The notes beneath the pieces are model-generated. The model saw only the letters and a list, made by a program, of their open reading frames with translations, made no database searches and was not told where the DNA came from. From Alienimonas californiensis (GTDB lineage: Bacteria; Planctomycetota; Planctomycetia; Planctomycetales; Planctomycetaceae): 64,000 nucleotides of DNA. Positions within the stretch are counted from its first letter, which is position 1, and every line of letters starts with the position of its first letter. A program made the position numbers and the translations under genes. This document shows, piece after piece, positions 1 to 64,000 of the stretch. The stretch lies in the NCBI RefSeq assembly GCF_007743815.1, contig NZ_CP036265.1:3180823-3244822 (forward strand). The letters run 5' to 3'.

Positions 1-666
1 CCGTCCGGCGACAAGGAAATCGCCACGCCCGGCAAACAGAACGCGGTCTATTACGCCGCCCTGCAATTGCCAATTTCGCAGGAACACCCGGACTATCCGG
101 CGTTGATGATCGGCGATTACATCCTCGGCTCCAGCGGTCTCTCCAGCCGGCTAGGCGACCGGGTCCGCCAGCAGGAGGGCCTCAGCTACGGCGTCGGTTC
201 GCAGCTCACCCCGCGGGTGAAGGATGAATTGACGACCTTCGGCGTCTACGCGATCACCAACCCGGGCAACGTGCCGAAATTGAAGACGGTGATCCGTGAG
301 GAACTGGACCGCCTGATCGCCGAGGGCGTCACGCCGGCGGAGGTCGACGCGGCCAAGACGAGTTACCTGCAAAAGCAGCGGGTCAACCGGGCCAGCGATT
401 CCCAGCTGGCGACCAAGCTCGCTTCCCAGTTGTACAACGACCGCACGATGGCGTTCACCGCGGAGCTGGAGGCGCAGGTCGCCGCCCTCACCGCCGAAGA
501 GGTGAACCGGGCGTTGCGGGAGCATCTCGACCCGGCGGAGCTGTACGTCGTCGTCGCCGGCGACATGGACGCACCGGACCAGGCCCCCGCGGACGTGCCC
601 GTCGGCGTGCCCACCGACCCGGACGCCCCGGCCCCGGACGGTGCGGCCGGTCCGGCGTCGCCGTAG
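1..666 (+). CDS. M16 family (insulinase-like) peptidase, C-terminal part
   Basis: The gene enters from the left edge in an open frame, so only the last 221 residues are visible. They match the C-terminal half of M16 zinc peptidases. LSSRLGDRVRQQEGLSYGV (from about residue 46) carries the R...GLSYGV segment that lines the closed chamber of these enzymes, and PGNVPKLKTVIREEL and TPAEVDAAK follow the usual helical layout. The zinc-binding HxxEH lies in the N-terminal half, outside the window, so activity cannot be judged. The last 40 residues are an Asp/Pro/Ala-rich tail. Planctomycete M16 proteins are usually secreted or periplasmic, and an unrelated M16-like gene sits at 40991-42292. A strong hairpin follows the stop. 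Confidence 0.85.
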   Translation, partial: PSGDKEIATPGKQNAVYYAALQLPISQEHPDYPALMIGDYILGSSGLSSRLGDRVRQQEGLSYGVGSQLTPRVKDELTTFGVYAITNPGNVPKLKTVIREELDRLIAEGVTPAEVDAAKTSYLQKQRVNRASDSQLATKLASQLYNDRTMAFTAELEAQVAALTAEEVNRALREHLDPAELYVVVAGDMDAPDQAPADVPVGVPTDPDAPAPDGAAGPASP

Positions 667-718
667 ATCGCGTTGATGGGCGGAGCCGGCGCCGGTCACG
701 GCGTCCTTTCGATGACGA

Positions 719-763
719 CCGCGGCGGCCGGGGGCGTTCCCCCGACCGCCGCGGTTCGCTTTC
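719..763 (+). terminator. Intrinsic terminator-like hairpin after the M16 gene
   Basis: CCGCGGCGG-C-CGGGGG (719-734), loop CGTT, then CCCCCG-A-CCGCCGCGG (739-754), followed by TTCGCTTTC. The 15 pairs are broken by one C/A mismatch. The T-run is weak, so this is a probable terminator only. Confidence 0.5.
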
Positions 764-853
764 GGGGCCGCGTTCCGCGGCGTTAGGTTGCGGTCGTGCG
801 AACCGGTTCGCACGCGTTCGCGTCGCGCTCCCCTTTGCTCATAGGCGTCCCTT

Positions 854-1837
854 ATGCTCGCTCGCCCCTTCGTCGTTGCGGCGCTCGCCGCGCTCTCCGG
901 AACCGCGTTCGCGGCGGAGGCGCCGGAGCCGACCGGCGACCCGGCCGTGGTGACGGAGACGCCGGGGCTGGTCGCGTTCTGGACGTTCGGCGAAGCCGCC
1001 GGGGAGCCGCGGCGGTCCATTGCGACGGACGAGCCGTTGCCCCTGGAGGAAGTCAGCGGCCCGATCGCCCGCGTGCCCGGCGGACCGTATTCGGGCGACT
1101 CCGCGGAGTTCAACGGCAAGCAGTACCTCAAGATCCCCTACGCGGAGACCGGCCCGCTGAATATCTCCGGGCCGGAGGCGCAGGTGAGCATGTTCGCCGC
1201 CGTGCGGATCGTCGATTTAAATCAAAGCCGCACGATCGCGGGGATGTGGAGCGAGGGCAAGGGCCGCAACGACGACACCGGCACCCGGCAGTACGCCCTG
1301 CTGATGAATATGCCGACCTACGGCGGGCCGCGGCAGCTCGTGCCGCACATCTCCAGCGAGGGCGGCGTCACCCGCCGGGCCGACGGCAGCGCCTTCCCCT
1401 GGTGCGCCGACTACGCCGCCTCCGTCAGCGAGGTTCCCACGGACGAATGGTGCACGCTGGGCTTCACCTACGACGGCGACTATATTCGCTCTTATGTCAA
1501 CGGCGTGATGGAGCCGCGGGAATTGGATCCCGAGAAAGACAAGCGGGACGATCGCTATTTCACGCAGGAAGGCCCGGACGGCGGGGACCGCGGGATGAAC
1601 CCGTATTATCACGGCCGCGGGATCTTCGCCTACGACCCGGGGAAGCACGCGGAGTCGAAGCCCGGCGGCGGGTCGGACTTCACCGTCGGCGCCCGCTACG
1701 CCGTCGGTTCGTTTACCCGGGAGGCGACGAAGGGCCGCTTCGGCGGGCTGGCGGTGTTCGACCGGGCCCTCACGGACGCGGAAATGCTGCGGCTGCACGA
1801 GTCGGCGAACGTCCCCGCATTGAACGCCGCGGACTGA
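854..1837 (+). CDS. Secreted LamG (concanavalin A-like) domain protein
   Basis: A 327-residue protein with a cleavable signal peptide (about residues 1-20, ending TAFA-AEA). One LamG/concanavalin A-like beta-sandwich domain fills the rest. It opens with [10 protein letters not shown] near residue 36 and closes with [20 protein letters not shown], the usual final strand and helix of this family in planctomycetes. The middle keeps the YVNG strand (RSYVNGVME). Such domains bind carbohydrates or act as structural modules of secreted proteins; no catalytic residues can be assigned. The ATG at 854 is chosen because the signal peptide starts there. The gene is monocistronic, convergent with the serine protease gene, with a palindromic element between them. 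Confidence 0.7.
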
Positions 1838-1853
1838 CGGTACAGTTGATACG

Positions 1854-1930
1854 AGCCCGATGCGCAAGCATCGGCCGTCGGCGCAGCCGTCGAGCGGAAC
1901 GACGCACGGCCGGAGCTTGCGCTCCGGGCT
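1854..1930. repeat. Long imperfect palindrome, GCGCAAGC family, copy 1
   Basis: Left arm 1854-1878 and right arm 1906-1930, 25 nt each, are inverted copies differing at four positions. Both contain AGCCCG..GCGCAAGC. Each arm also folds on itself: CCGATGC-GCAA-GCATCGG and CCGGAGC-TTGC-GCTCCGG. The element lies between the ends of two convergent genes (1837 and 1970), like the copies at 19237 and 25452, so bidirectional termination is the likely role. Confidence 0.7.
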
Positions 1931-1969
1931 GGGATCGAGCGACGCTTCGCCGAGAATTATCTCAACGTG

Positions 1970-2980
1970 TTAAACGGCGTCGTTATCCGGGGAGGCGTCG
2001 GCGGAAAGTGTGTTTTCGTCCTCCGTCGTCGGCGGGGCGAACAGCGCCTGCAGGCTTTCGACCGGCACGCAGTCGCGGAAGACCATTTGCAGATCCCGCT
2101 GCTGGCCGCCGCGTTCGCTGTAGTAGACGGAATCGGTGGTGGTCACGATGCCGACGACGGCGCCCTCGACGTTCACCATCGCGGCGCCGCTGCTGCCGCG
2201 GGCGTAGTCGGCGGTGACGGACAGCCGGGGCGTCTCTTCGCCGTGCCGGCGGGTCATGTGGCGGCGGGTCACCACGCCGCGGGAGTAGCTGAAGAACCGC
2301 CCCGCCGGGTGCGAGATGCAGTGCACGTCTTCCCCGAGCCGGCCGGCCGCCGCCAGCGGCAGGGCCGACAGCGTGCGGCCCTCGGGCAGCCCCAACCGCA
2401 CCAGCGCCACGTCCGCGGCGGGGTTCGCGGCGACCACCTCGACGATCGGCCACGCTTCTCCGCTGCGGGTCAGAGCGACGAACCCGGCCCGCTGGTCTTC
2501 GTCGTCGTCCTTGGCCCGACCGTGCTGCGGGGCGGCGTCCAGCACATGATAATTCGTCACGGCCAGCCCGTCCGCGGAGATGACGAAGCCGCTGGCGTTA
2601 TTGGACTCGAAGCGCTCGCAGTTCCTGCAGTAGTGGACGCAGGCGATAATGAGCGTCGCCGCCTCCGCGTCCGCCGCCGGCCCGCCGGGCTCGGAAAGCC
2701 CCGACGCCGGGGCCGGGAGGGGCAGCGGGCAGGCTCGGCGGTCCATCTGCTCGCGGAGCGTCGCCAACGGCAGCGTCTGGCCGTCCTCGACCAGCCGGCG
2801 CCCCTCGGCGACCACCGCGTCCCGGATCGCCCCGTCGTTCAGGAAGGACGCGGTGAGCGGGTTCGCCGCCTCCCCGGCCTGACCGGTCGGCGTCGCGGCG
2901 AGCGTCAGACCGAGGAGCAACCCCGCACAGGCGACGGGCGAGGCGAACGGGGACGCGAACCGGGGGATAAGGCGGTGCAT
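1970..2980 (-). CDS. Secreted trypsin-like serine protease (S1 family)
   Basis: A 336-residue secreted protease with the chymotrypsin fold. The triad is visible: His145 in TNYHVLD, Asp190 in AADVALVRL, and Ser264 in RGSSGAAM. The ATG at 2980 is preferred because it begins a signal peptide (MHRLIPRFASPF, then a Leu/Ala core to about residue 35); the open frame upstream is Arg/Pro-rich and not protein-like. Cysteines at 114, 118 and 121 (CVHYCRNC) just before the protease domain could form disulfides or bind metal. No PDZ domain follows, unlike DegP/HtrA proteins, and the C-terminus is an acidic tail. It is divergent from the sulfatase gene, so the two may share a promoter region. Confidence 0.75.
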   Translation of the reverse strand: MHRLIPRFASPFASPVACAGLLLGLTLAATPTGQAGEAANPLTASFLNDGAIRDAVVAEGRRLVEDGQTLPLATLREQMDRRACPLPLPAPASGLSEPGGPAADAEAATLIIACVHYCRNCERFESNNASGFVISADGLAVTNYHVLDAAPQHGRAKDDDEDQRAGFVALTRSGEAWPIVEVVAANPAADVALVRLGLPEGRTLSALPLAAAGRLGEDVHCISHPAGRFFSYSRGVVTRRHMTRRHGEETPRLSVTADYARGSSGAAMVNVEGAVVGIVTTTDSVYYSERGGQQRDLQMVFRDCVPVESLQALFAPPTTEDENTLSADASPDNDAV

Positions 2981-3176
2981 CGCGTCACGGTAAAGCGTGC
3001 GAGCGGCCCACGCTCGTGGAAAGTTCCTGACCTGGCCCCCGCCGGACCGGGGCGGCGTTCGGCATTCGCTGACCGTTTTGATCGGACTTTGGACCGCGAC
3101 CGCGCCGGTCGGTTGCCGGCGTTGCGGGCGACCCGTCAGAGTGGGCCGGCCCGCTCGCCTTCGGAAAATCAGCGCC

Positions 3177-4586
3177 ATGACGTTCTCCCCGCCGCCGTTC
3201 CTTTCGCGGTTCGCCCCGCTCGCCGCCGCGGTTCTGTTGTGGGGCGGAGCGACGCCCGCCGCCGCCGCGGAGCGGCCCAACCTCATCTTCGTCCTCAGCG
3301 ACGATCTCGCCCAGGGCGACGTCGGGGCCTACGGGCAGGAGTTGATTCAGACCCCGAATATGGACCGCCTCTGCGCCGGCGGGACCCGATACATGTCGGC
3401 CTATACGGGCACCAGCGTGTGCGCCCCGGCCCGGTCCTCCTTTTTCACCGGCCTGCACATGGGCCACTGTCCGACCCGGGCGAACCGGGAAATCGGCGCC
3501 GAGGGCCAACGCCCGCTGCCGGAGGGGCAGGTCACCGTGGCGGAGATTCTCCAATCCTCCGGATATCGCACCGCGACCGTGGGCAAATGGGGGATGGGGA
3601 TGTTCGATACGTCCGGCAGCCCGTTCAAAACCGGGATCGACCGCTTCTTCGGATATAACTGCCAGCGTCACGCCCACCGCTACTTCCCCGACTATCTTTA
3701 CGATAACGAGACCCGGGTCGAACTGCCGGAGAACGCCGACGGCCAACAGGGAACCTATGCTCAGGACCTGATTCAAAACGCGGCGCTGAGTTTCGTGAGC
3801 GACGCCGCGGCCGCCGACGAACCGTTCTTCCTCTTCTACGCCGCCACGTTGCCGCACGGGAAGTTCGAGATCGACGACCAGGGCATCTACGCCGACAAGC
3901 CGTGGAGCGAACTGGAGAAGAATTACGCCGCGATGGTCACCCGGCTCGATCACGACCTCGGCGAGCTGGTCGGGCTATTAGAGGAGAAGGGGGTCGCGGA
4001 GAACACGCTCATCGTGTTCGCCGGCGACAACGGCTCGTCCTTTAATCCGAACACGCCGATCGGCAAGCGGTTCGATCAGGCGATGGGCGGCACGCTGCGG
4101 GGTTATAAACGCGGTATGTACGAGGGCGCGCTGCGGCAGGCGGCGTTCGCCTACTGGCCCGGCACGATCCCGTCCGGGCGGGTGACGGACGAACCCTGGG
4201 CCTTCTGGGACCTGCTGCCCACCTTCGCCGAACTCGCCGACGCGGAGTTGCCGGAAGATTATGAAACCGACGGCGAATCGTTGGTCGGGTTCCTCAAGGG
4301 CGGCCCGGCCCCGCAGCGGGACTACTTCTACTGGGAACTGCACGAGTACGGCCCCGGCCCGATGCAGGCGATCCGCTGGGACGACTGGAAGGCCGTCCGC
4401 CCCGTCGCCAGCGGCCCGGTCGAGTTATACAACCTCTCGAAAGACCTTGGGGAGAAGGACGACCTCTCCGACGAACGCCCCGAACTGGTCGAGAAAGCGG
4501 TCGCGATGATGAACGCCGCCCGCACCGCTCACCCCGACTGGCCGGACCCGGCGACGGCCGAACCGCCGAAGCGGCGGCGGAACTGA
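3177..4586 (+). CDS. Secreted sulfatase (arylsulfatase, S1 type)
   Basis: A 469-residue exported sulfatase that hydrolyses sulfate esters, probably of sulfated polysaccharides. After a signal peptide (about 1-31) the fold starts at [16 protein letters not shown], with the metal-binding Asp pair 42/43. Cys82 in CAPAR lies in the C-x-P-x-R motif that a formylglycine-generating enzyme converts to formylglycine. VGKWGMG, the later LDHDLGELV and FAGDNGSS supply further active-site positions. Length matches the family. The ATG at 3177 starts the signal peptide. Sulfatases are abundant in planctomycetes. No glycosidase or carrageenan/fucoidan genes lie next to it, so the substrate is unknown. It is divergent from the protease gene. 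Confidence 0.9.
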
Positions 4587-4635
4587 GGGCGCCGCCGGCC
4601 GTGCGGCAGGGCGGGGAGCCGCTAAGCTGCGGAGG

Positions 4636-5976
4636 ATGCCGCCCGCGACTCGCACCAGTGATCCCGTTCGCACGCGGCCCATGCTCACGCGGGACGACGC
4701 CGAGCGGTTCCTGCTGAGCCGGGTGAACTACGAGCGCCGGCCCATTCCGCCGGACGCCCTGCGGTTGGACGGCATCCGGGCGTTGCTGGGGGAGTTGGGC
4801 GACCCGCACCGCCGCGTGCCTGCGGTTCATATCGCCGGGACGAAGGGGAAGGGGACCGTGGCCTCGCTTGTCGCGGCGGGGGCGACCGCCTGCGGGCTGC
4901 GGTGCGGGCTGTTCACCTCGCCGCACCTCGTCCGCTTCGAGGAACGGCTGACCGTCGACGGGGCCGAACCGGACAAAGCGACGTTCGTGCAACTGGTCAC
5001 GGACGTCGCCGCCGCCGCGGAGCGGGCCGAGGCCGGTGGGGCCGCCCCGGCGACCTTCTTCGAGATCAGCGCCGCCCTGGGCTTCCTGCACTTCGCCCGG
5101 TCCGGCTGCGATCTGGCCGCGCTAGAGGTGGGCCTCGGCGGGCGGCTGGACGCGACGAACGTCTGCGAGCCGGTGGTGTGTGCGATCACCACGATCAGCC
5201 GCGATCACACTGCCCTCCTGGGGCACACCTTGGCGGCGATCGCAGGGGAGAAGGCGGGCATTGCCAAACCGGGCGTGCCGCTGATCTGGGGCGGCGGGCC
5301 GGGCGAAGCGGGGGAGGCGATCCGGGCCCGCTGCGAGGCCGTCGGCGCCCCTTTCCTGCCGGTCGATCCCGCGGGTCCGACGGGCGACTGGGCCGGTCTC
5401 CCGATCCCCCCCGGCGGGCCGCACCAGCGGGCGAACGCGGCGACGGCGGCGGCGGTCTTCGAGGCACTCCGCACCGCCGGCTGGCCGATCACGCCGGAGG
5501 CCGCGGCCTCCGGCGCCGCCGGCGTGCGGCTGGCCGGCCGGGCGGAGCGGTTCGCCCTGCCGACGAACGACCGCGGCGAACCGGCCGGCCCCGCGCTGCT
5601 GCTGGACGTCGCCCACAACTGGGCCAGCGCCAACGCCCTCGCCGCCACGCTACGGGAAGCTCCCGAACAACGTCGCAGTCTCGTGCTGGCCTGTGCGAAG
5701 GATAAAGACGTCGCTGGGGTGCTCCGCACGCTGCTCCCGCATATCGACGACCTGACCTGCACGCAGTTCGTGAAGAACCCCCGGGCCGTCCCGCCGGACG
5801 AACTGGCGGCGCTGGCCCGGTCGTTGACGGACGCCCCGATCCGCTGCGACCCGGACCCGCACTCCGCCTGGGCGGGCGCCGTCCGCCGGGCGGGCGCCGG
5901 CGGGCTGGCAATCGCGGCGGGGTCGTTCTTCCTCATCGCCGAACTGCGGCCGGGCGTGGCGACGACTCCAGGGTGA
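4636..5976 (+). CDS. folC: Bifunctional folylpolyglutamate/dihydrofolate synthase
   Basis: A 446-residue Mur-ligase-fold enzyme. It joins glutamate to dihydropteroate and lengthens the polyglutamate tail of folates in the cytosol, using ATP. Visible marks are NYERRPIPPDALRLDGI, the FolC-type N-terminal motif; the P-loop HIAGTKGKGT (residues 66-74); TSPHLVRFEER; EVGLGGRLDATN; and LLDVAHNWASANAL in the C-terminal domain. The ATG at 4681 (MLTRDDAERF) is an equally good start and would remove 15 poorly conserved residues; GGAGG directly precedes the ATG at 4636. A terminator follows the stop. folB and a pteridine-reductase-like gene lie 54 kb away, so the pathway is not in one operon. Confidence 0.9.
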   Translation: MPPATRTSDPVRTRPMLTRDDAERFLLSRVNYERRPIPPDALRLDGIRALLGELGDPHRRVPAVHIAGTKGKGTVASLVAAGATACGLRCGLFTSPHLVRFEERLTVDGAEPDKATFVQLVTDVAAAAERAEAGGAAPATFFEISAALGFLHFARSGCDLAALEVGLGGRLDATNVCEPVVCAITTISRDHTALLGHTLAAIAGEKAGIAKPGVPLIWGGGPGEAGEAIRARCEAVGAPFLPVDPAGPTGDWAGLPIPPGGPHQRANAATAAAVFEALRTAGWPITPEAAASGAAGVRLAGRAERFALPTNDRGEPAGPALLLDVAHNWASANALAATLREAPEQRRSLVLACAKDKDVAGVLRTLLPHIDDLTCTQFVKNPRAVPPDELAALARSLTDAPIRCDPDPHSAWAGAVRRAGAGGLAIAAGSFFLIAELRPGVATTPG

Positions 5977-5979
5977 GGG

Positions 5980-6010
5980 CGCCGGGCGAGCCGGCGAAGC
6001 GCGGTTTTTT
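5980..6010 (+). terminator. Intrinsic terminator after folC
   Basis: Stem CGCCGG (5980-5985), loop GCGAG, stem CCGGCG (5991-5996), then AAGCGCGG and a run of six T ending at 6010. A second T-run (CACTTTTTT) follows a few bases later. It starts four bases after the folC stop codon. Confidence 0.6.
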
Positions 6011-6099
6011 CCACTTTTTTGGGGAACGGCTGAGCACGGCCGAGGCCAGGCGGCGCATGGAAGCGTGTGACGCACCTTTCCGCCGCCGGATCGCTCTCG

Positions 6100-7017
6100 A
6101 TGTTGTCCACGTTCCTTCGGACCGCCTCCGTCACCCTCGCCATGTTCGTCGCCTCGGCGTGGGTGGTCGGCGGCTCCAGTGCTGAACTCGACTCGGTTGA
6201 GTTCGACTCGGGCGAGTTCGACGAGCCCGCAGTCCTTGCGGATGTGGTCCGGAGGTTGGCGGAGCGCGAGGGACCGCCGCGGGGCACGCTACGTTGGACG
6301 ACCACGCACTACGTCGATCCCGCGTCACTGGGGGAGGGATCGATGGTGCGAGGCGTGGAGGAAGGAACTTCCGTCGACACTCCGTCCGGCTGGCGGACGG
6401 AATCGACGATGACCGAACAATTCTTATTGGAGGACCGCGGCTCGACCGCGCGGGGCGGCCCGGTTGACGACCCCGACGGGACGGTCGGCACGCTGTACGT
6501 AGCGGGGGCGGAGAGGCCGGTTCGCTTCATCAAGCGGCCCGGTCGGGCGACCGCCCCGCCCGACCCCTACACGCTGATGCTCGGCGGTTCGGACGCGAGC
6601 GCCACCCTGTCGCAATGGCTGGCGGACCGTTTGGACGCCCCGCCGCAATCGGCCGCGGGTCCGTCGGGCCTGCGGTATGTCGGCGTTCGGGAGCGGAACG
6701 GCGTGACGCTGGACGTCCTGGAGGCCGAGGCGAGCGACCGGACCGGGCTCCCGGCCGATTTCAGGGCCGTCTGGACGATCGCCCTCGCCCGGGGCCGGGA
6801 TTCCCTGCCCGTCCGGGCGGAGTTGTGGGTGCGGTCGGAGTCGGAGGCGTACAGGGTGGAGAGCGTCGCGTTGTTCGAGATCACCCAAACCCCGGACGGC
6901 CGCTGGTTCCCGAACTGGGTCTTTCACGATCGCTTCGACCTGGCGGCGGCTCGGAACGGCTTGGTCGAACGGCGGGAGGTGACGATCTACGAAGTGACGG
7001 TCGTCCCGGAAGATTAA
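6100..7017 (+). CDS. Secreted protein of unknown function
   Basis: A protein of about 305 residues that I do not recognise. The ATG at 6100 starts a clear signal peptide (MLSTFLRTASVTLAMFVASA); an in-frame GTG at 6067 would add 11 residues ahead of it. The mature part begins with an acidic stretch (SAELDSVEFDSGEFDE) that repeats S-x-E-F-D, then reads as mixed alpha/beta without membrane segments or cysteines. The C-terminal half (RAVWTIALARGRDSLPVRAELW, RWFPNWVFHDRFD, REVTIYEVTVV) resembles the beta-rich outer-membrane-lipid-carrier-like proteins common in planctomycetes, but this is only an impression. It is convergent with the next gene, with four bases between stop codons. Confidence 0.6.
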   Translation: MLSTFLRTASVTLAMFVASAWVVGGSSAELDSVEFDSGEFDEPAVLADVVRRLAEREGPPRGTLRWTTTHYVDPASLGEGSMVRGVEEGTSVDTPSGWRTESTMTEQFLLEDRGSTARGGPVDDPDGTVGTLYVAGAERPVRFIKRPGRATAPPDPYTLMLGGSDASATLSQWLADRLDAPPQSAAGPSGLRYVGVRERNGVTLDVLEAEASDRTGLPADFRAVWTIALARGRDSLPVRAELWVRSESEAYRVESVALFEITQTPDGRWFPNWVFHDRFDLAAARNGLVERREVTIYEVTVVPED

Positions 7018-7021
7018 CCCG

Positions 7022-9847
7022 TCAGGCCCACCGCACCGCCACGTCGCAGAGTTCGTAGCCGGCCAGGGGGACGCGGACGGCGTCGCCCTCGCAGATCAGT
7101 TCGGCCTGGGTCTCGCCGGCCAGCGTTCGCTTCGCCGCTCCGGTGGGGCGTTTGAAGAACCGGATCGCGGCGGTGCGGGTGCGGCCGTCGCTCTCCTGCA
7201 CGCGGAGCGTCGTCTCGCCCCCTTCGCCCCGGATCGACAGCACGCGGACGCCCGGGCTGTCGCAGGCCAGCAGCCAGCCGACCGGGCCGGAGGACGGCGG
7301 CCCGGCGACGGGTACCGGGACCGGCTGCGTGAGGAAGGCGTCGGCGGCCCGCATCGGGTGCGGGTCGTCCAAGGCGATTCCGAACCGCCAGACGCGGTCG
7401 TCGTTGGTCGGTTCCCCGGCGATCAGGAGCGGGCTGTCGAGCATCCGCCGGCCGCTGCGGGTTTGAAACGGGGCGTCCGGGGTGAGGACGGCGGTCCGCA
7501 GCTTCTTGTCGCCGTGCAGGCTCGCTAATTCCCAGAAGTGCGCCGACTCGAACGTGCCGGAGGCGGGCGCCGCCTGCCGGGAGCCCTGGATGGAACGGGC
7601 CAGCTCCGCCGTTTCGTCGTCCCAGGCCCACCGCAGCACGAGGTCGCCGGCCTCCAGGGCCGTCGCCGCGTCGGTGAAAGAGGCCTCGACCAGCGCCGTA
7701 CGCGAACCGCGGTCCAGCCGGACCCGCAACGTGAACCCGCACAGCCGGGCGCCGCCGGCGGGGTCGATCAGCGCCCCGCGGCTGACCAGTTCCCCACGGG
7801 CCGGGCCGGCGTCCACGAGGTCCCAGGTTTGCCCTTCGATGCGCACCGCCCGGCTGTAACGTTCCGGTTCATGTCCGTCGTCGGGGGCGCCCTTCAGCGT
7901 CCGCGGGGCGTGGAACCGCACCGCCGGTCGCATGCCCAGCCGAACGGGACTGCGGCCGTAGGTCTTCACCGTGGCGATCCCGCCGGTCGCGGGGTCCATG
8001 CGGACCTCGAACCGCTCGTTCCGCACCATGCCGGGCTCGGCGGTCTTCGCCTTGGATTTGGAGACCGGCGCCGTCTTCGCGGCTTTGTCCGGGAACCAGA
8101 CGAAGCCGCAGGGGGGAATCTCGAAGGTGAAGGACCGCTTCCCCACGACCTTCACCGCCGGGTGATCGGCCGGCGGGGCGGGGCCGACGTTGAGGTCGCC
8201 GCACTCCGTGCCGACCGTTTGGGGCGTCGGCAGCGGATTGAGCCAGAGCGTGCCCGGCCGGTCGCCCCCGCCGCGGCCGATCAGGGCAGCGAGTCGCTCC
8301 GCGGCGTCGGCTTCTCCGCCCGGCGAACCCAGCAGCCCGCAGAGGCCGGCGAGGAGCCCGTCCGTCCGGGCCTCCGCATCGGCACGGATCGCCCGGCTGT
8401 GGGAGGAGAGCGGCTCCGGCGAACCGGCCGCTGGCCCCGGGGAGCGGTACTTCCGCGGGTCCGCGGCGAACACCCGGGCGAAGGGGTCGTCCTCGGCGAA
8501 CATCTCGGCGAACGTGGCGAACTCCCCCAGCGCCGGCGAGAGCGCGGTGAGGGCCTTCAAATCGTCCAGCAGCGGGCCGGGGGCGCCCGGCCAGCGGGCG
8601 AAGGTGACGGCGACGGTCTGCTCCGCCTCGAACGCCTCGGCGAGGATCTCCGGCAGCTCCCAAAAGGAGGCCGCCGAACCCGCCGGCAGCGGATCGCGGG
8701 CGTGGGCGGGAATCTCACCGCCGGCGCCCGCCCACCGCACCCGCCCGGCCCCGTCCGGCGGCACGTCGCCGGGGCCGAACTTGAGGTGTAACGCCGCGTT
8801 GACTCCCATTGACTCCAGCAGTTGCGGCGTCAACGGGGTAAAACCGAAGTCGTAACGCCCCCAGACTCCCGGCGGACTCCCGAACAACTCCCGGAACGTC
8901 TCCCGGCCGGCCGTCAGGTCCGCGACGGCGGCGGGCACGTCCCGCAGCGCGACCGGGGCCTCCGTCTGCTCTCCCCCCACGGGTTCAACGCGGTCGCCGG
9001 CCTCGCGGATCGCGGCGATCAGGTCCGGCGAAGCGGCGGCGATCGTGCGCCAGTCGGCCCCAGTTCCGAGCAAATTCAGCGGCGGCCCGCCGGCGGCCGC
9101 GGCGGCGACTTCGGTTTTCAGCTCCGCTCCCGCCAGCCGCGGAATGACGAAGCAAAGGTCGCAGAACTTCGCCGGGGTCGGATAGAACCGCTCCCGGGCT
9201 TCGCGGAGCACCTCGGCGGCCTCGACCAGCCGGGCGTGCGCTTCCTCCCGGTCTCCCACGAACAGGGCGTCCGCGGCGGCGACGACTTCGGTGCGGAGCC
9301 GCGTTTCATCCAGCGTGCTGTAGTAATGCGTCCTGCGTGTGAGTCGTTCCACCCACAAATGGCCCAGGCCCAAGGCGAAGAACGGGTGCAGATCGGCGAC
9401 CGGCACGTCTCGCCGATCCGGCGGCAACAGCGGGGCGAGTGCCGACAGGCTCGCGGCGCGGTCCGGGCCGACGACCGCCAGGCGGGCGCCGGCTTCGGTT
9501 TCCCAGCCGTCGGGCAGCGTGTCGCGGACGAACTCCGGGATGAGGAACCGCCGGCCGCCGACGGGGCGGGGCGGCTGGTCGGCCATCACCAGGCGGGGCA
9601 GGGCCCGGGCGGCGGCCAGCAGGGCGGGGTGCCAGCAGAGGGCGAAGGCGTTCAGGGCCGCGGCCGCCCGGCGTTCGGGCAGGCGCTCCGGCAGGTCGTC
9701 CAGCCCGTGGGAAGGCAGCAGCAGGACGGTTTCGGCCGGTCCGTCTGGTTCGGAGACCGTCGTCAGGTCCGCCGTTGGGGCGGGCGATGGCGGGGGGCCG
9801 TCGGCCTGCGGGGCGTCGCGGTCCTCGGCGGAGTCGTCGGGTGCCAC
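7022..9847 (-). CDS. Large protein resembling GH38-type alpha-mannosidases
   Basis: A protein of about 941 residues. The N-terminal third (ALNAFALCWHPALLAAARAL; PPGVWGRYDFGFTPLTPQLL) has the look of the GH38/GH57-type catalytic barrel. The middle segment VRNERFEVRMDPATGGIATV matches the way the beta-sandwich of alpha-mannosidases starts. The C-terminus (LAGYELCDVAVRW) ends like that family. I cannot place the catalytic Asp residues, so substrate and activity are open. No signal peptide is evident. The frame stays open to 10087, but the extra N-terminal 80 residues are Arg/Pro-rich and overlap the next gene's start. The GTG at 9847 is therefore used, with low certainty. It is divergent from the PilM cluster. 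Confidence 0.55.
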   Translation of the reverse strand: MAPDDSAEDRDAPQADGPPPSPAPTADLTTVSEPDGPAETVLLLPSHGLDDLPERLPERRAAAALNAFALCWHPALLAAARALPRLVMADQPPRPVGGRRFLIPEFVRDTLPDGWETEAGARLAVVGPDRAASLSALAPLLPPDRRDVPVADLHPFFALGLGHLWVERLTRRTHYYSTLDETRLRTEVVAAADALFVGDREEAHARLVEAAEVLREARERFYPTPAKFCDLCFVIPRLAGAELKTEVAAAAAGGPPLNLLGTGADWRTIAAASPDLIAAIREAGDRVEPVGGEQTEAPVALRDVPAAVADLTAGRETFRELFGSPPGVWGRYDFGFTPLTPQLLESMGVNAALHLKFGPGDVPPDGAGRVRWAGAGGEIPAHARDPLPAGSAASFWELPEILAEAFEAEQTVAVTFARWPGAPGPLLDDLKALTALSPALGEFATFAEMFAEDDPFARVFAADPRKYRSPGPAAGSPEPLSSHSRAIRADAEARTDGLLAGLCGLLGSPGGEADAAERLAALIGRGGGDRPGTLWLNPLPTPQTVGTECGDLNVGPAPPADHPAVKVVGKRSFTFEIPPCGFVWFPDKAAKTAPVSKSKAKTAEPGMVRNERFEVRMDPATGGIATVKTYGRSPVRLGMRPAVRFHAPRTLKGAPDDGHEPERYSRAVRIEGQTWDLVDAGPARGELVSRGALIDPAGGARLCGFTLRVRLDRGSRTALVEASFTDAATALEAGDLVLRWAWDDETAELARSIQGSRQAAPASGTFESAHFWELASLHGDKKLRTAVLTPDAPFQTRSGRRMLDSPLLIAGEPTNDDRVWRFGIALDDPHPMRAADAFLTQPVPVPVAGPPSSGPVGWLLACDSPGVRVLSIRGEGGETTLRVQESDGRTRTAAIRFFKRPTGAAKRTLAGETQAELICEGDAVRVPLAGYELCDVAVRWA

Positions 9848-10085
9848 GGCGGGGGCGGGGGCTTGGGGCGCGGGGGGAGGGTCGTTCCGGCCGCGCGGGC
9901 GGCGGGGGGCGGGGCGACCGCGGGCGGGCGTCGGGCCGGTTCCCGGAGAACCGACCGATTGACCGCACCGGAGACGGGGGGGATGATGACGGGCCGTCGG
10001 CCACTCGGGAACTCTCCCCCCTTTGGGCGACGCCCGGCATTCGCCGATCTCCATCCTGATTCCCCGACAACGTACGAACTCGACC

Positions 10086-12410
10086 ATGGCCGACGATCAG
10101 CCGGTATGGGGCATTGAAGTCGGGCAGGCCGCCCTCAAAGCGATCAAACTGCGTCCGGACCCGGTCAGCGGCCGGGTGGTCGCCGAGGCGTTCGATCTGG
10201 TTCAGCATCCGAAGATTCTGAGTCAGCCGGACGCCGTTCCCGCGCAGCTGATCGCGGAGGCTTTCGAGACGTTCCTGTCCCGCAACAGCCTGAAGGGCTG
10301 TCGCGTCGCGATGAGCCTACCGGGGCAAAGCGCCCTGGCCCGGTTCATTCAGCTCCCGCCGGTGGAGAGCTCCCAGATCGCCAAGATCGTGGAGTACGAG
10401 GCCCGGCAGCAGATCCCCTTCGCCCTGGAAGAGGTGATCTGGGACTACCAGCCGCTGGGCGGCGGGCTGGAGGAGGGCGGTTATACGCTGGAGGCGGAGG
10501 TCGGCCTGTTCGCCATGAAGCGCGATCAGGTGGAGATGGCGATGGCGCCGTTCCTCGATCGGAAGATCGAGGTGGACCTGGTGCAGATCGCCCCGCTGGC
10601 CCTCTATAACTTCCTGACGTTCGACCGGCTGGGGATGCGGGAGGGCAAGGAGTTCGACGCCCCCGACGAATACACGATGGTCTGCGACCTCGGGGCGGAC
10701 AATTCCACGCTGTTGATCTCCAACGGCGATAAAATCTGGATCCGCAACGTCAACGTCGGCGGCAATCACTTCACGCGGGCGCTGGTCAAGGATCAGAAGC
10801 TGACGTTCGCCAAGGCGGAGCACCTGAAGTGCAACGCCACCAAGGCCCCGGACCCGCGGGCGGTGTTCCAGGCGCTGCGGCCGGTGTTCAACGACTACGT
10901 CGCGGAAATTCAGCGCAGCATCGGCTACTTCAGCTCGGTGAACCGCGAGGCGAAGATCACCCGCGTGCTGGGCGTCGGCAACGGCTTCAAACTGGCCGGA
11001 CTGCAAAAGTTCCTTCAGCAGAACCTGCAACACCCGGTCGAGCGGGTGGATCAATTCAAGTCCGCGGTCGGCGACGAGGTGCTGAACGACGCGACCTTCC
11101 GCGACAACGTCGCCGGGTTCGTCGTGCCCTACGGCGTGGCGTTGCAGGCGGCGGGGCTGACCCGGATCACCACCAGTCTGGTGCCGCCGGAGATCATTCA
11201 GGAACGGAAGATCCGCAAGAAGAAGCCGTGGGCCGCCCTGGCGGCCGGCGTGCTGCTGGCGGGCGTCAGCCTCGGGGCGGCGGGCTACGGCAACTATGCG
11301 GAGAGCGTCAGCGAACAGCTCTGGGCGGAGCCGCTCGCAAAGGTGCCCGAGTTCAAGACGAAGGTCGACGGCTTCCGCAGCGGCTACGACGAACAACTGA
11401 CCAAGATCGAGGATATTAAGTCGGTCGGCGAAGAGCTCACGAAGCCGGCCAGCGGCCGCATTTACTGGCCCGAGGTGCTCCGGGCGATCGCCGCCGTCGT
11501 CCCGGCCGACCCGACCGAGGAGCTGACCAAGCCGATCGAGCAGCGGGAATCCGTGCTGATCAAGGCGATCACCTTCAAGAAGGAGCCGGACCTCTCCACC
11601 TGGTACGCGACCCTGCCGCCGCTGACCAAGGAGGTCATGAACGACATGGCGAAGGCGGAGCAGGAAGAGCGGAAGAAGGCGAAGGCCGCCGCCGACGCCG
11701 CCCAATACGCCGCCGAGAGGGCCGCCGCGATCGCCCGGGGCGAAGACCCGCCGCCCCCGCCCGAACCGGAGCCCGCCCCCGAGCCCGCCGCGGACGGCGA
11801 GACCGATCCGGCTCTCGCCGGACCGACGGGCGAAGGTTACGTGGTGACGCTGAAGGGCGTGCATTACCACGACGGGTCCTCCCCGGAGGATCGCGACGCC
11901 GGCTACCTCCGCCGCACCGTGCTGGCCAACCTGCGGGAATGGACGCTGAACACCCCCGTCGGCGAGGTTCCCGTGGCGAAGCTGGGCATCCGGTACCCGG
12001 CGCTGCTGCCGATCACGGCCCGGCAGATCCCCTACGACCCTGAGGGTCGCACCGTCCTCGGCACGCCCGCGTTCGGCGGACGCGGCGGGGGCAGCGAGTA
12101 TGGGGAGGAAAGCTACGACGGTCCGCCGGACTCCTCCTTCGGCGGCCGCGGCACGTTCGGCAGTGAGGAGTCCGGATCGGACTACGGTCCCGCCGGGCAG
12201 CCGGCGGGACGTCCGCCGATCGACATCTCCGCCCTCGACTCCGAGGAGCCGGAGAAGAATCTCAAACTGGTGACCGAGTACCCCTTCACCATCCAGTTCG
12301 TCTGGAAGAAGACCCCCCCGGCGGAACGGACCGAGCTCCCCAGCGAGGACGTGCCGGGCGCCGAAGGCGAGGCCGCCGCCTCCGCGCCGACTTACTCCGA
12401 AGGGGCCTGA
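10086..12410 (+). CDS. pilM: PilM-like actin-fold protein fused to a PilN-like membrane part
   Basis: A 774-residue protein. Residues 1-370 form a PilM/FtsA-type actin-like ATPase: WGIEVGQAALKAIKL at the N-terminus, CDLGADNSTLLISNGDKIW near 200, and GVGNGFKLAGLQKFLQQNL near 300. In type IV pilus and type II secretion systems PilM works in the cytosol and grips PilN. Here one membrane segment follows directly (WAALAAGVLLAGVSLGAAGYG, about 380-400), then a periplasmic part with an Ala/Lys-rich coil, a Pro/Glu run (PPPPPEPEPAPEPA, about 555-570) and a later Gly/Ser stretch. It therefore looks like PilM and PilN in one chain; standalone PilM is about 350 residues. It is the first gene of a three-gene set. 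Confidence 0.75.
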   Translation: MADDQPVWGIEVGQAALKAIKLRPDPVSGRVVAEAFDLVQHPKILSQPDAVPAQLIAEAFETFLSRNSLKGCRVAMSLPGQSALARFIQLPPVESSQIAKIVEYEARQQIPFALEEVIWDYQPLGGGLEEGGYTLEAEVGLFAMKRDQVEMAMAPFLDRKIEVDLVQIAPLALYNFLTFDRLGMREGKEFDAPDEYTMVCDLGADNSTLLISNGDKIWIRNVNVGGNHFTRALVKDQKLTFAKAEHLKCNATKAPDPRAVFQALRPVFNDYVAEIQRSIGYFSSVNREAKITRVLGVGNGFKLAGLQKFLQQNLQHPVERVDQFKSAVGDEVLNDATFRDNVAGFVVPYGVALQAAGLTRITTSLVPPEIIQERKIRKKKPWAALAAGVLLAGVSLGAAGYGNYAESVSEQLWAEPLAKVPEFKTKVDGFRSGYDEQLTKIEDIKSVGEELTKPASGRIYWPEVLRAIAAVVPADPTEELTKPIEQRESVLIKAITFKKEPDLSTWYATLPPLTKEVMNDMAKAEQEERKKAKAAADAAQYAAERAAAIARGEDPPPPPEPEPAPEPAADGETDPALAGPTGEGYVVTLKGVHYHDGSSPEDRDAGYLRRTVLANLREWTLNTPVGEVPVAKLGIRYPALLPITARQIPYDPEGRTVLGTPAFGGRGGGSEYGEESYDGPPDSSFGGRGTFGSEESGSDYGPAGQPAGRPPIDISALDSEEPEKNLKLVTEYPFTIQFVWKKTPPAERTELPSEDVPGAEGEAAASAPTYSEGA

Positions 12411-12506
12411 CCCCCGCCCGGCCCCCGGGCGCCTGCCGCCCGCCGGGCCGTTTCCCGTTCGTGTTCGTCCGTCCCCGTTTCCGCCCCGCCGCCCCGGACC
12501 GTCCCC

Positions 12507-14420
12507 GTGGACAAGCTGCAACCGATCCTCACCCACCGCTTCTGGGTCGTGCTGGGTCTGACCGTCTGTCTGGCGCTGGGCGCCTGGTGGGTGGGCACCG
12601 GCTCGCTCGCGGAGCAGATCGCCGCCGCCGAGGCGAAGGTGAACGCGCTGACCGTCCCGGAGGGACAGAACGCCCCGAACGAGGGCTGGATCGAAAAAAT
12701 CGAGCAGGAGCGGATCCAGCGGGAGGAGGAGCTGCGCACCGCCGCTCGCACGCTGGCCGTCACGCAGGAGGAACTGCGCACCTGGCCGGAAAGCTACCGC
12801 CCCTACGTCGAGGGCCTGGAGTACTTCGAGCCGATCGGCATCCGCGGCCGTGAGCAGTATCGGTTCGCCTACGAAGAACAGCTCGAGGCGCTGCGGCAGT
12901 CGTTGCGTCCCTACGACTTCGAGACGCAAACCGGCGTGGTCAACGTCCCGCAGGGCGTGTTGCCCCAGTTCGACACCTCCGATTGGCAGCGGCAGGCGCC
13001 GTTGGCGATGACCGTCTGGAGCGCCCAGGAGGACATCTGGCTGACGCGCGAGTTGCTGAAGCAGGTCTCCAAGGTCAACGCCGGCTCCAGCCTGATCCTC
13101 GACGCCCCGCTGAAGGAGATCCAATCCTTCACGCTGCGGGGCGGCTCCGGCCCCCCCTCCGCCGAGGAGGAGGGCGCCGATCCGACGCTGAGGGACGGCA
13201 GCGACAGCTACTCGGAGGAATCCTCCCCGATGGACTCGTCAACCGAAGAGCGCTTCGGCGGCAGCGGCAGCGGCTCCGGCGCCGCGCTGGACGCAGACCT
13301 CGATTTCAGCCTCGACGACGACATCGGCCCGGAGGACGGGCTCGACGAAGACCCGACGCTGATCGCCCCCGACCTCGCCGCCGCCGCCGCCGCCCTCGGC
13401 GACCCCGCCGCGGCGGGCAGCGAAAGCGGAAGCGAAAGCCGGGAGTCGTACAGCGACGACTTCGGCGGCGACAGCTACGGCGGCGGCCGCACCCGGACGA
13501 AGGAGTACGTCTCCCCCGGCGGCGGACGGCGCTACATCACCAGCGCCCCGGAGGTGCCCTACCGCACCCGGGCCTTCAAGATGCAGCTCGTGCTGGATCA
13601 CCGCGAACTGAACAACGTGCTGGCGGACCTGTCCAACTGCGAATGGCCGGTGGAGATCATCCGCGTGCACATGGTCGAGGGCGCCAAGCCGATGGGGCAG
13701 CGGGCCCCGACGGCGCGGAGCGGCCGGCCGGAGGGCGGGTTGCGACCCACCTTCGGGAACGCGCTCGGCGGCATCGGCGGCGGACTGACCCGCGGCGGCC
13801 TCACTCAGCGTCCCCGGGGGCTGGGCGGGCCCGCCCGCCGTCCCACCGGCATGAACGCCCGCACGACGCGTCCGGCCGTGGATCCGTCCGATCCGTATCA
13901 GGTGGCGATGACGAACCCGTACCTCGCCACGGTGGTGGTGGGCGGCGTGATGACCATCTACAAGCCGCGGACCGAGGCGGAACTGGCCGCGGGCCTGGGC
14001 GATCCCTCCGCCGACCCGGCCGCCGCGATCGACGCCGAGACCGGCGAGCCGGTCGCGCCCCTGGACGCCGACGACGCCGCGGTGAACCCGCTTGATCCGA
14101 ACGCCCCGGCCGGTGAGGAGGAGTTCGGCGTCCTGCCGCCCGCCGACCCGGCCAATCCCGTCGCCGGCGAGGACGCGGCGATGGAGGACGGGGCGGACGC
14201 CGCCGGCTTCGGCTTCGACGGCGGCGGCGACTTCGACCTCAACGCCACCCCGGCGCCCCCCGGCGCCGAACCGACGCCCGGCGGGACTCCCCCGGGCGCG
14301 GCCCCCGACGCCGCGGCGCCCGGCGCCCCTGAGCCCGGCGCCTCCGAGCCCGGCGCCGGCGAGGCCCCGGCCGAAGACCCGGCCGGCGACGCCGAGCCCG
14401 TCGCCGCCGGCGGCGTCTAG
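12507..14420 (+). CDS. Membrane-anchored protein of the PilM cluster (PilN/PilO-like position)
   Basis: A 637-residue protein beginning with GTG at 12507, 96 bases after the pilM stop. A single membrane segment near the N-terminus (FWVVLGLTVCLALGAWWVG, about 12-30) is followed by a coiled coil (LAEQIAAAEAKVNAL). This topology is that of PilN or PilO. A conserved-looking segment (FKMQLVLDHRELNNVLADL) sits near residue 355 and resembles the small PilO-type ferredoxin-like domain. Long low-complexity regions separate the parts: Asp/Ser/Gly-rich at about 230-330 and Ala/Pro/Gly/Glu-rich from about 490 to the end. No named family is certain. Its place after pilM suggests a partner in an inner-membrane alignment complex. 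Confidence 0.65.
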   Translation: MDKLQPILTHRFWVVLGLTVCLALGAWWVGTGSLAEQIAAAEAKVNALTVPEGQNAPNEGWIEKIEQERIQREEELRTAARTLAVTQEELRTWPESYRPYVEGLEYFEPIGIRGREQYRFAYEEQLEALRQSLRPYDFETQTGVVNVPQGVLPQFDTSDWQRQAPLAMTVWSAQEDIWLTRELLKQVSKVNAGSSLILDAPLKEIQSFTLRGGSGPPSAEEEGADPTLRDGSDSYSEESSPMDSSTEERFGGSGSGSGAALDADLDFSLDDDIGPEDGLDEDPTLIAPDLAAAAAALGDPAAAGSESGSESRESYSDDFGGDSYGGGRTRTKEYVSPGGGRRYITSAPEVPYRTRAFKMQLVLDHRELNNVLADLSNCEWPVEIIRVHMVEGAKPMGQRAPTARSGRPEGGLRPTFGNALGGIGGGLTRGGLTQRPRGLGGPARRPTGMNARTTRPAVDPSDPYQVAMTNPYLATVVVGGVMTIYKPRTEAELAAGLGDPSADPAAAIDAETGEPVAPLDADDAAVNPLDPNAPAGEEEFGVLPPADPANPVAGEDAAMEDGADAAGFGFDGGGDFDLNATPAPPGAEPTPGGTPPGAAPDAAAPGAPEPGASEPGAGEAPAEDPAGDAEPVAAGGV

Positions 14421-14498
14421 TTCCCCGATCCCCCGCGGGGCCTCCGCCCCGCCGGTCCCCGCACTTCCCCTTCGCCTCCCCCGCCGCCGCAGAGTCCC

Positions 14499-16568
14499 AT
14501 GAAGTTCTCACTCGATGGACTGAAGAACGCGAACTGGAAACAGCTCGCGGCGGATCACGCGGAGAAGGCCGGGCTGGTCGTCGCGGCGTTGCTCGCGGCC
14601 GTCCTGCTGTACTCCGGCGTCTCGAAGGGGCGGTACACGGAGAAATCTCCCAACGAGGTGATGCAGAAACTTGACGAACAGCAGCGGGCCCTGCGGGTCA
14701 GCTCCTGGACGCCGGAGCAGCGCCAGGCCGACCTGCCCGAGTTTGACGTGCGGGCCGAGGTCGAACGCGTTAAGGAGACGATGAACCCCGGCGAAACGGC
14801 GTGGCCGGCCTCCCTCCTCGGCCCGATGCACCGACTCCAGGAGAAGGGAAGCGAACCGACCTGGCTGCCTGTGGAGTCCGTCCTCGCCGAGTACCTCGCC
14901 CTGCCGGTCCGCCTGGCGCCGGAGGACGCGCTCCTCGATGCGGCGTCCGGCGAGCCCGGGGCGGACGAGGACGAGGAGTCGAACGAGTTTGATCTCAATC
15001 TGGGCGCCGGCGGCGCCCCCGCCGGCTTCGGCGGGTTCGATTTCGGGGGATCGTCGGAATTCAGCGGAGGAGAAATGGGCCGTGGGAGAGGGATGTTCGG
15101 CAGCGACGAATCGTCGCCGGATTCCAGCGAAGGAGACTTCGATCGCGGGAGAGGGGTCTTCGGCAGCGAAGAGGGCGGCATGCCGTTCGGCGAAGAGGGC
15201 GAGTACGGCAACCCCGCGACGATCAACGCCCGCGGTAAAGGCGTGAAGATGGCGGCGATCCGCGGCGTCTTCCCCTTTCGCCGTCAGGTCCAGGAGATGG
15301 CCCGCTCCATGAACGTGCCCATCGCCGACGCCAAGGCCCGGCTGGAGTTCCTCGATCTGCAGGTCGAACGCCAGCGGATCTCCTCCGGCGCCAACCCCTA
15401 CAGCGAGGACTGGCATCCCGTCGACCGCGACGCCGCCCTCGAACTGCTGGGCGAAGACCTCTACGCCTCCTCCGGGCGGCCGATCGAAGTGGTCTCCCCG
15501 GCGCTGACCGACCCCTCGCTGACGATGCCGCTGTTCACCCCGGCCTACGGCACGTGGGACAACCGGCCGGCGTCCCACCCGCGGCTGAAGGAGTTCGACC
15601 TCATCAAAGAGGACCCGGCGCTGCGGCAGAAGATTGAGGAACGGCTCCGCGAGGAGGCCGTCGTGCAGCAAGAGGTGCAGGCCGCGGTCGGCCCGCAGAA
15701 GAACCGGTTCCTGCCGGAGCAGAACCGCGGCTTCGACCGTGGCGCCGCCATGCGGGCGATCGTCGATCGCGGCCCGGCCGAGGGCGAGGCCAAGGACCCG
15801 GTGCGGGCGGCATTGGAGAAGATGAGCGCCGCCGACGTCCTGCTCCTCACCCGGTTCTTCGACATCGCCGTCGAGCCGGGGCAGGCCTACCGCTACCGGA
15901 TGCGGGTGCAGCTCGCGAATCCGAACTTCGGCCTCGGCGCCGCGGACGTCTCCGACCCCTCCGCCCTGGAAGGCGAAACCCGCTGGACCCCCTGGAGCGA
16001 GCCCAGCGGCGTCGTGTCGATCCCGCCGGACGAACTGTCCTACCTCACCGCGATTTACCCCAAGCCGAACGACAGTCTGCCGGAGGCCCGCCTCGAAGTG
16101 ACGGAGTATTCCCGCGAGTACGGCACGCTGGTCTCCAAGGACACCCGCGTGGACGCCGGCGACCTGCTGGTGTTTGAGGAACGCAACACCTACACGCTGG
16201 ACCCCTTCAAGCAGGAAAAGAACGAACGGGCGACCTACCCGTTCGTCACCGAACACGTCGTCATCGGCGTGGACGCCCTGCCGGAGGGGGCCGCCGCGTT
16301 CCACCCGGACCTGAACCTCGGCAACCGCAGCCTGCCGCCGGGTCGCGTGCTGTTGATGTTGGACACCGGTTCCGTCCGCGAGATCGACGCCGGTCTGGAA
16401 CTTCAGCGGCAGGCCGTGGCGAAGAGCGTGAAGGCGGAACGCGACGGCCTCGGCCCGCAGATGACCGACGTGAACGCCCCCAAACCGGACCCGAGCGGCG
16501 AGTTCGGCGAAGGCTTCAGCGAAGAATTCTTTGGGCGGGGCGGCCGCGGCGGCAGCAGCGGTCCCTAA
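14499..16568 (+). CDS. Third membrane-anchored protein of the PilM cluster
   Basis: A 689-residue protein I do not recognise by family. One N-terminal membrane segment (AGLVVAALLAAVLLYSGVS, about 25-43) anchors a long extracytoplasmic part. Residues about 175-245 hold a Gly/Ser/Asp/Glu-rich stretch in which GRGMFGSDES and GRGVFGSEEG recur; a close variant (GRGTFGSEES) is in the PilM-like protein. The C-terminal third contains a beta-rich region (AYRYRMRVQLANPNFGLG) that could be a PilP-like sandwich, which is speculation. It lies 78 bases after the preceding gene on the same strand, and a strong hairpin ends the run. Spacing and order imply co-expression with the two preceding genes. Confidence 0.65.
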   Translation: MKFSLDGLKNANWKQLAADHAEKAGLVVAALLAAVLLYSGVSKGRYTEKSPNEVMQKLDEQQRALRVSSWTPEQRQADLPEFDVRAEVERVKETMNPGETAWPASLLGPMHRLQEKGSEPTWLPVESVLAEYLALPVRLAPEDALLDAASGEPGADEDEESNEFDLNLGAGGAPAGFGGFDFGGSSEFSGGEMGRGRGMFGSDESSPDSSEGDFDRGRGVFGSEEGGMPFGEEGEYGNPATINARGKGVKMAAIRGVFPFRRQVQEMARSMNVPIADAKARLEFLDLQVERQRISSGANPYSEDWHPVDRDAALELLGEDLYASSGRPIEVVSPALTDPSLTMPLFTPAYGTWDNRPASHPRLKEFDLIKEDPALRQKIEERLREEAVVQQEVQAAVGPQKNRFLPEQNRGFDRGAAMRAIVDRGPAEGEAKDPVRAALEKMSAADVLLLTRFFDIAVEPGQAYRYRMRVQLANPNFGLGAADVSDPSALEGETRWTPWSEPSGVVSIPPDELSYLTAIYPKPNDSLPEARLEVTEYSREYGTLVSKDTRVDAGDLLVFEERNTYTLDPFKQEKNERATYPFVTEHVVIGVDALPEGAAAFHPDLNLGNRSLPPGRVLLMLDTGSVREIDAGLELQRQAVAKSVKAERDGLGPQMTDVNAPKPDPSGEFGEGFSEEFFGRGGRGGSSGP

Positions 16569-16632
16569 ACCCGACCCGCCGGGGAGCGGCCTCCGGCCGA
16601 TCGGCCGCACGGCCGTTCGCCGGGTCGGGTTT
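16567..16632 (+). terminator. Terminator-like hairpin ending the PilM cluster
   Basis: A perfect 12-bp stem, AAACCCGACCCG (16567-16578) with CGGGTCGGGTTT (16621-16632). It overlaps the stop codon of the preceding gene. The loop itself folds (CGGCCGATCGGCCG). The right arm ends in TTT without a longer T-run. Confidence 0.5.
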
Positions 16633-16685
16633 CGGGCGGATTCGGGTAAGCTCCCGCCCCGAATCTCGTTCCCGCGCGTCGCCCC

Positions 16686-17336
16686 ATGATCATCACCCTC
16701 GACGGCCCGGCCGGGTCCGGCAAAAGCAGCGTCGCCCGCCGGTTGGCCGACGAATTGGGGTTCCGGTTCCTCAACACCGGGGCGATGTACCGGGCGGTCG
16801 GACTGCTGTGCGAGCGGGCCGGCACGGACCTCGGCGACGCGGACGCCTGCGGCCGCACGGCGGCGGCGGCCCGGCTGGCGCAGGACGGGGACCGGCTGTC
16901 CGTCGACGGCGAGGACTGGACCGAACTGGTCCGCACCCCCGCCGCCGGCGCCGCCGCCAGCGCCGTGGCGGTGCATCCCCCCGTGCGGGCGGCGCTGGTC
17001 GCCCTGCAGCGGGCGGTCGGCGAGGCGGGCGACACCGTTACCGAGGGCCGCGATCAGGGCACCGTCGTGTTCCCGGATGCGGCCCTCAAGGTCTTCCTCA
17101 CCGCGGACGCCGAGGCCCGGGCGGAGCGGCGTCGGTTGGAACTGCTTGCCGCCGGCCGGGACGTGCCCCTCGCCGAGGTGCTGGCGGAGGTGACCGGCCG
17201 GGACGATAAGGACGAACGCCGGGCCGCCGCCCCGCTGAAGCCGGCCGCGGACGCCGTCCGCTACGACACGACCGGCAAACCGCTGGAGGCGGTCGTGGCG
17301 GATCTGGTCGCCCTGGCCCGCGAGCGCGGTGCCTGA
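16686..17336 (+). CDS. cmk: Cytidylate kinase
   Basis: A 216-residue NMP kinase that phosphorylates CMP and dCMP with ATP in the cytosol. The P-loop GPAGSGKSSVARRLA lies at residues 7-21. FLNTGAMYRAVGLL is the CMP-kinase hallmark, and VTEGRDQGTVVFPDA and LKVFLTADAEARAERR cover the substrate-binding and LID regions. DKDERRAAAPLKPAADAV is the usual LID/C-terminal signature. Length fits the bacterial enzyme (about 220). The ATG at 16686 is right for the family. TAAGCT at 16647-16652 could be a -10 element, but no good -35 precedes it. A Tat-signal protein gene follows 47 bases downstream. Confidence 0.92.
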   Translation: MIITLDGPAGSGKSSVARRLADELGFRFLNTGAMYRAVGLLCERAGTDLGDADACGRTAAAARLAQDGDRLSVDGEDWTELVRTPAAGAAASAVAVHPPVRAALVALQRAVGEAGDTVTEGRDQGTVVFPDAALKVFLTADAEARAERRRLELLAAGRDVPLAEVLAEVTGRDDKDERRAAAPLKPAADAVRYDTTGKPLEAVVADLVALARERGA

Positions 17337-17383
17337 TCCCCCCGTGCTCCCGCACTGCCCGTGAAGACGGTCCGAAGGTCGCC

Positions 17384-19210
17384 ATGAATCGCCGCCAGTT
17401 CGCCCGCCGCTCGGCCGGGATCGCCGCGTTGCTCGCCGCGCCCGGTTTCGCCGCGACGGGCCGCGGCGCCGCCCAGGACCCGCTCGCCCGGGGTTCGGAG
17501 GTCCGCGACCCCTTCGCCCCGGAGCCCGTGACCGGCGCGATCCTCCTGCCGGCCAGCCCCGCCGCCGCCTTCCGTCGCCCCGCAGATGGCTGGGAGGAAG
17601 CGGTCGACCCGGACGAAGCGGCGGCGGACGCGTCCGCCGCGGACGCCGAACGTCCCGCACTTCCGCCTCCCGACGAACTCCCGCCGGGGGCTCGGCCGCC
17701 GTTCGACTGGCCGGCGTTCGCCGCGTTCCCCGCCGGGCCGCGGGTCCCCGGGTGGGGCACGACGACGCTGCGGTTCCCCCCGCTGCCGGAGGGCCGCCGG
17801 ACCGTCGACGTCGTCGCGGTCCGGTTCGCCGTCGCCTTCGCCCCCCCGGCCGCCGGCGCCGTCGGCGTGCATTCGCCGGTGACGGGGACGCTGCGGGGCT
17901 CCGTCGACGTCAGCTTCGCCCCGCCGCTGGGGTTGTTCTCCGTACCGCTCTCCTCGGTCGGCGGGGAGGCCGCCCTCCGCGAGGGCCTGGCCCTGCGGGT
18001 CGTCGGCCCCCCGGCGACGGTGTGGGTGCTGGGGGCCGAGGACGAGAACAGCGAACCCGGCGCGGGCGAGGGCGACGCGGCCGCCGTCGGGGCCTCCGGC
18101 CTGCCGCTGGAGTTGCGCCCGCATCTGCTCATCCTTGGGGCGGACGATGAGTGGACGGAGTTCTTCCGCCGGCTCGATTCCGCGGCCACCGTGCAGCCGT
18201 TCGGGTGGCGGGAGGCCGCCGTGATGGACGGGCTACTGGACCTTGCCGAGCTCCCGGAGCGGGCGGCGCTGCGGGACGCGGCCCGCCGGCACTGGGCGCT
18301 GTTCACGAACGCCGGCCCGGGCACCGCCGCCGTGCCGACGGCCGGCCCCCCGACGCTGCGTTCGGTCTCCCTCGCCGAGGGCCGCGACGCCGCCCCCTTC
18401 GCCTCGCTGACCCGACTCGACCCCGATCACCCGCTGCTGGACGCCCTCCGCGACCGCTGGATCGCCCGCCGATCGCCCGACGGCACCGTCCCCGACGAGG
18501 GCGACGAAGTCACCGCCGCGGGCGCCCTCAGCGTCGCCCTCCCCATGGCGACGCTGGCCCGGGCGCGCGGGGACGAGGCGATGTTGGAGGCCGCCCTGCT
18601 GCAACTCCGCCTCCGCCTCACCGCCTCCATCGACGAGGAGGAGACCGGCGAGGAACCAGCCGACACAGAACCGAACCGGGAGGACGCAGAGCCGGGCGTC
18701 GAGGGGCCGCCGCTGCCGCCGGGCGCCCCCGCGGCCCGGCGGGAACGGCTGGCGATGCTCCGCCTGCTGGGCACGGCCCGCACGCTAGCCGTGGCGGGCA
18801 AGCGGGAGGATACGGGCGACCTGCTCGCGGAGTTCCGCCGCCTGGCCGACGCGGCGCTGCCCCAGACTGAACCGCCCGCCGGAGACTCCGCCGAACGGCC
18901 CGCCGACGGCCTGCTCGCGCCGAACCTGACGAACGCCGTCGGCGTGGCGGCCGCGTGGGCGATCGGCGTGCGGCAGGGGTGGCTGGACCGCGAGCACGCC
19001 GCCGCGGCGGACGCCGTGCGGGAGGCGTTGACGGCCCGCCTCACCCCGGACGGCTTCCTGTTCGAACCCCCGCCGCCCGGCGGCCCGGCCGGCGTGGCGC
19101 TCGATCCGACCGCAATGGGCTTCGCCGCCCAACTCATCGCCGCCCGGCAGCCGATCGCCGCCCCGGCGCCGATCCCGGCCACCGCCCCGGCGCCGCTGCC
19201 GCTGCGGTGA
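17384..19210 (+). CDS. Tat-exported protein of unknown function
   Basis: A 608-residue protein with a twin-arginine signal (MNRRQFARRSAGIAALLAA), so it is probably exported folded. The region to about residue 220 is a beta-rich domain with many Pro/Ala residues. The C-terminal half is an all-alpha repeat-like region (MDGLLDLAELPERAALRDA, near 270; LLAPNLTNAVGVAAAWAIG; VALDPTAMGFAAQLIAARQ). Its spacing resembles the six-hairpin barrels of GH88/GH105 hydrolases or terpenoid-cyclase folds. No catalytic residue can be named, so I leave the function open. The Ala/Pro-rich C-terminus is low complexity. It is convergent with the DUF11 protein gene, with a palindromic element between them. Confidence 0.6.
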   Translation: MNRRQFARRSAGIAALLAAPGFAATGRGAAQDPLARGSEVRDPFAPEPVTGAILLPASPAAAFRRPADGWEEAVDPDEAAADASAADAERPALPPPDELPPGARPPFDWPAFAAFPAGPRVPGWGTTTLRFPPLPEGRRTVDVVAVRFAVAFAPPAAGAVGVHSPVTGTLRGSVDVSFAPPLGLFSVPLSSVGGEAALREGLALRVVGPPATVWVLGAEDENSEPGAGEGDAAAVGASGLPLELRPHLLILGADDEWTEFFRRLDSAATVQPFGWREAAVMDGLLDLAELPERAALRDAARRHWALFTNAGPGTAAVPTAGPPTLRSVSLAEGRDAAPFASLTRLDPDHPLLDALRDRWIARRSPDGTVPDEGDEVTAAGALSVALPMATLARARGDEAMLEAALLQLRLRLTASIDEEETGEEPADTEPNREDAEPGVEGPPLPPGAPAARRERLAMLRLLGTARTLAVAGKREDTGDLLAEFRRLADAALPQTEPPAGDSAERPADGLLAPNLTNAVGVAAAWAIGVRQGWLDREHAAAADAVREALTARLTPDGFLFEPPPPGGPAGVALDPTAMGFAAQLIAARQPIAAPAPIPATAPAPLPLR

Positions 19211-19236
19211 CGGGCGTTCGCCCCTCGACCCGCCCG

Positions 19237-19303
19237 CCTGTGAGCCCGAAGCGCAAGTGAGGCTGGACGGCTCCGAGCCTCGCTTGCGCTTCGGGCTCAC
19301 AGG
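19237..19303. repeat. Long palindrome, GCGCAAGC family, copy 2
   Basis: Arms 19237-19264 and 19276-19303, 28 nt each, are inverted copies with a single difference (GTGAGG against GCGAGG, which still pairs as G-U in RNA). The core is GTGAGCCCGAAGCGCAAG. It sits between the ends of convergent genes (19210 and 19331). No T-run is attached, but a hairpin of this strength should stop transcription from both sides. Confidence 0.8.
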
Positions 19304-19330
19304 CGCCGCAACACATCACCGCCGAACGCC

Positions 19331-22300
19331 CTATCGGCAGACGACGGCCGGGCGGACGGTCAGCGGGGAGGTCACGGCGGCGCGGAGGCCGCCGTCGGCG
19401 GTGACGGTCAGTTCCGGCCGGGCGGAACCGGGATCGACGGCCCGGGCGATGAAGGAGGCCGTGCGGACCTCGCCCGGTTCCATCTCGCCCAGCAGGCATT
19501 GCACGACCTTGCCGCGGGGGTGCCGCAGGCGTTCGGGCACCGGGCAGGCGATGGTCACCGCCTCCGCCGGGCCGGAGCCCTCGTTCGTCACCGTGACGGT
19601 CAGCCGGACGTCTTCCCCGGCCCGCACGCCGCGGGGACCGGCCAGCACGACCCGCAACCGCGGCGCCGCAGCGGGCTCCTCGGTCGGGGTGGGTTCCGGC
19701 GGCGGTTCGGTCTCGAGCGCCGGGGCCTCGTCTTCCTCATCCAATTCGGGGCGGAGGATCTGGGCGGGCCGAACCGCCGGGTCCGGCAGCGGCTGCGGTT
19801 CCCAGGCCGGTTCCTCGAAGGGCTCCGGCTCCGCGGCGAGGGGTTCGTCGAGCGGTTCCTCCTCGAACGGTTCCTCCAGCGGGAGGTCGGTCGGTTCGTC
19901 GGGGAAATCGTCGAAGTCGTTCACGATCGGCGGGTCCGAGGGCCAATCGGTCTGCCAGCGGTTGACGGGCTCCGCGGGCGGCGGCGGCTCCGGCGTCGCC
20001 ATGACCACGGTCGTCCCGGCGACGGCCCAGCGGCCGGTCACGCGGGCGTCGGTGGTGAAGGCGATCTCCTCGCCGTTCCCCTCGGCGTTCGCTCCGGGCA
20101 GCGGGTGCACGGTGACCGACAGTTGCCGCACCGCTCCCGGCGGCAGCGAGGCGAGGTCCCAGGTCAGAATCCCGCCGCCGGCGCCCGCCCCGGCCGCCAG
20201 CGCCTGTGCAGCGCCGTCGCCGGGGAGGAAGGAGGCGGGGGGCACGGCGTTCGTGACCCGCACGCCAGGGCCGACGGCTTCTTCCAGCACGGCGGTCGCG
20301 GGGGCGTCGCCCTCGTTCTTCACCCATAAATCGTAGGTGTAGGGGGCGCCGAGCGTCGCCGCCCCGTACGCCGTCCGGGTCACCGTCAGCCCGGCGCCCG
20401 CCGCGGCGGGCACGCCGTCGGCCGGCAGGTCGAGGTCGGTCTGCGCTTCCTCGTCCGGAAAGGCCGCGGCGCCGCCGTTATCGTCGAACGAGGCGCCCCC
20501 CGCGGGGGCGTCGTCGTCGGGAGCCAGGCCAAAATCGTCCGGGAAGTCCGGATCGAAGGAGGGGTCGTTCAGCCTGTTTTCGACGGACGGGGCGGCCTCT
20601 TCCCACGAGTCGACAGGCGAGTCGGGGGGCACGCCGACGTACTCCGGCGGCAGGGCGGGGGCGGCCGGTTCGCTGCGGCGGCGTTCCTCGTCCCATCCGC
20701 CGGGATCGGCCGGCAGCGGGGTGCGCACCGGGGCGGCGACGGCCTCGGCGGGGGCGTCGTCGTCGGGCGGTTCGTAACCGGGCAGATCGTCGCCGAAGTC
20801 CGGCTCGGCCCGCCGCAGGTCGATCGTCAGCGCCGGCAGCGGGCGGACGTACGACTCCGGGGCCGGTTCCAGGGCGTCCATCCCGCCTTCTTCCGCGAAC
20901 GGATTGGGCAGATCGCCGAACATATCGGCGTCGCTCTCCAACGTCGGGTCGGAGTTGCCGCGGGCGATCAGCGTGGGATCGTCGGTCGCCGGCGGGTCGC
21001 CGGGCTCCGAGCCCCACAGGTCATCTTCAAACAGTTCGTCGGCGGGGGCGTTGAAGTCCGCCCGGTCCGGTTCGAGGGCCGCGTCCGGCACGGCGGGGGC
21101 GCCCGCTTTGGTGGATTTCGGGGCAAGGGCCGCGACCGCGTTCACCTCCGCGTTGGCCGGTGCGCCCTGCAAAAACAGCAGGCTGGTCAGTGCCAGACCG
21201 CACATCCCGGTGCCGCAGGCGAACCACCAGCCGCGGTCGTCATGGCGGCCGGTCGGGTGGAACAGGCGGTCGAACCGCGTCGCCTGGGCCTGCGTCCAGG
21301 CCAGTCCGCGGCCGGTGCGATCGCCCACGGCGGCCAGTTCCGCGGAGAACTCCTCCTTCGCCCCGGCGACCGCCGCCCCGGCGCCGGCGGCGGCAAGGGC
21401 TAGGGCGTTCCGCCAGTCGTTGCGGAACTCCCGCGTCCACGTCCGCACCGCCGGCCAGCGCCAGATTGGGTTGAGGTCCGCGCAGGTGGGCACCGTGAAG
21501 GCGACGTGCGGACTGAGGACCTCCGCGGCGCTGAACGGAATCCGCGTCGGCCGGCTGCGCAGGTCGCGGAACGTCAGCGTGACGGCCCGGGTCGTGCGGT
21601 AGTCGACGTGGCTGGCCCACATCCCCACCAGCCGGGGAAAGTCCACCAGCCAGAGCAGCGCCGGCTTGGAGTCCGTCGCCGCGTTCGGTCCCACGGTGTG
21701 GTACCGATGGCCGTACGCCGTGAGGTTCTGCCGCAGTTGGCGACGGAACCGGCGGTAGCCCCGCAGCGTCCAGGCGACCGGCCCGTCCCGCCGCACTTCC
21801 CGCGGCGTGCGGAGCGAATACCCCCGGCGGGCGTCGGCCGTTTCCGCAGCGACCGCGACGGTGTTGCGTTGCCGCGGCGTCGGCGGGGCCGCGACCGGCC
21901 GAACCCGGCTCGGGGCGGGACCGTCGTCGTCGTCCGCGTCCTGCTCGAACACCGCTGCGGAGAGCGCCGGGTTCGGTCGGGAGGCGCCCAGCCCCCGGCG
22001 GGCCGGATTCAGTCCGCGCCCGGCGTCCGCCGGCTCCTCGTCGTCCCCGTCGCCCTCGGCCTCGGCCTCCGCGGCCCAATCGCGGTCGGACCAATCCTGT
22101 TCGTCGTCCTGCTCGGCGGCCGCGTCGTCGGTCCGACGATCACGGTCCCGGCGGGGGCGGTCGTCCCCGGTCTCCTCACGGCGGGCCTGAATCAGGGCGT
22201 CGCGGCGGCGTTCGTACTCGGCGAGGGCGTCCGCGAGCGTCCCGTCGTCGGCCGGTTCGGCCGGCGAAGCGGAGCGGGCGTCGCGATCGGTTTGGGAGCG

Positions 22301-22468
22301 GGGGGCGCGGGCTTCGTACTCCGCCCACGGGTCCCGCTCGCCGTGCGACGGGGCGGGGGCGGGGGCGGGCTCCCGATCGTCGCGGGAGGGGTCCGATGCG
22401 TTCCGAAAAACGTCCTGCGGGCGGTCGGACCCGCCGGAGTGGCGGCGACGGCGGCGGCGGTCGGACAC
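19331..22468 (-). CDS. Very large membrane-anchored protein with DUF11 repeats
   Basis: A 1045-residue protein starting with GTG at 22468. The N-terminal 200 residues are charged and low complexity (MSDRRRRRRHSGGSDRP, then Asp/Glu/Arg-rich), as in a cytosolic region. A folded domain of about 230-400 leads to one membrane segment (WFACGTGMCGLALTSLLFL, about 412-430). The extracytoplasmic part is acidic and Pro-rich and contains two DUF11-type immunoglobulin-like domains: LTVTRTAYGAATLGAPYTY near 693 and LRVVLAGPRGVRAGEDVRL near 940, each with the K/T-NEG-x-A motif (VKNEGDAPA, VTNEGSGPA). DUF11 domains are typical of cell-surface proteins. The role is unknown; it may link the cytosol to the cell surface. 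It is divergent from the dsbD-like gene. Confidence 0.65.
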   Translation of the reverse strand: MSDRRRRRRHSGGSDRPQDVFRNASDPSRDDREPAPAPAPSHGERDPWAEYEARAPRSQTDRDARSASPAEPADDGTLADALAEYERRRDALIQARREETGDDRPRRDRDRRTDDAAAEQDDEQDWSDRDWAAEAEAEGDGDDEEPADAGRGLNPARRGLGASRPNPALSAAVFEQDADDDDGPAPSRVRPVAAPPTPRQRNTVAVAAETADARRGYSLRTPREVRRDGPVAWTLRGYRRFRRQLRQNLTAYGHRYHTVGPNAATDSKPALLWLVDFPRLVGMWASHVDYRTTRAVTLTFRDLRSRPTRIPFSAAEVLSPHVAFTVPTCADLNPIWRWPAVRTWTREFRNDWRNALALAAAGAGAAVAGAKEEFSAELAAVGDRTGRGLAWTQAQATRFDRLFHPTGRHDDRGWWFACGTGMCGLALTSLLFLQGAPANAEVNAVAALAPKSTKAGAPAVPDAALEPDRADFNAPADELFEDDLWGSEPGDPPATDDPTLIARGNSDPTLESDADMFGDLPNPFAEEGGMDALEPAPESYVRPLPALTIDLRRAEPDFGDDLPGYEPPDDDAPAEAVAAPVRTPLPADPGGWDEERRRSEPAAPALPPEYVGVPPDSPVDSWEEAAPSVENRLNDPSFDPDFPDDFGLAPDDDAPAGGASFDDNGGAAAFPDEEAQTDLDLPADGVPAAAGAGLTVTRTAYGAATLGAPYTYDLWVKNEGDAPATAVLEEAVGPGVRVTNAVPPASFLPGDGAAQALAAGAGAGGGILTWDLASLPPGAVRQLSVTVHPLPGANAEGNGEEIAFTTDARVTGRWAVAGTTVVMATPEPPPPAEPVNRWQTDWPSDPPIVNDFDDFPDEPTDLPLEEPFEEEPLDEPLAAEPEPFEEPAWEPQPLPDPAVRPAQILRPELDEEDEAPALETEPPPEPTPTEEPAAAPRLRVVLAGPRGVRAGEDVRLTVTVTNEGSGPAEAVTIACPVPERLRHPRGKVVQCLLGEMEPGEVRTASFIARAVDPGSARPELTVTADGGLRAAVTSPLTVRPAVVCR

Positions 22469-22792
22469 GGGCGGTCGTCCTTGACCGAGGGAAAAATCGC
22501 GTCGTCGAGACGACGCGGCGGGGGCGGAACGCGGGCAACTCCTTCGCTCACGAACCGTCTGCTTACCATATCCCCCCGACCCGCGGAAGGGGCAGCCCCC
22601 CAGCGCCGCAATCCGCCCCGACGCCCCACGCCGGGGCCGTGAACGACGTAGGAGGGGGGAACGCCGTTGTGCAGGGCGGCCGCCCCGCGGGCCGCACGTC
22701 GCCGGGCGGGGGACGATCGGTCGTGACCCTCCGCGGCCGGCGATCTACACTGCGACTCGCCCTCCTCGCCCCGGTTCCCCGGACGAACTCCC
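22469..22792. other. Divergent intergenic region
   Basis: 324 bases between the divergent DUF11-protein and dsbD-like genes. It holds the promoter candidate described separately (22723-22751). On the minus strand, TAAGCA near 22560 could be a -10 for the DUF11 gene, but no -35 was found. Nothing else is recognisable. Confidence 0.5.
22723..22751 (+). promoter_or_regulatory. Candidate sigma-70 type promoter of the dsbD-like gene
   Basis: GTGACC (22723-22728), a 17-base spacer, and TACACT (22746-22751), 42 bases before the ATG at 22793. The exact spacing supports it, but the hexamers are imperfect. Confidence 0.45.
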
Positions 22793-25399
22793 ATGCCCGC
22801 CCGCTCGCCCGTCGCGGTCGCCCCCCGGTTGCTGTCCGCCCTCGCCCTCGTGCTGGGCGGCCTCGCCCTGAGCGCCCCGCCGGCGCTCGGGCAGAGCCTC
22901 AGCGAGGTGTTCGACCTGCCGACCGCCAAGCAGGAACGCCTGGCGATCTCGGCCGGGTTCGTCGACGCCGACGGCGCCCCCCTCGCCGAGGCCCCCGCCG
23001 CCGGCGAGACCGTCACGCTGGCGGTCACCGCCCGCATCCCGGAGGGCTTCTATCTGCTCAGCCAGACCAGCCCGGCCGGCATGCCGGCCAAGTTCCGGCT
23101 CTCGGAGACGGTCGGCCTCGAACCGGCGGGCGACGGCTTCACGCCGGATCACGAACCGAAAAGCGCCTTGGACCCGGCCTACGGCGGGCTGGTCGAAAAG
23201 TTCACGGCGGAAGTCACCTGGACCCGGCCGTTCAAAATCACCGGCGACGCCGAGGGCGGCACGCTCCGTGTCGCGGGCGAACTGCGGGGCTCCTATTGCA
23301 GCGCCGGCGTGGGCGGCGCCTGCATCCTGCTGGGCAAGGGGGACGCGGCGTTCAGCGCCGAGTTGGCCGCCGCTGAGACGGGCGACGGGCAGATGGCGAC
23401 CGGCGAAGACCAACCGGCCGAGCCTGCAGCCGAACTCGCCGGCGAGAAAACCGACGCCGCGGACGTCACCGCCAACGACACGCGGGTGCCCGAGGAGACG
23501 TTCGCGTTCGCCGTCAACCCGCAGGTCCGCGGTAAGGACGGGCCGGTCTCGCTGAACGCCTTCCTGCCGGCCGGAGCCGAGGTCGGAGAGACGGTCGAAC
23601 TGACCGTCATTCTCACGATCGACGAGGAGTACCACGTCTACGCCCTGCGGGAGCCGGGCACCGCCGCGTTGCCGACGACCCTGGAAGTCGCCGCCGTCGG
23701 GCTGGAACCGCGGGGGAACGTGACGGCGTCACAGCCGGCGGAGGCCGTGTCGCACTCCGGCGTCGTCCTGCGGGAGCACCACGGCACGGTGACCTTCACC
23801 CAGCCGTTCGGAGTGACGGCCGAGAACTACGGCCTGCTCGCCTCCGTCCGCTATCAGGCCTGCACGGATCAAACCTGCCTGCAGCCGGCGACGGCCACGC
23901 TGCCCCTCGGCGCCGCCCCCGGCGACGACGCGGAGGCCGTGACGCTCACCCCCCCGCCGCTCACCCCGGCCGACCGTGCGGCGCTCGCCGCGTTGACTGG
24001 CGAGCCGGCGACCGGCGACGCGGTCGCGGGCGGCCCGGCGACGGGCGATGCGGCCGCCGAGCCGTTGGCGGATTCGTTCGTCCTGGAAAAGAGCTGGATC
24101 GAGGAGACCGGCCTGTGGGCGGCGCTGCCGATCGCGTTTTTGGGCGGCCTGATTCTGAATTTCATGCCCTGCGTGCTGCCGGTGATCGCGCTGAAGGCCA
24201 TGAGCTTTGCCAAACAGGCGGGCCAGAGCCGGTCGCGGGTATTGGCGCTGAACCTCTGGTATTCCGCGGGCGTGCTGAGCGTGTTTCTGGTGTTCGCCGC
24301 GCTGACGCTGGGGCTGGGCGCCTTTATGAACATCGAATCGTTCGGCTGGGGCGATCAGGTGAACTCCAACCCCGGCAAGGTCATCGCGCTGACGCTGGTG
24401 TTCGCTCTGGGGCTGTCGATGTTGGGCCTTTACGAGATTCCGGTGCCCGGCCTGGTGGGTAGCGCCGCCGGGGCGACCGGACATCAGGAAGGCGCCCTCG
24501 GGGCCGTCCTGGGCGGGATGTTCACCACCCTGCTGGCGACGCCCTGCACCGGGCCGTTCATCGGCGCGGCGGGCGGTTTCGCGGTGGCGTTGGCGGAGTC
24601 CAACCCCCTCGGCAGCGTGGCGATGTGGCTGGCGATGGGCCTCGGCTTCGCCAGCCCCTACCTGCTGATCGCCGCGATTCCCAGCGCGACCCGGCTCCTG
24701 CCCCGGCCGGGCGACTGGATGGTGCGGTTTAAGGAATTCGGCGGCCTGCTGCTGCTCGGCACGGCGCTGTATCTGTTGCGGGGCGTGCGGCCGTTGGAGC
24801 TGTGGATGCCGATCCTCGTCGGCCTGCTGGGCCTGACGATGGGCCTGTGGATCGTCGGCCGGATGATCCGGCACAACGACTCCTTTAATCGCAAATACGG
24901 CATGCGGATTGTCGCCGCGGGGGTGACGGCGGCGGTCGTTGCGCTGGCCGTCTGGATCGCCCCGGAAGGCGGTTTGAACGCGACCGTCGTGGCGGAGCAG
25001 GAGGAAGGGTGGGAAGAGTTCGACGTGGAGCGCCTGAACGAACTGCGGGCCTCCGGCCGGACCGTGCTGGTCGACTTCCGTAGCACGATCTGCCCGAACT
25101 GCGACATTAACGAGGCGACCGCGATCGACACCGTCGCCGCCCACGAGGCCTACCGGGAACTGGACATCGTCCCGATGAAGGGCTGGATCGACCTCTCGGA
25201 CGAGGCTTACGAGTGGATGAACCGCCTCGGCGGCATCGGCGTGCCGCACCTGGCCGTCTTCCCCGGCGACCGGCCGAACGACCCGGCGGTCTATAACGGC
25301 GTCATCACGCAGGGGGCGTTCTTGAGGATGCTGGAGGAAGCGGCCGGCAAGGAATTGCCGACCGAAACGGTCCGCACCGCCGCCGCGGGGACGCGGTAA
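22793..25399 (+). CDS. DsbD-type thiol:disulfide interchange protein
   Basis: An 868-residue inner-membrane reductase that carries electrons from cytosolic thioredoxin to the periplasm, for cytochrome c maturation or disulfide repair. After a signal peptide come two tandem DsbD N-terminal-like domains (ETVTLAVTARIPEGFYLL near 62; ETVELTVILTIDEEYHVY near 266). Next is the multi-helix CcdA/DsbD core with FMPCVLPVIALKAM (C460) and LLATPCTGPFIGAAGG, the two membrane cysteines. A C-terminal thioredoxin domain carries C767-P-N-C770 (STICPNCDINEAT). E. coli DsbD is about 565 residues; the extra length is the second N-terminal domain and an Ala-rich linker. It is convergent with the glycosidase gene. 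Confidence 0.85.
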   Translation: MPARSPVAVAPRLLSALALVLGGLALSAPPALGQSLSEVFDLPTAKQERLAISAGFVDADGAPLAEAPAAGETVTLAVTARIPEGFYLLSQTSPAGMPAKFRLSETVGLEPAGDGFTPDHEPKSALDPAYGGLVEKFTAEVTWTRPFKITGDAEGGTLRVAGELRGSYCSAGVGGACILLGKGDAAFSAELAAAETGDGQMATGEDQPAEPAAELAGEKTDAADVTANDTRVPEETFAFAVNPQVRGKDGPVSLNAFLPAGAEVGETVELTVILTIDEEYHVYALREPGTAALPTTLEVAAVGLEPRGNVTASQPAEAVSHSGVVLREHHGTVTFTQPFGVTAENYGLLASVRYQACTDQTCLQPATATLPLGAAPGDDAEAVTLTPPPLTPADRAALAALTGEPATGDAVAGGPATGDAAAEPLADSFVLEKSWIEETGLWAALPIAFLGGLILNFMPCVLPVIALKAMSFAKQAGQSRSRVLALNLWYSAGVLSVFLVFAALTLGLGAFMNIESFGWGDQVNSNPGKVIALTLVFALGLSMLGLYEIPVPGLVGSAAGATGHQEGALGAVLGGMFTTLLATPCTGPFIGAAGGFAVALAESNPLGSVAMWLAMGLGFASPYLLIAAIPSATRLLPRPGDWMVRFKEFGGLLLLGTALYLLRGVRPLELWMPILVGLLGLTMGLWIVGRMIRHNDSFNRKYGMRIVAAGVTAAVVALAVWIAPEGGLNATVVAEQEEGWEEFDVERLNELRASGRTVLVDFRSTICPNCDINEATAIDTVAAHEAYRELDIVPMKGWIDLSDEAYEWMNRLGGIGVPHLAVFPGDRPNDPAVYNGVITQGAFLRMLEEAAGKELPTETVRTAAAGTR

Positions 25400-25451
25400 G
25401 CGCCGCCCCGCCGTGCTTTTGCTTGGACGGTAAGGGAACGTGCCGTTCCTT

Positions 25452-25512
25452 GTGAGCCCGAAGCGCAAGCGAGGTAGGGCGACGTCTCCCCTCGCTTGCG
25501 CTTCGGGCTCAC
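25452..25512. repeat. Long perfect palindrome, GCGCAAGC family, copy 3
   Basis: Arms 25452-25474 and 25490-25512 are perfect 23-nt inverted copies (GTGAGCCCGAAGCGCAAGCG and three more bases), separated by a 15-base loop. It lies between the ends of convergent genes (25399 and 25541), as copies 1 and 2 do. Confidence 0.85.
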
Positions 25513-25540
25513 TTAAGTATTCGCACCGTGGAAGAATCCG

Positions 25541-27319
25541 CTAGCGGTCCAGTTTTCGCACCGACACACGCCGGATCAGGTACTTGTTGTAGACGTCGCC
25601 GTCGGACTCCAGGATGAAGTTGAAGCCCCAGTAATTCACGAACTGCGGGTCGTCGATCCGCCAGGTTTTCGTGTGCCACTGCTGATTGTCCGGCACCGTG
25701 TACCAGCCGCCGGCGGTTTTAAAACCCTCGGGGGACTCGTAGACGAGTTTGAAGCCGGAATTGACGTTCTCCGGGTTGCGCCGCACCTCGACGGTAATTT
25801 CGATCGGCGTCGGGTCGTAGGAGAGAAAGTGCGGGTCGACGATGAAGACGTTCCCGCCCGGCACGTTGCCGGCGCGGGCGGAGCCGCCGTAGGTCACGAC
25901 CGCCTCGGCCAGCCCGGCGGCGGAGCGGGTGTGCAGGCCGCGTTCGACCGCCTCCTCGCCAAACTCGAGGAACACTTCGTTCGCGGCGGCGTACTCCGCC
26001 GGCGATCCGGCGTCGTTCCCGCCCCAGGGGAACGCCTCGTCGCGGTTTAATTTCGCCTGTTCGATCAGGGCTTCCGGCACGTCCAGCACGAGGACAGGGG
26101 CCGTGGTGAGCGCCAGCGAGCGCTGTGGCGTGACGTGGCCGGTCAGCGGATCGACGACCGGCGCCTCCCGGCCGAAGTCGTATTCGTCCTGCACGCCGGC
26201 GTCGCCCCACGCGGCGAGGACTGGGCCGTCGGCGCCCTTGAACAGGAAGGCGTGGTGCCGGTCGTTCAATAACACCCAGCCGAGCGGTCGGGGGAGCTGG
26301 CCCAGATGCTCAATCAGCGTGGCGAGGGCCGTATAGGCCGGGCGGGCGATGCCGTTGCGGTCCAGCAGACCCATTGGCCCGCTGTCGCCGTCGCGGCCCT
26401 CGAACCACTGGACGCACTCCACGCCGGAGGCGATCCCCATCACGTACGCCTTGACCAACGCGTGGGCCTGCACGTCCGCCCCCTTGTTCTCCGCGTTGAC
26501 GCCAAGCTCCGTATAAATGATCGGCACGTCGACCTTCGCCGGATTGCGGGCGGCGAGCATCCTCCGCACGACGGGGACGACGTTCATGAAGACCGCCTCC
26601 GTGCCGGCGTTCTCGGCGACGCCGTCCAACGCCTCGTAGGGGTGCAGCACGATAAAGTCGAAATGATCCTTCGCTCCCGCGAGGATCGTCTGCTCCAGAT
26701 AATTGACGTGGGCGGACTTCGCCGCCAGGCCGATCTGGGCGTCCGGGTCGACGGCTTTCACGGCGTCGTAGGCGGCGACGACCAGTTTCGCGTAGTCCGC
26801 GGGCGTCTGATCCTTCCCCGTGAAGTTGGGCGGTTCGTTCCAGACCTCGTACCGCCGCACGTGGCCTTTCAGATGGGTCGCTAATCGCGTGACGTAGTTC
26901 GACCAGCCCTCGACGTTGTTGGACGGCAGGTGTCCCGGCAGGTCGGCTTCGTTCCAGCGGGGATTGCCGATCAGCAGGGCGCCGTATTGAAAGCCGCGCC
27001 GCTCCAGATAGTCGATCTGGGCGTCCAGCGTCTCCCAATGCCAGACGCCCGGCTCCGGCTCCACGGACCCCCAGTTCGTATTGGGCGTGCGATAGACAGC
27101 GAGGTCGATCGCCGCCATCTGCGGCATCCAGCGGGCAAGGTCGTTCGCCGACCGGCCGTTGATATGACAGGCCCCGATGCCGAACGGGCTCCATTCTGCC
27201 CCGGCGGCGCCCCCGGCACCGTTCGCGGGCGGGGCCGCGGCGGCGGACGGGCCGTCGATTAGGCCGACGGCGGCGAGGAGCAACGCCGCAACGAAACCCG
27301 CGGGACGGCGGCGGGGCAT
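25541..27319 (-). CDS. Secreted clan A glycoside hydrolase (GH39/GH5-like)
   Basis: A 592-residue secreted (beta/alpha)8 glycosidase. The ATG at 27319 opens a signal peptide (about 1-29, ending PSAAAA). The acid/base Glu162 lies in RRYEVWNEPPNF (strand 4) and the nucleophile Glu271 in VPIIYTELGVN (strand 7), the clan A arrangement. TNWGSVEPEPGVWHW and FIVLHPYEAL fit other strand ends. From about 440 the C-terminal part is a beta-sandwich (EITVEVRRNPENVNSGFKLV), probably carbohydrate-binding. Substrate cannot be told; GH39-like and uncharacterised planctomycete families share these motifs. The next gene on this strand, a Tat-signal protein, starts upstream 84 bases away, so the pair may be co-transcribed. 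Confidence 0.75.
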   Translation of the reverse strand: MPRRRPAGFVAALLLAAVGLIDGPSAAAAPPANGAGGAAGAEWSPFGIGACHINGRSANDLARWMPQMAAIDLAVYRTPNTNWGSVEPEPGVWHWETLDAQIDYLERRGFQYGALLIGNPRWNEADLPGHLPSNNVEGWSNYVTRLATHLKGHVRRYEVWNEPPNFTGKDQTPADYAKLVVAAYDAVKAVDPDAQIGLAAKSAHVNYLEQTILAGAKDHFDFIVLHPYEALDGVAENAGTEAVFMNVVPVVRRMLAARNPAKVDVPIIYTELGVNAENKGADVQAHALVKAYVMGIASGVECVQWFEGRDGDSGPMGLLDRNGIARPAYTALATLIEHLGQLPRPLGWVLLNDRHHAFLFKGADGPVLAAWGDAGVQDEYDFGREAPVVDPLTGHVTPQRSLALTTAPVLVLDVPEALIEQAKLNRDEAFPWGGNDAGSPAEYAAANEVFLEFGEEAVERGLHTRSAAGLAEAVVTYGGSARAGNVPGGNVFIVDPHFLSYDPTPIEITVEVRRNPENVNSGFKLVYESPEGFKTAGGWYTVPDNQQWHTKTWRIDDPQFVNYWGFNFILESDGDVYNKYLIRRVSVRKLDR

Positions 27320-27402
27320 GGGGATCTCCGAAGCTGGGCGGGGCGGGGACGAATCAGGACCCGTCACCCTATCCGCCCGCCCGCCGTGTTGCCCGGCCCG
27401 CG

Positions 27403-28281
27403 TTATTCGGCCGGAGCCTTCTCCGCCGGGGCGTCGGGCCACAGGCGGCCGCTGAGGCGATCGCAGTGCTGCACGAGGGCCCGCAATTCCGGCGTGTCGG
27501 GGGAGTCGCTTTGGTAGAAGGCGACGCCGGGCATCGCGGGATAGCGGTCTTTGATCTCTTCGGCCCGCTCCGTGAGCTGCTCCGGGGAGAGCCGCTGGCC
27601 GTGGATGTGCGGCTCGTCGGTGATGTGGCCGAAACTGAAAATCGTCTTGTCCAGCGTGTTCGCCTCCGCGGCGGCGTCGCAGCGCCGCAGGCAGGTCGTC
27701 CAGGCGAGATAGGCCCCCGGCCCGAACCGCTCCGGCGTGTGGGTGTAGCCTTCCACGATCGCCAGATCGACGGTGCCGTCTTTAATCAATTCAATCAGCG
27801 GCGGGCGGAGGTCGGTATACCACACGCAGAGGAACAGGTTCGGGTCGGCCTCTTTGGCGGCCCGGAGACCGTCGGTCAGATATTGTTCCACCCCGGGCCG
27901 CTGGGGCGGAACCCATTCGTCGATCGCCACGCCGGGACCGACGAATTGTTCGCCGAGGTGCGAGGAGGTGCGGGCGGGCGGGGCGAGTTCCGTCGTCCAA
28001 TACTCGGGACTTTCCGCATATGGGTTCTGCGTGCCGTACACCCAACGCAGGCCGGAGCGGCCGGTCAATTCGCACAGCGCCGGGTCGATCCAGCCGCTGG
28101 CGTCGATCGTCATGTGCCGATACAGGCTCATGTCGCGATGAAATTGACGGGGCTGAAACCAAACCCGATACGGCGGCTGCGGCCGTTTGGCGGTCGGCGC
28201 CGCCGCGGCCCGGGCCGTGCCCGCGCCGGCGAACGCCAGGGCGCCGGCGGAGAGGCCCAGCAAATTCCGGCGGTTCATCAT
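27403..28281 (-). CDS. Tat-signal secreted protein, possibly a glycosidase-like barrel
   Basis: A protein of about 292 residues. The start is one of two adjacent ATGs (28281 or 28278) ahead of a twin-arginine-like signal (MNRRNLLGLSAGALAFAGA). The body (YRVWFQPRQFHRDMSLYRHM, MTIDASGWIDPALCELTG) reads as a TIM barrel. Barrel-like strands are suggested by LFLCVWYTDLRP and DLAIVEGYTHTP, and the Glu in IVEGYTH may be catalytic. I cannot assign a family. Its closeness to the clan A glycosidase suggests a shared polysaccharide substrate. The C-terminus (PDAPAEKAPAE) is a short charged tail. Confidence 0.6.
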   Translation of the reverse strand: MMNRRNLLGLSAGALAFAGAGTARAAAAPTAKRPQPPYRVWFQPRQFHRDMSLYRHMTIDASGWIDPALCELTGRSGLRWVYGTQNPYAESPEYWTTELAPPARTSSHLGEQFVGPGVAIDEWVPPQRPGVEQYLTDGLRAAKEADPNLFLCVWYTDLRPPLIELIKDGTVDLAIVEGYTHTPERFGPGAYLAWTTCLRRCDAAAEANTLDKTIFSFGHITDEPHIHGQRLSPEQLTERAEEIKDRYPAMPGVAFYQSDSPDTPELRALVQHCDRLSGRLWPDAPAEKAPAE

Positions 28282-28395
28282 CGGCGACGGTTCCATCAAG
28301 GATTCAAGTCTTCATCAGAGGGAGAACGGCGGGCGACGCCGTCCGCTGGTACGGCGCACGGTCGATCCCGACGATACCAGAATGCGGGGGGCGGT

Positions 28396-29502
28396 TCAGG
28401 CGCCGAAGCGACAGTTCGGCAGGACGAAACCGCGGCGGGCGAGCGCGGCGAGGATCGGCTCCCAAAACCCCGGGCAGGGCGGCTGGTCGCGACGCAGCCC
28501 GGCGCCGAGGCTTTCGGCCTGACGACGGAGGCGGCGGGCGGCCCTCTCGTCCGCGCCGGCGAGATACAGCCAGCCCTCGACGCGGGCGCAGCCCAACTGT
28601 TCGAACCGCGCCTCAAAGCCCCGGTACGGCGCGATCAGGAGCGTGCCGGGCCGCACCTGCTCGACGATCCGACGTTCTAAAACATAGAGCTTCTCGTCGT
28701 CGCGCATCGGGCGGTAGAAATAGACCGCGTCGAACCGGCGATAGTCCGGAAACTCGAGGGCGTCGCCGTGGATCAATTGAACGTCGGCGTTCTCCACGGC
28801 GCAGACGTTCGGCCGGGTGCGGCGCACGCCGCCGTCGAGCAGGCGGCGGCCGGCGGCGGCGTAGCGGGGGTCGATTTCAATCCCCGTCACCCGGTCGAAG
28901 AACGGGACGGCCGCGAGCAGCTTGAGTCCGCACCCGCAGCCGACGTCCAGAAACGCGATCGGTCCGCCGCCGGTTCGGACCAGCGCCGCCCGGCGGGCGG
29001 CCTGGACGAGGGCGACGAATTCGCTGTGCGGGAGCGGGATGTCGGCGAAGCAGCCGTGCTCGGCGCCGGCGGGGTCCTGCTCCGCGGTGAGGCGGTCCTG
29101 CAGGGCGGCGATCAGGTCGTCGGTCGACCAGGTCTGACGGGCCCGCAGGCTGTCCGACGCCGGCGGGCGGGGCAGGAGTCGCCGTCGTCGGCCGGCGGCT
29201 TGAGCCTTCACGAGACCTTGCACCGCCGGCCACTCAATTCCCGCCCTCCGAAGTTCTTCAAAGCGGCCGCGTGCCTCCCGGGAGAGCGTCGGATCGGCGG
29301 CGAAGACGGGTAACTCACCGCGAAACCGGTTCACCAAACCGAGGACGGCGTGGCAGGCCGCGTCGATGCGGGGGTTCGTCGCGCTCCGCGGCCGCTCGAG
29401 TTCCGCATTGAGCAGTTCCCGCTGTCGCGTGAGCTCCTCAAAACGCCGCTGAATGCGCTCCGCCGTCCCGGGATCGGCCGCGGCGGCGTCGGGAGAGGGC
29501 AT
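28396..29502 (-). CDS. SAM-dependent methyltransferase
   Basis: A 368-residue class I methyltransferase-fold protein. The SAM-binding motif I is FLDVGCGCGLKLLAA (about residue 195) and the acidic end of strand 2 is VTGIEIDPRYA. NADVQLIHGDALEFPDYRR is motif II/III and FDAVYFYRPMRDDEKLY motif IV. The first 100 residues are charged helix with coiled-coil character (ERIQRRFEELTRQRELLNAE), followed by a domain of unknown role. Substrate is unknown. The C-terminal part lacks cysteines typical of RNA-modifying relatives. Neighbours on both sides are unrelated secreted proteins, so context gives no clue. Confidence 0.75.
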   Translation of the reverse strand: MPSPDAAAADPGTAERIQRRFEELTRQRELLNAELERPRSATNPRIDAACHAVLGLVNRFRGELPVFAADPTLSREARGRFEELRRAGIEWPAVQGLVKAQAAGRRRRLLPRPPASDSLRARQTWSTDDLIAALQDRLTAEQDPAGAEHGCFADIPLPHSEFVALVQAARRAALVRTGGGPIAFLDVGCGCGLKLLAAVPFFDRVTGIEIDPRYAAAGRRLLDGGVRRTRPNVCAVENADVQLIHGDALEFPDYRRFDAVYFYRPMRDDEKLYVLERRIVEQVRPGTLLIAPYRGFEARFEQLGCARVEGWLYLAGADERAARRLRRQAESLGAGLRRDQPPCPGFWEPILAALARRGFVLPNCRFGA

Positions 29503-29591
29503 CGGCCGGACCGGGGGCGGGAGCGGGCGCCGAGAAAGGCTATCCGTCCGCCGCGTTCTTGAATACGAACGGCGGCCTCAGCGGCAGAGTC

Positions 29592-30969
29592 TTAACGAGC
29601 CGCGTCCTTCTCCGGTTCCGCGATGCAATACAGAGCGTCCGCGGAGCGGAGGTACAGTCGGCCGTCGACGGCGGCGGGGCTGGCCCAGAACAGGCCGGGA
29701 GTCTCGTTGCGGACGAGCACTGTCACGTCGTCCGCGGAGGCCGCCGAGTCGACGACGTGCATCGTGCCGGTTTCATCCAATGCGTACACCCGCCCGCCGG
29801 AGACCAGCGGCGAGGCCCAGAAGGGGGCGGAGGCCGCCATCCGCACCCGGGTCCGCTGTTCGCCGGTGGCGAAGTCGAGCAAGTGGACGATCCCGCCGCG
29901 GCGTTCGAACAGGAAGATTGTGCCGTCGGCGACCGCCGGGGAGGCCATCTGCAGGCCGGCGCGCTCCTCCGCCCATTTCACGCCGTCCGCGGGGGATTCG
30001 ACGGAGCCGAGGTCGCCGCGGGCGTCGGCCTGAATCGCGGCGAGGTAGCCGCCGCCGTCGTCGGAGCCGCCGCGGTCGCGGAACTCCGTGCCGATCAGCA
30101 GCACGTCGCCGTAGGGGGCCGGAGTCGCGGAGCTGCGGCCCTTCGCCATGTCCAGGCTCCACAGTTCCTCGCCGTTCGCCGGGTCGTAGCCGCGGGCGAC
30201 CTGCCCCCCGGCGACGAGCTGAGCCTGACCCTCGTGTTCCCACACGACCGGCGAGCCGTAGGAGGAGGGTTCGTCCCGCGGGATCCGCCACAGTTCCTCG
30301 CCGGTGGCGGCGTCGAGGGCCCGCAGATCGGAGGCGTCCTCGGTGTCGGTTTGCAGGAACAGCCGACCGTCGTGCAGCGCCGGGGAGGAGGCGCTGCCCC
30401 AGCCGGCCCGCATTTCCCGGGGCTCCAGTTCCTTCGCCCAGACCGGTTCGCCGTCGAGGGTGAAGGCGTAGAGCCCGGTGAGGCCGAACAGGGCGGAGAC
30501 GCGGTCGCCGTCGGCGACGGGCGTTTCGGTGGCGTAGGTGTTCGTGCGGTGCCGGGGCAGCGGCGGCGGGCCGGTGCGGGCGACGCGGGTCCAGAGCGTC
30601 TCGCCGGTGCGGGCGTCGAGGCAGCGGACCTCGTAGCGATAGGCGCCGTCGGTCGGGCCGTTGTAGGAGTCGTCCCCGCGTTCCTGGCCCGGCGGCGGGA
30701 CGTCGTCCGCCCCGACGGGCACGGCGGCGGTGAGGAACAGGCGGTCGCCGACGATCGCCGGCTGGCTCCAGCCCTCGCCGGGCACGTCCACCCGCCGACG
30801 GACGTTCTCGCCGGTTTCGCCGTTCCAGGTCGTCGGCAGGGCCGGGCACGACGCCGTTGGCGAGCGGCCCGCGGAACTGCGGCCAGTCCGCCGCGGTCGC
30901 CGGTCGATCGCCGCTCCCCGCCCACGCGGCGAGCAGGAGCGCGGAAAGCCACAGCGGGGAGCGAATCAT
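29592..30969 (-). pseudogene. PQQ-like beta-propeller protein, frameshifted near its start
   Basis: Two frames together give one typical planctomycete secreted propeller of about 458 residues. The first (from ATG 30969) has a signal peptide and the family motif DWPQFRGPLANGVVPG. The second (to 29592) continues LPTTWNGETGENVRRR and VDVPGEGWSQPAIVGDRLFL, then PQQ-repeat blades such as LYAFTLDGEPVWAKELEP and DAATGEELWRIPRDEPSSYG. The switch falls at the GGG of 30839-30841 (CCC on the coding strand): one base fewer joins VPG to LPTTW in frame. A shift in the sequence, a true recent mutation or recoding are all possible. A GTG at 30791 would start only the propeller, without export signal. Function in the family is unknown. 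Confidence 0.75.
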
Positions 30970-31041
30970 CGGCGGCGGGCGGGGCGAGGGGCGGGGGAGC
31001 GTATCGCCCTCCCCCCGAATGCGTAGGGGCGGACCGGGGGG

Positions 31042-32013
31042 TCAGCGGTCGTCCGCGAGGCTGCGGGCGAGGGCGGCCGTCGCCCAGGCGGCGCCCCAGT
31101 AGGAGGCGGTTTCAGTGACGCGACCCCGGCTCTTCTCCTTCGTGCCGCGGACCGGCCAGGCGCCGTCGGGGCGTTGGGCGTCGACGAGGAACCGCCGGGC
31201 GGCGAGCGCCGCGGGGTCGTCCGGGGCCACGCCGCTTTCCAGCAGGGCGTACAGGGCGAGGCCGGTGCCGAGGGCGTCGCTCTCCTCCGACTGCAACCAG
31301 CCCCAGCCGCCGTCGGGACGCTGGCGGGCGCGCAGGTCGGCGATCAGACGGTCCTGCACGGTCGGTTCGTTCCGCTCCGCGGCGAGCAGCAGGCGGGCGG
31401 CGGGAACCTCCACGCTGTCGGCCGCCCCCGCGGCGTCGACGAAGGCGGCGGCCCGCCCGACGGCGGGGTCGGCGGCGTCCTCGCCGTGCAGGGCGAGGGC
31501 CATCCAGAGGGCGGAGGCGACGTCCGTTTCCGCCTTCGGCCGCTTCTGCATCGGGAGTTGCCCGCCCGCGTCCCAGCCGCCGTCCTCCCGTTGCCCGTCC
31601 CGCAGCAGGGCGACCAGCGCCGCCCGCTCGGCGGGGTCCGGCACGGCGCCGGGGGCCAGCAACAGTTGGGCGACGCCCTCCCGGTTCGCGGCCCCGGCGG
31701 GCGCGTCGTCGTCCCCGGCGGGCGCACCGTCGTCGGTCTCGGCGGGCGCGTCGTCGTCAGTTTTGGCGAGCGTCGACGCCACGGCCCAGGCGGCTCGCTC
31801 CTCGAACCGTCCGTCCCCCGCCGCCCCGATCCCGGCCGCGGCGCCCAGCGCCCACAGTTGATTGCCCACGCGGTGGCATGAGACGCAGTTCTTCTCCTCG
31901 ACCCAGCGGTCCCCCGCCGTTTGCAAGTACGGCGTCGCCCGCTCGACGGCCGCCCGGGTCGCGGCGTCGTCGTTCGGGAGAGCGGCGGACAGAGCCAGCA
32001 GGGCGGCGAACAC
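31042..32013 (-). CDS. Secreted CxxCH protein with terpenoid-cyclase-like repeats
   Basis: A 323-residue protein. A short hydrophobic N-terminus (MFAALLALSAAL) is a probable signal peptide. Cys43-Val-Ser-Cys46-His47 (NCVSCHRVGNQ) is a cytochrome c haem-binding motif. The rest is an alpha-toroid built of repeats such as RDGQREDGGWDAGGQ, ARQRPDGGWGWLQSEESD and DAQRPDGAWPVRG, the QxxDGGW motif of squalene-cyclase and prenyltransferase folds. The DxDD catalytic motif of cyclases was not seen, so it is not obviously a cyclase. Similar fusions of a CxxCH module with this fold occur in planctomycetes with no known role. An Asp/Ala-rich insert (about 93-110) is low complexity. TATACT lies 35 bases upstream on this strand. 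Confidence 0.65.
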   Translation of the reverse strand: MFAALLALSAALPNDDAATRAAVERATPYLQTAGDRWVEEKNCVSCHRVGNQLWALGAAAGIGAAGDGRFEERAAWAVASTLAKTDDDAPAETDDGAPAGDDDAPAGAANREGVAQLLLAPGAVPDPAERAALVALLRDGQREDGGWDAGGQLPMQKRPKAETDVASALWMALALHGEDAADPAVGRAAAFVDAAGAADSVEVPAARLLLAAERNEPTVQDRLIADLRARQRPDGGWGWLQSEESDALGTGLALYALLESGVAPDDPAALAARRFLVDAQRPDGAWPVRGTKEKSRGRVTETASYWGAAWATAALARSLADDR

Positions 32014-32149
32014 GGGGAGCCTCGCGGCGAAGGGGGAGCGACGCCGCAGTATAGCCGACCCCGCGCCCGTCCGGCGCCGGCCCCGCTGGTACGGCTCGGC
32101 CTCGGTGGGAACGATGGGAGCCGCTCGCCCGTCCCACTACGGTTCTCCC

Positions 32150-33055
32150 ATGCTTCGTTCGCCTCTCCCGACGCTCGTATTGCTCTCGGCCCTGCTGGCG
32201 GGGGCGACCCCCGCCGCGGCCGACGGCCCGGTCGTTCCCCCCGCCGGCTGGACGCAGGGCCGCGTGCTGACGGAGGACGGCGCCCGGCTGAACTACTGGC
32301 GAACCGGCGGCGACAAGCCGCCGCTGCTCCTGCTGCACGGCTTTTCCGACGACGGCCTGTGCTGGACGGAGGTCGCCGCCAAGTTGGAAGCCGACTACGA
32401 CGTCATCATGACCGACGCCCGCGGCCACGGCCTCTCCGACCCGCCGGCGGCGGGCGATCAAATGGCCGCCCAGGTGCGGGATATCGGGACGGTGATCGCG
32501 GCGCTGGAATTAAAGAACCCGATCGTGATGGGGCACTCCATGGGCAGCGCCTCCGCGGCGACGTTCGCGGCCGCCTCGCCGGAGGCGCCGCGGGCCGTCG
32601 TGCTGGTCGATCCCCGCCTGACCCCCTGGCCGCAGCGCGACGGCGAGGGGAACGACGACCCCGACCGCGAACGCCGGGCGATGCGGCAGATCCTCGACCG
32701 CAATAATACCTCCTACGAGGACCTGCTCGCGACGTGTCAGCGTCAGGACCCGGGCTGGTCGCGGACGGAGAGCGAATACTGGGCCCGCTCCAAGCAGCTC
32801 TATCACCCGCACCTGGCCCGACGCAGCAAGGGCGAGCGGCAGTCGATGGGCGAATTGTTTTCGAAGATCACCGCCCCCACGCTGATCCTCAAAGCCGACG
32901 CCTCCGCCGAGGAACAGACGGAGAATCAACAGATCGCCGACGGATTAAAGAACGGCAAACTGGTTCATGTCCCCGACGCCGGCCACAGCGTGCACCGGGA
33001 CGAACTGGGGCGGTTCCTGCAGGAACTCGACGGGTTCCTCGACGGGCTGGAATAG
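32150..33055 (+). CDS. Secreted alpha/beta hydrolase
   Basis: A 301-residue alpha/beta hydrolase. The ATG at 32150 starts a signal peptide (about 1-24, PAAADG). The oxyanion-hole motif is LLLLHGFSDDGLCW (about 59-72). Ser130 in VMGHSMGSAS is the nucleophile elbow (GxSxG). The acid is probably in LILKADASAE and the His in PDAGHSVHRDE near residue 280. TDARGHGLSDPP fits epoxide-hydrolase/haloalkane-dehalogenase-like relatives. A long insert (ERRAMRQILDRNNTSYEDL) forms the lid. Substrate is unknown. It is divergent from the CxxCH protein and convergent with the next gene, 27 bases between stops. Confidence 0.8.
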   Translation: MLRSPLPTLVLLSALLAGATPAAADGPVVPPAGWTQGRVLTEDGARLNYWRTGGDKPPLLLLHGFSDDGLCWTEVAAKLEADYDVIMTDARGHGLSDPPAAGDQMAAQVRDIGTVIAALELKNPIVMGHSMGSASAATFAAASPEAPRAVVLVDPRLTPWPQRDGEGNDDPDRERRAMRQILDRNNTSYEDLLATCQRQDPGWSRTESEYWARSKQLYHPHLARRSKGERQSMGELFSKITAPTLILKADASAEEQTENQQIADGLKNGKLVHVPDAGHSVHRDELGRFLQELDGFLDGLE

Positions 33056-33082
33056 CGGCCGAGGCGGCCCCGCCGGCGGCGC

Positions 33083-33868
33083 TCAGGCGTCGTCGGCGTC
33101 GCCGTTGGTCGCGAGGCCGCTCAGCGGGCCGCTGCCGCGTTTGCGGGCGACGATCGCGTAATAATGCAGCGGCGTGCCCTCCATCGACAGCCGGTGCTGG
33201 TAGCGTTCGAGGTGATGCACGTCGAGCCGCCCGGAGGCGATCAGCCGGCGGACGCACCGCGAAAACCCGGAGCGGTCCGAATTGTCCAGGAACGTCTCCT
33301 TGATGTTAAACGCCGCCCAGCCGTCCGGCTTGACGAAGTCCAGCGCCCGCAGGAAGGCCTCCGGCGGGATGTCCCCGAAGCCCAGCGCCGCCACGGTCGT
33401 CAGGCAGTCGATCGACCAAGCGTCGATCCGGTCGGCCTCCTCCTGCGGCAGGTCCGTGAAGTCGGCGACGAAATAATCGTCGTACAGCCCCGGCCGGTCG
33501 CGGTAGCAGGCCTCCCGGGCCTCGGGGATAATATCCGCCCCGATGAGCCGGGCCACGCCGGAAGTTTTGAGCACGTCGCCCATCATGCCGTTGCCGGCGC
33601 CGAGGTCCAGCACCCGCAGTTCGGTCACGTTCCGCCCCACGGCCGTGAGCGTTTGCCGGAGCAGGTCGCCCACTTTTTCGGGGGAGCAGCACCGCAGCCG
33701 GTCGTAGAAGACCTGCTCGTACAGGCCCGGCCGGCGATAAATCTCGTCGTAGTCGTGAAAGCGGAGCCGCACCGGCCGATCGCCCTCGACGACTTCGAAG
33801 CGGACCTCGTCCTGGGCGAGATCGTCGGCGCTGGCGGAAGGAAAACGAACGTGATGGCGTTGGGGCAT
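33083..33868 (-). CDS. SAM-dependent methyltransferase
   Basis: A 261-residue class I methyltransferase. Motif I is LRVLDLGAGNGMMGDVLK (about residue 85) and GADIIPEAREACYRDRPG follows as the strand 2 region. The N-terminal part (RLRFHDYDEIYRRPGLYEQV) contains the HDYDEIYxxPGLYE pattern I associate with planctomycete and proteobacterial methyltransferases of unknown substrate. NIKETFLDNSDRSGFSRCVR and LDVHHLERYQHRLSMEGTPL close the fold. The ATG at 33868 is preceded by an AT-rich patch. It is a cytosolic monocistron, and neighbours give no clue to the substrate. Confidence 0.8.
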   Translation of the reverse strand: MPQRHHVRFPSASADDLAQDEVRFEVVEGDRPVRLRFHDYDEIYRRPGLYEQVFYDRLRCCSPEKVGDLLRQTLTAVGRNVTELRVLDLGAGNGMMGDVLKTSGVARLIGADIIPEAREACYRDRPGLYDDYFVADFTDLPQEEADRIDAWSIDCLTTVAALGFGDIPPEAFLRALDFVKPDGWAAFNIKETFLDNSDRSGFSRCVRRLIASGRLDVHHLERYQHRLSMEGTPLHYYAIVARKRGSGPLSGLATNGDADDA

Positions 33869-34047
33869 AACGTCGGTCGGCGCCGGGGACCCGCGGTCGC
33901 CGAATAAAAATGAAGTTGGAAACAGGGCGGACCCCGACCGTAACGACCCCGGCCCGCCTCCCCAACCCGACGCCTCACCCGGCCTCCCGCGGGGCCTGGC
34001 CCGGCATGGCCAGGACCCAATCCGCCCCGCGGGGCCGCGTCGCCGCG

Positions 34048-34260
34048 TCAGTCCCCCTCCGGGGAGTTGTTGTACCTTTCCTCCTCAGCGTTCATCGCGG
34101 CTTCTTCTTCCTCCGAGATGTCCGAAAGGGTGGATTGGAATGTTTCCGTCTGCTCAGAACAGCCGATCAGCGGCGCCGCGCAGCAGGCGGCGAGGACAAA
34201 GACCCCGGTGAACACGGCCCGGTGAACGGCTCGGAACGGGGCGGAGGAGACGACGGGCAT
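34048..34260 (-). CDS. Small lipoprotein
   Basis: A 70-residue protein. The ATG at 34260 starts a lipoprotein signal (MPVVSSAPFRAVHRAVFTGV, then VLAACCAAPLIGC). The lipobox LIGC places the lipidated Cys at residue 34, with Ser after it. The mature part is 37 acidic residues (SEQTETFQSTLSDISEEEEA) ending NNSPEGD. I know no function. Small lipoproteins next to DUF1559 genes are common in planctomycetes, though usually downstream; here the gene is divergent from the DUF1559 gene. Confidence 0.65.
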   Translation of the reverse strand: MPVVSSAPFRAVHRAVFTGVFVLAACCAAPLIGCSEQTETFQSTLSDISEEEEAAMNAEEERYNNSPEGD

Positions 34261-34384
34261 CGGTCGGGTCTTTTCTGGGGAAAATGGTACGGACGGCGGC
34301 GTGAAGTCGGCGCGAACGCGCGGTCCGTGCGGGAGCGGCCGGGTCCCTAGGGATTTCTCCGGCGGCGCTGGCACGGAAAAAGCC

Positions 34385-34413
34385 TTGAGTAACCAAACCA
34401 TCCACTTTAGGTT
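34385..34413 (+). promoter_or_regulatory. Candidate sigma-70 type promoter of the DUF1559 gene
   Basis: TTGAGT (34385-34390), exactly 17 bases, TAGGTT (34408-34413). It lies in a locally AT-rich stretch. Transcription would start near 34420, leaving a leader of about 120 bases before the ATG at 34540. Confidence 0.55.
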
Positions 34414-34441
34414 AGCGATCAGTCGCTTCCGATGCGACCTC

Positions 34442-34504
34442 CCGGGGACTCTCCAAAGGCCTTTCGGTCAATCCTCCCCGGCGTTCGCTTTGGCGAACGT
34501 TTTT
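34442..34504 (+). terminator. Attenuator-like hairpins in the DUF1559 leader
   Basis: CCGGGGA (34442-34448) pairs with TCCCCGG (34475-34481), with AAAGGCCTTT inside the loop. Directly next comes CGTTCGC-TTTG-GCGAACG (34482-34499) followed by five T (34500-34504), a textbook intrinsic terminator. It lies after the promoter and 36 bases before the start codon, so it should reduce or gate read-through. A small hairpin (GTCGC/GCGAC, 34422-34438) precedes these. Confidence 0.6.
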
Positions 34505-34539
34505 GTCCCGCTTCTCCTTCTCAGACCCGACCGCACGTC

Positions 34540-35649
34540 ATGACGTCCTCCACACCGAGGCTCCGGAAGTCGACCCGGGCCGGCTTCACGCTGATCGAAC
34601 TCCTGGTGGTGATCGCGATCATTGCGATCCTAGTTTCCCTGTTGCTGCCGGCCGTGCAGCAGGCGCGCGAGGCCGCCCGCCGCAGCCAGTGCCAGAACAA
34701 TCTGAAACAGCTCGGCCTGGCCGCCCACAATTATCACAGTACCTACAAGGTGTTCCCGCTCAGTTACGGCGGGCCGTCCGCCGCCAGCGAGCGACTGAGC
34801 ATGTTCGTCGGCCTGCTGCCGTACCTGGATCAGACCTCCCTGTACAACCAGATCACCAACCCGCTGACGACTTACAAGGCCGACGGCTCCGTCAATCGCG
34901 AGTGGCCCGCCTACGGCAGCGCCCCGTGGGACCAGAACTATCCCCCGTGGCGCGTCCAGCCGGCGTCTTTCCTCTGCCCCTCCGACGGCGCCCGCGTGAT
35001 CGACGAAGCCGACACCAACTACGCGATCAACTGGGGCGACAACGCCAGCGGCGCCGGCGACCCCGATGCGGACGAGGCCCGCGGCGCCGCGATCCACGGG
35101 GACTCCTTCGGCTTCCGCGACTTCCGCGACGGGACGGTCTCGACGCTGCTGTTCGGCGAAGTCTGCCGCAACGACGGCTCGGACGCCTACCAGACGAACT
35201 GGGCCCTGGGCCTCTCCGGGCTGAATCACGGCGCCCGCGGATACGACACCATCCCTGAGGAGTGCATCGAGGCGGTCGCCGACCCTCAAAACCCGGGGTA
35301 CTACAACACGTCCGTCACCTTGGGCGGAAGCGGCGGCAACGGCCGATACCGCGGCGACCGCTGGATGGACGCCTGCATGACGGCCACGCAGTTCATCACC
35401 GTCATCCAGCCGAACGGCCCGTCCTGCTCCGCCCTGACCGGCAACAGCGAGAACGGCCTGATGACCGCCGGCAGCTGGCACACCGGCGGGATTCAGGTCG
35501 TGATGGTGGACGGCTCGGTGAACTTCATCAGCGACACCATCGACAACGGCGACCTCGGCCGCGCCCACGTCACGCGGGGTAAGAGCCCCTACGGCGTCTG
35601 GGGCGGCCTCGGCACCCGGGCCGGCGGCGAGGTGAGCGACGAGTACTGA
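34540..35649 (+). CDS. DUF1559 prepilin-like protein
   Basis: A 369-residue member of the planctomycete-expanded DUF1559 family. The N-terminus is a type IV pilin leader: basic residues, then [23 protein letters not shown], cut after Gly by prepilin peptidase. Next is the family signature [18 protein letters not shown]. The globular part has [14 protein letters not shown] near the end, the usual DUF1559 closure. These proteins are thought to be pseudopilins or surface proteins; their function is unproven. The ATG at 34540 fits the leader. It has its own promoter, attenuator-like leader and terminator. It could be an export substrate of a pilus-like machine such as that at 10.1-16.6 kb, which is inference. 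Confidence 0.88.
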
Positions 35650-35700
35650 GTTCATCAAAGGATTCCCCCGAATCCGACGCATCGAAAACGCGTCCCCCGC

Positions 35701-35735
35701 GGGGCGGCCGGTTTCCCCCGGCCGCCCCGTGTTTT
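35701..35735 (+). terminator. Intrinsic terminator after DUF1559
   Basis: A perfect 11-bp stem, GGGGCGGCCGG (35701-35711) with CCGGCCGCCCC (35718-35728), loop TTTCCC, followed by GTGTTTTT. Confidence 0.8.
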
Positions 35736-35961
35736 TGTTGAGCCCCCGACCGCGCACCCCGCGTCCTGCGAGTCCTGCCCCGGCAGAGCCCAGACCCAGT
35801 ACGCCCCGCGGTCCCTCGCCAGTGCCACCCGCCCGAAAGCAGGCTGCCCCTCAAAGGGCTCACAACAATTCCCCGATCTCGGCCTCTGGGAACGCCCGGC
35901 GGGGGCCGCCCGGCGGGCCAATGGGGGAGCCAGCCCAAGAATCGCAGGGCATTTCTTCGGA

Positions 35962-36080
35962 TTACCCGGAAAACCAGGCTCGTAGCCTGTGGGTAAGGAG
36001 CCGCCGGGGTTCGCCCCGGAGCGGTTCCGTCCCGGCGGTTCGCCCCGTCGCAACTTTTTCTCTCTTACGAAGGAGGCTCC
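35962..36080 (+). promoter_or_regulatory. Structured leader before the Gly/Tyr-rich protein gene
   Basis: The leader can fold into TTACCC...GGGTAA (35962-35967/35991-35996) enclosing CAGGCT-CGT-AGCCTG (35975-35989). A second stem is CCGCCGGG/CCCGGCGG (36001-36008/36031-36038), overlapping a GGGG-TTCG-CCCC tetraloop hairpin. GGAGCC at about 35998-36003 is complementary to GGCTCC (36075-36080), just after the Shine-Dalgarno site. The structures therefore could control ribosome access. No known riboswitch consensus was recognised. Confidence 0.4.
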
Positions 36081-36081
36081 G

Positions 36082-36510
36082 ATGAACTCCGTACGACTGC
36101 GGATTCGAACGCTGTTGATCTCCGCCGCGGCCCTCACCGGCATGGCCCTGCTGCCGACCTCGGCGAGCGCCCAGTACGGCTACGGACTGGGAAACTACGG
36201 CTATAACTACGGCGGTCTGGGCTATAACTACGGCGGTCTGGGCTACGGGGGGTACGGCTACAACCCCTACTCGTCCTACGGCTACAACCCCTACGGTCTC
36301 GGCGCCTACGACGCCGGCGGCCTCTATGACGACGACTGGTACTACGACTCTTACGGCGGCCTCGGCTACGGCGGACGCGGCTACGGCGCCCGCGGTTACG
36401 GCGGCCTCGGCTACGGCGGACGCGGTTACGGCGGCCTTGGTTACGGCGGCTTCCGCGACGACGACGTCTACGGCGGCTACTTCGACAGCGGCGAATCCTT
36501 CGACTTCTGA
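36082..36510 (+). CDS. Secreted Gly/Tyr-rich repeat protein
   Basis: A 142-residue exported protein. A signal peptide (about 1-31, LPTSASAQYGYG) precedes a mature chain almost wholly of Gly, Tyr, Asn, Arg and Leu, in the tandem units YNYGGLG, YGGRGYGARG and YGGLGYGGRG. An acidic interruption (DDDWYYDS) sits mid-way and the end is FDSGESFDF. Such Gly/Tyr chains are found in matrix, adhesive or phase-separating proteins; the function here is unknown. The start is firm: AAGGAGG (36070-36076) lies five bases before the ATG, unusually strong for this window. It is followed 84 bases on by another secreted low-complexity gene. Confidence 0.75.
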   Translation: MNSVRLRIRTLLISAAALTGMALLPTSASAQYGYGLGNYGYNYGGLGYNYGGLGYGGYGYNPYSSYGYNPYGLGAYDAGGLYDDDWYYDSYGGLGYGGRGYGARGYGGLGYGGRGYGGLGYGGFRDDDVYGGYFDSGESFDF

Positions 36511-36594
36511 GAAGGACTTCGGCCTCGACCCCGCCCCCTCTCACGCCCCGAACTCCGACTTCCCGCAAAGCGCTCCCACACCAAGGCGTTCAAA

Positions 36595-37446
36595 ATGATG
36601 TTGCAACACCCAATCGCGCGCTGGACCCTCGGCCTGACCGCCGCCGCCCTCGCCGCCGCCCCGCTCGCCGCGCAGGACGACGACCGTCCGCCCCGCGACC
36701 GCGACCAGCCCCGCGTCCAACGCGACCGCGACCAGCCCCGCGTCCAACGCGACGGGGAACGACCGGACCAACCCGCCCGCCCGCGCGACGGCGAGCGACG
36801 CGACGGCGAGCGACGCGACGGCGAGCGGACCGCGGAGCAGGAGGAGGCGATGACGCACTTCCTCGCCGGCTACTACGCCGGGTACTCCGACGGCTACGGC
36901 GACGGTTCCGACGACTGGGTCCTGTACGTCACGGAGCGGCAGCGGCGGCAGCGCGACCAGCGGAAGGCCGCCGGCCGCGACTCGCAGCGGATGCAGGAGG
37001 GACGCCGGAATCTCCGCGAGCAGCAGCGAGACCGCATGCGGTCTGAGGCCGAGGGCGTTCGCACCGTCTCCGTCGAGGGGAAAGTGATCGGCACGAAGAC
37101 GGTCCCGATCCGCGGCACCGACGTCGAACACCTGGTCGTGCGGATCGAAACCGAGTTCGGCGACCGCCGCGTCGCCGACCTGGGGCCGACGGACGCCACC
37201 GCCGACCTGGACCTCTCCGAAGGAGACGAGGTCCAGGTGACGGGCCATCCGATCGCCGCCCGCGGCATGCTGGTCGTCGCCGCCCGCAAGGTGACCTCCG
37301 GCGACCAGACGGTCGAGATCGAGTACCGCCGCCCCAACCGCAAGAATGAAGACGGCGCAGACCGCGAGGCCGGCGCAGATCGCGAGGCCGGCGAGGAGAC
37401 CGATCGCCCACGCCGCGGCGGGAACCGTCTCGAACGGCAGCCCTGA
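36595..37446 (+). CDS. Secreted Arg/Asp-rich repeat protein
   Basis: A 283-residue protein. The signal peptide ends near residue 25 (APLAAQDDD). The mature part starts with charged tandem repeats (QPRVQRDRD twice, then RDGER three times). A Gly/Tyr/Asp segment (GYYAGYSDGYGDGSDDW) echoes the preceding gene. Residues about 155-250 look folded (VSVEGKVIGTKTVPIRGTDV, VRIETEFGDRRVADLGP, GDEVQVTGHPIAARGMLVV) and could be an OB-fold-like barrel. The tail repeats ADREAG. No family is recognised. Its position behind the Gly/Tyr-rich gene suggests a joint extracellular role. A strong terminator follows. Confidence 0.65.
   Translation: MMLQHPIARWTLGLTAAALAAAPLAAQDDDRPPRDRDQPRVQRDRDQPRVQRDGERPDQPARPRDGERRDGERRDGERTAEQEEAMTHFLAGYYAGYSDGYGDGSDDWVLYVTERQRRQRDQRKAAGRDSQRMQEGRRNLREQQRDRMRSEAEGVRTVSVEGKVIGTKTVPIRGTDVEHLVVRIETEFGDRRVADLGPTDATADLDLSEGDEVQVTGHPIAARGMLVVAARKVTSGDQTVEIEYRRPNRKNEDGADREAGADREAGEETDRPRRGGNRLERQP
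36694..36825 (+). repeat. Coding tandem repeats in the Arg/Asp-rich gene
   Basis: A perfect 27-bp unit occurs twice head to tail (36694-36720, 36721-36747). A 15-bp unit, CGCGACGGCGAGCGA, occurs three times (36781-36795, 36796-36810, 36811-36825; last base differs). Both unit lengths are multiples of three, so copy changes would keep the frame. Confidence 0.85.
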
Positions 37447-37978
37447 TCGCGCCCGACGTGAGGCCGCCCCTCGAGTGAGGCCGCCGCCGACGACGCCCGT
37501 GCCCGCCCGCCCCCCGCAGGGGGGCGGGCGGGTTGTTTCGTGCCTGATCTGTTCCGTGCCTGATCGCAGATACGGCTCCAGCGCCGCCAACGCCGCCCCG
37601 ACCTCCGGCGTCCTCTGTTCCCCGTCGTGCATCAGCCCTTCTCGGATCGAACCTCAAACGGCCCGAGTCTGAACCCCGCCGGCCGGCTCTGATAGAGGAA
37701 CTGACGTATTTTAAACCCGGCCGGGCGGAATGTTTGAGAACGCGGGACGACGGATTTTCGCGGGTTCGGTTCCGGCCCCCCGAATTCCTCAACGCCGGGG
37801 TGGCCGGGGCGCCCGAGCGAAAGCGGATGCGAAGTGAGAGGCCGCCCCGGGCGCCCGGCCGCGTCGCGTTTTCGGCGCCGACATGTTATGCCGCTCGGGA
37901 TTCGGCCCCCGCGCGGGCCGGCGTCGCCCCGCCGGTCCGGCGGGCGGTCTGCCGCCGACCCCCCGCCCGGTTCCGCCG
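37447..37978. other. Intergenic region before the HNH gene
   Basis: 532 bases holding the terminator at 37502-37538. Beyond it are a duplicated CGTGCCTGATC (near 37540-37566) and an AT-rich patch (TATTTTAAACC, about 37707-37717) that could contain a promoter. No gene is seen. Confidence 0.4.
37502..37538 (+). terminator. Intrinsic terminator after the Arg/Asp-rich gene
   Basis: A perfect 14-bp stem, CCCGCCCGCCCCCC (37502-37515) with GGGGGGCGGGCGGG (37519-37532), loop GCA, followed by TTGTTT. Confidence 0.75.
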
Positions 37979-38674
37979 ATGCCCAATCGCAGTAAGAAAA
38001 AGTCTCTGAACTCCCTGCGGATCGACCGAGACGGGATCACGAAGCGGCGGAGGTCGCCCCGATTCAATTCGCGCTACCTCGAGTCGGCGTTAAAGAAGCG
38101 GAGGATTGAGGAGGCGGCGGAGGAGGAATTGCGGGAGCTCGATCCCGAAATCGACTGTCTGGTCTCCGACTCCAGCCTCGACGCGGACGGCGACGGCGAC
38201 TTCATCCTGAAGATTCCCGGCCGTCCCGGGAAGCCGGCGAATACGTGGAACCTCGTCTACGGCCACCGGGCGGTGCGGAGGATGAACGGGTTGGCCGTCG
38301 GGTTCACGGTCCCGTGCGACGAGCCGGGCTGCCCCGACCGCCTGATTGTCCTCAACGGCAAGGGGCAGGAAGTTCCGGGGATCACCAGGAAGCCGCTCAA
38401 GCCGCCGGTCTGCCATATCGTCCCCTGGGCGGCCCTGGAGACGGAACTGATTCAGAAGGAGAGCCAGGCCAAGAAACGGCTGCGGGACGATTTTCGTAAG
38501 GCGGTCTGCTGGGAGCCGACCAACCTGCAACCCGGTCACGCGGCGTGCAACCTGCGGGGGGTCAAGACGACCGCCCAAACCGTGACGGCTACCGAGGCGA
38601 AGGCCGCCCGCCAGGTCATCGCGAAGGTGGAACAAGACTACGCGACAAAGAAACAGTCGATCTGGGCCGGCTGA
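37979..38674 (+). CDS. HNH-type nuclease-like protein
   Basis: A 231-residue cytosolic protein. The C-terminal part has the HNH (beta-beta-alpha-metal) layout. His146 lies in VCHIVPWAA, Asn182 in TNLQPGH, and His187...Asn191 in PGHAACNLRGVKT, resembling the NLxPGHxxCN block of HNH nucleases. Cys145 and Cys190 flank it and Cys113/Cys118 (PCDEPGC) could add a structural zinc. The N-terminal 60 residues are very basic (PNRSKKKSLNSLRIDRD, SPRFNSRYLESALKKRR), suited to nucleic acid binding. The ATG at 37979 is chosen; an upstream start would add Pro/Arg-rich sequence. G+C is somewhat lower than in its neighbours. It is convergent with the OLD-like gene, so not its operon partner. A toxin, homing-type or defence nuclease are all possible. 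Confidence 0.65.
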   Translation: MPNRSKKKSLNSLRIDRDGITKRRRSPRFNSRYLESALKKRRIEEAAEEELRELDPEIDCLVSDSSLDADGDGDFILKIPGRPGKPANTWNLVYGHRAVRRMNGLAVGFTVPCDEPGCPDRLIVLNGKGQEVPGITRKPLKPPVCHIVPWAALETELIQKESQAKKRLRDDFRKAVCWEPTNLQPGHAACNLRGVKTTAQTVTATEAKAARQVIAKVEQDYATKKQSIWAG

Positions 38675-39042
38675 CGCCGGGGCGCCCGGCCCGCACCGGT
38701 CCTCCGCGTCGGGAGGGCGACGACCGCGTTTTGCGCGCCCGTCGTGTGCTACTGGCTCAGCCAGTGCCGGAGTGACGTGCGAGAACTTCGGACCGGCCCG
38801 AGCCATCGACAGCCGAACGCACTGGCAGAGCCAGTGGCACCCGAAAGGGCAAGGCGCCGGCGGACCCTCACCAGTGCCACCCGCCGACGCGGCCGGCGGA
38901 GCGATCGGGCGTCACGGGTTCCGGGGGCGGCCCGGCCCCTGCCACTGCAAGGAGGCACGCCCCCCGCGGGCCGACCCCGGCCACCCACGGTTTCGAATGA
39001 GCGGACCCTCCGGTCACCCCGGCCACCCGCCGCCCGTCGAAC
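38675..39042. other. Intergenic region with palindromic repeats
   Basis: 368 bases between the convergent HNH and OLD-like genes. It holds the CACTGGC repeats at 38752-38885. Beyond them lies Pro/Gly-biased GC-rich sequence with no credible gene. G+C drops abruptly at about 39045, where the OLD-like gene ends. Confidence 0.5.
38752..38885. repeat. Cluster of CACTGGC palindromes, left of the OLD-like gene
   Basis: ACTGGCT-C-AGCCAGT (38752-38766), CACTGGC-AGA-GCCAGTG (38821-38837, then GCACCCG) and a half copy CCAGTGCCACCCG ending at 38885. A related palindrome lies on the other side of the OLD-like gene (40951-40969). Confidence 0.75.
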
Positions 39043-40845
39043 TCAGTAACCGGCTAGTCGCTCGATTTCATTTCGTTGCCGTCTGGCCATCTGTCTAATG
39101 AATTCCCAGATGTCGTCTTCGCGTGGGTCAGAATCGCGAATCGCATTGGCTATATGGTTCGCCCATTCGGCTTTCTTTTTCTTGCTAGGCCCCCCTGACG
39201 TAAGCATTTCGGCCCAGTCTTCGAGTTCGCCTACAGGTACAAGAAATACTCCCGCACCCCTACACTTGCTCAGAAAGGCTGTCAGGTTCGAATAGACGCC
39301 GTACGAATGGAACTCCTCTAGACCCTTCTTAAGTCGGGAGGTCTGTGAGAGACCCGCGCTAAGATCTCCAAGTGTACGCCGCGTTTGGTTTAGCTGAGTC
39401 TCGTCCGTCCAGTCCAGTTTGGCAGAGAGGATCGAGGTAAGTCCGGATCGAACTGCCGCTTCATCGTAAACAGGGCCAAGTGCCTTCACCTCTTCAACCA
39501 GCTTTCGGCAGTCCTTAGTAAGATCTTCGGCGACGGGCCCGGGTGCTAGTGCAGAAACAATCGATTTGAAGATGTCAGGCGATCGGATGATGTCCAAGTC
39601 GACAATGACGCAGATAGGTATGCGAAGCCTTGCGTAAAGTTCGCAGGGATCTGCGGCACCGCCCATGCCGCCAACCGACACGAAATGAACATCATGTTTA
39701 AACTCGGCTGACACTTTTTCCCAAACAGTTCCGTAGACCAGTCGGTCTCCCTCGCCTTCAACCACGGTCACGGCCTCCGCGAAAAGGCCATCTAGAATCG
39801 CTTCCGATTTTGTGCTCGGCTTGCGAATTGACGCTCTGAGCAACTCGCTTTCGATCCGTTGCCCGGAGAAGTTTGTTCCCGCCCTTGAAAGTCGAATGAC
39901 GTCTAGATACTCAGTCTCCTCGATGATTCCTCGAAGAACGTGGCTGCTATGTGTCGCGACAAAGGTTGTGCCCGCGTCGGAGGTGCCGTATCGGCCGATG
40001 AACTTTCCAAGCGAATGGGCTTGTGGCGGGTGAAGGCACAACTCGGGTTCATCAATTAGGATGACTGGGCGCTGGCCGAGCAAAAGCGAGATGCAGATCG
40101 CCACATACGATTTAAACCCGTCTCCCTCGTTCTCGATCGTCCTAAACTTTGTCATCCTAGATGGCTGTGTTCGATCTGCGTCCGGGGGCAATGCCGGGCC
40201 ATCTCCAACCCGTAAGCAGAGCACGCCCCCGCGTGTTGGATCTACCCAGATGGATCTGCCGAAGGTTCTCTCTGTCTCTGCGGTGAGGGCATGTTGGGCG
40301 TCTTCGTTCAAGTATAGCGCTTGTATTTCTTTCTCGGGTGTAGTCTTCTCGTAGTCAAAGCTTGGGACTTCGTTTAAGGAATTTAGTCGACCTCCGAGGA
40401 AAAGGGACGCTATGAATGACCGGCCAAACATTGAGAGGAATTCGTCCTTTCCGCCTTTCCGGCCATTTGTCGATGTTCCCATTCTGGTGTAGTAGAGCTG
40501 GGCGAGGTTGCTGTCGGCCTGCCATCTGTCACTGCTGCCCCCAAACTCGAATACTCGACAACTAATGTTGTGATTTGAATTGCTGCCGGGGACCACGCGG
40601 ATGTGCTCCGCCTCTTCAAGGGCCGCTATGATTTCGGGTAGCGTACCCTTGCGAGTAAGGGAGATTTCCTCACAGACCACGAGGTCCCTTGGCTTGCCGA
40701 GCATCCTGTAGTGGATGTCTTTAAGGAATTGTGTCTTTCCAGCCGAGTTCGGCCCGATTACGACATTGAGCCCTTTTGGTTCGATCTTGCCGATGTTTGG
40801 GATGGAGATCGACGTGAGGGGGTTCAGCTTTCCCAGGTGTTGCAT
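39043..40845 (-). CDS. OLD-family-like ATPase with TOPRIM-like nuclease domain
   Basis: A 600-residue protein. The ATPase half has Walker A GPNSAGKT (31-38), an ABC-type signature region NEGDGFKSYVAI (239-250), Walker B VILIDEPELCLHPP (261-274) and the H-loop VATHSSHVL (His299). A TOPRIM-like half follows: Glu363 in VTVVEGEGDRLVYG, the Gly turn VSVGGMGGAADP, and Asp416/Asp418 in ICVIVDLDII. This order is that of OLD nucleases, used in phage defence as single genes or in Gabija, PARIS and some retron systems. No partner gene follows it on this strand. G+C is near 50% against about 70% around it, and codon use is unlike the neighbours. The start at 40845 fits the strand and helix before Walker A. 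Confidence 0.8.
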   Translation of the reverse strand: MQHLGKLNPLTSISIPNIGKIEPKGLNVVIGPNSAGKTQFLKDIHYRMLGKPRDLVVCEEISLTRKGTLPEIIAALEEAEHIRVVPGSNSNHNISCRVFEFGGSSDRWQADSNLAQLYYTRMGTSTNGRKGGKDEFLSMFGRSFIASLFLGGRLNSLNEVPSFDYEKTTPEKEIQALYLNEDAQHALTAETERTFGRSIWVDPTRGGVLCLRVGDGPALPPDADRTQPSRMTKFRTIENEGDGFKSYVAICISLLLGQRPVILIDEPELCLHPPQAHSLGKFIGRYGTSDAGTTFVATHSSHVLRGIIEETEYLDVIRLSRAGTNFSGQRIESELLRASIRKPSTKSEAILDGLFAEAVTVVEGEGDRLVYGTVWEKVSAEFKHDVHFVSVGGMGGAADPCELYARLRIPICVIVDLDIIRSPDIFKSIVSALAPGPVAEDLTKDCRKLVEEVKALGPVYDEAAVRSGLTSILSAKLDWTDETQLNQTRRTLGDLSAGLSQTSRLKKGLEEFHSYGVYSNLTAFLSKCRGAGVFLVPVGELEDWAEMLTSGGPSKKKKAEWANHIANAIRDSDPREDDIWEFIRQMARRQRNEIERLAGY

Positions 40846-40950
40846 GTTCGAGTTCTAAACGAGTGCTATAAGCGAGTGCGGCTTGCGTTTCGCCGGTGGA
40901 GGGTGCAGTTTCCCTCAGTTCGACGCCATCCCTTCAAGCGGCGTCGCTCG

Positions 40951-40969
40951 CACTGGCGGGACGCCAGTG
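40951..40969. repeat. CACTGGC palindrome, right of the OLD-like gene
   Basis: CACTGGCG-GGA-CGCCAGTG, followed by GCCCGCGG. Same core as the cluster at 38752-38885. It lies between the start of the OLD-like gene and the end of the M16-like gene. Confidence 0.75.
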
Positions 40970-40990
40970 GCCCGCGGGCTCCGTCTTTTC

Positions 40991-42292
40991 TCAATCCGGC
41001 CAGTCCAACGCCGCCGGGCCCAGCGTCAGGGCCGTCGGCGGGGCGGGGGGGCGGGTGGCGAGGTATTCGCTGACGTTCTCGGCGGTGAGGGCGTTCACGG
41101 CGTCCAATGTCTCCGACAGCGGTTGCACGCGGCCGAGGTGGCGCCAGTCGCGCGCTAATCCGTTCGCCCGGGCGGTCGTGCTTTCCTGGCTCATCACCAG
41201 GCCGCTCTTCGCGCGGGCCACGCAGCGGGTCAGTTCGTCCTTCGTCACGCCGTCGCGCAGGCGGGTCAGTTCCTCCAGCAACACGTCGAGCGTTTGCTGG
41301 GCCCGCTCCGCGGTGGTGCCGGCGTAGCAGAACAGCCGGCCCTCCTGGGCCGCGTCCGGTCCCGGGCCGGCCTTCAGACCGCTTAAACTGGCCGAGACGC
41401 TGTAGCACAGGCCACGCTTCTCCCGGACCTCCGTGAACAGCCGGCTGCTCATCCCGCCGCCGAGGATCGCGGCGGCGGCCCAGGCCTCGTAGTAGCCCGG
41501 CTCGCCGTAGGCCGCGGCGGGCAGGGCCAGGGCGATGTGCGTCTGGGCGCCGTCGTGGTGCAGGTGGTCCCGGGCCGGGCCGCGGGGGCCGGGTTCGATC
41601 GGCGGGTCGGGCTTTTCTTCCCAGTCCTCGAAGCACTCCGCGGCGAGGTCGAACCAGGCCTCCGGGTCCACGTGCCCGGCGACGGCGAGGACCGCGTGAT
41701 TGGGCCGGACGGCCGTGCGGTGGAGGTGCACGACGTCGGCGTACGTGAGGGCGTCCAGGCCGGACAGGGTGCCGTCGGTCGGCAGGCCCCAGGGGGCCGG
41801 GTAGGTGCGGCGGCGGAGCTCCAGCATGACCCGTTGGGCCGGTTCGTCCTCGATGGCCCGCAGGCTCTGGCGGAGGCCGTCCGCGGCGGGGGCGAATTCC
41901 TCCTCGGGGAGGTGGGGATCGCGGAACAGGTCCCGGTAGATGCGAAGGGCTTTGGGAAGATTCTCCGCGACGGTGGCGGCGGAGACGGAGAGGTGGCTGG
42001 CGCCGACGGATTCGCCGCGGTTCACGCCGAGGTCGTCCAGGGCGTGGGTGAAGCCGCGGTTGTCGAGGTCGCCGCTGCCGCGGGTCAGCAGGTCGCACAG
42101 CAGGGCGGCGCAGGCGTTCTTACCGGGGGGATCGAGCGAACTGCCGGCGGGCACCATCAGGGAGAAGGCGGCGCTTTGGACGCGCTTCATCGGTTCGACG
42201 AGGACCGTCAGCCCGTTGGCCAGCGTGCGGTGCTGCGTGCTCGGCCGGGCCGCGGCGGTGGGAACGGGCAGCGAAGGAGACGGTGCGGGCAT
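40991..42292 (-). CDS. M16-family peptidase homologue without the zinc motif
   Basis: A 433-residue protein with the M16 fold: RTLANGLTVLVEPMKRVQSA at the N-terminus, FRDPHLPEEEFAPAADGL in the middle, and FTEVREKRGLCYSVSASLSG, the R...GLCYSV segment of the C-terminal half. Where active enzymes have HxxEH, this sequence reads KNACAALLCDLLTRGS, so zinc cannot be bound in the usual way. Many bacterial M16 systems pair an active and an inactive subunit, and this looks like the inactive type. No active partner is adjacent. No convincing signal peptide; the ATG at 42292 is used because the upstream frame is Arg-rich. It is separated from the GNAT gene by a purine/pyrimidine tract. Confidence 0.75.
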   Translation of the reverse strand: MPAPSPSLPVPTAAARPSTQHRTLANGLTVLVEPMKRVQSAAFSLMVPAGSSLDPPGKNACAALLCDLLTRGSGDLDNRGFTHALDDLGVNRGESVGASHLSVSAATVAENLPKALRIYRDLFRDPHLPEEEFAPAADGLRQSLRAIEDEPAQRVMLELRRRTYPAPWGLPTDGTLSGLDALTYADVVHLHRTAVRPNHAVLAVAGHVDPEAWFDLAAECFEDWEEKPDPPIEPGPRGPARDHLHHDGAQTHIALALPAAAYGEPGYYEAWAAAAILGGGMSSRLFTEVREKRGLCYSVSASLSGLKAGPGPDAAQEGRLFCYAGTTAERAQQTLDVLLEELTRLRDGVTKDELTRCVARAKSGLVMSQESTTARANGLARDWRHLGRVQPLSETLDAVNALTAENVSEYLATRPPAPPTALTLGPAALDWPD

Positions 42293-42341
42293 ACGGCGAG
42301 TGTCCGTCCGCCGGGCGGGGCCGACAACCACGGGGGACATC

Positions 42342-42427
42342 GGGGAGGGGGAAGGGGGGAGGAGGGGGAGAAGGAAACACGGCGGCCCCGTGACTCCTCC
42401 CTCACCCCTCCTCCCTCCTCCCTCCTT
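42342..42427. repeat. Purine-rich and pyrimidine-rich tracts
   Basis: A purine-only run (about 42342-42377, GGGGAGGGGGAAGG and so on) faces a nearly pure pyrimidine run (about 42394-42427, CTCCTCCCTCACCCCTCC and so on), 16 bases apart. They can pair as a long imperfect hairpin between the GNAT stop and the M16-like start. Confidence 0.5.
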
Positions 42428-42989
42428 AAACCCCCGCCGTTTCGCCCTTGAGCGGTTTGTAGAGCGTGCGGACCGGGCGGAAGCCGACGCTGCGGTACAG
42501 CGTGAGGGCGCGGGCGTTGTCGGCGGTGACTTCGAGGTAGACCCGGCGATAGCCCCGCTGGGCGAAGCCGTATAGCGACCGCACCAGCAGCGCCCGACCC
42601 AAGCCGAGGCCGCGGCACTCCGGGACGACGCCGACGTTCTGGATCGCCCCCACGCCCCGCCCGCCGCCGAGACCCTGAATCGTCCCCACCGCGGCCCCGC
42701 CGGCCGGTTCGTCGAACAGATCGCTGCGTCGCACCGCCAGCCAGGTGGCCTCCGGGAGGAATAGGGGCTGACGGGCGATGTCCGCCATCAGCGCCCGACA
42801 GCCCCGCACAGTGGCGAGCGCGGGGAAGAGCAGGCTGTCCGGTTCCTCCGCGAAGGCGTCCCGTTTGGCGGCGGCGTGTTCCTCAATCAGATTGTCCCGC
42901 CAGGGAACGAGCCGGAACTCCGCGGGCGGCTCCGGCGCCGGCAGACGGCCCAGCAGGGCCTCCATGCGAACCCGACGGACGAACTGCAT
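42426..42989 (-). CDS. GNAT family N-acetyltransferase
   Basis: A 187-residue GNAT protein. Motif A for acetyl-CoA is VVPECRGLGLGRALLVRS (about residues 126-143), followed by the motif B region VYLEVTADNARALTLYRSVG with the Asn and Tyr typical of the family, and a last strand FRPVRTLYKPL. The N-terminal part (FRLVPWRDNLIEEHAAAKRD) starts as in acetyltransferases of planctomycetes that act on unknown small molecules or protein N-termini. TACACT at about 43025 on this strand may be the -10 element. It is followed by the M16-like gene in the same direction, but the tract between them suggests separate transcripts. Confidence 0.8.
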   Translation of the reverse strand: MQFVRRVRMEALLGRLPAPEPPAEFRLVPWRDNLIEEHAAAKRDAFAEEPDSLLFPALATVRGCRALMADIARQPLFLPEATWLAVRRSDLFDEPAGGAAVGTIQGLGGGRGVGAIQNVGVVPECRGLGLGRALLVRSLYGFAQRGYRRVYLEVTADNARALTLYRSVGFRPVRTLYKPLKGETAGV

Positions 42990-43194
42990 GGCACGGCCCG
43001 GGGTAGGGTGGGGGGACTGTCTTCAGTGTACCCGCGCCTCAAGCGCCGCGGCGGACCGACGAAAAATCCCCCGCCCGACCCCGAAAACCGCGAACCTCCC
43101 GCCGTCGTCCCGTTTCCCTTCCGGCGGCGGGTCGGTATCATCCCGCCCCCGATCGACCCGTGCGTCCGCGAGGACGGCCGGTTCGGCGGAACCC

Positions 43195-43267
<73 letters not shown>

Positions 43268-43274
43268 TTAGCTG

Positions 43275-46067
43275 TCAGCCCGGCTCGCGTGTGGCGAGGG
43301 GCTCGGCGTTGGAGCGGCGCTGTTCGGCGGGTGTCGATCTGTAGTGAACGGGCGTCGAGTTCGTCAAGGGGAAGTTCGTCGAAGCGGGCGATCCGTCGCT
43401 CGCCGCGCCGAGCCAGCGGCCGAGGCGGCCGAATCGCCCGCCGTGCAGCAGCGCCAGATACGCCGGCACGAGTACCGGACGGATGACGAACGTATCCAGC
43501 AGTACGCCGGCGGCGAGGGCGGCGCCGAGCTGCACCATGCCGGTGAGTTCCCCGAAGATCATCGCGGCGAACGTCCCCGCCATGATCAGCCCGCAGGCGC
43601 TGATGATCGCCCCGGTGCGGGCCAGCGCCGTCCGCACGCCGCGGACCGCCGCCTGCGATTCGCTCACGCCGGGGCCGCGGGCGGCGGCGTGCTCCTCGTC
43701 CACCCGGGTGACGAGGTAGATGTTGTAGTCCTCCCCCACCGCCACCAGGATCGTGAACAGCAGCGTGGGCACCTTCCAGTCCAGCCCGGCGAAGCCCCCC
43801 GGCGTACCGACCCACCAGGCCCCCAGGTGCGACAGGGCGATGATCGCCCCCAGCGTCGTCAGGTAGCCCAGCGCCACGGTGCCGATGAGGTAGGCCGACA
43901 GCGCCAACCGGCGGAGCAGTAACACCAGCACCACGTAGACGCCCAACAGCACCAGCGCGTTGATCCGCGTCTGATCGCGGGCGGTGACGGCGGCGAGGTC
44001 CGCCAGGCTGGCCGTCGCCCCCAGCACCGCGACGTCGGCGCCGGCCAGGTCCGGCGGCAGCTCCTCGTGCACGGCGTCTCGCAGGCCCTCGAGCCGGTCG
44101 ATCGAACCGCGGGTGAAGGGGTCCTCCTCGAAGATCACGTCGAACCGCACGGTCCGGCCGGCGGCGGCGTCGGCGCCGGCGATGTAGTAGTCCCGCACGC
44201 CCGCCGCGGCCGCGGCCCGGCGGAGCACGGCGGCGAGCCGGCCGCCGTCCCCCTCGACGGTCAGGTCGGGGGCGTTCTCGCCGGCGCCGAGCGGGGCGGA
44301 CAGGCTCCGGACCGACGCCAGACCCAGTTCTTCCCGCCGTTCCCACAGGCGTTTGGTGAGGTCGTCGACCAACCCGCGGCCGTCGGCGTCGCGGTCGCGG
44401 AAGTCCAGCGCCGTGCCGTCGGGGCGGACGGGGCTGGTCAGCAGCACGGTCGCCGGCCCCATCTCGCCCGGGGGGAAGTGCCGCCGCACCGCGTCCACGC
44501 CGCGGACGCCGGGGGCGTTCTCGGGCAGTTCGCTCAGCAGGCCGTAGGTGAGACGGTCCTGCCCGAGGGCGCCGACGACCGCGAACGGCGCCATCGCCGC
44601 CAGGGCGCCCAGCAGCCAGCGGCCGGGCCGGTCGCAGACGCGATCGGCCAGCCCGCTCCAGAAACGCCGCATCCGCCGCTGGCGGCTGGAGCTGGAGCCC
44701 GCCGGCAGCCAGCCGCCCTCCGCCGCCGGCTTGCCGTGCGGGATCTTGGGCCAGAACGCCCACGGTCCCAGCAGGGCCAGCAGGGCCGGGGCGAGGGTCA
44801 GCGAGGCGGCCGTCACGCAGATCAGCCCGGTCACGATGCCCAACGCCGCCTGCTGGAACTTGCCGAACTCGGCGAAGCCCATCATCCCGATGCCCACGAC
44901 CGTGGTGCCGGCGCTCGCGGCCAACGCCGGCCCGACCTTCGCCAACGCCGCCCCCAAGGCGCTGGACCACCCTTTGGACCGCCGCAGACCTCCGCCGGCG
45001 CCACGGCCGGCAGGGACCAGCGACCCGGCGGCGGCGGCGTCGAGTTCCTCCCGGAACCGGGCGGTGAGGAACATGCAGTAATCCACCCCCGCCCCGTAGG
45101 CGACGACGGTGACGTACACCTCCAACCCCATGAACGGGGAGAACCAACCCCTTCCGGCCGCCAGGGCGAGCAGGCTGAGGGCCACTTCCACCGCGACCAC
45201 CACCGTGATCAGCGGGACCGCCGCCAGCAGCGGGGCTCGGTAGATCGCCAGCAGCAGGCCGATCACCAGAATCAGTGAGGCGAGGTGCGTGGCCGCGCCG
45301 CTGCGCTCCGTCGCCTCCCGCAGATCGCGGCCGACCACGGCGGTGCCGCTGACGGCCAGTTCCAGTCCGGCCGGCAGGACCCCGCTGAGGCGGAGCCGCC
45401 GCACGAGCTCTTCCACCGCCGTCACCAGCGGGGCGTTGCGGGTCTCGCCGAACTCCGTCCGCAGGCCGAGCACGATCAGCGCCGCGTGCCCGTCCCGGCT
45501 CTCGAACAGCGGCCCGACGACCCGGTCCCGCGGGGTGAGGACCGCCGCCACGAGAAACTCGTCCGTCGGCGCCGCCCCCTCTTCCTCTTTCTCGATCAGC
45601 AGGCGGGCGCCCGGCTTCGGCGGGGCCGGGGGAGCCCGCTGGGGCGTCTCCTCGGCCGGCGGGTCTTCGGGCGGTAGGTCCCCAAACGGCAGGTTCGAGG
45701 GGGCGAAGCCGCCGGCGATCAGCGTTTCTCGCAGCTCCGGCAGCAGGACTTCGGAGAGGAACCGCTCGTCGTGGGCGTCGGGGTCGTCGGCCGGGGCGTC
45801 CTCCGGGCCGGTGAGGCCGCCGGGGCGGGCCGGGCGGCTGACGGCCAAGACGATCGAGCTGCGCAGCAGGTCCGTGCCGTAGCGCTCCCGAAACTGCCGC
45901 TCCGCGGCGAGGCTGGGGGCGTCCTCCGGCAGGAAGGCGAATTCGCCGTCCGCCGTGACCGCGTTCCAGTCCGGCCGGGCCGACCACACCGCCGCCAACA
46001 CCAGCGTCCAGACCGTCAGCACGAGCGGCCACCCCCGCGTCACGCTCCGGCCGAGGACCTCGAACAT
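43275..46067 (-). CDS. MMPL/RND-family transporter
   Basis: A 930-residue inner-membrane exporter with twelve predicted helices in two halves. TM1 is near residue 15 (PLVLTVWTLVLAAVWSA), then a large periplasmic loop, a helix bundle at about 270-420, a second loop after about 530 and a bundle at about 715-890. Marks of the MMPL family are VAYGAGVDYCMFLTARFREE in the first half and VAVGEDYNIYLVTRVDEEH in the second. The Asp/Tyr pair (VDYCMF, EDYNIY) matches the proton-relay segments of MmpL proteins. Cargo may be lipids or hydrophobic compounds. Its loops contain Ala/Pro-rich inserts. It is monocistronic, with a 412-base divergent region upstream. Confidence 0.88.
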   Translation of the reverse strand: MFEVLGRSVTRGWPLVLTVWTLVLAAVWSARPDWNAVTADGEFAFLPEDAPSLAAERQFRERYGTDLLRSSIVLAVSRPARPGGLTGPEDAPADDPDAHDERFLSEVLLPELRETLIAGGFAPSNLPFGDLPPEDPPAEETPQRAPPAPPKPGARLLIEKEEEGAAPTDEFLVAAVLTPRDRVVGPLFESRDGHAALIVLGLRTEFGETRNAPLVTAVEELVRRLRLSGVLPAGLELAVSGTAVVGRDLREATERSGAATHLASLILVIGLLLAIYRAPLLAAVPLITVVVAVEVALSLLALAAGRGWFSPFMGLEVYVTVVAYGAGVDYCMFLTARFREELDAAAAGSLVPAGRGAGGGLRRSKGWSSALGAALAKVGPALAASAGTTVVGIGMMGFAEFGKFQQAALGIVTGLICVTAASLTLAPALLALLGPWAFWPKIPHGKPAAEGGWLPAGSSSSRQRRMRRFWSGLADRVCDRPGRWLLGALAAMAPFAVVGALGQDRLTYGLLSELPENAPGVRGVDAVRRHFPPGEMGPATVLLTSPVRPDGTALDFRDRDADGRGLVDDLTKRLWERREELGLASVRSLSAPLGAGENAPDLTVEGDGGRLAAVLRRAAAAAGVRDYYIAGADAAAGRTVRFDVIFEEDPFTRGSIDRLEGLRDAVHEELPPDLAGADVAVLGATASLADLAAVTARDQTRINALVLLGVYVVLVLLLRRLALSAYLIGTVALGYLTTLGAIIALSHLGAWWVGTPGGFAGLDWKVPTLLFTILVAVGEDYNIYLVTRVDEEHAAARGPGVSESQAAVRGVRTALARTGAIISACGLIMAGTFAAMIFGELTGMVQLGAALAAGVLLDTFVIRPVLVPAYLALLHGGRFGRLGRWLGAASDGSPASTNFPLTNSTPVHYRSTPAEQRRSNAEPLATREPG

Positions 46068-46479
46068 CGGCGGGGACGGAATCCGGGACGGGAAACGAAT
46101 GCGGCCGAGAGGCCCCCCGCGCGGGGCGAACGACGGGACCCTCCGGGGCCGCGGGGCACTTCAGAATACGGATGCGGGACCCCTACCGCCCCCCCCCACG
46201 GCGCCACCCTTTCGGTCGTGGGGCAAAGTTGCGGGGGGCGGGCGGACTTGCCGAATCGGCGGGCGGGGGCGAGTTTGCGGTCCCCCGACCCCCCGCAAGG
46301 TCCCCCGGCGATGCCCATCCCCACCCCCTGCGGGAGCGCTAGGATCGCCGCACACTTCGGGCGCGAAACTGCACGTTGACCCCCTCCGAGGGCGCTTTTA
46401 GAGTCCCGCCCCCGCCGCTTCTCCGCGGTCGTCGGCCCCGCCGGCCGCGCCTGTTCCGCTCGCCCGCCCCCTTCCGCCT
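46068..46479. other. Divergent intergenic region
   Basis: 412 bases between the MMPL and amidase genes. It holds the promoter candidate for the amidase (46376-46404) and, on the minus strand near 46160, TATTCT as a possible -10 for MMPL. It is rich in C-runs, with no gene seen. Confidence 0.45.
46376..46404 (+). promoter_or_regulatory. Candidate sigma-70 type promoter of the amidase gene
   Basis: TTGACC (46376-46381), 17 bases, TAGAGT (46399-46404). It ends 75 bases before the GTG start at 46480. The spacing is ideal and the -35 is close to consensus. Confidence 0.55.
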
Positions 46480-47529
46480 GTGCCCGTCGTTCTGCCCGCT
46501 CCGCTGCGCATCGCGACGGTGGCGCTGGGCATCACGGCGACGGGGCTGTTCGTCGAGCCGATTGTCGCGGCGCCGCCGACCGCCTTCCGCGTCTCCCCGA
46601 AGGTGATGCAACGCTTGCGGGGCACGCCGACCCCGGCGCCGCTCCCCACCCCGGAGACGCCCGCCCCGGAGGCGGTCGCCCCGACCGGGCGCACCGCGGT
46701 TCCCGCTCCCGCGGACTCCGTGGCCCCGGTTCCCGCTCCCCCGGAACTCCCGACGCCCGCAACGCCGCCGCCGCCGCTCAAGCCGGCCCCCGCCTCCGCG
46801 GCGCCGACCGCCCCCCCCACGGGGACCGCCGCGCTGCCGAACGAGGCGGCCGCGGGGGACTGGGCGCCGGGCGACGACGTGGAAGAACGCGACTGGCGCT
46901 GGATCGTCGTGCATCACACCGCGACGGAGGCCGGCAGCGTGGAGGCGATCCACCGGGCCCACAGCCGCCGCCGCGACGCCGACGGCAACCCCTGGCGGGG
47001 GATCGGCTACCACTTCCTTATCGGCAACGGCGACGGCATGACCGACGGAGCCGTCGAGGCCACCTTCCGCTGGCGGGACCAGCTCGCCGGCGCCCACGCC
47101 GGCCGTCGGGCGGAGAACGAACGCGGCGTCGGCGTCTGTCTGGTGGGCGACTTCGAGAGCGTCGACCCGAGCCCCGCCCAACTGGACGCCGCCCGGCGGC
47201 TGATCGCCTTCCTGCGGGACCGCTACGACGTCCCCGCCGACCGCGTGCTGCCGCACGACGCCGTCGCCGCCACCGCCTGCCCCGGCAAACGGCTGACGAT
47301 CGAGATGCTGCTCGATCCCGCCGCGGTCCCGGTTGCGGCGCTCGTTCCGGAGCCGGCCGCCGCCGCGGCGCCCGTCCCGGTTCCCGCCGCCGCTCCGGTT
47401 CCCGCCGCCGTCCCGGCGCCCGCCGGGGACGACGAGGACGACTACCTGCCGACCGGCTTGTCGGCGCCTGCTGCAGACGACGGTCCGTCGCTGACTCTTC
47501 CGCGGTTCAGGTCGCAGGACGCTCCCTGA
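46480..47529 (+). CDS. Secreted N-acetylmuramoyl-L-alanine amidase (PGRP type)
   Basis: A 349-residue peptidoglycan amidase that cuts between MurNAc and L-Ala. The GTG at 46480 starts a signal peptide ([20 protein letters not shown]). A Pro/Ala-rich linker (about 60-125) leads to the PGRP/amidase_2 domain. [13 protein letters not shown] carries the first zinc His (about 145), [20 protein letters not shown] the second, and [16 protein letters not shown] the third ligand position, with Cys in the ACPGK motif. [12 protein letters not shown] is the usual substrate loop. The C-terminal 70 residues are again Pro/Ala-rich. Its presence fits the now accepted peptidoglycan wall of planctomycetes. A terminator follows. 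Confidence 0.85.
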
Positions 47530-47539
47530 CCGCCCGCCC

Positions 47540-47568
47540 CCCCGGCGACTCCGCCGGGGATGGTTTTT
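47540..47568 (+). terminator. Intrinsic terminator after the amidase gene
   Basis: An 8-bp stem, CCCCGGCG-ACTC-CGCCGGGG (47540-47559), then ATGG and five T (47564-47568). It ends 26 bases before the next start codon. Confidence 0.75.
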
Positions 47569-47594
47569 CCCCTCACCCCCGCCTGGAAGCGACC

Positions 47595-48362
47595 GTGCCC
47601 CTTTCCCGTCTCTCCGCCGCCGTCTCGCCCGCCTTCGCCCAACCGGCGGCGCGGGCGACCGCGGACCCGCTGACGGCGGCGCTGACGGCCCGCTTCGGCC
47701 GGGTGGGGGGCGATATGCCGTTCGTCTCCGCCGATCCGCTACGGGATCGGCGGTTGCCCAGCGCCGTCGCCGTGCCGGAGGGGTACGAACCGGGCTACGC
47801 CTACCCGCTGGTCGTCTGGCTGCACGACACCGGCTCCAGCGAGCACACCCTGCACGCCGTCATGCGGGGCGTGAGCGACCGGAACTACCTCGGCCTGTCC
47901 GTCCGCGGCGCCGCCTGCGGGGCGGCCGGGGGCACCGGGTTCGGTTGGTCCGACCGGGCGGTCTGCGACGTGGCCGACCGCCTGCCGGCGCTGGTCGCCG
48001 CGGTGAAGGCCGAGTGGAACGTGCACACCGAACGCGTTTACCTGGCCGGCCTGGGCAGTGGGGCGGACGCCGCCGCGGCCCTGCTGAGCGCCCGGCCGGA
48101 GTGGTTCGCCGGCGCCGCCCTGCTGGCCGGGGGCACGCTCCCGCCGACGCACCTCTCCGCCGCCGCCCTGGCCGGCAAGCGGGTGCTGCTGTGCGGGGAA
48201 GACGGCCGCCGCAGCGCCCCGGCGACGCTCGCCGCCGCCGCCGGCTGGCGGGAGACCGGCGCCCGGGCCGAAGTCCGCCTGACCGGCGACGCCCCGCTCT
48301 CCCCCGCCGCCCTGCGAGCCCTCGACCGCTGGCTGATGGCCGGCGTCGCGGTCGGGGTGTGA
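47595..48362 (+). CDS. Alpha/beta hydrolase-like protein, nucleophile replaced
   Basis: A 255-residue protein with the carboxylesterase/PHB-depolymerase-type fold, starting at GTG 47595. AYPLVVWLHDTGSSEHTLH is the oxyanion-hole strand. VNVHTERVYLAGL-type text appears as WNVHTERVYLAGLGSGADA near residue 150, which is where GxSxG belongs; here the motif reads G-L-G-S-G, so Gly stands at the nucleophile position. KRVLLCGEDGRRSAPATLAA and the C-terminal helix complete the fold. I therefore expect a non-catalytic or altered role. No signal peptide is evident. Gene order places it behind the amidase, but with a terminator between. Confidence 0.7.
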   Translation: MPLSRLSAAVSPAFAQPAARATADPLTAALTARFGRVGGDMPFVSADPLRDRRLPSAVAVPEGYEPGYAYPLVVWLHDTGSSEHTLHAVMRGVSDRNYLGLSVRGAACGAAGGTGFGWSDRAVCDVADRLPALVAAVKAEWNVHTERVYLAGLGSGADAAAALLSARPEWFAGAALLAGGTLPPTHLSAAALAGKRVLLCGEDGRRSAPATLAAAAGWRETGARAEVRLTGDAPLSPAALRALDRWLMAGVAVGV

Positions 48363-48375
48363 GGGCGGGAGCGGC

Positions 48376-48741
48376 TCAATGGTTCGGATCGTACCGGACC
48401 CACATGTCTTGCGGTTCCTCCGCCCGTTCGGCCGGCGAGAGGGTGTAGTACTCCTCGGTCGTCATTCCGCCGAGGAGCCACTGGTGGATCGGGATGAATG
48501 CCTCGTACAGCTTCGGGGCGACGTCCCAGCCGCCGGCGAACGAGTGCAGTCGGTACGAGCCGCTGACGACTTGCTGTCGAGTCCCGGATTTCGGCGGGAA
48601 GTATAGGAAGTCCACGGTGCGATAGCGGCGCAGGCATACAAACGCCGTGACGTACGGCACGAGCAGCACCGCCAGCACGCCGCCGGCGATCCAGAGGCCG
48701 CGGCGGCGGCGGACGTGAGCGGCGAACCGGCCGCGACTCAT
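48376..48741 (-). CDS. Small single-pass membrane protein
   Basis: A 121-residue protein with one membrane segment (LWIAGGVLAVLLVPYVTAFV, about 16-35) after a basic N-terminus. The extracytoplasmic part contains TVDFLYFPPKSGTRQQVV and HQWLLGGMTTEEYYTLSPAE. No family is recognised. Its ATG overlaps the stop codon of the FG-GAP gene by four bases, so the two are probably translated together. Confidence 0.65.
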   Translation of the reverse strand: MSRGRFAAHVRRRRGLWIAGGVLAVLLVPYVTAFVCLRRYRTVDFLYFPPKSGTRQQVVSGSYRLHSFAGGWDVAPKLYEAFIPIHQWLLGGMTTEEYYTLSPAERAEEPQDMWVRYDPNH

Positions 48742-51314
48742 TCCGTCCCCACGCCGACTTCGCTCTTCTCCTCCTCCGGGCCGACGCCATCATCCTGGGG
48801 GTAGATCAGCACGCGGTCGTGGATCAGCAGGATCAGGTCGTTGCGGCCGTCGCCGGTGACGTCGGCGATGGCGCCCTCGCGGGGCTGCAGGCCGCCGCCG
48901 CCCTCGCCGTCGAAGTTCTTCTCCTCGAACAGCTTCCAGTACAGCGCCCGTTCCACGTCGGAGTCCGTCGGCCGCAGGATCTCCACGTAGTGGCTGCGGA
49001 CGTCCAGCACGGCGACGTCCGGCTTGTCGTCGCCGTTGAGGTCCCCGACGAAGCTGTCGGCGAGGAAGGTGCGGTCGAGGTCGGTTTCGTAGTTCGCCAA
49101 CTCGGTCAGTTCGGGGTCGGTGCGGCCGGCGTAGAGCACGGCGAAGCGGCCCTGGCCGAACAGCAGCAGGTCGTCCCGGGCGTCGCCGTCGAGGTCCGCG
49201 ACCGCGGCGTCGATGTAGTCCAGGGCGCCGGTTTCGATCTCCCCGGCGGCGGCGAACTGGGAGCCGTCCCGCTTGTAGATCCGCAGCTTGTCGACGCCGG
49301 AGTCGATGAGAATCACCTCGTTGCCGGGCTCGTCGTCGACGTCCAGGGTCACGGCGCCGGCGATCTTGGCGGCGGCCTCGCCGGCGTTGAACTGGTCGCG
49401 GACGGACCACCGCAGCGTCGGGTTGCCGGCCCCGGCTTCGGCCTCCGGGGAGCCCGGCGTCACGCCGGTGCGGCCGGCTCGGGCGGTGAGGTCCCGGGCG
49501 AGGTTGTCGCGGGCGACGAGGATCGTCGGCACGTCCGGCTGCGGGGCCGCCGGTTCGCCGTTCTCTCCGCCGTCTCCGGCCTCCGGTTCGGGGGGGAGGA
49601 AGCCGGCGAAGAAGGCCCCGGGGGTGGTTTCGCCGGGGCCGAGGCCCTCGCTTTTCATGGGGATCGGTTTGCCGTCGCCGCCGATGCCGAACGCCAACAA
49701 CTCCTTGCCGCGGCCCGGAAACAGCACAAGGTCCCCGGCGCCGTTGCCGTCCAGATCCGCGACTTCCAGGCGGTCCGGATCGCTGGAGATGTCCAACTTG
49801 ATCGACTTCTCCGGCGCCCCGACCAGCCCGAGGGAATAGTCGCGGCGGTCGTTTCTCGTCACCGCGAACGCCCCCGCGCGGTTGGCGCCCTGCGGTTGGA
49901 TCAGTGCGAAGGCGACGGGGTTCTCCACGCCGGTCACCGGGACGGGAAAGGTCAGACGGTCGTCTTCCCAAACGCTGCGGCCGAGAGTTTCCTCCGTCTT
50001 GCTGAGGACGAACAGGTCGCCGGAGCCGTCGCCGTCGGCGTCGCCAATCCGCACCTGCGAAATGCCGGCCAGCGAGGGGTACGCCGTGCCCAGATCGAGC
50101 CCGCCGGCGGCGGTCTGCCGGAACAGGATCACGCGGGCGCCCGCCGGGTCGGAGACGACCACGTCCGCCAGACCGTCGCCGTCGAGATCGCCGACCGCGA
50201 AGTCCCGGTCACCCCGGCCGCCGAAGCCGTACTGGGTGAGTTTTCGCCCGGCGAGGTTCTCTTCGGCGGCGCCGTCCGCGGCGTCGCTCAGCTTCGGCCG
50301 GCGGACCTTGCGAATCGTCAGGCGGCCGGTGGCGCCGGTGATCGCCAGCACCTCGACGCCGGGTTCGTCGGGGAACGCCTCGCCCAGCGTGACGCTGCGG
50401 GGGTCCTTCAGATCGAACCGCAACTCCGGGCCGAGGGCGTTGCGGACTTCCTCCTTCACGTCGTCCGCCGCCTCCCCGCGGGGCCGGGGCGCCGGCTCCT
50501 GCAGGCGGGCGGCGAACACGCGGTCGTCGCCCACGAGGGCGGTGTAGGAGAGGTCGGCCAGCCCGTCGCCGTCTAGGTCGGCGATCTGGGCCAGCGAGAG
50601 GTCGTCGGAGGTGTTGCGGATCTCGATCGCGGCCTCCAGCGTGCCGGACGCGGAGCCGGGCAGCAGGTAGGTCACCCGCTGCCCGAGGGCCACCAGGTCC
50701 GGCCGGCCGTCGCCCGTCAGGTCGCCGGCGGCGAGCAGTCCGGAGCTGGATTGCAGGTCCGGCAGGCGGCGTTCGCGGCGGTCCAGTTCCGCGGTGGCGG
50801 TCCAGTCGGAACTGCCGGGCGTGTCGCCTTCCGGGGCGACGACGAGGATCAGCCGGTCCGGATCGCCGACGTAGGCGATGTCCGTGCGACCGTCCCCGGT
50901 GAAGTCGCCCGTCGCCAGCCCCAGCACGGCCCGGTCCACGGACAGCTTGACGTGCTCGTAGCGGGCGGAGTCCGGCAGGGCGTTGACGTCCGCGGCGTCG
51001 GCGCCCTCCTCCTTGCCGGCCTCCGCGGCCTCGGACTGGTTCCGTTGGAGGAACAGGTCAAGCCGGCTGTTCGAGTCGTCGGAGAGCAACAGGTCCGTCA
51101 GGCCGTCGCCGTTCAAGTCGGCGGTGCGGAGCAATTCGCTGCGGTCCTCGACCTTTAAGATGTCCAGTTCGCCGAAGCCGTAGTGGACGCTCAGCGGAGC
51201 GGCGTCGTCCTGCGCCCGGGCGGGGAGGGCGCCGACGGCCAGCAGCACCGCGACGGCCAACGGGGCGGCCACGGCGAGCGAACCGGGAAGCAACGACGGG
51301 GCGGGGCGGGGCAT
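48738..51314 (-). CDS. Secreted FG-GAP/VCBS repeat protein
   Basis: An 858-residue exported protein. A signal peptide (about 1-35, LPARAQDD) precedes about ten FG-GAP-type blades. Each has a Ca-binding loop, such as DLNGDGLTDLLL, DFTGDGRTDIAY, DLTGDGRPDLVA, DLDGDGLADVVV, DADGDGSGDLFV, DLNGDDKPDVAV and DVTGDGRNDLIL. They should form one or two integrin-like beta-propellers. Extracellular binding or adhesion is the likely role; no enzymatic domain is visible. Low-complexity Glu/Gly-rich inserts separate some blades. The start codon of the small membrane protein overlaps its end. It is divergent from the DUF5658-like gene. Confidence 0.8.
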   Translation of the reverse strand: MPRPAPSLLPGSLAVAAPLAVAVLLAVGALPARAQDDAAPLSVHYGFGELDILKVEDRSELLRTADLNGDGLTDLLLSDDSNSRLDLFLQRNQSEAAEAGKEEGADAADVNALPDSARYEHVKLSVDRAVLGLATGDFTGDGRTDIAYVGDPDRLILVVAPEGDTPGSSDWTATAELDRRERRLPDLQSSSGLLAAGDLTGDGRPDLVALGQRVTYLLPGSASGTLEAAIEIRNTSDDLSLAQIADLDGDGLADLSYTALVGDDRVFAARLQEPAPRPRGEAADDVKEEVRNALGPELRFDLKDPRSVTLGEAFPDEPGVEVLAITGATGRLTIRKVRRPKLSDAADGAAEENLAGRKLTQYGFGGRGDRDFAVGDLDGDGLADVVVSDPAGARVILFRQTAAGGLDLGTAYPSLAGISQVRIGDADGDGSGDLFVLSKTEETLGRSVWEDDRLTFPVPVTGVENPVAFALIQPQGANRAGAFAVTRNDRRDYSLGLVGAPEKSIKLDISSDPDRLEVADLDGNGAGDLVLFPGRGKELLAFGIGGDGKPIPMKSEGLGPGETTPGAFFAGFLPPEPEAGDGGENGEPAAPQPDVPTILVARDNLARDLTARAGRTGVTPGSPEAEAGAGNPTLRWSVRDQFNAGEAAAKIAGAVTLDVDDEPGNEVILIDSGVDKLRIYKRDGSQFAAAGEIETGALDYIDAAVADLDGDARDDLLLFGQGRFAVLYAGRTDPELTELANYETDLDRTFLADSFVGDLNGDDKPDVAVLDVRSHYVEILRPTDSDVERALYWKLFEEKNFDGEGGGGLQPREGAIADVTGDGRNDLILLIHDRVLIYPQDDGVGPEEEKSEVGVGTE

Positions 51315-51409
51315 CGGCGGATTCCGGCGGACGGGAGCAATCGGGGCGCCGATGATAGCCGCCCCCCGTTCGGTTCTCCCCCGAAGGCGTTTCGCGATAA
51401 ACTCGCGGC

Positions 51410-51793
51410 GTGACCGATCCCGCCTCCGATACGCCAGACGAACGGGAGTCGCCCCGCGGCTGGCGGTCCCGGCTGCCGCTGGGCGAGTTGCCGCTGGAGT
51501 CCGAAACGACGGCGTTTTTGCTGACGGCGTTTCTGGACATCCTGCTCACCTACCTGCTGCTCGCCAGCGGGCAGTTCCGCGAGAGCAACGCCATTGCGGA
51601 CTACTTCATCGCCGGTTGGGGGGTGAAGGGGATGGTCTGGTTCAAGATGGGCCTCGCGGCGTTCATCTGCACGCTGGCCCAGATCATCGCCAAAAAGAAC
51701 CTGCGGCTGGGTCGGTTCGTGCTGCTGCTCGGCACCGCGGTGACCGGGGCAGTGGTGATCTACAGCGTGACGCTCGCCCTGCGGCACCTCTGA
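51410..51793 (+). CDS. DUF5658-like membrane protein
   Basis: A 127-residue protein starting with GTG at 51410. Three membrane segments are predicted: FLLTAFLDILLTYLLLASG, GMVWFKMGLAAFICTLAQII and FVLLLGTAVTGAVVIYSVTL. The pattern of a polar FLLTAxLDIxLT helix followed by ESNAIADYFI and a helix with K (WFKMGL) matches what I know of DUF5658 proteins, whose function is unknown. The N-terminal 30 residues are charged. TAAACT (about 51398-51403) is a weak -10 candidate only seven bases before the start, so a very short leader is possible. Confidence 0.65.
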   Translation: MTDPASDTPDERESPRGWRSRLPLGELPLESETTAFLLTAFLDILLTYLLLASGQFRESNAIADYFIAGWGVKGMVWFKMGLAAFICTLAQIIAKKNLRLGRFVLLLGTAVTGAVVIYSVTLALRHL

Positions 51794-51821
51794 GGGCCGG
51801 CACCCTCAAACGCCTCCCCCG

Positions 51822-51889
51822 GGTTCGCCGTCGCCGCTAGGCGGCGCGACTGTTTACCGACGCGCGCCGCCTAGCGGCGACGGCGAACC
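51822..51889. repeat. Perfect 27-bp inverted repeat
   Basis: Arms 51822-51848 and 51863-51889 are perfect inverted copies (GGTTCGCCGTCGCCGCTAGG and seven more bases), separated by 14 bases. Each arm contains GCCGC-TAG-GCGGC, which can fold alone. It lies between two genes in the same direction and has no T-run. The sequence is unrelated to the GCGCAAGC palindromes. Confidence 0.85.
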
Positions 51890-51988
51890 AGGGCGGGCGA
51901 AGAGCGAAGCGGAGCCGGAAAATATTGCGGCGGGCGATTCGTGACGTAGCGTTGGGGGTTCCGCGTTCTGTCCTCGCTCCGTCCCGCG

Positions 51989-52174
51989 ATGTCCCCCGAG
52001 CCCTGGCAGTGGTTGTTCTTCGCCGCGCTCGGCGCCTGGCTGGCCGCGGGGGCGGTGCGGCCGGCGGCCGAACGTCCGCACGAAAGCGGCCTGGGGCGCT
52101 GGTGCCTGGCGCTGGTCGGCACCACGCTGCTGGTCAGCGCCGTGGCCGCTACCTGGGGCGACCTGCCGCGGTAG
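51989..52174 (+). CDS. Small two-helix membrane protein
   Basis: A 61-residue protein with two hydrophobic segments (WLFFAALGAWLAAGAV and WCLALVGTTLLVSAVAATW) and polar ends. The ATG at 51989 follows the palindrome by 99 bases. No family is known to me. It ends nine bases before the convergent pirin gene's stop. The regular hydrophobic pattern supports a real gene, though short length leaves doubt. Confidence 0.5.
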   Translation: MSPEPWQWLFFAALGAWLAAGAVRPAAERPHESGLGRWCLALVGTTLLVSAVAATWGDLPR

Positions 52175-52183
52175 CCGGAGGGC

Positions 52184-53041
52184 TCAGTCCAGCGTGCCCA
52201 TCCGGCCGGTCTGGAAGTCCTGGATCGCCTGCCGGATCTCCTCGCGGGTGTTCATCACGAACGGCCCCTGCCCGACGACCGGTTCGTTCAGGGGCTCCCC
52301 GGTCAGGAACAGGGCCCGGGCCGGCGTCTCCGCGGTCAGCGTCACGGCCTCGCCCTCCCGCTCGAACCGGGCCAGTTCGACGCCTCGCAATGCCGTCCCG
52401 TTCGCGGACAGTTCACCCCGCTGCACGACGAGGACGGCCGTGTGCCCCTCCGGCGCCCTCAAGGCCGCCTCGCCGCCGGCGTTCAGTTGCAGGTCCCAGA
52501 CGTTCATCGCGGTGAAGGTTTGGGCCGGCCCGCGGACGCCGTCGAACTCCCCGGCGATCACGCGGACGGAGCCGGCGCCGTTCGGCAGGTCGACGTGCGG
52601 GAACTGGGCGGCCCGCAGGTCCTGATACCGCGGCGGGGCGGACTTATCCTTCGCGGGCAGGTTCACCCAGAGTTGAACCATCTCCAGCGCCCCGCCCCGA
52701 CGGGTGAAGGCTTCGCTGTGGAACTCCTCGTGCACGACGCCGCTGGCGGCGGTCATCCACTGCACGTCGCCGGGGCCGAGAGTCCCGCTGCCGCCGCTGG
52801 AATCGCGGTGGGCTAGTCCGCCCTCGTACAGGATCGTGACGGTCTCGAACCCCTTGTGCGGGTGCACGTCCACGCCGCGTTTGCCCTCGGCGGGGGGGAA
52901 CTCCGCCGGCCCGGCGTAGTCGAGCAGCAGGAAGGGATCGAACGCCTCCCCCTGGGCGTAGGAGAACAGGCTGCGAACCGGGAAGCCGTCCCCCACCCAG
53001 TGCTGCGGCACGTTGCGGACGACCTGGGCGATCTTCTTCAT
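52184..53041 (-). CDS. Pirin family protein
   Basis: A 285-residue bicupin. The pirin metal site is visible: VDVHPHKGFETVTILYEGGL carries the His-x-His pair, and AASGVVHEEFHSE the later His and Glu. FDPFLLLDYAGPAEFPPAEG and LGPGDVQWMTAASG are family hallmarks. The C-terminal cupin is weaker (HTAVLVVQRGELSANGT), as usual. Bacterial pirins such as YhhW have quercetinase activity; others regulate metabolism, so the in vivo role is open. The start at ATG 53041 gives MKKIAQVVRNVPQHWVGDGF, the expected N-terminus. The region upstream contains direct GGTCGGACGCGGTCGGACGC repeats near 53115-53140. Confidence 0.85.
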   Translation of the reverse strand: MKKIAQVVRNVPQHWVGDGFPVRSLFSYAQGEAFDPFLLLDYAGPAEFPPAEGKRGVDVHPHKGFETVTILYEGGLAHRDSSGGSGTLGPGDVQWMTAASGVVHEEFHSEAFTRRGGALEMVQLWVNLPAKDKSAPPRYQDLRAAQFPHVDLPNGAGSVRVIAGEFDGVRGPAQTFTAMNVWDLQLNAGGEAALRAPEGHTAVLVVQRGELSANGTALRGVELARFEREGEAVTLTAETPARALFLTGEPLNEPVVGQGPFVMNTREEIRQAIQDFQTGRMGTLD

Positions 53042-53267
53042 CACACGGCTTTCGGGGAGGCTCAAAACGGAAGTGCAAGGGTCCTGCGGGGCGGCCGATC
53101 CGGCAAGGGTCGCCGCGGTCGGACGCGGTCGGACGCGGCGGCGGCGGGCGGACGCGGAGGTGAAGCTGGCGTGAATCACCGGGCCGGGCCCTTTCGCCCT
53201 CCCGGGGCGTGCGAGACACTCCCGGCCGAACCGCCCCGTGCTTCGCTTCGCCCCGTCGCCTCGCCTG

Positions 53268-54710
53268 ATGCCGACCGCCCCCCCGCCGGATCTCGTCGCC
53301 CGTCTCCACGCCACCGGGGACGCACACCTGCTGCGCTTCTGGGACGAACTGGACGACGCCGGCCGCGACCGCCTGGCGACGCAACTGGCCGACCTGGACT
53401 TCGCCGCCGCCCGTCGGCTGTACGAGGCGAAACGGTCCGGCCCGGACGCCTCCGGCGACGGCGCCGCGGCCGCCGGTCGGGCCGCCCCGCCGGCCGCCGT
53501 CGTGCGGCTGGCGACGACGGACCGGGAGGCCGCCGACCGACAGGCGGCGTCCGCGGTCGGCGAGGAGCTGCTGAAAAGCGGCGCCGTGGGGGCGATTCTC
53601 GTCGCCGGCGGGCAGGGCACGCGGCTGGGGTTCGACAAACCCAAGGGCATGTTCCCCGTCGGCCCGGTCAGCGGGGCCACGCTGTTCGAGCTGCTCGCCG
53701 GCCAGTTGAAGGCCCGCGCCCGGGCGGCCGGCGTCGCGATCCCGCTGTACGTGATGACCAGCCCCGCCACCGACGCCCCCACCCGGGCGGAGTTCGCCGC
53801 CCGGGACTACTACGGCCTCGGCGAGGAGAACGTCGTGTTCTTCCGCCAGGGCACGATGCCCGCCGTGGACGACGCCACCGGCCGGGCGCTGCTGGCGGCG
53901 AAGGACGAGGTCGCCGTCAGCCCGGACGGCCACGGCGGGCTCGTCGCGGCGCTGAAGAACCGCGGCGTGCTGGAGGACATGCGGGAGCGCAGCGTCTCGA
54001 CCCTCTATTACCACCAGGTCGACAACCCGACCGCGATCGTCTGCGACCCGGCGTTCCTCGGCGCCCACAAGCGGCTGGGCGGGCAGGTCAGCACGAAGGT
54101 CGTTGCGAAGGTCGCCCCGGCGGAGAAAATGGGCGTGGTCTGCGACGTCGACGGGGTGACCCAGATCATCGAATACAGCGACCTTCCGGACGACGTCGCC
54201 GCGAAGACGGACGCCGACGGCGGCCTGCTCCTGTGGGCCGGCAACACCGCGATCCACTGCTTCGAGCGGTCCTTCCTCGAACGGCTGGCGGACGAAGGCC
54301 AGCGGTTCGACGAGACGGGGGCCGGCGCCGGGCTGCCCTTTCACGTCGCCCATAAGAAGGTGCCGCACCTGAACGACGCCGGAGAGCCCGTCGAGCCGGC
54401 GGAGCCGAACGCCTACAAGTTCGAACGCTTCATCTTCGACGCCCTCCCGCTGGCGGACGTGGCGCCGGTGGTGGAGACCGACCGGGCCCGGGAGTTCAAC
54501 CCCGTCAAGAACGCCGAGGGCGCCGACAGCCCCGCCACCGCCAAGGCGGCGCTGACGGCCCTGCATCATGGTTGGCTGAAGGCCGCCGGGGCGGTCGTCG
54601 CGGAGGGCGTGACCGTGGAGATCCTGCCCGCCTTCGCCCTCGACGCGGCCGGCGTGAAGGCCAAGGTGACCCCCGGCACGCGGTTCGACCAGGACGCCGT
54701 GCTGAAATAG
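53268..54710 (+). CDS. UDP-sugar pyrophosphorylase (UAP1/UGP2 family)
   Basis: A protein of about 480 residues of the eukaryotic-type UDPGP family, which makes UDP-GlcNAc or UDP-glucose from UTP and the sugar-1-phosphate. The nucleotide-binding loop is VAGGQGTRLGFDKPKGMFPV (about 111-130). Later landmarks are LYVMTSPATDAPT, VFFRQGTMPAVD, SPDGHGGLVAALK and FIFDALPLADVAPVVETDR. The SPDGHGG and FIFDALP blocks favour UAP1 (UDP-GlcNAc pyrophosphorylase). Such genes are found in several planctomycetes, whereas most bacteria use GlmU. A GTG at 53238 is an alternative start. No signal peptide; cytosolic. Confidence 0.85.
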   Translation: MPTAPPPDLVARLHATGDAHLLRFWDELDDAGRDRLATQLADLDFAAARRLYEAKRSGPDASGDGAAAAGRAAPPAAVVRLATTDREAADRQAASAVGEELLKSGAVGAILVAGGQGTRLGFDKPKGMFPVGPVSGATLFELLAGQLKARARAAGVAIPLYVMTSPATDAPTRAEFAARDYYGLGEENVVFFRQGTMPAVDDATGRALLAAKDEVAVSPDGHGGLVAALKNRGVLEDMRERSVSTLYYHQVDNPTAIVCDPAFLGAHKRLGGQVSTKVVAKVAPAEKMGVVCDVDGVTQIIEYSDLPDDVAAKTDADGGLLLWAGNTAIHCFERSFLERLADEGQRFDETGAGAGLPFHVAHKKVPHLNDAGEPVEPAEPNAYKFERFIFDALPLADVAPVVETDRAREFNPVKNAEGADSPATAKAALTALHHGWLKAAGAVVAEGVTVEILPAFALDAAGVKAKVTPGTRFDQDAVLK

Positions 54711-55113
54711 CGGGCTGCATGGTCGAGGGCCGTGGCTCGCACCGAACGCCATGCACTTGTGCGGGTTCGATTCGTCGTAACCGCTGGACTTGAGACAGGT
54801 TCGGCTCCCTCGTCGGTTCGCCGACGGGGGCCTGGGGCAGCCCCGGCGTGCGATCTTTCAGCAGCATGGGCGGCTGGGGCCGATCGACCGGACGCCCCGG
54901 AACCCGCGAAGCCCGATCGCTTTCCCCCGGAATCGCGGGCCGCCCGTTCCGGGGCCTCCGCGGCGTTCCTGCCCCAGCCGCCTCGCCCGCATTGACAGCG
55001 ACGTTCTATGGGACGGCGCTGCGGACGTCGTCCTTGTTACTGTGTCTGTAGAAAAACTGCGTCCGTAAAAGACCAGTGGAGAGGGGTTCCAGATCGCGTT
55101 TACCAGGGACGTC
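54711..55113. other. Intergenic region upstream of the BCCT gene
   Basis: 403 bases with no credible gene. It has a CGTCGG-TTCG-CCGACG tetraloop hairpin (54811-54826). TTGACA (54992-54997) looks like a -35 element but lacks a -10 at 16-18 bases. The stretch GGGTTCGATTC near 54758 resembles a tRNA T-loop but no cloverleaf forms. Confidence 0.4.
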
Positions 55114-56631
55114 ATGCAACTACTGATCTCGGCAGGACTCATTGCGATCATCGTGGTCTGGGGCCTGATCGCTCCCGAGTCGATGGCTGCCGTCTTCGAC
55201 GCGGCACTGGCGCAGATCACGCGGAACTTCGGCTTCTTTTATCTGTGGACCGTGTTGGCGCTCGTGGCGTTCTGCTTCTGGCTGGCGTTCAGCCGCTTCG
55301 GCAACCTTCGTCTGGGGACCGAGGATGAGGAGCCCGAGTTCTCGGTCTTCGCCTGGTTCGCCATGCTGTTCGCGGCCGGCATGGGCATCGGGTTGGTGTT
55401 CTGGGGCGTGGCCGAACCGATGTCGCACTACGCCTCGCCGCCGCCGGGCGTCGCCGCCGGCACGCCGGAGGCGGCCAACGCGGGAATGCGCTACGCGTTC
55501 TTCCACTGGGGCCTGCATCCTTGGGCGATCTATTCGGTGGTCTCGCTCGCGATCGCCTTCTTCCAGTGTCGACGCAACGGCGCCGCGCTCGTCAGCACGG
55601 TCACTTCCTCGCTACCTTGGGCTCCTGTCCGCAAGCTCTCGATTCTGTTCGACGTGCTGGCCGTCATCGCCACCGCCTTCGGCGTGGCAGCCTCGCTGGG
55701 GATCGGCGCCATGCAGATCAACAGCGGCCTGAACCGCGTGTTCGGCGTGCCCGTGGGCGCCGCATCGCAACTGACCATCATCGGCGTGGCGACGGCCTTA
55801 TTCCTGACCTCGGCGGTCACCGGCGTCGAACGCGGCATCAAGTGGTTGTCCAGCATCAACCTTGTGGTCGCAGGCCTGCTGGCCGTGGCCGTGTTCTTGC
55901 TGGGGCCGACGGTGGCGATCGTCGACACCTTCACCTCCACCCTGGGCGCCTACCTCAGCGATTTCGTGCGGATGAGCCTGCGGACCACGCCGTTTCGCGA
56001 CAGCGCCTGGGTGGGCGACTGGACCGTCTTCTATTGGGCGTGGTGGATTTCCTGGTCGCCGTTCGTCGGCCTCTTTATCGCGCGCGTCTCACGCGGCCGC
56101 ACGATTCGCGAGTTCGTCGTCGGTACCATGCTGGCGCCCACGCTCGCAGCATTCGCGTGGTTTTCGGTGTTCGGCGGGGCGGCTCTGAACCTGGAGATCT
56201 GGCAGCATGTGCCGATTTCCGAGGCCGTCGAGGCCGACGTCTCGACGGCGTTGTTCACCCTGTTCGACGCCCTGCCGATGAGCACGGCACTGTCGGCCGT
56301 GGCCACCCTACTGGTGCTGGTATTCTTCATCACGTCGGGCGATTCGGCCACGCTGGTGCTGGGCATGATGAGCACCGGGGGAACTCCCGATCCAAGTTCG
56401 CGTGTGAAGGTGCTCTGGGGCCTGCTGGTGGCCGGCATTGCCTCGAGTCTGTTGCTCGCGGGAGGGGTCAGGGGTCTGCAAACCGCGACCATCGTCTTCG
56501 CGCTCCCGTTCACCTTCGTGATCCTGCTGATGGCCTTGGCACTGTGGCGCGCGGTTCGGCACGATTGGCATGCCGATCAGGCGGAGGAACGACGCCTCCG
56601 CAAACGGCTGCGAGAGATGGCGGGCCTCTGA
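55114..56631 (+). CDS. BCCT family transporter (betaine/choline/carnitine)
   Basis: A 505-residue transporter with twelve predicted helices. FFYLWTVLALVAFCFWLAFS is the first clear helix pair and GMGIGLVFWGVAEPMSHY the conserved GMGIGxxFWGVAEP segment of helix 3. The Trp-rich TM8 motif is FYWAWWISWSPFVGLFIARV (about 305-324), which forms the quaternary-amine cage, followed by SRGRTIREFVVG. FFITSGDSATLVLGMM is the usual TM10 region. It should import compatible solutes or choline with Na+ or H+. The C-terminal tail is short and basic (RLRKRLREMAGL), unlike the long osmosensing tail of BetP. The ATG at 55114 is preferred. Both flanks are long non-coding regions, so it may be a recent acquisition. 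Confidence 0.88.
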   Translation: MQLLISAGLIAIIVVWGLIAPESMAAVFDAALAQITRNFGFFYLWTVLALVAFCFWLAFSRFGNLRLGTEDEEPEFSVFAWFAMLFAAGMGIGLVFWGVAEPMSHYASPPPGVAAGTPEAANAGMRYAFFHWGLHPWAIYSVVSLAIAFFQCRRNGAALVSTVTSSLPWAPVRKLSILFDVLAVIATAFGVAASLGIGAMQINSGLNRVFGVPVGAASQLTIIGVATALFLTSAVTGVERGIKWLSSINLVVAGLLAVAVFLLGPTVAIVDTFTSTLGAYLSDFVRMSLRTTPFRDSAWVGDWTVFYWAWWISWSPFVGLFIARVSRGRTIREFVVGTMLAPTLAAFAWFSVFGGAALNLEIWQHVPISEAVEADVSTALFTLFDALPMSTALSAVATLLVLVFFITSGDSATLVLGMMSTGGTPDPSSRVKVLWGLLVAGIASSLLLAGGVRGLQTATIVFALPFTFVILLMALALWRAVRHDWHADQAEERRLRKRLREMAGL

Positions 56632-57031
<400 letters not shown>

Positions 57032-57847
57032 ATGTTCGCCCCGTCCGTCGCCGACGCCCCGCTTCGCCTCGTCACCCAGCGCGGGCGCGGCTGGGCGGTG
57101 GCGGAGTTCGGCGCCGACCGTCTCGCCGCCCTGATTGCCGCCGACGACTGCCCCGACCCCGACGCCGTCCTGCAAAAAGCGGGCAATACCGCGGTCGTGC
57201 TGCGGAGCGAACTGGCCCTGCCGGCCGGGCCGGCGGCGGTCTGCTGGAAACGGATTCACCGTAAGACCCGGTTCAAGCGCTGGGCGACGCTCGTGCGAAC
57301 CCGGCGGACGGTGCTGACGTACGTCTACGCCGCCCGGCTGCGGGCCGCGGGGGTGGAGACGCCCCGGGCACTGGCCTGCACCGCGCCGCACCGCTGGCAG
57401 ATCGAACGCCCGGCGTGGCTGCTGACGGACTGGGTCGAGGGCACCGAGGACCTGGCGATGGCCGAACGCCGCCTCGCGGAGTTGCCGGCGGCGGACCGGC
57501 TGCGGATCGCCGGCCGCTACGCCGCGGCGGTCGGCCGGCTGCTCGGGACGCTGCACGCCGCCGGGGCGAGCCACCGCGATCTGAAGCCGAACAACGTGCT
57601 CATCACCCGCCTCGCCGCCGGCGACGCCGACGTGACGGTGCGGGCTTGGGTGATCGACCTCGACGCTGTCGCCTTCCCCGTCCGACTGACGCGGCGTCGG
57701 CGCCGGCGGGACCTGGCCCGATTGCGGCGGGGGTTGCCGAACGTGCCCCGCACGGCCCTCGCCCGCTTTCTGCGGGCCTACGCCGCCGCGTCGCCCGCCG
57801 GTGCCGCGGACCGTTGGCAGGAGTTCGCCGCTCCGGCGAACGGCTGA
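57032..57847 (+). CDS. Lipopolysaccharide (Kdo/WaaP-type) kinase-like protein
   Basis: A 271-residue small protein-kinase-fold enzyme of the Kdo/WaaP/InaA group. KRIHRKTRFKRWATLVRTRR is the basic N-lobe stretch typical of these sugar kinases. The catalytic loop is SHRDLKPNNVLI (Asp near residue 182) and the metal-binding DLD is in WVIDLDAVAFPVRL. The C-terminal end (RTALARFLRAYAA) also fits. In Gram-negative bacteria such enzymes phosphorylate heptose or Kdo in the LPS core; planctomycetes carry related genes and LPS-like lipids. The substrate is inferred only from family. No LPS genes are adjacent. Confidence 0.7.
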   Translation: MFAPSVADAPLRLVTQRGRGWAVAEFGADRLAALIAADDCPDPDAVLQKAGNTAVVLRSELALPAGPAAVCWKRIHRKTRFKRWATLVRTRRTVLTYVYAARLRAAGVETPRALACTAPHRWQIERPAWLLTDWVEGTEDLAMAERRLAELPAADRLRIAGRYAAAVGRLLGTLHAAGASHRDLKPNNVLITRLAAGDADVTVRAWVIDLDAVAFPVRLTRRRRRRDLARLRRGLPNVPRTALARFLRAYAAASPAGAADRWQEFAAPANG

Positions 57848-57860
57848 CCGGCCGCGGAGT

Positions 57861-57895
57861 ACGGAACGCCAAGCGTTCCGTTGGGGAATTGCCCC
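57861..57895 (+). promoter_or_regulatory. Two hairpins ahead of egtB
   Basis: ACGGAACGC-CAA-GCGTTCCGT (57861-57881), a perfect 9-bp stem, is followed at once by GGGG-AATTG-CCCC (57883-57895). No T-run follows. They lie 14 bases after the previous stop and 88 bases before egtB, so they may end the upstream transcript or form part of the egtB leader. Confidence 0.4.
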
Positions 57896-57982
57896 GTGGG
57901 AACGGGAACGGTCGCCTGTACAGTGCGGCGAGCCGTTGATCAGGCCCGCCCCGGGCGGCCGCACGCCCCGCAGGATTCGCCG

Positions 57983-59350
57983 ATGTCCGCCGTCCCCGCG
58001 TCCCCGCTCGCCGCTCCGGCGCCGCCCGCCGCGGCGGCAACGGCCCCGGCCGTCCCGACCCCGCTGATGGGCGAGGCGCTCGCGGAGCGGTTCACCGACG
58101 TGCGGGCCTTCACGGAGACGCTGGTCGAACCGCTCAGCCCCGAGGACTGCGTCGTCCAGCCGATGCCGGACGCCAGCCCGGCGAAGTGGCACCTCGCCCA
58201 CACCACCTGGTTCTTCGAAGCGTTTCTGCTCAAGCCGTATCTATCGAAGTATCCGATCTTTCACCCGAAGTTCGGCTTCCTGTTCAATTCGTATTACAAC
58301 GCCCTCGGCCCGCGGCACGCCCGGGCCGCCCGCGGGATGTTGACGCGGCCCTCGCTGGAGGAAGTGTGCGACTACCGCGCCCATGTCGACCGGCACATGG
58401 CGGAGCTGTTGGCGCAGAACGAAAGCGCCGAGACCGCCCGCCTGATCGAAGTCGGCCTGCACCACGAACAGCAACACCAGGAATTGTTGCTGACGGATAT
58501 CAAGTACACGCTCTGGCGGAACCCGCTGCGGCCGGCGTATCGGGACGGGACTTCGAATGACGAACAAGTCGAGCGGGAGGCCCCTGCCTCATTCGACATT
58601 CCTCATTCGTCATTCACCCAGTTCAGCGAGGGCCTCTATGAAGTCGGCCGCGACACCGGCGCCTTCTGTTACGACAACGAACAGCCCCGCCACCGGGTCT
58701 GGCGGGACGCCTTCGAACTCGCCGACCGTCCCGTGACCAGCGGGGAGTGGGCCGCGTTTATTGAGGACGGCGGTTACCGTCGGCCGGAATTGTGGCTGTC
58801 CGCCGGCTGGGCCGCGGTGCAGCGGGAGGGGTGGGAGGCCCCGCTGTATTGGGAGCGCCAGAAAGGCGGCGGATGGCGGACGTTCACCCTGTCCGGCATG
58901 GCCCCGGTCGAGCCGGCGGAGCCGGTTTGTCACGTCAATTATTACGAGGCGGACGCCTTCGCCCGCTGGGCGGGGCTGTCCGAGCCGGGCCTGCGGCTGC
59001 CGACCGAGCAGGAATGGGAGATCGCCGCGGACGCTTCCGGCTACGACCCCGCCGCCGGCGACACGGCGGACGGCGGACGCCTGCACCCCATTGCCCCGGC
59101 GCCCGGCCCCGGCCTGCGGGGCTTGGCCGGAGGGGTGTGGGAATGGACCGCCAGCCCGTATATCGCCTACCCCGGCTACGCCCCGCCGGCCGGGGCGCTG
59201 GGCGAATACAACGGCAAGTTTATGTGCGACCAGTGGGTCCTGCGGGGCGGCTCCTGCGCGACCTCCGCGACGCATCTGCGGTCGACCTACCGCAACTTTT
59301 TCCCCGCCGACGCCCGCTGGCAGTTCAGCGGTCTGCGGTTGGCGCGATGA
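57983..59350 (+). CDS. egtB: Ergothioneine biosynthesis protein EgtB
   Basis: A 455-residue non-haem iron sulfoxide synthase that joins cysteine or gamma-Glu-Cys to trimethylhistidine. The N-terminal DinB-like domain carries the iron histidines: [15 protein letters not shown] (His near 70) and [19 protein letters not shown] (HxxxH near 160). The C-terminal FGE/SUMF1-like domain has [32 protein letters not shown] and [20 protein letters not shown]. The ATG at 57983 starts a 28-residue Ala/Pro-rich extension before the conserved part. Between the domains an AT-rich, palindromic insertion encodes about 20 extra residues (see the repeat at 58555). No egtD is adjacent. The 3' end overlaps folB tail to tail by 26 bases. 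Confidence 0.9.
58555..58615 (+). repeat. Palindromic repeat insertion inside egtB
   Basis: GAATGACGAA (58555-58564) is inverted as TTCGTCATTC (58606-58615). The right side repeats CATTCGACATTC / CATTCGTCATTC. The patch is visibly AT-richer than egtB around it and stays in frame, encoding [19 protein letters not shown]. It falls in the linker between the two EgtB domains. Confidence 0.7.
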
Positions 59351-59735
59351 ATTCGCGGGTGTCCCAATCGGCCTCGTCGGCCTGCTCCCGCCGGATCGTG
59401 ACGCCCACGCCGGCGGCGTCCGGCAGAGCGTCCGGCTTTTCGACGCGCACCACGCAGGCCCGCACCCGCGGGTCCTCCAGACAGGCGGCGGCAATGCGGT
59501 CGCACAGCGTTTCCACCAACTGAAAGCCGCCCGTCTCCACCAGCGTGCGGGCCCGGTCGGCGACGGCGCTGTAGTCGACGGCGTCCTCGATCCGCTCCGA
59601 CGCCGCCGCCGGGCGGGTATCGCATTCCAGCGTCAAACTCACCCGCACCGCCTGCGGCGTGACGCGTTCTTCAGGATGAATGCCGAGGATGCCGCGGCAG
59701 AGCAGATCCCGGACGACGACGCGGTCGAGGTTCAC
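59325..59735 (-). CDS. folB: Dihydroneopterin aldolase
   Basis: A 136-residue FolB, which cleaves 7,8-dihydroneopterin to 6-hydroxymethyl-dihydropterin and glycolaldehyde. The start is the GTG at 59735, giving [20 protein letters not shown], where [20 protein letters not shown] is the family's opening. [19 protein letters not shown] and [20 protein letters not shown] contain the conserved Tyr (DYSAV) and Glu (LVETL) of the active site. [19 protein letters not shown] closes it. Typical length is about 120. The final 20 residues extend into the egtB 3' end on the other strand (26 bp). The SDR gene follows upstream on the same strand, pointing to a small pterin operon. Confidence 0.88.
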
Positions 59736-59753
59736 GGCGGAGGGGGGAGAGCG

Positions 59754-59801
59754 GAAGGCGGACGGAACGGGGGCATTGTGACCCTTCCGCCGTCCGCCTT
59801 C
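59754..59801. repeat. Inverted repeat between folB and the SDR gene
   Basis: GAAGGCGGACGG (59754-59765) and CCGTCCGCCTTC (59790-59801), a perfect 12-bp inverted repeat. Short purine-rich and pyrimidine-rich extensions outside the arms recall the tract at 42342-42427. Confidence 0.6.
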
Positions 59802-59815
59802 ACCCCTCTGCATTG

Positions 59816-60556
59816 TCAGAGATGATCGCCGCCGGTGACGTGCAGCGTTTCGCCGGTGACGAAGTCGGCTTCGCAAAGGTAGCGGACGGCCCGGGCGACC
59901 GGGACCGACCCGCCGACGCGGCGGAGGGGGATGTGGGCGGCGGTCTGTCGATCCCATTCCTCCGGGTCGGTGTGCCGGCCGGTCGGCGGCAGCATCTCGC
60001 CGGGGGCGACGCCGTTGACGCGGATTCTCGGCGCCAGCCTCAGGGCAAGTCCCTTCGTCAGCGCCGCCAGCCCGGCCTTGGCGGCGGTGTAGGGGAGGTC
60101 CTCCGCCGTCGGCCGGGTCGCCCGGCGGCAGAGAATGTTGACGATTGCCCCTTCGTCGCCATCGAACTGCTCCGCAAAACGCTGGGCGAGGAAGAACGGC
60201 GCCTTGAGGTTCAAACCGAGATGGCGATCCCAGTGATCCTCCGTGATCGCTCCGAAGTCGCCGGGTTCGTAGATCGCGGCGTTGTTGACCAGCACGTCCG
60301 CCCGGCCGAACTCCTTGTTCACCGCGGCGAACAGGGCCGCGGCGGCGCGCACGGGGTCGCTCAGATCGGCCTGCACGGCGACGGCGCGGCGGCCGTATTC
60401 CCGCTGGATCGTGCGCACGACCGCGGCGGCTTCGTCGGAGTGGGAGCCGTAATGCACCGCGACGTCGGCCCCGTGTTCCGCCAGTTCGAGCGCGACGGCC
60501 CGCCCCAGCCGGACGGCGGCCCCGGTGACGACGGCGGTCTTTCCTGCGAGATTCAC
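59816..60556 (-). CDS. SDR oxidoreductase, pteridine-reductase-like
   Basis: A 246-residue classical short-chain dehydrogenase. The GTG at 60556 gives MNLAGKTAVVTGAAVRLGRA; TGAAVRLGRA has the Arg after the Gly-rich turn seen in pteridine reductases (PTR1/FolM), where most SDRs have TGxxxGIG. VNNAAIYEPG is the NNAG-type motif. The catalytic Tyr/Lys are in DLPYTAAKAGLAALTKGLAL. CRRATRPTAEDLP stands where the Ser is expected, so that residue is uncertain. VNGVAPGEMLPP and GETLHVTGGDHL fit the C-terminal part. Next to folB, a dihydropterin reductase role is likely, but a general NADPH ketoreductase cannot be excluded. Confidence 0.75.
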   Translation of the reverse strand: MNLAGKTAVVTGAAVRLGRAVALELAEHGADVAVHYGSHSDEAAAVVRTIQREYGRRAVAVQADLSDPVRAAAALFAAVNKEFGRADVLVNNAAIYEPGDFGAITEDHWDRHLGLNLKAPFFLAQRFAEQFDGDEGAIVNILCRRATRPTAEDLPYTAAKAGLAALTKGLALRLAPRIRVNGVAPGEMLPPTGRHTDPEEWDRQTAAHIPLRRVGGSVPVARAVRYLCEADFVTGETLHVTGGDHL

Positions 60557-60728
60557 GCCCCCGTTGTATCGCGTCGGCCGGGCGTTCCCACCGTCAGGCA
60601 GTCGGGCGAACTCCCGAATTCGCCGTCCCATGGAGGTTCGTTCGCCACATGGGGCGCCATCGTGGGTGTCGAATCGCGGGTGGCGCCAATACTACCCGGT
60701 CCGCCCGCCCCGCCCCGTCTGCCCCGCC

Positions 60729-62435
60729 ATGCTTCGAGCCGCCCGCACCGCGTCCTCCCGGCGCTCCGTGGTCGACGGCGAACGGTCCGAACGCTCGGGG
60801 AACAAACGCCCCGGCGGCGGGCCGCGGGTGGTGATCGTCGGCGCCGGCCCCGGCGGGCTGGCCTCCGCCATGCTGCTGGCCCACGCCGGGGCGCAGGTGA
60901 CCGTGCTGGAGCGCCGCGATCGGCCCGGCGGCCGCACCAGCGCCATCGAGGCGGACGTGCCCGAGGGCCGCTTCCGGTTCGACACTGGCCCCACCTTCTT
61001 CCTCTACCCCCGCGTGCTGGGCGAGATCTTCGCCGCCGTCGGTCGGGACCTGATGACGGAGGTCCCGATGACGCGGCTGGACCCGCAGTATCGGCTGAAC
61101 TTCGGCTCCGGCGGCCGGCTGGACGCCACCCCGGACGTCGCGGAGATGGAACGGCAGATCGCCGCCATCAACCCCGCCGACGCCGGCCGCTTCGCCGATT
61201 TCCTCGCCGAGAATCGGGTCAAGCTCGCCAAGTTCCGGCCGATTCTGGAGAACCCCTTTAGCAGTTGGAAAGACCTCGCCAACCCCACTTTGGCGAAGAT
61301 GCTCCCGCACGTGCGGCCCTGGTTGAGCCTCGACGGGGAGTTAAAACGGCACTTCTCCGACCCGCGGTTGCGGGTGGCGTTCAGCTTTCAGAGTAAATAT
61401 CTGGGCATGAGCCCGTTCCGCTGCCCGTCGCTGTTCAGCATCCTGAGTTTTCTGGAATACGAGCACGGCGTCTGGCACCCGACCGGCGGCTGCGCCGCGG
61501 TCAGCGAACGCATGGCGGAGATCGCCGTCGAACTGGGCGTCGATCTGCGACTGGACACGGAGGTAACCGGCCTGCAATTCCAGGGGAAAAAGCCCGTCGC
61601 CGTGGAGTGTTCCTCCGACGGGGGCGGCGACGGCGAGACCGTCCGCTGCGACGCCCTCGTCATCAACGCGGACTTCGGCCGGGCGATGACCCGCCTGGTG
61701 CCGGACCGGCTGCGGAAGAACTGGACGAACGCCAAGCTCGGCAAGAAGAAGTTCAGTTGCTCCACCTATATGCTGTACCTCGGCATTGAGGGGGTCGAGG
61801 AGGAACTGCCGCACCATACGATCTATATTGCGGAGGACTACGAGCGCAACCTCCGCGAGATCGAAACCGATCGCGTGCTGTCCGAGGACCCCAGCGTGTA
61901 CGTGCAGAACGCCTGCGTGACGGACCCCTCGCTGGCGCCGGCGGGCTGCTCGACATTATATATCCTCGCCCCCGTCACCCACGAATCGCCGCACGTCGAC
62001 TGGGAACGCGACGCCCCCGCCTTCCGCGAACGCGTGTTGGATCAGGTCGAAGCGAAGTTCGGCGTGAAGAACCTCCGCGACCGCATCCGCTTCGAACAGC
62101 AGATCACCCCGGCGGATTGGGACGGCGGCTACGAGATCCATAAGGGGGCGACGTTCAACCTCGCCCACAATCTCAGTCAGATGTTGCATCTCCGCCCCCG
62201 CAACCGCTTTGAAGACCTGGAGGGGACCTATCTTGTCGGCGGGGGCACGCATCCCGGCAGCGGGTTGCCGGTAATCTACGAATCGGCCCGCATTTCTTCT
62301 CGGTTGCTGGCGCAGGATTACGGCCTGCCGGAAGTGCCGTCCGCCGCCCTGCCGGCGCCGGCCGCCGAGGAGCCGCAGACCGCGGAGGCCTCGGCAGTGT
62401 CGGAGGAGCCGGTCGTCGCGGAGGCGTCGGTATGA
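60729..62435 (+). CDS. crtN: CrtI/CrtN-type carotenoid desaturase
   Basis: A 568-residue FAD-dependent phytoene-desaturase-family enzyme. The dinucleotide motif is VVIVGAGPGGLASAMLLAHA (about 35-54), followed by VLERRDRPGGRTSAI. FDTGPTFFLYPRVLGEIF and the C-terminal signature VGGGTHPGSGLPVIYESARI (variant of GAGTHPGxGxP) are diagnostic. The ATG at 60729 begins a 30-residue Arg-rich stretch before the FAD motif. A C-terminal Ala/Glu-rich tail is unusual. Planctomycetes are known to make C30 carotenoids from squalene with CrtN-type desaturases/oxidases (established for the group). The gene overlaps the aldehyde dehydrogenase by four bases (ATGA), so this member probably oxidises or desaturates a C30 chain. 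Confidence 0.8.
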   Translation: MLRAARTASSRRSVVDGERSERSGNKRPGGGPRVVIVGAGPGGLASAMLLAHAGAQVTVLERRDRPGGRTSAIEADVPEGRFRFDTGPTFFLYPRVLGEIFAAVGRDLMTEVPMTRLDPQYRLNFGSGGRLDATPDVAEMERQIAAINPADAGRFADFLAENRVKLAKFRPILENPFSSWKDLANPTLAKMLPHVRPWLSLDGELKRHFSDPRLRVAFSFQSKYLGMSPFRCPSLFSILSFLEYEHGVWHPTGGCAAVSERMAEIAVELGVDLRLDTEVTGLQFQGKKPVAVECSSDGGGDGETVRCDALVINADFGRAMTRLVPDRLRKNWTNAKLGKKKFSCSTYMLYLGIEGVEEELPHHTIYIAEDYERNLREIETDRVLSEDPSVYVQNACVTDPSLAPAGCSTLYILAPVTHESPHVDWERDAPAFRERVLDQVEAKFGVKNLRDRIRFEQQITPADWDGGYEIHKGATFNLAHNLSQMLHLRPRNRFEDLEGTYLVGGGTHPGSGLPVIYESARISSRLLAQDYGLPEVPSAALPAPAAEEPQTAEASAVSEEPVVAEASV

Positions 62436-64000
62436 GCGTCGCCGCCGCCCAGCCGTCCTCTCAAATCGAACCGCCCCCGGCCCCGGAGCGTGCCGCGGCG
62501 CGCGTGCCGCGGATCATCGGTGGCCGCAGCGTCGGCGTGCCGGCCGGGCAGGTGGCGCGGTACGCCGTGCAGAAGCTCCGCACCGCCCAGCCCGCCTGGG
62601 CCGCGGTCCCGCTGCCGGAGCGGCTGGCGGTGATCGCCCGGTTTCGCCGACTCGTCGCCGAGAACCCCGACCGGCTGACCGACGCGGTGACCTCCCCCGT
62701 CCGCCGGGACGCGGCGGAGACCCTCTCCGCGGAGGTGCTGCCGCTGTGCGAGGCCTGTCGGTTCCTCGAACGCAACGCGGAGGAGCTGCTCGAACCGAAA
62801 CGCCGCGGCAACCGCGGCCGGCCGGCGTGGCTGTACGGGGTCAAGCTGACCGACCGCCGCGAGCCGCACGGCGTGGTGCTGATCCTGGGCACGTGGAACT
62901 ACCCGCTGTTCCTCACCGGCACGCAGACGATTCAGGCCCTCGTCGCCGGGAACGCGGCACTCGTCAAACCGGGGCAGGGCAGTCGGGCCGCCGCTGCGGT
63001 TCTGCGGGATCTACTGTTGGAAGCCGGTCTGCCGCCGGGCGTGCTGGCCGTGCTGGGCGAGGAACCGGAGGCCGGCGAGGCGGCGGTCAACGCCGGGGTC
63101 AATAAGGTCGTGCTGACCGGCTCCGCCTCGACCGGCCGGGCGGTACTGGCGGACTGCGCGGACAGTCTGACGCCCGCGGCGATGGAGTTGTCCGGCTGCG
63201 ACGCCGCCTTCGTGCTGGAGGGGGCGGACGTGAAACTGGCCGCCAAATGCCTCGCCCTGAGCCTCACCTGGAACGGCTCGGCGACCTGCGTCGCCGCCCG
63301 GCGGGTATTCGTGCACCGCTCCCTCGCCGACGAGTTACGGGGGGAGCTGATCAATCGCGTCTCCACCGTCGCCCCCGTGCCCTGCGAACGCCACGCGGCG
63401 GCGGCGGCAGAGGAGCTGATCGAGGAGGCGTTGAACCTCGGCGCCGTGCGGCTGTGCGGGACGATCGACCATCGTCCCGACCCGCCCCGGGCGATGCCGG
63501 TCGTGCTGGGCGACGTGCCGGGCCGGGCGTCAATCCTGAAGACGGACGTGTTCGCCCCGGTGCTGTCGCTGATCGATGTCGGCGGCGAGGACGAGGCCCG
63601 GGCCCGCGACAATTGCTGTCCGTACGCCCTCGGCGCCACGATCTTCGGCCCGCCGCGGGCGGCCCGGCGGTTGGCGGAGAAGCTGGACGCCGGCTGTGTC
63701 GTCATCAACGATTTCCTGATCCCCACCGCCGACCCGCGGGTGAGCTTCGGCGGCCGCGGCGAGAGCGGTTTCGGCGTCACCCGCGGCCCGGCCGGCCTGC
63801 TGGAGATGACCCGCCCCAAGGCGGTACTCGAACAGGTCAGCTCCTGGCGGCCGCACCTGGAGCCGCCGGAGGGCGATCAGGCGGCGTTCTTCAAAACCTA
63901 TCTCCGGGCCGCCCACGCCGACGGACTGGGGAATCGTCTGAAGCACGGCTGGTCGTTCGTGAAAGAATGCCTCGCCCGCAATCGGAACACGCGCCGGGAA
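62432..64000 (+). CDS. Aldehyde dehydrogenase (carotenoid AldH-like), 3' end missing
   Basis: At least 523 residues; the frame is open at the right edge. It starts at ATG 62432 inside the crtN stop (ATGA). It has the ALDH fold: PHGVVLILGTWNYPLFLTGT, VVLTGSASTGRAVLADCA, catalytic Glu252 in AMELSGCDAAFVL and the nucleophile Cys286 in GSATCVAARRVFVH. FGGRGESGFGVTRGPAGLLE is the usual C-terminal block. The pairing with crtN matches the AldH that turns 4,4'-diapocarotenoid aldehydes into acids in C30 pathways (family knowledge). The residues around Glu252 differ from the usual ELGG, so substrate is inferred from context. A 35-residue Ala/Pro-rich N-terminus is extra. Confidence 0.82.
   Translation, partial: MSVAAAQPSSQIEPPPAPERAAARVPRIIGGRSVGVPAGQVARYAVQKLRTAQPAWAAVPLPERLAVIARFRRLVAENPDRLTDAVTSPVRRDAAETLSAEVLPLCEACRFLERNAEELLEPKRRGNRGRPAWLYGVKLTDRREPHGVVLILGTWNYPLFLTGTQTIQALVAGNAALVKPGQGSRAAAAVLRDLLLEAGLPPGVLAVLGEEPEAGEAAVNAGVNKVVLTGSASTGRAVLADCADSLTPAAMELSGCDAAFVLEGADVKLAAKCLALSLTWNGSATCVAARRVFVHRSLADELRGELINRVSTVAPVPCERHAAAAAEELIEEALNLGAVRLCGTIDHRPDPPRAMPVVLGDVPGRASILKTDVFAPVLSLIDVGGEDEARARDNCCPYALGATIFGPPRAARRLAEKLDAGCVVINDFLIPTADPRVSFGGRGESGFGVTRGPAGLLEMTRPKAVLEQVSSWRPHLEPPEGDQAAFFKTYLRAAHADGLGNRLKHGWSFVKECLARNRNTRRE

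Follow-up and report, generated by a model that had tools for sequence, protein, structure and literature searches.

Within a 64,000-nucleotide stretch of the Alienimonas californiensis chromosome, referred to below as the window, we find a gene that quite probably encodes a stand-alone OLD-family defence enzyme of the Class 1 type, which would act much as P2 Old does and would be carried as swappable, horizontally acquired cargo at a variable chromosomal site (Table 1). The reading frame runs from an ATG start over 600 codons without an internal stop, is present as a single copy in the 5.475-Mb genome, and its product matches two Pfam families above their cut-offs, AAA_21 (4.6e-13) and OLD-like_TOPRIM (PF20469, 3.3e-11), with the N-terminal ABC-type ATPase and C-terminal TOPRIM of the OLD family in one chain. 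The proposal of an earlier note on this DNA, that the gene is a candidate single-gene defence system, is supported by its fold, its solitary context and its mobile homologues, the role itself being a predicted one. The same note had put the gene near 50% G+C in a 70% window; the low G+C stands, with exact values of 53.6% for the gene and 71.4% for the rest of the window. No other stretch of this length in the window is as low in G+C (minimum elsewhere 65.2%; z of about -6.1, only indicative because the windows overlap), and the GC3 of the gene, 0.587, compares with 0.85-0.94 for seven ORFs in its neighbourhood.

Table 1. Coordinates of the candidate gene, its predicted domains and the features around it (window positions unless a contig is named)
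Feature	Position	Strand	Basis
OLD-type ATPase-TOPRIM protein, single-gene defence candidate	39043..40845	-	600-aa ORF, Pfam, AlphaFold2 model, PDB matches
N-terminal ABC/SMC-type ATPase, residues 1-342	39820..40845	-	conservation in 100 rows; SMC/Rad50/PtuA head matches
C-terminal TOPRIM, residues 343-600	39046..39819	-	separate model; Z-scores to OLD structures; P2 Old motif alignment
Helical stretch between the D-x-D and E-x-E strands, about residues 423-530, with K506-x-G508	39256..39579	-	secondary structure of models; family spacing
Right boundary of variable cargo	40846..40882	.	homology to G001 DNA breaks off at 40882, 36 bases ahead of the OLD start codon
Conserved M16 peptidase gene serving as anchor, outside the system	40991..42340	-	Pfam M16; 89% orthologue in sister species G001
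GmrSD (type IV restriction-like) gene of G001	L156 (G001:C192) 137-1876	-	GmrSD_N 2.8e-33, GmrSD_C 7e-12
HNH-like ORF, 231 aa	37979-38674	+	pattern HIVPW...NLQPGHAACN by eye
DUF1559 prepilin-like gene	34540-35649		Pfam

The whole-protein AlphaFold2 model, built on a 100-row family alignment (pLDDT 93.4, pTM 0.91), retrieves the Class 1 OLD of Thermus scotoductus (Ts OLD, PDB 6P74) as its first Foldseek match in the PDB (3.4e-10), followed by the retron Eco8 OLD (2.2e-9) and GajA, and VIA-align places residues 2-357 at Z 13.4-15.1 to the heads of SMC, Rad50 and PtuA. Because the ATPase head dominates the whole-model VIA-align rows, the TOPRIM domain was modelled separately (258 residues, pLDDT 94.5). 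On its own it superposes on the C-terminal region of Xcc OLD (Z 13.8, rmsd 3.0, 164 residues), on Bp OLD (Z 12.5), Ts OLD (Z 10.4, rmsd 3.3, 147 residues) and GajA (Z 9.8), with lower scores for retron Eco2 (8.1), Eco8 (7.9) and a PARIS chain (7.6); with the unrelated fold of lumazine synthases at 7.3, the modelled matches to the Eco8 and PARIS TOPRIM domains are hardly above unrelated folds. By Foldseek the isolated domain reaches 1.6e-4 at best, and in a search of predicted viral structures the matches were chiefly ATPases of giant viruses or of transporter type, the best at 1.1e-10. The TOPRIM fold claimed by the earlier note, which had named structure prediction as the check, is borne out by the AlphaFold models and their comparison with Xcc OLD, Ts OLD and GajA: as modelled, the domain is a real, OLD-type TOPRIM.

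The ATPase carries a Walker A motif (G31-T38), a signature-like GDG (241-243), a Walker B DE pair (265-266), a D-loop H272 and an H-loop H299. Of the 100 rows of the family alignment, 99 retain Walker A G36/K37 and the remaining one has a gap there, and D265/E266, H272 and H299 are found in every row; E363, D367, D416, D418 and E542 of the TOPRIM domain are likewise present in all 100 rows and E540 in 96. The Walker A, Walker B, H-loop and TOPRIM E...D-x-D motifs described from the gene alone are thus complete and near-invariant. By analogy with the metal A and metal B assignments given for Ts OLD and P2 Old (PMC7049728), the predicted metal A residues are E363, D416 and D418 and the predicted metal B residues D367, E540 and E542, and the set seen in OLD-family TOPRIM domains (E and D-x-D for metal A, E/D at +4 and x-x-E for metal B) is complete in the window protein. 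In our reading of the alignment, the P2 Old residues E398/D453/D455, E402, D541/E543 and K550 (PMC7049728) would correspond to E363/D416/D418, D367, E540/E542 and the K555-558 loop; the +4 spacing is shared. The family profile aligns the G-D-I-E...K...W of P2 Old to the family G-E-L-E...K...W, a stretch that scores 11 bits only, and it is there that the lysine-rich loop 555-558, before W561, takes the place of P2 K550; in 81 of 100 rows at least one of the four residues preceding W561 is K or R, so that conservation at the K550 position is incomplete, a point that weighs against the reading as a defence enzyme.

A long, mostly helical insert divides the TOPRIM active site in two, the D418-to-E542 spacing ranging over 79-137 residues with a median of 119 (100 rows) and the D418-E540 distance in the window protein being 122 residues. 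The last helix of the insert, residues 517-530, may in the models be part of the TOPRIM core. Ahead of G539, 97 of 100 rows have a K-x(1-2)-G motif, a pattern that two control stretches of the insert show in 12 and 19 of 100 rows; the lysine of the motif is an alternative candidate for the catalytic one. A K-x-G motif at fixed spacing was dropped: once gaps are left out of the count, K-x-G occurs in 31 of 100 rows, and most of the 97 are K-x-x-G.

Against this background, the protein can be set beside the OLD systems already described. P2 Old resembles it as the product of one ATPase-TOPRIM gene with the same metal-binding set and a C-terminal G-(D/E)-x-E...K...W, and relatives of the window gene sit at the P2 gpA-portal locus. 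It nevertheless lies across a tree branch of SH-aLRT 99, has a shorter D-x-D to E-x-E spacing (86 residues, D455-D541, in the numbering of PMC7049728) and matches the PADLOC Old model over its full length at 712 bits, whereas the window protein reaches 56 bits over residues 258-427 only and so falls outside the P2 Old subfamily as defined by a full-length match. Ts OLD is the best PDB match both by fold and by family profile (7.2e-19) but is described without the Insert 3 helix, with 45 residues from D433 to S478 (PMC7049728); the window protein departs from this Ts-type TOPRIM without an extra helical insert, which leaves the class name unaffected, as Class 1 is defined by context. Gabija GajA and the Class 2 OLDs (Xcc, Bp, B. 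cereus) are close in TOPRIM fold, the higher Z-scores of 12.5-13.8 being to isolated Xcc and Bp domains, but a UvrD-type match is found neither in the window nor recurrently near the homologues, and the tree separates the family from a PADLOC-typed GajA. The Class 3 retron Eco8 effector, similar in whole-model fold, is the best of the 11 NCBIfam matches listed, all of them below cut-off (40.8 bits against 250), and neither RVT_1 nor retron RNA was found at the window locus. PARIS (Class 4) shares the ATPase head, seen as an AriA profile match, and the PADLOC AriAB match is part-length (36.8 bits); its chain 8ux9_A, presumably AriB, fits the TOPRIM domain no better than unrelated folds do, and the window protein joins in one chain the ATPase and TOPRIM that Class 4 keeps on separate chains, although fused PARIS forms exist (PMC9122126). 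In PADLOC-DB 2.0.0, whose model library gives no cut-off of its own, the protein has partial matches to AriA, Old, ATPase-Toprim_I-B, GajA and others, the best at 60.7 bits, and no match at 1e-20.

As solitary OLD genes are what is described as Class 1 (PMC10568477, PMC7049728; for YbjD, PMC13261556), the suggestion of a defence system not yet described holds in part: a solitary OLD is a known Class 1 kind, with P2 Old as its best-known example, whereas the lineage, together with its long helical TOPRIM insert and K-x(1-2)-G motif, is apparently new. No lineage-specific model is visible in PADLOC-DB 2.0.0 or NCBIfam 20, and we found no study tied to the lineage in the literature, where the OLD clades U1-U11 (PMC12796447) and VcOLD (Patel and Seed 2025) are known to us by description or citation and not by sequence comparison; the clade may correspond to one of those that PMC12796447 counts as uncharacterised, "at least 11" in number (U1-U11).

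To place the protein among its homologues, we used 80 of 420 relatives from a GTDB contig scan, among the remainder of which rarer contexts may sit, and 40 viral loci from 41 IMG/VR relatives. Alignment A3 comprises the window protein and 99 of the 114 members of 500-720 aa (from 120), A4 the window protein and 67 members, and A5 the window protein and 68. In a quick tree with SH-aLRT support only and long reference branches, in which the branching order among references is unreliable, 70 family rows separate from 11 reference OLDs (including P2 Old, YbjD and one PADLOC-typed GajA; Ts OLD, VcOLD and Eco8 were left out) with SH-aLRT 99. The window protein falls in a seven-row clade (support 100) with members from Nodosilinea, a betaproteobacterium, Syntrophaceae, Dehalococcoidia, a planctomycete and a prophage of the family genome G002; the cyanobacterial Nodosilinea homologue is 57% identical over 563 columns. 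The spread of this clade over five phyla (Planctomycetota, Cyanobacteriota, Pseudomonadota, Thermodesulfobacteriota and Chloroflexota) therefore indicates horizontal transfer. The family profile scores its Streptomyces and Lactococcus plasmid members at 400-489 bits, whereas P2 Old scores 88, a GajA 68 and YbjD 10. Against the PADLOC Old model, 47 of 69 family members have E-values of 1e-20 or lower, down to 1.9e-30, and GajA is not among the PADLOC families listed for the 69. By these profile scores, the family is a distant relative of Old.

Closer to home, the gene is rare. Among 98 relatives of the source genome, long matches occur in G021 and G002 only, with eight others short or weak: the G021 copy is 62% identical over residues 136-600 and, on another contig, 45% over residues 5-138, and the G002 copy is 41% identical. 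Five of 294 genomes of the phylum, the source genome included, have a match at E <= 1e-40, and the sister species G001 (draft genome) has no match to the gene. Foreign composition, patchy spread and mobile homologues uphold the earlier claim of horizontal acquisition, and we conclude that the gene is horizontally acquired. Its homologues, too, are usually low in G+C, with 89 of 120 loci more than 5 points below their surroundings and one more than 5 above (near-duplicates included).

Some homologues sit in mobile or defence-related DNA. The G002 copy lies between prophage terminase and portal genes; 13 of the 40 viral loci have, on the same strand, a relative of the L113 integrase (L113 checked by PHROGs) whose end lies no more than 17 bp upstream, these 13 being related prophages and not independent events, and the L140 homologue likewise directly follows an integrase. 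Three of the 40 (L114, L117 and L136) have a gpA-like gene upstream and a portal-like gene 33-37 bp downstream (PHROGs on L117 only), and at L130 a portal-like gene lies at 136 bp; the gpA-portal locus is described as the P2 defence-gene hotspot (PMC9122126). Other homologues are borne on Streptomyces and Lactococcus plasmids. In a type I R-M island of a betaproteobacterium (L025, 1-9833) the homologue follows HsdS, GmrSD_N and HsdR genes and a YgjP-like metallopeptidase gene, and direct BLAST finds relatives of the confirmed L025 HsdS or HsdR near L025, L072, L082 and L091 only. A tblastn search of the Phages collection with the window protein gave no match, and family members are present in IMG/VR contigs.

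The copies beside integrases, in the P2 hotspot and in the G002 prophage, together with the precedent of P2 Old (PMC10568477), would also fit a superinfection-exclusion gene that mobile elements keep for their own benefit and of which the chromosomal copy is a relic. We consider this reading unlikely: Pfam searches of ten ORFs flanking the gene found no phage or integrase gene, and the reading overlaps with that of a horizontally acquired defence enzyme, from which it differs mainly in the beneficiary.

The chromosomal site itself has changed hands. Window positions 40882-42336, which begin at the right boundary of the variable segment, match positions 1902-3376 of a sister-species contig (L156, G001:C192) at 85%. 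There, a GmrSD gene lies 137 bp after the stop codon of the M16 peptidase gene on the same strand, and in the window the OLD gene lies 145 bp after the equivalent stop. Two unrelated defence-type genes therefore took the same spot behind the same M16 gene, which suggests a small defence-gene exchange site, although the swap concerns two species and one junction, and the sister-species contig ends 136 bases past the GmrSD stop. Left of the OLD gene, no syntenic DNA match was found in G001, only repeats and DUF1559-type matches. Behind the M16 gene of seven other family genomes there is no recognisable defence gene; after the M16 orthologue comes a second M16 gene in G002, G004, G018 and G059, other genes in G005 and G013, and the contig end in G003. 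Dispersed, partly palindromic intergenic repeats (CACTGGC...GCCAGTG) flank the OLD gene at 38760-39030 and 40882-40975, the window stretch 38760-41000 has 15 matches in G001, and the repeats were possibly involved in the swap. Further left, the stretch 34432-38760 has 70 matches in G001, nearly all within the DUF1559 gene.

OLD proteins need not be defensive, as illustrated by archaeal Cran1, which is reported to have an essential cellular role (PMC12796447), and an ATPase head closest to SMC and Rad50 would equally suit a cellular OLD protein engaged in DNA maintenance or the cell cycle. A core function of this kind would predict vertical inheritance, whereas the gene is rare and patchy among the genomes searched, foreign in composition and represented by homologues on phages and plasmids, all of which makes a cellular role quite improbable. 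The neighbourhood survey that the earlier note had put forward as a check points the same way, with contexts that are variable, often mobile and without a conserved housekeeping setting.

To determine whether the gene stands alone, the predicted neighbours of 129 loci were clustered and, separately, Pfam and PADLOC were run on 125 of 126 neighbours within 600 bp at the genome loci L019, L021 and L023-L102, the one dropped being the N-terminal half of the split L024 OLD gene. Where loci had no annotation, neighbouring genes were predicted with a simple scorer of our own, which may miss small genes. Among the Pfam families listed (the first 25 of 125) none occurs in more than four of the 125 neighbours, the commonest being integrase (4) and HMGL-like, resolvase, IPMS_D2, SLFN-g3 and Fic (3 each), and among the first 25 of 211 PADLOC families MTase_I comes first, with 3 of 125; recurrent clusters over the 129 loci are mostly phage genes from related prophages. 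Defence genes are thus a minority of immediate neighbours in genomes, which counts against a defence role. As single occurrences are hidden in such pooled family listings, a BLAST probe for UvrD and reverse transcriptase was also run; it found a UvrD-like ORF near 2 of 129 loci (divergent ones may escape, and 81 loci have 3 kb on both sides) and a protein with an RT-like motif 1.7 kb from the L032 homologue on the opposite strand. The genome holds four UvrD-helicase (PF00580) matches and one RVT_1 (PF00078) match, none of them inside the window, in keeping with the absence of helicase and reverse transcriptase asserted earlier; the sole RVT_1 match, at G000:C1:2460993-2461544, is separated from the OLD gene by about 0.76 Mb. 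At the Rfam gathering threshold, window positions 30-50 kb contain a tRNA only and no retron RNA, and no retron RNA was found at nine close homologue loci.

By these searches, together with Pfam on ten flanking ORFs and PADLOC on one of them, the gene is solitary, as had been supposed, and, as a single gene without a helicase or reverse transcriptase partner, a Class 1 OLD by context, a kind already described. That it is half of a two-gene system, with the next gene, the HNH-like ORF, or another gene as partner, is very unlikely: the ORF, which is unmatched in Pfam, in the PDB, among plasmids and in nine relatives, may belong to the same acquired segment, but it is convergent and forms no operon with the OLD gene, it was not found in G021 or G002, both of which have OLD homologues, and no partner recurs among the 125 homologue neighbours or in the neighbour clustering, phage genes of related prophages aside.

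In the preferred reading, that of a self-sufficient Class 1 defence enzyme, the SMC/Rad50-like ATPase would sense or gate a phage-induced state and switch on the putative two-metal TOPRIM nuclease of the same chain, whose cutting of DNA or tRNA would stop phage growth; P2 Old, as described in papers citing the original work, is triggered by RecBC inhibition and cuts host tRNA, and Ts OLD cuts DNA (PMC7049728). The infected cell would probably be killed or arrested, as by P2 Old, and the gene would be swappable cargo at the variable site. Whether a solitary (Class 1) bacterial OLD can on its own drive broad anti-phage defence is posed in a review as a question still to be answered (PMC10568477), and the clade offers more than 100 homologue loci from many phyla as one-gene test cases, some of them in a known defence hotspot and with a clear structural feature to mutate. 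We tentatively entertain, as a further and rather doubtful possibility, that the clade forms a class of its own among self-sufficient OLD defence enzymes, where the long helical K-x(1-2)-G insert between the TOPRIM active-site halves supplies the catalytic lysine or the recognition of substrate or trigger, and that it confers broad-spectrum one-gene immunity across many phyla and phage types.

Individual homologues show further variation. The L028 homologue (7713-9839) has about 98 extra N-terminal residues with, by eye, a winged-helix DNA-binding look, possibly a built-in regulator. Broken copies occur in Gemmatimonas, where the gene (L024, 8001-9782) is split over two frames, and in G021, where its N- and C-terminal parts lie on separate contigs (L019, 9111-10779, and L020, 120-569), one of them adjoining what looks by eye like an IS-like ORF.
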